A stretch of DNA of 19,552 nucleotides from assembly GCA_012841485.1 (NCBI GenBank), contig DUUU01000157.1:1-19552 (forward strand), given 5' to 3'. Positions 1 through 19,552 of this stretch are shown here, one piece after another. Made by a program: the position numbers and the translations under genes. The notes under the pieces are model-generated. The model was given only the letters and a program-made list of their open reading frames with translations. It did not search any database and was not told the DNA's origin. Numbering within the stretch: position 1 is the stretch's first letter; each line of letters opens with the position of its first letter. This DNA is from Armatimonadota bacterium. GTDB lineage: Bacteria; Armatimonadota; JAAZEB01.

Positions 1-1382
1 ACGCACGTCACGGTCGCGACCTTCACCGGGTTTCGGGCATCGGCCACAGCCGCCATTGGAATCGGCGTGCTCTCGCAAGCGACGCGGAGCGCGCTCTCGG
101 CCACCGGCCGGCGCACGGCGACCGGCGCGGCGGAGGCGACCACGATGGCCGCCGGATAGGACAACGCTTCATCGGCGGCCACCTGGTTGGGAATGCTTGT
201 CAGGGTCACCCGCGGTCCGGAGGGCGCGGGAATCGCCGGCGGCCCCAGCAGCTCCTCTTCCAACCCAGTGTAGGCGCGCGCCACGGCCGTCTCTCCATCG
301 AGAGCCACCGCCGGATCGAAAGACGCAAGCGAGAGCAAGGGCAGATCCCGGTCTGGAGCGCGCAACGAGGAGAGATGCCGCTCCTGGCGGAGATCGATAG
401 AGTGGATGTACCACCGCCGCCCCTTCTTGCGAAGCGTGTACTGCAGCTCGACACGGCGCTCCTCGCCGTCCGGGCCGATGAAAACGTGCTCCCCGTCGGC
501 TACGCATTGAGTGGTGCGCACCATCTGCGTCTCGAAGAAGCGAAAACGAACGGTCTGCACATCTTCAAACGCCTGCACCGTGAGCGCGCGGAACTCGCGG
601 GCAGTCATCGCATGGCTATCGTTGCCATCATGGAGGATGGCGATGCTCTCGTCATCATCCACATAGCGCGCGATCAGGGCATAGCGGCTCTCCCGCCAAC
701 CCCGTTCGATGTTGCGCAGGGCTTCGTTGGCGCTCTCCTCGGCCTCTTCCTGGGGATCGGGGCGATCGTAGTGATACGGCCATCCCCCAAAGTAGTACTC
801 CCGCTCGCGGATGATGTAGGGGCCATAGTAGCGGTAGAAGAAGCCATCGTAGGGGTAGTACCACGGGTCATAGTAGTGGTAGATCACCACCGCGGGCACG
901 GGGGAAGTGGACGTGCTCGGTGCCGGCTGCGGGCGTCCCGGCTTCCGGAACAGATCCATCAGCCCGCTCGATCCGGGGCCCACGCGCTCGTAGCTCACCG
1001 GGGGCGGCGCTCCGCCCGGCTGGCTGCCCTGCGGCGCCGGCTGCGGCTTCGTGCGCTTATTGAAGAGATCGAGGAGGCCGCCACTCTTCGGTGGCGTGCC
1101 TGTCTCCCGCTTCCCTGGCTTCCCCCAGATGCCCGAGTCGCTATCGGAGAAGGGGCTCTTTCTCTCCTGCGCGGTGCTCGACTCGGGGCGGTTCTTGCCG
1201 GACGCACTCTCCGACGACTTGCCGCTACTCTGCGAGTCCTTACTGCCCTTTTTGAAGAAGTCGTTGAGGCCACCCGCCAGCGCGGGCGGAGACGCGAGGA
1301 AGGCCAGCAGCGCGCACGCAACAAAGAGCGCCAGCGCTGAAGCAAGACCCGGACGCCTTGTGGAAGCTCGTATCGTCGTCAT
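1..1382 (-). CDS. Secreted protein with repeated GLxDxF motifs, Tyr-rich segment and NTF2-like domain (partial)
   Basis: This reading frame is open from an ATG at 1382 to the left edge (460 codons, no stop), so the C-terminus is missing. The start is supported by GGAGGA at 1391-1396, eight bases upstream. Residues 1-36 form a signal peptide ending SPPALA, so the protein is probably exported. The mature part starts with GLNDFFKKG (38-46), and related copies follow at 102-110 (GLLDLFNKR) and 140-148 (GLMDLFRKP), separated by Ser/Lys- and Pro/Gln-rich linkers. Residues 168-205 hold 14 tyrosines. Residues about 210-333 alternate helix and strand, ending in RRWYIHSIDL, which looks like an NTF2/SnoaL-type fold. 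I do not recognise a named family and propose no enzymatic role. The repeats could be short docking or self-association motifs (inference). It lies downstream of the large CBM9-like gene but may have its own promoter. Confidence 0.8.
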   Translation of the reverse strand, partial: MTTIRASTRRPGLASALALFVACALLAFLASPPALAGGLNDFFKKGSKDSQSSGKSSESASGKNRPESSTAQERKSPFSDSDSGIWGKPGKRETGTPPKSGGLLDLFNKRTKPQPAPQGSQPGGAPPPVSYERVGPGSSGLMDLFRKPGRPQPAPSTSTSPVPAVVIYHYYDPWYYPYDGFFYRYYGPYIIREREYYFGGWPYHYDRPDPQEEAEESANEALRNIERGWRESRYALIARYVDDDESIAILHDGNDSHAMTAREFRALTVQAFEDVQTVRFRFFETQMVRTTQCVADGEHVFIGPDGEERRVELQYTLRKKGRRWYIHSIDLRQERHLSSLRAPDRDLPLLSLASFDPAVALDGETAVARAYTGLEEELLGPPAIPAPSGPRVTLTSIPNQVAADEALSYPAAIVVASAAPVAVRRPVAESALRVACESTPIPMAAVADARNPVKVATVTC

Positions 1383-1402
1383 CGTCCTGATCCTCCGTCC
1401 CT

Positions 1403-1431
1403 ATCCTACCAGGATCGAGGGCACCCGTCAA
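1403..1431 (-). promoter_or_regulatory. Candidate sigma70-type promoter for the left-edge secreted protein gene
   Basis: Read on the minus strand, TTGACG (1426-1431) is separated by 17 bases from TAGGAT (1403-1408). The -35 matches consensus at five of six positions and the -10 at four of six. Transcription would start about 15 bases before the Shine-Dalgarno sequence of the gene starting at 1382. The match is suggestive only; the gene could also be read through from the gene ending at 1509. Confidence 0.4.
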
Positions 1432-1508
1432 CGCCCTGCACACCCCATGCCTATCCATGCGGACGTCTAAGAGAGCCCCAGGGTTCAATCGGACAGAGCG
1501 AAAGCAGC

Positions 1509-4500
1509 TCACCGATAGAGGCCCAACTCGGTGATCTCGTAGAGGGCGCTCGACCCAAAGCCCTGACGCGCGGCGGTTGGCCGAATGCGGATGCGGTCGG
1601 TCTTCACGCGCTTCCCCTTGTACTCCAGACGGCGCCCGTACTCATCCTTCCACTGGTGGATCGTCTTCCAGGTGTTGTCTTGCCAGATATCCAGATCGGC
1701 GCCGGCGATGGTGGGCGAGCAAAACTCGACACGAGAAAAGACGACCGGCTTCTCAAAGCGGATGACGCACTGCGAGCGGTCGCTATAGACCGGGATCCAC
1801 CCGGCGGCGCTGGAGACTGCATCCGCCAGATCGCTGTCGCAACTGAAGGCTCCGCCAAACTCGCCGATAGTCCACTTCACCGCGCCCTCGGCGAGGATGT
1901 TCCCGGCGAGCGCCGGGCGCTCTATCGCCGTGGCGATCTCATCCTCGATCTCATCCAGGAACCGGAAGTCTGGAAGCACCTCCAGCGTGGTGTAGATGCG
2001 CGCGCCAAGGCCCTCCAGCTCGTCCGTGAATTTGCCATCGCGCACGGGAATCACCCGGTTCTCGCGGAGCACCAGCACGCGAGAGCATTTCTGCTTGCCC
2101 ATGAGCGGCACGGAGAAGCTGACCTGACTGGGATCGAGGCTCTGGTTCGCGGCAACGATAAAGAAGTGCCCGCGCACGGCGCCCTCTGGCTTGTAGTGCT
2201 TGGCGATCACGTCCACGCTCGGGGAGTCGGCCGTCACTTCTGTCGCGGAGTCGCGCGCGAGCCACGCCGGCGCCAGGAAAGCCACCTCCTCGAAGATGTA
2301 ATCCATCGCGATGCGATTCGGGAGGTGGTTCCAGTAGCCGTTGAAGATGAAGGGCACCAACCCCTTCGCGCCACAGGCCAGCGCCGTGAGCGCGAACCAG
2401 CGCGACTCCTTGAAATCCGGGTGCTGCCCGCGCAGGCCGCCATAGGAGAAGGTCTGGGGCATGCACCACACCGCCTTGCTCCCGTCGTTGGCGGCGCAGG
2501 CATCGGTGATCTTGTTGTGAATGGCGCGAAGCGGAGCGCCGAAAACGCGCCCGCCATCCTCCGCGATCTGCGGGTTCATGTAGGGGTGCGGGCAGATCAC
2601 GTCGCACGCATCCAGATACTCAACCGGGGCGCGCGAGACGATCTTGCAGAAGCGGTAGGGATCTTCCTCGGCGAGGAACTCATAGAGGCTCTTCAGGAAG
2701 ACCGGCGAGAGCCCGCGGCACTCCGGTTCGTCCGAGATGTAGTAGCCGATGATGTTGCGGCGGTGCCGCACGCTGGCGATGATGGGACGCAGGCGCGCCT
2801 TCAACTCGTCATCAATCGGCTGGTCCAGCTTCGCCTTCGCCTCGTCGATCTCCCGAGTGATCCCGCGCAGCGAGTAGACTCCCATATTCATCTGCTCATA
2901 CTCGCTGGCTCCCATCAGGTAGTTGGTCGAGTGCGGGAGCTGCGCCTGCGGGAAGGACGCGGCGCTCACGACGTAGCGCGTGCTGCCGTACCAGCCCCGG
3001 ATGAAGACGGGGCTGCCATCGATGAGCAGATTCCCCTGGTCATCGATACGCGCCTCGACGGCGGGCGCAGGCGGAAGCTTGCAGAAGGGAAGCTCCGTCG
3101 CCGCAACCACCTCGAACCGCTCCTCTTCCCCCTTGCCCCGGCTCACCGGCCGGAGGATCTCGGCGCGCAAGAGGTGCCGTCCCTCGGGAATATCGGCTGC
3201 GGAAAGCTCGAAGGGCACGCGCGCCGACTCGATCTTCACCTCGCACGCGCGCGGCGGGAGCAGGCTGGAAGAGAGCGTGACTCGGGCGGTCGATCCCTTG
3301 ACGTTCGCCAGGGGAATCCCCAGGTCCAGATAGCCCTGGATCGCATCCACCTGCTGCGTGGCATAGATCGCGTTGCGGTAGTTTGGGCGCGTCACCTTGA
3401 TTCGGACCGGGGTGTAGGTGAGCCACGTATCGAAGCGCGCCGCGAGAGCACCCGCTCCGCTGGCGCCCTCGGCGCGAAATGCGACGGGCCATTTCCCCTG
3501 CTCCGCCACTCTCCCTCCAGGTACCTCCACGCGCGTCTTCTGACCCGGCTTCAGCTTCAGCGGCACCCGCCCGCCCTGCGCGCCCTCGGCCAGGATCTCC
3601 ATGGCCAGCGACCCCTCGAAGCCCCGGTCGCCACGGTTCTCCACCATCAGCGACGCGAGAACGGCGTAGCCCCCCTCCGCCGGCTCCAGGCGAAACTGCG
3701 GCGACTCCGCGTAGAGGTTATACGCCTCCTTATCCACCTGGATCCCTTCAAGCGTGCCGAAGTTCCTCACGTCGTGGTAGCCCTGCGCCGGACTGAACTG
3801 GGAGTAGTAGCGAGGGGCCACGGAGCGCGTCCGCGAGAGGGAGAAGACCCATGCGTCGGACCACATCTTCGCCGGGCGGTTATGGAAGAGCGCGAACGGG
3901 AGGGCCACCTCCACCGACCAGAAATCGCTTCCCCGGTGAACCGCGGCCTGCCATAGCGAGGACCACTCGGCGCGATGGATGTTGCCGGACTCCTGGCAGT
4001 AGATATCGACCTGCGTGCCCTCGGAGTTGATGGCGAACTGGTAGAACTCCGTGCGGTCACCCACCGGATCGAGGAAGATCTCAATATCGTCATCCGACCA
4101 CATCGCCGCATCGTGCTTGCGCGCGGCGCGCACCACCAGCTCCTCGGGCCGCAGCTCGTTACAGCGAACCCCGAAGTAGACCGCGCCCTCATCATACAGC
4201 ACGCGGAAGGAGGTTTGCAGCTCCTCGGGAATCGGCTGGCGGTTGGCGGTGTTCAGAGGCATCTCAAAGCCGGTGTGCAGCGGTGCCTTCTCCCAGGCTG
4301 GCTCGTCCAGCTTCCCATCGAGCGTCAGGCTGCCCTCCAGGCGGACGGCCGTCGCCGCCTTCATCGGCGGTGCCGTCGCTTCCTTCCTGGCGGCGCCATT
4401 CACCGGCGGCAAGCCGATGGCCGCCCCCAGAGCGACCGCCATCAGGGCGCGCGCGAGCATGGCTATCCGGGCGATCGGGGCTACATCAAATGTGGATCGT

Positions 4501-4514
4501 CTGGTTGGTCGCAT
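1509..4514 (-). CDS. Large secreted CBM9-like / glycoside hydrolase-like multidomain protein
   Basis: This 1001-residue protein probably acts on, or binds, a polysaccharide outside the cytoplasm. The start at 4514 is backed by AAAGGAG just upstream. Residues about 12-40 are a signal peptide. Residues 55-260 match the carbohydrate-binding family 9-like / DOMON-type pattern: LDGKLDEPAW near the start, then WSDDDIEIFLDP (139-150) and the FYQFAINSEGT strand. Residues about 265-480 look like beta-sandwich linker domains. Residues about 495-760 look like a TIM barrel of the glycosidase superfamily: LIDGSPVFIRGWYG (497-510), then GYYISDEPE (590-598), whose Glu is the likely acid/base. Residues 870-1001 resemble an F5/8-type C (discoidin-like) domain. 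The substrate cannot be read from the sequence, and the barrel could be non-catalytic. It is co-directional with the genes on both sides, 183 bases from the upstream one. Confidence 0.85.
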   Translation of the reverse strand: MRPTRRSTFDVAPIARIAMLARALMAVALGAAIGLPPVNGAARKEATAPPMKAATAVRLEGSLTLDGKLDEPAWEKAPLHTGFEMPLNTANRQPIPEELQTSFRVLYDEGAVYFGVRCNELRPEELVVRAARKHDAAMWSDDDIEIFLDPVGDRTEFYQFAINSEGTQVDIYCQESGNIHRAEWSSLWQAAVHRGSDFWSVEVALPFALFHNRPAKMWSDAWVFSLSRTRSVAPRYYSQFSPAQGYHDVRNFGTLEGIQVDKEAYNLYAESPQFRLEPAEGGYAVLASLMVENRGDRGFEGSLAMEILAEGAQGGRVPLKLKPGQKTRVEVPGGRVAEQGKWPVAFRAEGASGAGALAARFDTWLTYTPVRIKVTRPNYRNAIYATQQVDAIQGYLDLGIPLANVKGSTARVTLSSSLLPPRACEVKIESARVPFELSAADIPEGRHLLRAEILRPVSRGKGEEERFEVVAATELPFCKLPPAPAVEARIDDQGNLLIDGSPVFIRGWYGSTRYVVSAASFPQAQLPHSTNYLMGASEYEQMNMGVYSLRGITREIDEAKAKLDQPIDDELKARLRPIIASVRHRRNIIGYYISDEPECRGLSPVFLKSLYEFLAEEDPYRFCKIVSRAPVEYLDACDVICPHPYMNPQIAEDGGRVFGAPLRAIHNKITDACAANDGSKAVWCMPQTFSYGGLRGQHPDFKESRWFALTALACGAKGLVPFIFNGYWNHLPNRIAMDYIFEEVAFLAPAWLARDSATEVTADSPSVDVIAKHYKPEGAVRGHFFIVAANQSLDPSQVSFSVPLMGKQKCSRVLVLRENRVIPVRDGKFTDELEGLGARIYTTLEVLPDFRFLDEIEDEIATAIERPALAGNILAEGAVKWTIGEFGGAFSCDSDLADAVSSAAGWIPVYSDRSQCVIRFEKPVVFSRVEFCSPTIAGADLDIWQDNTWKTIHQWKDEYGRRLEYKGKRVKTDRIRIRPTAARQGFGSSALYEITELGLYR

Positions 4515-4616
4515 TGGAGGCTCCTTTCGAGGGCTGTGATCGACAGCGTACTCTTCGCTTCCAGGCTTTCCCTTCCCTGCCAGAGGACACGGTCGCTCCG
4601 GCGGCCCTGTCCTCCC

Positions 4617-4652
4617 GCGAACGTGGGAGCCCCTCTCGGGAGGGGGGTTCGC
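4617..4652. repeat. Two-tier hairpin in the intergenic region upstream of the CBM9-like gene
   Basis: An inner perfect stem CCCCTC (4630-4635) / GAGGGG (4640-4645) closes a four-base loop, and an outer perfect stem GCGAAC (4617-4622) / GTTCGC (4647-4652) surrounds it. It lies between the phospholipase C-like gene and the CBM9-like gene in a minus-strand run. No T-run follows on either strand, so it is not a classical intrinsic terminator. It may be an mRNA processing or stabilising structure (inference). Confidence 0.4.
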
Positions 4653-4697
4653 CCGGCCATCGCGGGCCCCCTCACGTCGGGGTTCAGGCCTTCCGCT

Positions 4698-6119
4698 CTA
4701 TTCCATTTCAGGAACGACCCATACGCGGTCAATTGCCTCGACGAGTGGTTTGTCGCTCTCGATGAACACCTGGATCGCTGAGTGAAGGATGCCGGGAGTG
4801 AAACGCTTCTCGGCGGGGGCGGTGTCGCCAGCAGGCAGGGAAACGAGAGTGGAGTTCCACTCCCGCTTCATCACCCTGAGAAGGAAGCGAAAGTGGACGC
4901 GGGCTGCCGGGTCCTTCAACGCCGCGCCGAGGCGATAGGAGACGCCCGGCTTCACCCTGGCCGCGGCGCTTTGCCAGACGCGCTTTCCACCAACCCGGAC
5001 ACGCCGCCAGCGGTCGGGCACCCCCTCCTGCAGGTAGGAGAGGGTCGCATCGGGGTTTTCAACGAGATTGCCCGCCGGATCCGTGGGGGGCAGCGTGAAA
5101 TCGAGGTGGGCCGTCTTGCCCGCCATCAAGGTGATCGGGACGGACACCTGGGGCCGCGAGCCCGTGCGGTAGGCAAGCACGCGATAGGTGCCCTGGGGCA
5201 GATTGCGCAGATGGTAGGATCCACGCCACCCAACCGCCGGACTCTCGTCCGCCGTCAGCGCGAGCGTGCCGAACTCGGTGCCAAGGAGCACGATGCGCGC
5301 CCCGTGGTCATTGCGCAGGGGGATCTCGGCGGCGGTGACGGTGCCTGTCAGGCTGGCGCCCTCGGGCTGTGGCGCCAGTCCCAACGTAAAGAGGGTATGG
5401 AGCAGATCGGCCACCACGCGCGCGCATTCCAGGGCCGCCTCCAGAAGAATTGGCTCCACCTGGGCACGGTCGGGCTTGGGAGAGGATACGAGCGGAAGCG
5501 CCCGCTCGGCACTCTGCGCGGCGAAGGCGATCAGCCCCTCCATGCGCTGCTGCAGCGCCGCTAGCGCCTCGTCATCGGTGCGCCCCAGCAAGCGCGGGCG
5601 GTACCCGGAGATCGTGATCGCATCGCTCCGGATCCAGTTCTCCAGCTCGCTATGGTGCGGCGTCTTTGGCCTCGCGTGAGGGGGCGCGCCCGAGTCCTCG
5701 ACCAGGTGAATCAGCGGGCCCAGCTGGCGGCAGGCATTCGCCGGAGTCTCTGTGCGCAAGGCCTGTAGCGCCCGGCGGAAGTAGGCCGGGTAGGTAGCGC
5801 GCACTCCGGGCACGGCATGAGGGGGATAGCGTGGATGGGCAGGGATGAGCAGGTAGTCATCCGCGTAGAAGCTCCCCAGATCCTCGCCCTGCTGGTCCGG
5901 CAGCCAGGAATAGGCGATGAGCGCCGTCAGGTTCTCCTCGCCAAGCAGCTCCTCACAGCGCGCCCTCTCCGGGAGCACGGCAAGCGCGGCCTTGGTGATC
6001 TGCGCATGGGGTCCCCACGCCTCCACCCTCTCGACGCTCGCGCCGAGCAGGAGAAGGGTGAGAAGCAAGCCGGCGCATCTCAGCCTACTGCGGTGGTTTC
6101 GGGCCGAACGGTGTCGCAT
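4698..6119 (-). CDS. Secreted zinc phospholipase C / S1-P1 nuclease-like protein with C-terminal beta domains
   Basis: The protein is probably an exported phosphoesterase with a three-zinc site. Numbering here is from the longer possible start at 6170. The preferred ATG at 6119 is residue 18; it begins a compact signal peptide (basic, then LLLTLLLLGA) ending VERVEA before Trp52. In this superfamily the first mature residue is a Trp that binds zinc through its free amino group, so the predicted cleavage fits exactly. Other ligands are visible: H55, D92 (WLPDQ), H155-x3-D159-x5-H165 (HLVEDSGAPPHA), matching the spacing in phospholipase C, and H173-x3-E177. Residues about 272-362 look like a carboxypeptidase regulatory-like domain and 365-490 like a carbohydrate-binding-type beta domain. 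Nuclease versus phospholipase activity cannot be decided. The gene lies about 160 bases after the exporter gene in the same direction. A start at 6170, preceded by GGGAG, is also possible. Confidence 0.8.
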   Translation of the reverse strand: MRHRSARNHRSRLRCAGLLLTLLLLGASVERVEAWGPHAQITKAALAVLPERARCEELLGEENLTALIAYSWLPDQQGEDLGSFYADDYLLIPAHPRYPPHAVPGVRATYPAYFRRALQALRTETPANACRQLGPLIHLVEDSGAPPHARPKTPHHSELENWIRSDAITISGYRPRLLGRTDDEALAALQQRMEGLIAFAAQSAERALPLVSSPKPDRAQVEPILLEAALECARVVADLLHTLFTLGLAPQPEGASLTGTVTAAEIPLRNDHGARIVLLGTEFGTLALTADESPAVGWRGSYHLRNLPQGTYRVLAYRTGSRPQVSVPITLMAGKTAHLDFTLPPTDPAGNLVENPDATLSYLQEGVPDRWRRVRVGGKRVWQSAAARVKPGVSYRLGAALKDPAARVHFRFLLRVMKREWNSTLVSLPAGDTAPAEKRFTPGILHSAIQVFIESDKPLVEAIDRVWVVPEME

Positions 6120-6280
6120 CTCTGGGTGTCCTTGCCTTGCCGCGTACACCGCGCCACCACGCATCGCCATCCGGTCTCCCGCCGGGGATGTGGGCGGTCG
6201 CCAGATCCGGGCAATGGCCGCGGCATGGTCCCTTGTTCCCCATCAGCCGGCGCACTCCTCCCGCATCCAGCGGTATCGGC

Positions 6281-7081
6281 CTAACGCAGGATAAGGCGAA
6301 TCGCGACCGCGACAAGTGCGAGCGCGAGGAATCGCATCAGCCATGCCTCGCTGACGCGCCCGGAGAGCCCGGCGCCCACCTGAGCGCCAACAATCGCGCC
6401 CACCGTGATGGGGACCACGGGGCCAACGAGAACGTGGCCCAGGGCGAGGTGCGTACCCGCGCCGATGAGAGCGGAGAACAGGAGGATGAAGGTGGACGTC
6501 GCCGCGGCCACGTGAGGGGGAAAATGGAGCGCCTGAACGAGCGCCGGCATATGAATGATGCCACCGCCGATGCCCAGAATGCTGGAGAAGAAGCCAGCCA
6601 GTGCGCTGATCCCAAGTCCCTTCCACTCGCTGAACGCATACACAAACTCGCGGCCGGAGGCGTCGGTGACCCTCCGCTGTGCCGAACCGCTTCCCACCGT
6701 CTCCCGAATGGACCCAGGAGAGCCGGACGAGCGCGCCAGGAGGAGGAGAGCGAGCGCGGCAAGCAGCCCTCCAAAGAGCGGCGCGAACACCTCCGTCGAG
6801 AAGTAGCGCGTGATGAAGGCCCCCAGGAATGCCCCCGGCAAGGTAGCCAGGGCAAACCGCCACCCGGATCGGTAGTCGATCCGGCGCGTTCGGATATAGG
6901 AGAGCGTGGCAGAGGTGGCGCTGCACAAGACGACCATCAGGGACGATCCGATCGCCTGCTGAGGCGAGGTTTTGAGGAAGAGCAGGAGCGCCGGGACCAC
7001 GAGGAAGCCCCCGCCCACGCCCACCAGGGATCCGTAGGCGCCCACTAACAGTCCAAAGAGCCCAAGATACAGCGTGAGCAA
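6281..7081 (-). CDS. TauE/SafE family membrane exporter (sulfite/anion exporter-like)
   Basis: This is a polytopic inner-membrane protein of about 266 residues with roughly eight hydrophobic segments. Both halves carry the family's glycine-rich repeat: GSLVGVGGGFLVVPALLLF near the N-terminus and GFFSSILGIGGGIIHMPAL in the second half, each followed by a helix rich in Ala, Ser and Thr. A charged loop (GSGSAQRRVTDASGREF) separates the halves. Members export sulfite, sulfoacetate or other small organic anions; the substrate here is unknown. I chose the TTG at 7081 because an AGGGGG ribosome site lies six bases upstream, overlapping the gntR stop codon, and because the longer frame to 7192 would overlap gntR by about 100 bases. 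Only 10 bases separate the two genes, so translational coupling and joint regulation are likely. Confidence 0.85.
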   Translation of the reverse strand: MLTLYLGLFGLLVGAYGSLVGVGGGFLVVPALLLFLKTSPQQAIGSSLMVVLCSATSATLSYIRTRRIDYRSGWRFALATLPGAFLGAFITRYFSTEVFAPLFGGLLAALALLLLARSSGSPGSIRETVGSGSAQRRVTDASGREFVYAFSEWKGLGISALAGFFSSILGIGGGIIHMPALVQALHFPPHVAAATSTFILLFSALIGAGTHLALGHVLVGPVVPITVGAIVGAQVGAGLSGRVSEAWLMRFLALALVAVAIRLILR

Positions 7082-7091
7082 AGCGGGCCCC

Positions 7092-7817
7092 CTATCGCAG
7101 CTCGATCCGAAAACGACACCGGTCGCCGCGGAGGGTGCCCAAACGGAGCTCCACAGGATGCCTGCCTGGAGCATACGCCACGCGCTCGACACTCAGCGCG
7201 GGAGCCCCCGGGGGCACCTGAAGCAGCTCGGCCTCGTAGGCGCCCAGCGTGATCGCGCTGAAGCTCTCCTCTGCCAGCAGAATGCGAACCCCGCACCGCT
7301 CTTCCAGGGCATCGTAGAGCGCCCCCTGCGTGAAGTCCTCTTCTCTCAGCGGGGCCGCCACCGCCGCGGGAATGAGGCAGCTCTCCAAGACGACCGGCTC
7401 CCCCTCAAGCAGGCGCAACCGAGTGACGTGCAGTACGGGCTCGCCGGCCGGCTGCTCCAGGCGGCGGGCCAGGCCCTCCGAGCACCGAACCGTCGTCCAC
7501 TCCAGCACGCGCGAGGTCAGCTCCTGCCCGCGCTCGCGCGCTTCGCGCGCAAATGAGTAGAATCCCATCAGGCGCTGTTCCAGACTGCGCCGCGTCACAT
7601 AGGTCCCATCCCCCTGGCGCCTTTCCAGCCACCCCTCGTGGACCAGCTCCGTGATCGCGTTGCGGACCGTTCCCCGTGCCACGCCCAGCCCCTCGCTGAG
7701 CTCCGGCTCCGAGGGGATCTGCTGGCCCGGCCTCCAGTCGCCAGCCTCGATCTGAAGCCGTATCGCATCCTTGATCTGCTGGTAGAGCGGGATCTTACTC
7801 TCCCGGTGGAGTTCCAT
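7092..7817 (-). CDS. GntR-family (HutC/UTRA subfamily) transcriptional regulator
   Basis: This is a cytoplasmic one-component regulator of about 241 residues. The N-terminal winged helix is typical of GntR: IPLYQQIKDAIRLQIEAG, then RPGQQIPSEPELSEGLGVAR, TVRNAITELVHEGWLERR and the wing QGDGTYV. From about residue 90 the UTRA ligand-binding domain follows, with VLHVTRLRLLEGEPVVLES and a C-terminal strand pattern ending FRIEL. UTRA regulators sense small metabolites such as sugar phosphates, amines or histidine derivatives; the ligand here is unknown. The ATG at 7817 is preferred because GGAGG lies nine bases upstream (7827-7831). A TTG at 7847 would also be in frame but falls inside the operator and lacks a ribosome site. 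A promoter and operator directly upstream suggest autoregulation, and the exporter gene follows after 10 bases. Confidence 0.92.
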   Translation of the reverse strand: MELHRESKIPLYQQIKDAIRLQIEAGDWRPGQQIPSEPELSEGLGVARGTVRNAITELVHEGWLERRQGDGTYVTRRSLEQRLMGFYSFAREARERGQELTSRVLEWTTVRCSEGLARRLEQPAGEPVLHVTRLRLLEGEPVVLESCLIPAAVAAPLREEDFTQGALYDALEERCGVRILLAEESFSAITLGAYEAELLQVPPGAPALSVERVAYAPGRHPVELRLGTLRGDRCRFRIELR

Positions 7818-7835
7818 CAACACCTGCCTCCGCAC

Positions 7836-7847
7836 TTGTATAGACAA
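7836..7847. promoter_or_regulatory. HutC-type GntR operator
   Basis: TTGTATAGACAA is palindromic at 10 of 12 positions and contains GTATAGAC (7838-7845), an exact match to the published HutC-subfamily consensus GT-N-TA-N-AC. It lies between the gntR promoter and its start codon, about 14 bases downstream of the -10 box. An imperfect second copy, AACTATAC (7860-7867), overlaps the -10 box. This arrangement fits repression of the gntR-exporter transcript by its own product. Confidence 0.6.
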
Positions 7848-7860
7848 CTAAGCTTCCACA

Positions 7861-7889
7861 ACTATACCACGGGTGGAGGTCGGCGTCAA
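7861..7889 (-). promoter_or_regulatory. Sigma70-type promoter of gntR
   Basis: On the minus strand TTGACG (7884-7889) is followed after exactly 17 bases by TATAGT (7861-7866); both boxes match consensus at five of six positions. Transcription would begin near 7854, giving a leader of about 37 bases that contains the operator and the GGAGG ribosome site of the gene starting at 7817. Confidence 0.65.
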
Positions 7890-7951
7890 GAAAGCGGGAG
7901 ATAAACGCCGGGGTTCGGGAACCACGGCGTGGAACAGCGGTGATCGCGGGA

Positions 7952-10288
7952 TCAGCGAGCGCGGGTATGGATAGCGGACGCGGTCGCGATAGCCAGCAGC
8001 AGGCTGACGGCGGCGAGGGAGAGATAGAGGCCAAGGAGGAAGGTGACCGGCCGATAGGTCATCGTGACGGTGTGCCGGCCGGCAGGCACGGGAACGGCGC
8101 GGAGGATGTAGTTGGCCGCGAGGAGTGGCGCGGGCTCTCCGTCCAGGGTGGCCCGCCACCCCGGATAGAACTGATCGGCCAGAATCAGGAGCGCGTCGCC
8201 GGTCGCTTCCACCTCGATACGCACGCGGCCATTGCGGCTCTCGACAACCCGCGCCGATTCGGGGCCCGCGGCCGGCGCCAGGGCGGCCCCCGGCTCCTCC
8301 TCAAGAAGCGCAACGCGATCCAGCTCGAAACGCTCGTCCGCCATCGCCTCCAGCGTGCGCTCCGGGGGCTCCACGCGCGCCTGGTGAACGAGGAACGCCC
8401 GGGGCCTGGTAAACCGGTTCCGATAGAGATGCGCATCGGGGGAGCCAAGATGCTCCAGACGCTCGCTCTTCAATTCGGTGCCACTGAGCACATAGCCGGC
8501 GTTGAGGAAGTCGAGCCCGGGGGTATCGATGCTGCTGAAGCGGAGCCCGTTGCCCACGCTGACCAGCTTTCCCTGGTGGCGCGTCTCGACAAACTCGACA
8601 AACTCCCGGTAGCGGCGCGGGTACATGGCGTCTCCGCCCTGCACCTCGGGGAGGCCAACCACCAGGTTGCAGTTCGGGATCATGGCGTTCATGAAATCCT
8701 CGCCAGGGTCGGGAAGGGCGACAATACGGGCTTCGCGGCTCTGCTGCCGGAGGATGCGCAGCGATTCGGTTTCAAAGTAGAGCATCGCAGGATCCTGCGC
8801 CGGGTTGAAACGCATGCCGAAGAGGAAGAGATCCGCAGCGGCGAGCGCCGGAAGGAGGTAGGCCGCGCGCCCGCGCCCGGCGGTTCCTACAACGGCACCC
8901 ACGACGACCAGCGCGGTGGCGAGAAAGAGCAGAATGGCGCGCTCGACGTAGGGGGCGACGCCGTAGCTGGCCATCTCGCCCGCACAGAGAAGATAGACCA
9001 GAGCGATGGCGGTGAACGCGGCCAGGAAGAACCCGCCGGTGAAGACCGCGAGGCCGCGCCGGCGCTCGGGGGAGAGGCCAAGCACGGCATCCGCGCCCAG
9101 GGCGCCCAGACACGCGACCGCGAAACTGAAGACGCCCAGGAGCCGCGCCGGGTTGGAGAGCTGCTTGAACCCAGGCACCAGATAGTAGAAGGGCGCATAC
9201 AGCGGCGTGCCCAGCACCATCAGGAGCGTGCTCGCGGCAAGCAGTGCGAAAAACCACGTCTGCCGGTCACGGCGCAGCCACAACCCCGCCGCCGCGAGCA
9301 GGAGCGGCAACAGGCCCAGGTAGCCGCAAAACTCGACAAAGTTGATGTGCCCCCAGTAGTTGTAGTCGACGCTGTTGCCAAAGAAGTTGGGGGCCAAGAG
9401 GGTAACCAGCTGTTTGGCCGGCATCGCGGCGCTGAGGACTCCATCGAGCGATTGCCCGCCCGCGCGGTGGTTGTAGTGGCCCAGTTCCAGCGAGGGCAGG
9501 ATCTGGTGAGCGGCGAGCGCGAGCCCGATGGCGCCGGCGGCAAGGGCCGCGACGAGCGAGCGCCGGTCAAGACGGCTACGCCACAGCGCATAGGCGCCGA
9601 AAGCCAGGAGCACATAGACGGCGTACTGCAAATGCCCGCCAAGAAGCGACATCCCCAGCGGTAGCGCGGCGTAGAGCGCATGCCGCCTTCCCTGGCCGCG
9701 GGCGTATCGCTCCCAGAAGTAGAGGGCGAGCGGCAGCCATATCGTGGCGGCCACAGGCGTCTGATACTCGGCCCAGACGATGAGGAAGCCACAGAACATG
9801 AAGGCGATGCCGCCCAGAAGAGCCGCCGGCCGGCGGAGATCCAGCGCGCGCAGGAAGAGAAAAGTGAAGGCGCCCGCTAGGAAGATGTGAAGCGCGGCGA
9901 CATAGCCGTAGGCACGCGCCGGATCCATCACGTAGAAGAGCGCGTTCGGCGGGTAGAGCACCGCGGAGGAAACGTTCGCCAGAAAGGGCTGCCCACAGAA
10001 GGAGTCGGGGTTCCACAGAGGGATCTCCCCCTGTCCGATGGAGCGCGCGGCGAAGACGCGCCAGGGGAAAAAGAGGAGAACGGCATCCAGGAGCGGGTTG
10101 TAGATCCGGCGGAACTCGGGAAATTGATGGTAGGAATAGAGCCGCCACGGCTGCAGGCGCAGGAGAATATCCGCAGGGAGGAGCACCGCGCTGGTGAAGA
10201 GCGCGCGCCAGAAGAACGCCCCTGAGAGCGCCGCGAGTACTCCGAGGCACGCGGCATCGCGCGCGCGCCCGGAGCCCTGCTTCCCCCC
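7952..10288 (-). CDS. YfhO-family polytopic membrane protein (lipid-linked sugar transfer)
   Basis: This is a very large inner-membrane protein of about 780 residues with a dozen or more hydrophobic segments and a soluble C-terminal region. Family marks near the N-terminus are LLPADILLRLQPWR, then PLWNPDSFCGQPFLAN and YGYVAALHIFLAGAFTFLFL. After the membrane core, the C-terminal third is soluble, with a beta-rich stretch (VRIEVEATGDALLILADQF, YPGWRATLDGEPAPL) and a final helix. In Bacillus and Listeria YfhO relatives decorate lipoteichoic acid with sugars, using polyprenyl-phosphate-linked donors outside the membrane; the acceptor here is unknown. The start is uncertain. The open frame runs back to a TTG at 10390, overlapping the GtrA gene, and a GTG at 10369 is also possible. 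I list the TTG at 10288, the first one clear of the GtrA stop, but none has a good ribosome site. Confidence 0.85.
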   Translation of the reverse strand, partial: GGKQGSGRARDAACLGVLAALSGAFFWRALFTSAVLLPADILLRLQPWRLYSYHQFPEFRRIYNPLLDAVLLFFPWRVFAARSIGQGEIPLWNPDSFCGQPFLANVSSAVLYPPNALFYVMDPARAYGYVAALHIFLAGAFTFLFLRALDLRRPAALLGGIAFMFCGFLIVWAEYQTPVAATIWLPLALYFWERYARGQGRRHALYAALPLGMSLLGGHLQYAVYVLLAFGAYALWRSRLDRRSLVAALAAGAIGLALAAHQILPSLELGHYNHRAGGQSLDGVLSAAMPAKQLVTLLAPNFFGNSVDYNYWGHINFVEFCGYLGLLPLLLAAAGLWLRRDRQTWFFALLAASTLLMVLGTPLYAPFYYLVPGFKQLSNPARLLGVFSFAVACLGALGADAVLGLSPERRRGLAVFTGGFFLAAFTAIALVYLLCAGEMASYGVAPYVERAILLFLATALVVVGAVVGTAGRGRAAYLLPALAAADLFLFGMRFNPAQDPAMLYFETESLRILRQQSREARIVALPDPGEDFMNAMIPNCNLVVGLPEVQGGDAMYPRRYREFVEFVETRHQGKLVSVGNGLRFSSIDTPGLDFLNAGYVLSGTELKSERLEHLGSPDAHLYRNRFTRPRAFLVHQARVEPPERTLEAMADERFELDRVALLEEEPGAALAPAAGPESARVVESRNGRVRIEVEATGDALLILADQFYPGWRATLDGEPAPLLAANYILRAVPVPAGRHTVTMTYRPVTFLLGLYLSLAAVSLLLAIATASAIHTRAR

Positions 10289-10334
10289 CTCAGTGAGAGG
10301 CGAAGCGGCGGGCAACGCGGCCGAGCGGCGTCCC

Positions 10335-10796
10335 CTAGCCTTGCCGGAAAGTCCAGAGCTTGTTCGCACCGAAGTTCCAAAACCAGACAACGCCGGTGGC
10401 GATCACTTTGGCAAAGAGATCCGCGTGAGATCCGAAGATATTCTGCACCAGCGCCTGCCGGTAGACGGTCGCAAGGATGGTTGTGTTCAGCCCGAGTCCG
10501 ATCACGCTGACGAGGACGAAGGTCGCGAACTGGCCGCCAAGGCGGCGAAGCCGGCCCGGCTCGGACGGCTGCTCGCGCCGGGTGTCTGGAGCCGGCTCCA
10601 CCGGCTTCTGCCCCCGGAAGGTCCACAGCTTGTGCCAGACAAAGTTGTTGATCACCGCCAGGGTGAAGGCAACGGCGTTGGCCGCCAGGAGGTAGGTGCG
10701 CCAGAAGGAGAAGCACCGGGTGAGAAGCCAATAGGAGCCGAAATCGACGAAGAAGCCGCTCAGTCCGACGAGGCTATAGCGGCTAAACTGGCGCAT
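10335..10796 (-). CDS. GtrA-like membrane protein (polyprenyl-linked sugar flippase family)
   Basis: This is a small four-helix membrane protein of about 153 residues. It opens MRQFSRYSLVGLSGFFVDFG, the usual first helix of the family. It carries the two tell-tale repeats that end helices 2 and 4: NFVWHKLWTFR and NFGANKLWTFR. A hydrophilic loop rich in Pro, Glu and Arg links the halves. GtrA-type proteins are thought to flip undecaprenyl-phosphate-linked sugars across the membrane, which fits the YfhO-like gene immediately downstream. The two are probably co-transcribed and may form a donor-supply and transfer pair (inference). The frame is open upstream to 10895, but homology-like sequence begins at the ATG at 10796. 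No clear Shine-Dalgarno sequence precedes it, so a TTG a few codons earlier is possible. Confidence 0.88.
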   Translation of the reverse strand: MRQFSRYSLVGLSGFFVDFGSYWLLTRCFSFWRTYLLAANAVAFTLAVINNFVWHKLWTFRGQKPVEPAPDTRREQPSEPGRLRRLGGQFATFVLVSVIGLGLNTTILATVYRQALVQNIFGSHADLFAKVIATGVVWFWNFGANKLWTFRQG

Positions 10797-10965
10797 CGTG
10801 TCCGAATGGGTCAATGCCGACAAGACCTTCCCCTCACCGCAAGCAGGATCTCCCCCGCCCCGCCTAACGTCCTGCGCCCTCGACCACATGGGCATCCCCC
10901 CAACCGGTCTTCAGATGCGCAAGAGCGGTGCCACTCGGTGGAAGGCCGCTTCGCGCCCGCCAACC

Positions 10966-10995
10966 AAAAAAACCGAAGCGGTCAGCCCGCTCCGG
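10966..10995 (-). terminator. Intrinsic terminator after the TPR gene
   Basis: On the minus strand a nine-base-pair stem (CCGGAGCGG paired with CCGCTTCGG, one G-U pair) closes a five-base loop and is followed directly by seven T residues (10966-10972 on the plus strand as A). It lies 45 bases after the stop of the TPR gene and before the GtrA gene, so the two are separate transcription units. Confidence 0.85.
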
Positions 10996-11039
10996 CTTGG
11001 CGCATCTGCACGGTGCCCTCCACTCCACACTGGGGTGCA

Positions 11040-11408
11040 TCATTGGAAGTACATAATATTCTTTAGGGCCACTTCGTTGTTTGGATCCCGCGCCAGCACG
11101 AACTGGAACTCGGCCTTCGCCTCGTCGTTCATCCCGAGCATGGCATAGGTGAGGCCCAGATTGTTGCGAGCCTGGAGGAACTCTGGGGTCTCTTCGCGGA
11201 TCCGCTCGAACTCCGCGATAGACTCGTCGAAGAGCCCGCTATAGCAGAGCGCGAGAGCCCTCTCGTGCCGCGCCTGCACGTGCCCGGGTTCCTCTTCCAG
11301 AATGGTATCCAGGATCTGGATCGCCTCGTCATATTGCCCGTTGATCCGGAGCTCGACCCCGCGGGCATAACGGGCATCCATCTCCTCTCGTGCGGGTTGC
11401 GCTCCCAT
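11040..11408 (-). CDS. Small tetratricopeptide repeat protein
   Basis: This is a soluble protein of 122 residues made almost wholly of about three TPR units: ARYARGVELRINGQYDEAIQ, then ARHERALALCYSGLFDESIA and ARNNLGLTYAMLGMNDEAKA, each about 34 residues long with the expected Gly/Ala and Tyr/Leu positions. There is no signal peptide or catalytic motif, so it most likely mediates protein-protein contacts; the partner is unknown. The ATG at 11408 has GAAGGGG seven bases upstream; a second ATG at 11381 has only an overlapping AGGAG. It is a single-gene unit with a strong promoter about 300 bases upstream (11714-11743) and an intrinsic terminator after it. Confidence 0.85.
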   Translation of the reverse strand: MGAQPAREEMDARYARGVELRINGQYDEAIQILDTILEEEPGHVQARHERALALCYSGLFDESIAEFERIREETPEFLQARNNLGLTYAMLGMNDEAKAEFQFVLARDPNNEVALKNIMYFQ

Positions 11409-11699
11409 CTCCTGACCCCTTCGGTGCGCCTGCTCTCACCGAGAGAGGCGGAGGCACACAGTACCCAACGCACAGACCGGATGGCACTTCGTGAGGGTAG
11501 ACGGGATCTCTTTGCCGGGTCAAGGCATGGTCTGGCCCCACAGCCTCCCATACCCCACAACGACAGCCCGTATGGCCGACACCCCGCCAGCCACCCTGCA
11601 GATCCGTGAAAACGGCGTTGGCACCTTGACATCCGGCCTGATGGCCGCGGTCCTACGGCCCCCGATTCACCCCCGAGCGGATCCGAAGTGTCGTTGCAG

Positions 11700-11717
11700 T
11701 ACTAATTACGGTTAGTA
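11700..11717. promoter_or_regulatory. Operator-like palindrome over the TPR promoter
   Basis: TACTAATTACGGTTAGTA is a perfect inverted repeat of TACTAA and TTAGTA around a six-base spacer. It overlaps the -10 box of the minus-strand promoter at 11714-11743 and its likely start site, the usual position for a repressor. No regulator for it can be assigned; the sequence does not match the HutC-type consensus found before gntR. Confidence 0.5.
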
Positions 11718-11743
11718 TAGCATGCGCTCAGAAACGTTGTCAA
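11714..11743 (-). promoter_or_regulatory. Strong sigma70-type promoter reading toward the TPR gene
   Basis: On the minus strand TTGACA (11738-11743, perfect consensus) is followed after 18 bases by TATACT (11714-11719, five of six). It would give an untranslated leader of about 300 nt before the TPR gene at 11408. It is the best consensus promoter I found in the window. Confidence 0.65.
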
Positions 11744-11772
11744 GACGCACGCCTGCCATTTTCGATCCCCCG

Positions 11773-11849
11773 CCGCTGTGGGAAGCCGCGCTTGCTCCTC
11801 TGTTCGCGCGCCTATCGCGGAACTCCTCCTTGCCACTTTCCCACAGCGG
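11773..11849. repeat. Perfect 12-bp inverted repeat with nested stem
   Basis: CCGCTGTGGGAA (11773-11784) is the exact reverse complement of TTCCCACAGCGG (11838-11849). Inside it a second short pair, CCGCG (11786-11790) and CGCGG (11816-11820), could stack on the outer stem. The 77-nt unit lies upstream of the aminopeptidase gene. No T-run follows on the plus strand. A structured leader element or the remnant of a mobile palindromic element are both possible. Confidence 0.5.
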
Positions 11850-11984
11850 GCTGGCCCCACGCGGGCCCCAGAAAGGCAACCTCCCGCGCGGGTGTCTCAA
11901 GGCCCCCGAAGGAATCGCGCAACCCAGGGTGCCCAACCTCTCCATCCGTGCCTATTGCGTTCACTCGTGGTATCGATGCCGGCC

Positions 11985-11998
11985 CCCGCGAAGGCGGG
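11985..11998. repeat. REP-like palindromic core
   Basis: CCCGCGAAGGCGGG resembles the core of the short palindromic repeats (CCCGCxxxxGCGGG with a CTTC or GAAG loop) scattered between genes in many bacterial genomes. It lies in the non-coding stretch before the aminopeptidase gene. Only one copy is seen here, so its repeat status in the genome is inferred. Confidence 0.35.
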
Positions 11999-12098
11999 CT
12001 AACGCGCGGATGTCGCAGAAGCCCCCCTCAAGCTCCAGGCCGCTCGCGCGGGGCTCGCCAGACCAGCCGTAGCCTATGCGAGCGGCAGGAAGGATGGG

Positions 12099-12158
12099 GC
12101 TGGGGCAAGCCCGAAAGGAGAGACGAAGAAGAGATACGCCGGGTGCGCTTGCCCCAGC
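12099..12158. repeat. Second perfect 12-bp inverted repeat, in the aminopeptidase leader
   Basis: GCTGGGGCAAGC (12099-12110) is the exact reverse complement of GCTTGCCCCAGC (12147-12158), with a 36-base purine-rich loop that contains AAAGGAG. It ends about 70 bases before the start codon at 12231 and could form a hairpin in the 5' leader. No T-run follows, so it is not a terminator by itself. Confidence 0.5.
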
Positions 12159-12230
12159 GCGAGCGCACATTGGGGTGCCGGGAGCCTGACCGCAACGCCG
12201 CTCCCATCTTCACCGAAGGGACGCTGCTAC

Positions 12231-14186
12231 ATGTTTCGTTCCGTTCTAGATGCCATCATCGGCGAGCTGAACGCCGGGTCCTGCCTCAGGGACATCGCGA
12301 ATCACTGGTCGTGCCGGTGCACCGTGCCCGGACCGGGGATGCGCCGCGCCGCGGAGATTCTGAAGCGCCGCTACGAGGAGAGCGGGACGACGGGCGCCGA
12401 GATCATCCCCTACCCCGCTGATGATCGCACCGAGTTCCTCGATGGCTCGCGTAATCCCCTGGAATGGCGTCCCGAGGATGCCTCCCTGTCGGTGGTCCAG
12501 CCAGTCCACGAGAGGATCTGCCGCTACGCCCAGGAGCCGCTCTGCCTCGTCAGCAACAGCACCGCCACGCCGCCAAGAGGCGTGACCGCCGAGGTCGTGG
12601 TGCGCAGTGGCCCCTTGCCGGCGACGGCTGTAGCCCCAGGCGAAATGGCAGGCCGGTTCCTGTTCACCGATCAGCCCGCGGGCACGGTGGAGGCAGCGGC
12701 CCGCAAGGCCGGCGCGCTTGGTGTGATCTCCGACTGCATCAGCCCGCCCTGGCTGGTACAGTACCCGCCGGTGCGCGAGCCGGAGGATGCTCCCGACCTG
12801 GTGATGTGGAGTATCTTTAGCGGCCGGCGCGATGACCGCCCCCTCTTCGGCTTCAACCTCTCCGTCCGGCAGGGCCGGCGCCTGCGCCGCCTGATCGAGC
12901 AATCCTCGGAGCCGGTGCGATTGCACGCGGAGGTGCGCGCCGAGTTGGTCGAGGGCTCTTCCGACTTCCTCCACGCCACCATCCCGGGCACGGATCTGGC
13001 CGAGGAGGAGATCTGGGTGCTGGCCCATCTCTCGGAGCCGGGCGCGCGCGACAACGCCTCCGGGTGTTGCCTGAGCGTGGAACTGGCGCGAACACTCGCG
13101 GCGCTGATCGCCCGGGGCGTGCTCCCGCCCCCCCGGCGCACGATCCGCTTCATGCACGCCGTGGAGGTGCATGGCTTCCTCCCCTTCATCGACGCCAACC
13201 GTGACCGCCTGGGCCGCCAGGTGGTTGCCGGGCTCTGCCTTGATTCCGTGGGCCAGGATCTGGTGCGCGGCGGCGGCTTCCTGGTCCTCTACCGCTCACC
13301 TGAACAGAACGCCTCCTTTGTTGACGGGCTGATGGAGACGCTTCTCGGCGCCGTAGCCGCGGAGCCGGCGGGGCGCTTCTCGCATGACAACTATGCCACC
13401 TTCCCCTGGCGCATCGCGCCCTTCTGGGGCAACGATGCCTTCATCTCGGATGGATTCTTCGATATCCCAACGCCGCAGCTCTCCACCTGGCCCGACCGCT
13501 ACTATCACAGCTCGCACGATACGCCCGACCGAATGAGCGCCAACACCCTCGGGCGTGTCGGTGCCGCTGCCGGCTCGTTCCTCTACCTCCTTGCCCGCGC
13601 CGGCGCCGCGGAAGCCCGCTGGTTCGGGCTGCTCGCCGCGGACGACTGGAAGCGCCGCATCTGCCGGGCCGTCACCGACGAGGTCACCGCAGCACTGAGC
13701 GAACCGAATCCCGAGGCGGCCGGCCACCTTCTGGCCTCCGTGCGCCATCTCGGCCTGCAGGCACGCGATGCCGTGATGCAGGCGGCGCGTTTCGCTCCGG
13801 GCGATGCCGGCGCGAGCGAGGCTTTGCACGCCCTTGCCGACGATCTGTCGGCGTTTGCGGAGCGCGAAGCCATCGGAGGGGCACGCCTGCTGGATCCCAC
13901 CATGGAGGTGGCCCGGCCAGCGGCTTCGGCTGGGGCGCCTGGCGGTGAGATCGTGGCCCGCCGGCGGCGCTGGCACGCGCCCTCACCGAAAACACTCTCC
14001 CCCGCAAGCCAGGAGCGCCTGGCCGCGCTGGGGCCGAATGCCGCACGCATCTGGGCCTGGATCAACGGGAGAAGGACAGCCCGAGAGATCGAGGAGCGCC
14101 TCCGCCATGGTGGACCGGTCCCGCTTGAGGGGATCGTGGAGTACCTCCGCGTGATGAGCGCCGAGGGCGCGGTCGAGATCCACTGA
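12231..14186 (+). CDS. M28/DUF4910-type aminopeptidase-like protein with PA-like insert and winged-helix C-terminus
   Basis: This is a cytoplasmic protein of 651 residues (no signal peptide), probably a zinc peptidase or amidohydrolase. The two-metal site of M28 enzymes is readable: H266 (VLAHLSEPGARDNASGC), bridging D274 in the same motif, E312 (AVEVHGF), D338 (LCLDSVGQD) and H429 (YYHSSHDTPDR). Residues about 115-170 (AGRFLFTDQPAG, then ARKAGALGVISDC) look like a protease-associated insert. Residues about 595-650 look like the small winged-helix domain often attached to DUF4910 proteins. The ATG at 12231 has GAAGGGA ten bases upstream. The glycyl radical enzyme gene follows 45 bases later on the same strand, so the pair is probably one operon. 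The substrate is unknown; a peptide or acylated amine that feeds the radical enzyme is possible (inference). Confidence 0.82.
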   Translation: MFRSVLDAIIGELNAGSCLRDIANHWSCRCTVPGPGMRRAAEILKRRYEESGTTGAEIIPYPADDRTEFLDGSRNPLEWRPEDASLSVVQPVHERICRYAQEPLCLVSNSTATPPRGVTAEVVVRSGPLPATAVAPGEMAGRFLFTDQPAGTVEAAARKAGALGVISDCISPPWLVQYPPVREPEDAPDLVMWSIFSGRRDDRPLFGFNLSVRQGRRLRRLIEQSSEPVRLHAEVRAELVEGSSDFLHATIPGTDLAEEEIWVLAHLSEPGARDNASGCCLSVELARTLAALIARGVLPPPRRTIRFMHAVEVHGFLPFIDANRDRLGRQVVAGLCLDSVGQDLVRGGGFLVLYRSPEQNASFVDGLMETLLGAVAAEPAGRFSHDNYATFPWRIAPFWGNDAFISDGFFDIPTPQLSTWPDRYYHSSHDTPDRMSANTLGRVGAAAGSFLYLLARAGAAEARWFGLLAADDWKRRICRAVTDEVTAALSEPNPEAAGHLLASVRHLGLQARDAVMQAARFAPGDAGASEALHALADDLSAFAEREAIGGARLLDPTMEVARPAASAGAPGGEIVARRRRWHAPSPKTLSPASQERLAALGPNAARIWAWINGRRTAREIEERLRHGGPVPLEGIVEYLRVMSAEGAVEIH

Positions 14187-14231
14187 TCCGGGCCGGAACG
14201 CAACGCCGCGCTCCGATGGAGAAATGGCGCG

Positions 14232-16436
14232 ATGGGCACACAGGCGATGGCGCGCCCCGGAGCCCGGGGAGAGGCCGCACAGCGGCGCGTCGCGGAGGCT
14301 TACCGGGCGCTGCGCGAGAAGGATGTGCGGAGCACCACGCTGGAGCGCGTCCGCCTCTTAGTCGAGGCGGACGCGGCGGTCCAGGGTCTCCCCCAGCCGC
14401 TGCGACTCGGCCACGGCCTCACGTACCTCCTGGAGCGAATCGGGCTGCCCCTTTCGCCGGATGACCGGCTTCTGGGGCGGATTCACGAGGAGGTCCCGGA
14501 TCCCGAGGGCGAGCGGCTCTTTCAGGAAGCCGTCTCGCGCTGGCGAGGAGATTCGCGCCCCGCATGGATGCAGGATTCGGGGCACGAGTGCTTCGCGTGG
14601 GGGCGCCTGCTGCGTTTGGGGCTTGCCGGATTGGAGGCGTTCGCCCGTAGCGAGCGCGAGCGGCGCGAGGCCGAGGGCGCAACCGAAGCCACGCTCCACT
14701 TTCTGCAGGGGGCCGAGCTGGTCTATGCCGCCTTCCGCGCCTACGCGCGGCGTTACGCGGCCGCTGCGCGCGCCGCCGGGCTGGAAGAGGCCGGCGCCCG
14801 CTGCGCGGCAATCGCGGGGCGTCCCCCGCGCCACTTCGCCGAGGCGTTGCAGCTTCTCTGGCTGGTCGGCCACGTCTACTGCACGATGGTCGCGCGCAAC
14901 CCCACGCTCACCTTCGGGCGCCTCGACGAGCTCCTCCTCCCCTTCTATCGCGAGGATATCGCCGCCGGCCGGCTCGCTCCCGAGGAGGCCGGCGACCTGA
15001 TCGAGGAGTTCTACTGCAAGAACAACCTGATCCTCGGGCGGGGCGAGCATCAGATGGGGGGCAGCTCAGAGAAGGACACCGGCTGGCTCCGCAACCTCTG
15101 CTACGATGCTCCCCAGTACGTCGTCCTCGGCGGGCGCCGGCGCGACGGCGCCCCGGTCGCCAATGAGCTTACCCTGCTCTTCCTCGAGCGCGTGGTGCCT
15201 GGCTTCAAGAACCCGGTCATCGTGCTCCGCTGGACGGAGGACCTCCCGGAGCCGGCGTGGCGCCTCGCGTGCGAGAAGATGCGCGCCAACGCCAGCGTGA
15301 TGGTGTATAACGACGCGGCGGTCATCCCCGCTCTGGTGGATGCCGGCATTGCCAAGGAGGACGCGGTCACCTACACGATGCACGGCTGCAACTGGCCCGA
15401 TGTGCCAGGGATCCAGCGGAGCGTGAGCCACTGCGAGCCGCCGTTGCCGAAGCTCTTCCTCACCGCGCTGCTGGGAGACGAAGGAGAGGCGCCGCCGGAC
15501 CCGCCGGACATCGACGCGCTTTACACGCGTTTCTTCGCGCTCTTCCGCCGGGAGGTGGCGGAAAAGTGCGACGCGCTCCGCGCGCACCACGCGCGCTGGA
15601 ACGAGCTGGCGCCCGGTACCCTGCGCGTGGATGACTGCTTCCTGGATGGACCGGTGGCACGGGCACGCTCGTGGCAGCTGGGCGGGGTGCAGTATCACAC
15701 GATCACCTGCACGCTCCACTCACTCGCCACTACCGCCGACTGCTTCGCCGCCGTGGACGAGCTGGTCTTCGCCACGCGCCGCGTCTCGCTGGAAGAGCTG
15801 CGCGAGACGCTTCGATCCGACTTTGCCGGGCGCGAGCCACTGCGCCGGCTCTGCCAGAGAGCCCCGAAGTTCGGTTGCGATGACGAGCGCGCCGACCACC
15901 ACGCCGTGCGCCTGATGGAAGGGCTGCTCGCGGCGATTGATGAGGCCAGCGGGCGCGGCACGCCGGAAGCGGTGACGCTCTTTCCCTGCCTGCAGACGGA
16001 CATGCGCCATCGTCTCACGGGAGCGCAGACAGGAGCCACTCCGGATGGCCGGCACGCCGGAATGCCCACGAGCGACAACTCCTCGCCCTCGCCCGGCTCC
16101 TGCACGCGCGGGCTCACGGCGATGCTCCATTCCCTCGCCAAGCTGCCGCTTCATCGCATCTGCTCCGGCGCGCTCAACATCCGGCTGCAGCCGCGCCTAG
16201 TAGCAGGCGAAGAGGGCCTCTCGCGCCTGGCCGCGCTGCTCCGCGCTTACTTCCGGATGGGCGGGCTGCAGGCGCAGCTCTCCCTGGCCGACACGGCCAC
16301 GCTCCGCGATGCCCAGGAGCATCCCGAAGCACACCGCGACCTGGTTGTGCGGATCACCGGCTACAGCGCCCTCTTCACCGATATGACACGCAGCGCCCAG
16401 GAGGAGATCATCCGGCGGGAGGAACACGCCGGGTGA
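14232..16436 (+). CDS. Glycyl radical enzyme (pyruvate formate-lyase-like), unknown substrate
   Basis: This is an oxygen-sensitive cytoplasmic radical enzyme of 734 residues, slightly short for the family (about 750-850). The C-terminal glycyl radical motif is intact: RITGYSALFTDMTRSAQEEI with Gly710. The thiyl-radical Cys is C386 in YTMHGCNWPD. The family signature TGATPDGRHAGMPTSDNSSP (599-618) is also clear. The residue two after the Cys is Trp, where the known diol dehydratases, choline lyase and arylacetate decarboxylases have the catalytic Glu of GCxE. Pyruvate formate-lyase itself has a Cys-Cys pair, also absent. The chemistry is therefore not predictable from known subfamilies. A radical-SAM activating enzyme is needed, but none lies in this window. 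The ATG at 14232 has GGAG about ten bases upstream; an ATG at 14247 is an alternative. It is probably co-transcribed with the aminopeptidase gene. Confidence 0.92.
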   Translation: MGTQAMARPGARGEAAQRRVAEAYRALREKDVRSTTLERVRLLVEADAAVQGLPQPLRLGHGLTYLLERIGLPLSPDDRLLGRIHEEVPDPEGERLFQEAVSRWRGDSRPAWMQDSGHECFAWGRLLRLGLAGLEAFARSERERREAEGATEATLHFLQGAELVYAAFRAYARRYAAAARAAGLEEAGARCAAIAGRPPRHFAEALQLLWLVGHVYCTMVARNPTLTFGRLDELLLPFYREDIAAGRLAPEEAGDLIEEFYCKNNLILGRGEHQMGGSSEKDTGWLRNLCYDAPQYVVLGGRRRDGAPVANELTLLFLERVVPGFKNPVIVLRWTEDLPEPAWRLACEKMRANASVMVYNDAAVIPALVDAGIAKEDAVTYTMHGCNWPDVPGIQRSVSHCEPPLPKLFLTALLGDEGEAPPDPPDIDALYTRFFALFRREVAEKCDALRAHHARWNELAPGTLRVDDCFLDGPVARARSWQLGGVQYHTITCTLHSLATTADCFAAVDELVFATRRVSLEELRETLRSDFAGREPLRRLCQRAPKFGCDDERADHHAVRLMEGLLAAIDEASGRGTPEAVTLFPCLQTDMRHRLTGAQTGATPDGRHAGMPTSDNSSPSPGSCTRGLTAMLHSLAKLPLHRICSGALNIRLQPRLVAGEEGLSRLAALLRAYFRMGGLQAQLSLADTATLRDAQEHPEAHRDLVVRITGYSALFTDMTRSAQEEIIRREEHAG

Positions 16437-16443
16437 TCCGGGC

Positions 16444-18633
16444 TCACTCCTTCCCCTCCGGCGTGATCCGAAAGCGGTCGATCCAGTACTCCTGGCCCTT
16501 CTTGCCGTTGCCGCGCGTCAACAGGTAGAAAGTGCGGAGCCGGCGCACCTCCGGGTAGACCTCGCGGATCGCGCGCACATCGATCACCGCCTCATGCCAC
16601 TGGCCATCATCCACCAGGGAAACCTTCTTCAGGTCGCGAGAGCTGCCACAGGCGCGTGCCGGACTCCCGCCGAGGCAGACCATCCCGGTGCTGCGCATTT
16701 CTAGTGGAAAGCCCTCCACCCAGATCCCGACCGGCACGCCCGGCGGAACGCGGTAGGAGAAGCGGACCAGGGGGAAGCGGTCGATATTCCACTCGCGCGG
16801 GCGGATCAGCGCGCCCATGACGGCGCCATCGTCGGTGGCAAAGACGCGGAGCGAGTTTTTCCCGGAAGCCGCGGTCGTGTTGTCAACGTGGGCGGTGGTG
16901 TTCCGCTGCCGGTTGAGGTACCAGCGGTAGAACCACTCCTCTCGGTTCTCCGGCTCGAAATCGACGACCACGGTCGGCTCCGTCGCGGTCTCCATGGTTG
17001 GCAGCCGGAGCCCCTCGCGCACGCGCGGCGCGCGGTACCATGCTTCCTTCTCCGCGCCCCGCTCGTAGGCGCCCGGGTCAGGCGCTTTTCCGATATAGGG
17101 GAGCGATACGCCCTCGCCCTTCTCCCAGCTCACCTGGCGATCCAGGAGGAGCGTGTTCGCATCCAGGTCCGCCTGCACAACGCGCGCCTGGTGCTTGCGC
17201 GGCCCGATGAAGATCAGGTCGCCCTGCTCGCCGGGGATGCCAAAGCCGTCATAGAACGGGCGCGCATCCTCGACGGGGAGCAGGCGACCGCGGCCGGCAT
17301 CCCGCGTTACCGTCAGTGGCGCGCCCGCATCGAGGGCGGGGCTATCCGGGCGCAGGCGGTAGTCGTCGCTCTCCCTGTCCATAAAGCGCGGGTCGCCATC
17401 CAGGTTGCCGGTGAACTGCTCCGGGCAAGCGGCGTTCGCCTCCGCCGCGGTGCGAAGCGGGCCGGCACGCCCGTCGTTCCAGGCATAGCGGATGCAGGGC
17501 GTTCCCGGCTTCACGCCATAGAAGAGGTTATGCACGAAGCGGTTGTCGCGCCCGATGCTCGGCCCGAGGTTCAGCGCCACGCCATCGCCGTCCGCGTCGT
17601 TGAAGGCAAAGAGGTTGTTCAGGAGGACGTTTCCGCGCACCATGTGCGGGTCGGGCCGAGCAGAGATATCGAACATCTCGAAGCCCGTCTCGGCGTTGGC
17701 CACGAAAGTGTTCTGGTACATCCGCGTGTCGATCATGCCGAACGGCTCCATCTGCTGATAGCGATAGGCATGGATGGTGAGCGGCTGGTAGTAGTTGCGG
17801 TAGACCAGGTTGCGGCGGAAGATGCCATCGCGCGTGAAGAGCTTGGCGCGGCCATCGGCGGAGCCGCTTCCATGATAGGTGTTGGTGATCACGCACCCCT
17901 CGAAGAGCGTGCGCGGTGCCGTGAAGAGTTCGAAGTTGCGGCCCCAGCGCCCATCGAAGACGCACCCCCGAACGACGTTGTGATGCGAATCGATCCAGAG
18001 GCAGAAGGGGCAGTGGCCCGCTCGGCCGAAGTGGCAGTTCTCGATCACGTTGCGGCTGCTCGCGTTGAGCTGGAACATGTTGCCCGATACATGCCCCGTC
18101 CGCCCCAGCTGCACGGATCGCCACACTTCAAGCTCCTCGTAACGGTTGTAGTGGCAATCGATCATGTGTGCAGGGATGTAGCTCCGAGACGCGCCCTCCA
18201 TGCGGCAGCGGCGTAGCACGCAATACCGAGTGGTCTCATACAGCACCCAGTCGCCCGCCTCGGGCAGCAGGTGGAAGCCCTCGATGGTGATGTGGTCGCG
18301 CTCCTTCAGGCGCACGCAGAGCGAGCGCCCGTCACTCGCCTTCCCGCCGGTGAGGATGGCCCCCAGCCTCTTCTCCGAGCGATAGGTGATCGGCTTCCCC
18401 TTCTCGCCAGAGACACCCGGCTCGATGACGCCGGCGTAGCGCCCGGGCAGGAAGGTGGCGGTATCGCCCGGCCGGAGGCTCTCATTCGCGCGCGCGATGC
18501 TCCGCCACGGGCGGGCGCGCGTGCCAGGGCTCTCGTCGTTCCCCTCAGGCGACAGGAAGTACTCCGCGCCGAGCGCCGGCACGCAGAAGAGCAGCATCAC
18601 GACAAACAACGAGATTCGGCCGATTGTCTCCAT
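16444..18633 (-). CDS. Secreted right-handed beta-helix protein (polysaccharide lyase-like) with C-terminal sugar-binding-like domain
   Basis: This is an exported protein of 729 residues. Residues 1-23 are a signal peptide ending PALGA. Residues 24-110 have the usual entry of parallel beta-helix proteins (YFLSPEGNDESPGT, then RPGDTATFLPGRYAG and GKPITYRSE). Residues about 112-430 show repeated beta-helix rungs (HITIEGF, NVIENCHFG, NVVRGCVFDG, TLFEGCVITN, NVLLNNLFAF). The helix ends in YRLRPDSPALDAGAP, a standard C-terminal cap of pectate-lyase-fold proteins. Residues about 555-725 form a jelly-roll-like domain (VVVDFEPENREEW, then WIDRFRI at the end) of the carbohydrate-binding type. Lyase or hydrolase activity and substrate cannot be fixed; no family-specific catalytic triplet is certain. 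AAGGGGGAG precedes the ATG at 18633. The transporter gene ends 12 bases upstream, so the two form an operon. It converges on the radical enzyme gene with a 7-base gap. Confidence 0.87.
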   Translation of the reverse strand: METIGRISLFVVMLLFCVPALGAEYFLSPEGNDESPGTRARPWRSIARANESLRPGDTATFLPGRYAGVIEPGVSGEKGKPITYRSEKRLGAILTGGKASDGRSLCVRLKERDHITIEGFHLLPEAGDWVLYETTRYCVLRRCRMEGASRSYIPAHMIDCHYNRYEELEVWRSVQLGRTGHVSGNMFQLNASSRNVIENCHFGRAGHCPFCLWIDSHHNVVRGCVFDGRWGRNFELFTAPRTLFEGCVITNTYHGSGSADGRAKLFTRDGIFRRNLVYRNYYQPLTIHAYRYQQMEPFGMIDTRMYQNTFVANAETGFEMFDISARPDPHMVRGNVLLNNLFAFNDADGDGVALNLGPSIGRDNRFVHNLFYGVKPGTPCIRYAWNDGRAGPLRTAAEANAACPEQFTGNLDGDPRFMDRESDDYRLRPDSPALDAGAPLTVTRDAGRGRLLPVEDARPFYDGFGIPGEQGDLIFIGPRKHQARVVQADLDANTLLLDRQVSWEKGEGVSLPYIGKAPDPGAYERGAEKEAWYRAPRVREGLRLPTMETATEPTVVVDFEPENREEWFYRWYLNRQRNTTAHVDNTTAASGKNSLRVFATDDGAVMGALIRPREWNIDRFPLVRFSYRVPPGVPVGIWVEGFPLEMRSTGMVCLGGSPARACGSSRDLKKVSLVDDGQWHEAVIDVRAIREVYPEVRRLRTFYLLTRGNGKKGQEYWIDRFRITPEGKE

Positions 18634-18645
18634 CTCTCCCCCTTC

Positions 18646-19548
18646 TCACGGCAGCACTGGCTTGGCGGCCGCGGTCTCCTCCACCAGGGCTTCGGCCACA
18701 TCCTGCGCGGACCGGCGAACAGGGTGGAGCGAGAGGTCGGCGCAGGCGAGGAGCACCAGGAGGGCCCCCGTGTAGAAACCGGCACCCTGATGCTCGCCAA
18801 AGTAGAGGATCCCGATGGCTGCGGTGAGCACGGGGCTCAGAAGGGAGAGCAGGCTGCCATAGGCGGCGCCGGTGTATTTGTAGGCATAGGTCATCGTCAG
18901 CTGCCCGGCGGTGGCCAGTAGGCCGATCGCCAGGAGCACCAGCCACTCGGCCGGCGTGGGGGGCGACCAGACGCGCGCCGCCGGCCAGGCGACCAGGACG
19001 ATCCCGAAGATCGACTGCGACCAGAAGATGTTGCTCGCGCTATCCGTCCGCCGGCACCGGGTGACGCAGACGATGGCAAACCCCGCCGCGATCCCGGAAA
19101 CGAGCGCGACCAGGTCGCCATACGAGACAGCCTGCATCCCCACCCCGCACAGCACGCCGGTGCCCACCGCCGCGGTGAAGATGGCGACCCATTGCCGGAG
19201 CCCGACGCGCTCGCCCAGGAGAGGCACCGCGAAGAGTGCGGCGAAGATCACATAGGTATGGTGGAGCGTCACCGCGCGCGCCAGGCCCACCTCCTGGATC
19301 GCCCAATACGAGAGGATGCAGGCAATCCCCCCGCTCACTCCCCGGGCGACGATCCAGGGCCAGTTCCTCCAGCGCATCTCCTCCAGGCCGAGAACGAAGA
19401 AGAGCGCCACGAGCACCGTGCCGACGACAAAGCGCGCCAGCACCATCGTGTAGGAGTGGACCCCAGTCGCGCCGCGCACCATCGCCGACATGACCGCGAA
19501 GAACACGGCCGAGAGAAGCATCATCCAGATGCCCTTACGTGCGATCAT
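18646..19548 (-). CDS. DMT-family (EamA) transporter
   Basis: This is an inner-membrane protein of about 300 residues with roughly ten hydrophobic helices arranged as two EamA repeats. The first repeat has FFAVMSAMVRG, ARFVVGTVLVALFF and the conserved YWAIQEVGLARAVTLHHTY stretch ending in PLLGERVGLRQW. The second has the matching TYAYKYTGAAYGSLLSLLSP, then GILYFGEHQGAG. Members usually export amino acids, nucleosides or other small metabolites; the substrate is unknown. The frame begins with GTG-ATG at 19551-19546, one base from the right edge. I list the ATG at 19548, but no ribosome site can be seen and the gene might extend beyond the window. The secreted beta-helix gene follows after 12 bases. 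Confidence 0.85.
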   Translation of the reverse strand: MIARKGIWMMLLSAVFFAVMSAMVRGATGVHSYTMVLARFVVGTVLVALFFVLGLEEMRWRNWPWIVARGVSGGIACILSYWAIQEVGLARAVTLHHTYVIFAALFAVPLLGERVGLRQWVAIFTAAVGTGVLCGVGMQAVSYGDLVALVSGIAAGFAIVCVTRCRRTDSASNIFWSQSIFGIVLVAWPAARVWSPPTPAEWLVLLAIGLLATAGQLTMTYAYKYTGAAYGSLLSLLSPVLTAAIGILYFGEHQGAGFYTGALLVLLACADLSLHPVRRSAQDVAEALVEETAAAKPVLP

Positions 19549-19552
19549 CACC

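Follow-up and report, generated by a model that had tools for sequence, protein, structure and literature searches.

A predicted glycyl radical enzyme of an uncharacterised subfamily that lacks the CXE glutamate, and a sugar-catabolic gene cluster in its clostridial relatives

The window, by which we mean the whole 19,552-nucleotide stretch of Armatimonadota DNA analysed here, comes from an uncultured bacterium and codes for P0001, a glycyl radical enzyme (GRE) and thus one of the oxygen-sensitive radical enzymes. Its features are given below with their conservation among the listed homologues, a set formed from the best 120 of 262 homologues found with P0001 as query and the best 120 of 276 found with the clostridial relative in locus L011. 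The two lists overlap by four, giving 236 different proteins; remoter relatives lie outside the set.

14232..16436, plus strand: GRE P0001, GCNW/GRGEHQM subfamily, an open frame of 734 amino acids
14583..14585, plus strand: codon of His118, a histidine in 236 of 236 listed homologues, aligned with HypD His160 and glycerol dehydratase His164
15036..15056, plus strand: GRGEHQM (residues 269-275), clade-specific signature in a lengthened loop, putatively supplying acid/base residues (candidates Glu272 and His273)
15078..15095, plus strand: TGWLRN (residues 283-288), clade-conserved; Asn288 aligns with HypD Ser334 (conservation and alignment)
15384..15401, plus strand: Cys loop GCNWPD (residues 385-390) with the thiyl-radical site Cys386, Asn387, Trp388 replacing the CXE glutamate, and Asp390
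16029..16052, plus strand: TGATPDGR (residues 600-607), general GRE signature (sequence and alignment)
16350..16376, plus strand: RITGYSALF, glycyl radical loop with Gly710; glycine in 235 of 236 listed homologues, a gap in one

P0001 is a member of the GRE superfamily: both domains, the radical glycine and catalytic cysteine, and the predicted fold are all present. Pfam detects the PFL-like domain (PF02901) at 240.8 bits against a cut-off of 24.3, and the Gly_radical domain (PF01228) at 73.2 bits against 22.2. The intact radical motifs claimed by the initial annotation, Cys386 and Gly710, were found as described within the single open frame, together with TGATPDGR. The AlphaFold2 structure (pLDDT 91.9, pTM 0.92) confidently predicts a GRE fold, and Foldseek matches it to the 1,2-propanediol dehydratase 5i2g with a TM score of 0.80 at 24% identity. 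The closest solved folds are the propanediol and glycerol dehydratases, level with choline lyase and HypD.

The catalytic Cys386 lies within MHGCNWPDVPG, and the residue at position +2 is Trp388. The initial annotation had pointed to this tryptophan in place of the GCxE glutamate, whose importance in known eliminases is borne out by published GRE studies in the excerpts available, and the replacement holds across the family: position 388 is Trp in 232 of the 236 listed homologues, Glu in three (P0130-P0132) and Ser in one (P0021). Among the best 120 of 262 P0001 homologues, 119 carry CNW (117 as HGCNW, two as YGCNW) and the remaining one GCNS. Cys386 and Asn387 are invariant in all 236, residue 385 is Gly, Pro or Ala in every case, and Asp390 is kept in 230. 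Judged from these sequences, conservation of Cys-Asn-Trp is far beyond chance. A frameshift or mis-assembly at 15380-15400, the error to be guarded against, was checked for and rejected: none was seen, and L001, a contig from a metagenome-assembled genome (MAG), has an identical HGCNWPD. The presence of HGCNWPD on contigs of MAGs from other phyla likewise leads us to reject a sequence error in the Cys loop.

The three CNE proteins group together within the clostridial clade in a quick tree (74 rows, about 40 of them from the second list). Nested as they are, their glutamate looks like a secondary return rather than an ancestral state, and their existence suggests that tryptophan is strongly favoured at 388, yet not obligatory. 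The clade also contains P0151, named as Victivallales, and is thus not purely clostridial.

Two findings go beyond the initial annotation and are of equal weight, namely a clade-specific GRGEHQM/TGWxRN loop and a sugar-catabolic gene cluster in the clostridial relatives. Residues 270-274 (RGEHQ) are identical in all 236 listed homologues; in the alignment, they occur in 23 of 23 family rows versus none of 23 comparison GREs. The loop itself (267-294) spans 28-30 residues in family rows, as against 4-20 in the comparison GREs. Within TGWxRN, Thr283 and Arg287 occur in all 236 listed homologues, Trp285 and Asn288 in 235, and Gly284 in 233. Besides Cys386 and Asn387, the invariant residues of the set are His118, Arg270, Gly271, Glu272, His273, Gln274, Thr283 and Arg287. 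Model confidence drops over 271-280 (pLDDT 72). The excerpted HypD paper describes H160, D278, D339 and E436 as catalytic, with no detectable activity in H160Q and likewise inactive alanine mutants of S334 and F340. The four catalytic residues align with H118, P224, A293 and W388 of P0001, respectively, so that only the histidine is kept; S334 and F340 align with N288 and P294.

A tree was computed from 46 rows of our own choosing, 23 from the family and 23 other GREs (HypD, YbiW, PflD, PflB, GrpM, a CutC-like protein, glycerol dehydratase and unlabelled genomic GREs). One branch, with 100/100 support and 1.43 changes per column in length, separates the 23 family rows from the rest; the test set beforehand, a separate clade with conserved GCNW, was thus borne out. 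Glutamate stands at Cys+2 in 20 of the 23 comparison rows, the exceptions being PflB, L033 and the second GRE of L060. The last two neighbour the family in the tree (100/99 for the larger group, 84/57 for their own pairing). Both L033 (genome G002) and the second L060 enzyme (12034-14121) have Cys-Cys loops (GCCN, ACCT) without the CXE glutamate, and neither is assigned to a named family. The latter lies head-to-tail beside a CNW-clade GRE (9945-12101), and a comparable pair occurs in L009 (5672-8008 and 7965-9705), one member with GCYE and the other of the CNW clade.

All 12 NCBIfam GRE families matching P0001 do so below their cut-offs, and membership in any of these 12 named families was therefore rejected. 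The best score is that of the PFL2-3 subfamily (271.8 against 678.2 bits), and the others include HypD (219 against 1100), CutC (200.2 against 1050), the sulfopropanediol dehydratases (216.2 and 195.9 against 1000), the arylacetate decarboxylases HPAD and indoleacetate decarboxylase (NF033715 and NF033718; 139.1 against 1150 and 152.5 against 1100) and pyruvate formate-lyase (TIGR01255; 73.1 against 994.2). These 12 matches included no IslA or glycerol dehydratase model. P0001 has Trp388 where the CXE eliminases (glycerol/propanediol dehydratase, CutC, HypD, IslA) have a glutamate two residues after the catalytic cysteine, and the adjacent Cys-Cys of pyruvate formate-lyase is absent from it and from the 236 listed homologues. 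As far as sequence comparison goes, then, P0001 belongs to an uncharacterised GRE subfamily (CNW/GRGEHQ) without the CXE glutamate, as the initial annotation had proposed; its further suggestion of an active enzyme with different substrate chemistry stands as a prediction. The family spans several bacterial phyla.

The clostridial members offer the richest gene context. In 11 clostridial loci (L011, L014, L055, L060, L061, L062, L082-L086), the genes near the GRE include an SGL lactonase family gene in six, an FGGY kinase in four, a deoxyribose-phosphate aldolase (DeoC) in three and an activase in four; one type of MDR dehydrogenase accompanies the GRE in L011 and L062, and a remote one in L082. 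The L011 cluster is co-directional throughout, in the order MDR dehydrogenase, FGGY kinase, SGL, GntR, DeoC, activase, GRE, where the GntR label of the ORF at 5554-6306 follows from its match to the GntR/UTRA protein of the window. DeoC scores 223.8 bits in L011 and 212.1 in L014 (TIGR00126, cut-off 117.3), and the L011 kinase 407.1 against the XylB model (cut-off 380.25). The SGL gene adjoins the GRE in L060, L061 and L082 and lies one to three genes off in L014, L062 and L011; the other five copies are 62-73% identical to that of L062. Members with the cluster occur throughout the clostridial clade, as would be expected had the association arisen early.

The linkage is nonetheless partial, as SGL is missing from 5 of the 11 loci (the contig of L055 is only 3.7 kb long). 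The 11 clostridial genomes hold nine SGL genes, six of them in GRE clusters, while four genomes have no match. Both families are common in control genomes, PF08450 (SGL) occurring in 8 of 14 and TIGR00126 (DeoC) in 10 of 14. G011 and G014 carry a second DeoC elsewhere, the clustered copy of G191 is its only one, and G1394 has SGL and DeoC no more than about 3 kb apart, on a contig other than that of its GRE. Of the clostridial loci lacking the cluster, L084 has an aldose 1-epimerase gene whose end meets the start of the GRE, and L086, with the most remote member, has an alpha-L-fucosidase gene next to it. Minus-strand ORFs in L011 and L014 (336 and 343 amino acids) were considered as conserved genes and rejected as antisense shadows of the SGL gene; that of L011 has no family match. 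A single frame in L060 (6524-8929) joins resolvase/recombinase domains to the later part of an FGGY kinase, which is missing the initial portion of its N-terminal domain; the gene appears to have been cut by a mobile recombinase.

The window's own branch presents a different picture. The window is colinear with L001, an Armatimonadota MAG contig, at 90.7% nucleotide identity over 11.6 kb, a stretch that takes in the M28/DUF4910 gene upstream of the GRE, and the L001 GRE is 90% identical to P0001. No conserved operon was found in the window and 13 related non-clostridial loci, nor did BLAST (1e-10) find a match there to the clostridial SGL, DeoC or MDR genes. The GRE-SGL-FGGY-DeoC linkage is absent around the window gene, and the FGGY match of L007 is remote, being a glycerol kinase. 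Carbohydrate genes occur in scattered form: GH4 a few genes at most from the GRE in L009 and immediately behind it in L015, which also holds an ILVD_EDD sugar-acid dehydratase family gene and an epimerase; GHL10 near the GRE in L003 and L005; and a fucose-isomerase match, below cut-off, in L003. Non-sugar neighbours occur too, among them ABC transporters, M28 and S41 peptidases, a histidine kinase and an MscS-type channel. The GREs of the non-clostridial loci are mostly 40-46% identical to that of L011, and the substrate of the window's branch may therefore differ. Positions 6269-7944 of the window, with a TauE-type exporter and a GntR/UTRA regulator, are missing from the otherwise colinear L001. 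Sulfonate chemistry, considered on account of TauE genes in the window and L007, was set aside because TauE is not adjacent to the GRE in the window and its stretch is missing from L001.

Members are rare in the genomes surveyed. One of 101 Armatimonadota genomes has a member (G001), while 12 others with matches carry GREs of 31-35% identity. Further phylum samples, at the thresholds used, likewise yielded no members beyond those already known, with at least 1 of 288, 2 of 84, at least 1 of 251 and 2 of 64 genomes. In the clostridial samples, centres included, members occur in at least 5 of 391 genomes in the class of G011, 1 of 4 in the order of G191 and at least 6 of 245 in the order of G014. 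These member counts are lower bounds, since several samples were scored on the first two to four candidates per genome.

An activase gene adjoins the family GRE in L006, L011, L062 and L082 and lies one gene further off in L060, so that activation of the family probably follows the usual course. None was seen in the window, where ORFs of at least 80 amino acids contain no CxxxCxxC. Only matches above the cut-off were counted as activases, as TIGR02494 matches 13 of 14 control genomes and exceeds its cut-off in three. The genome of L001 (G001) has two Gly_radical domains and a single such activase, which adjoins the other GRE. The SAR202 MAG G004 has one Gly_radical match and no activase above cut-off in its 2.1 Mb assembly, which is perhaps incomplete. 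Two genes upstream of its GRE (L004, 231-1358) lies an ORF with CTITCKHC that scores 26.0 bits against the Radical_SAM cut-off of 29.5.

As some relatives lie amid sugar-breakdown genes, P0001 may act on a sugar by a radical reaction. Its likeliest role is in the breakdown of sugars or sugar acids by radical chemistry, probably through a dehydration giving a deoxy-sugar; for the window's branch the case for a sugar function is weaker again, given that the sugar genes there are scattered. Our main reading, to which we give a probability of roughly 0.4, is that an activatable CNW/GRGEHQ GRE dehydrates a carbohydrate-type substrate by means of His118 and probably Glu272/His273, yielding a deoxy-sugar product. 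A radical-SAM activase would install the radical on Gly710, which would generate a thiyl radical on Cys386, and this in turn would abstract hydrogen from a free sugar, polyol or sugar acid. Water would then be lost, with His118 and probably Glu272/His273 taking over the acid/base work of the CXE glutamate, to leave a deoxy-sugar, or a deoxy-sugar acid or lactone. Clostridial relatives would hand this product to the lactonase, the FGGY kinase and the deoxyribose-phosphate-type aldolase, while in the window lineage the lone gene would need an activase encoded elsewhere. Least certain in this scheme are which substrate is used, in what order the steps run and whether the window's branch carries out the same reaction. 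We consider it a long shot that the reaction is a redox-neutral radical dehydration of a cyclic aldose, in which Cys386 would take the C1 hydrogen and the C2 hydroxyl would leave, giving a 2-deoxy-aldonolactone for SGL to open in the clostridial relatives. If true, this would be a GRE eliminase operating without the CXE glutamate, and a new oxygen-sensitive route by which uncultured members of several phyla enter deoxy-sugar metabolism.

Other explanations fit parts of the evidence. It is possible, though on balance unlikely, that P0001 is an ordinary GRE eliminase of a small non-sugar diol or amino-alcohol, its base moved to Asp390 or Glu272; the clostridial sugar cluster would then have been recruited later, or the GRE would act on a small aldolase product, and the cluster would say little on the window's branch. 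The ranking of solved folds, the retention of Asp390 and the lack of a conserved operon in the window and its branch agree with this, as do the fucose/rhamnose microcompartment loci, which combine an aldolase, a zinc alcohol dehydrogenase and a propanediol-dehydrating GRE (PMC4207490, as excerpted). However, active-site residues of the known eliminases are lost, and carbohydrate neighbours recur, if scattered, across several phyla. More doubtful is C-C cleavage in the manner of pyruvate formate-lyase, on a ketose or keto acid for example, for which the CXE glutamate would be unneeded; PflB likewise lacks it (CCVS), and so do the nearest tree rows with their Cys-Cys loops. That P0001 is an inactive relic, as loss of the CXE glutamate and of a linked activase in its lineage might suggest, is very improbable given the conservation of Cys386 and Gly710 throughout the listed homologues, 63 invariant columns among 27 aligned rows and the activases at or one gene from the GRE in the five loci named above.

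Across several phyla, glutamate has given way to tryptophan while the radical residues are kept and a lengthened loop bears an invariant Glu-His pair, which suggests that the same thiyl radical can serve a remodelled GRE active site. With its lactonase-family, kinase, aldolase and activase genes, the clostridial cluster makes the reaction directly testable, and the natural glutamate-bearing members P0130-P0132 are a built-in comparison. Uncharacterised GRE families are not rare as such; the missing glutamate together with the clostridial cluster sets this subfamily above the routine. We found no GCNW GRE, no GRE with such a DeoC/lactonase cluster and no biochemical work on any family member in the openly licensed literature among the matches listed; the comparisons with published work draw on excerpts of PMC7077986, PMC8473560, PMC11574389, PMC6365646, PMC9594981, PMC4207490, PMC8156839 and PMC3543383.

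Among known systems, the B12-independent glycerol/1,2-propanediol dehydratases (1r8w, 5i2a/5i2g) share 23-26% identity with P0001, which has tryptophan in place of their CVE glutamate and the additional GRGEHQM loop. The trans-4-hydroxy-L-proline dehydratase HypD (6vxc) differs in the residues whose equivalents P0001 has lost, namely Asp278, Asp339 and Glu436. PflB resembles P0001 in having no CXE glutamate, but its Cys-Cys pair is absent from P0001 and the relationship is remote. The genes of PflD and YbiW presumably lie beside aldolase genes in E. coli. Unlike P0001, these two enzymes carry a CVE/CIE glutamate, and they are separate in the tree; to judge from the titles of 8id0 and 8id7, they were crystallised with 1,5-anhydrohexitol-6-phosphates, a precedent for GREs with sugar phosphates. 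The fucose/rhamnose microcompartment loci (PMC4207490, as excerpted) resemble the clostridial cluster in their aldolase and dehydrogenase, but their GRE is a propanediol dehydratase, unlike the role proposed here. In the deoxyribose kinase/aldolase and oxidative deoxyribonate pathways (PMC6365646), kinase with DeoC, and lactonase, act on 2-deoxypentoses; the excerpt describes no GRE, and we infer the link to the clostridial cluster. Among the matches listed, papers naming both GREs and deoxyribose concern, in the parts available, microcompartment loci (a DeoC-type locus, with GRE loci apart) and Pelobacter rather than the cluster of lactonase, kinase and aldolase genes that accompanies the clostridial CNW enzymes.
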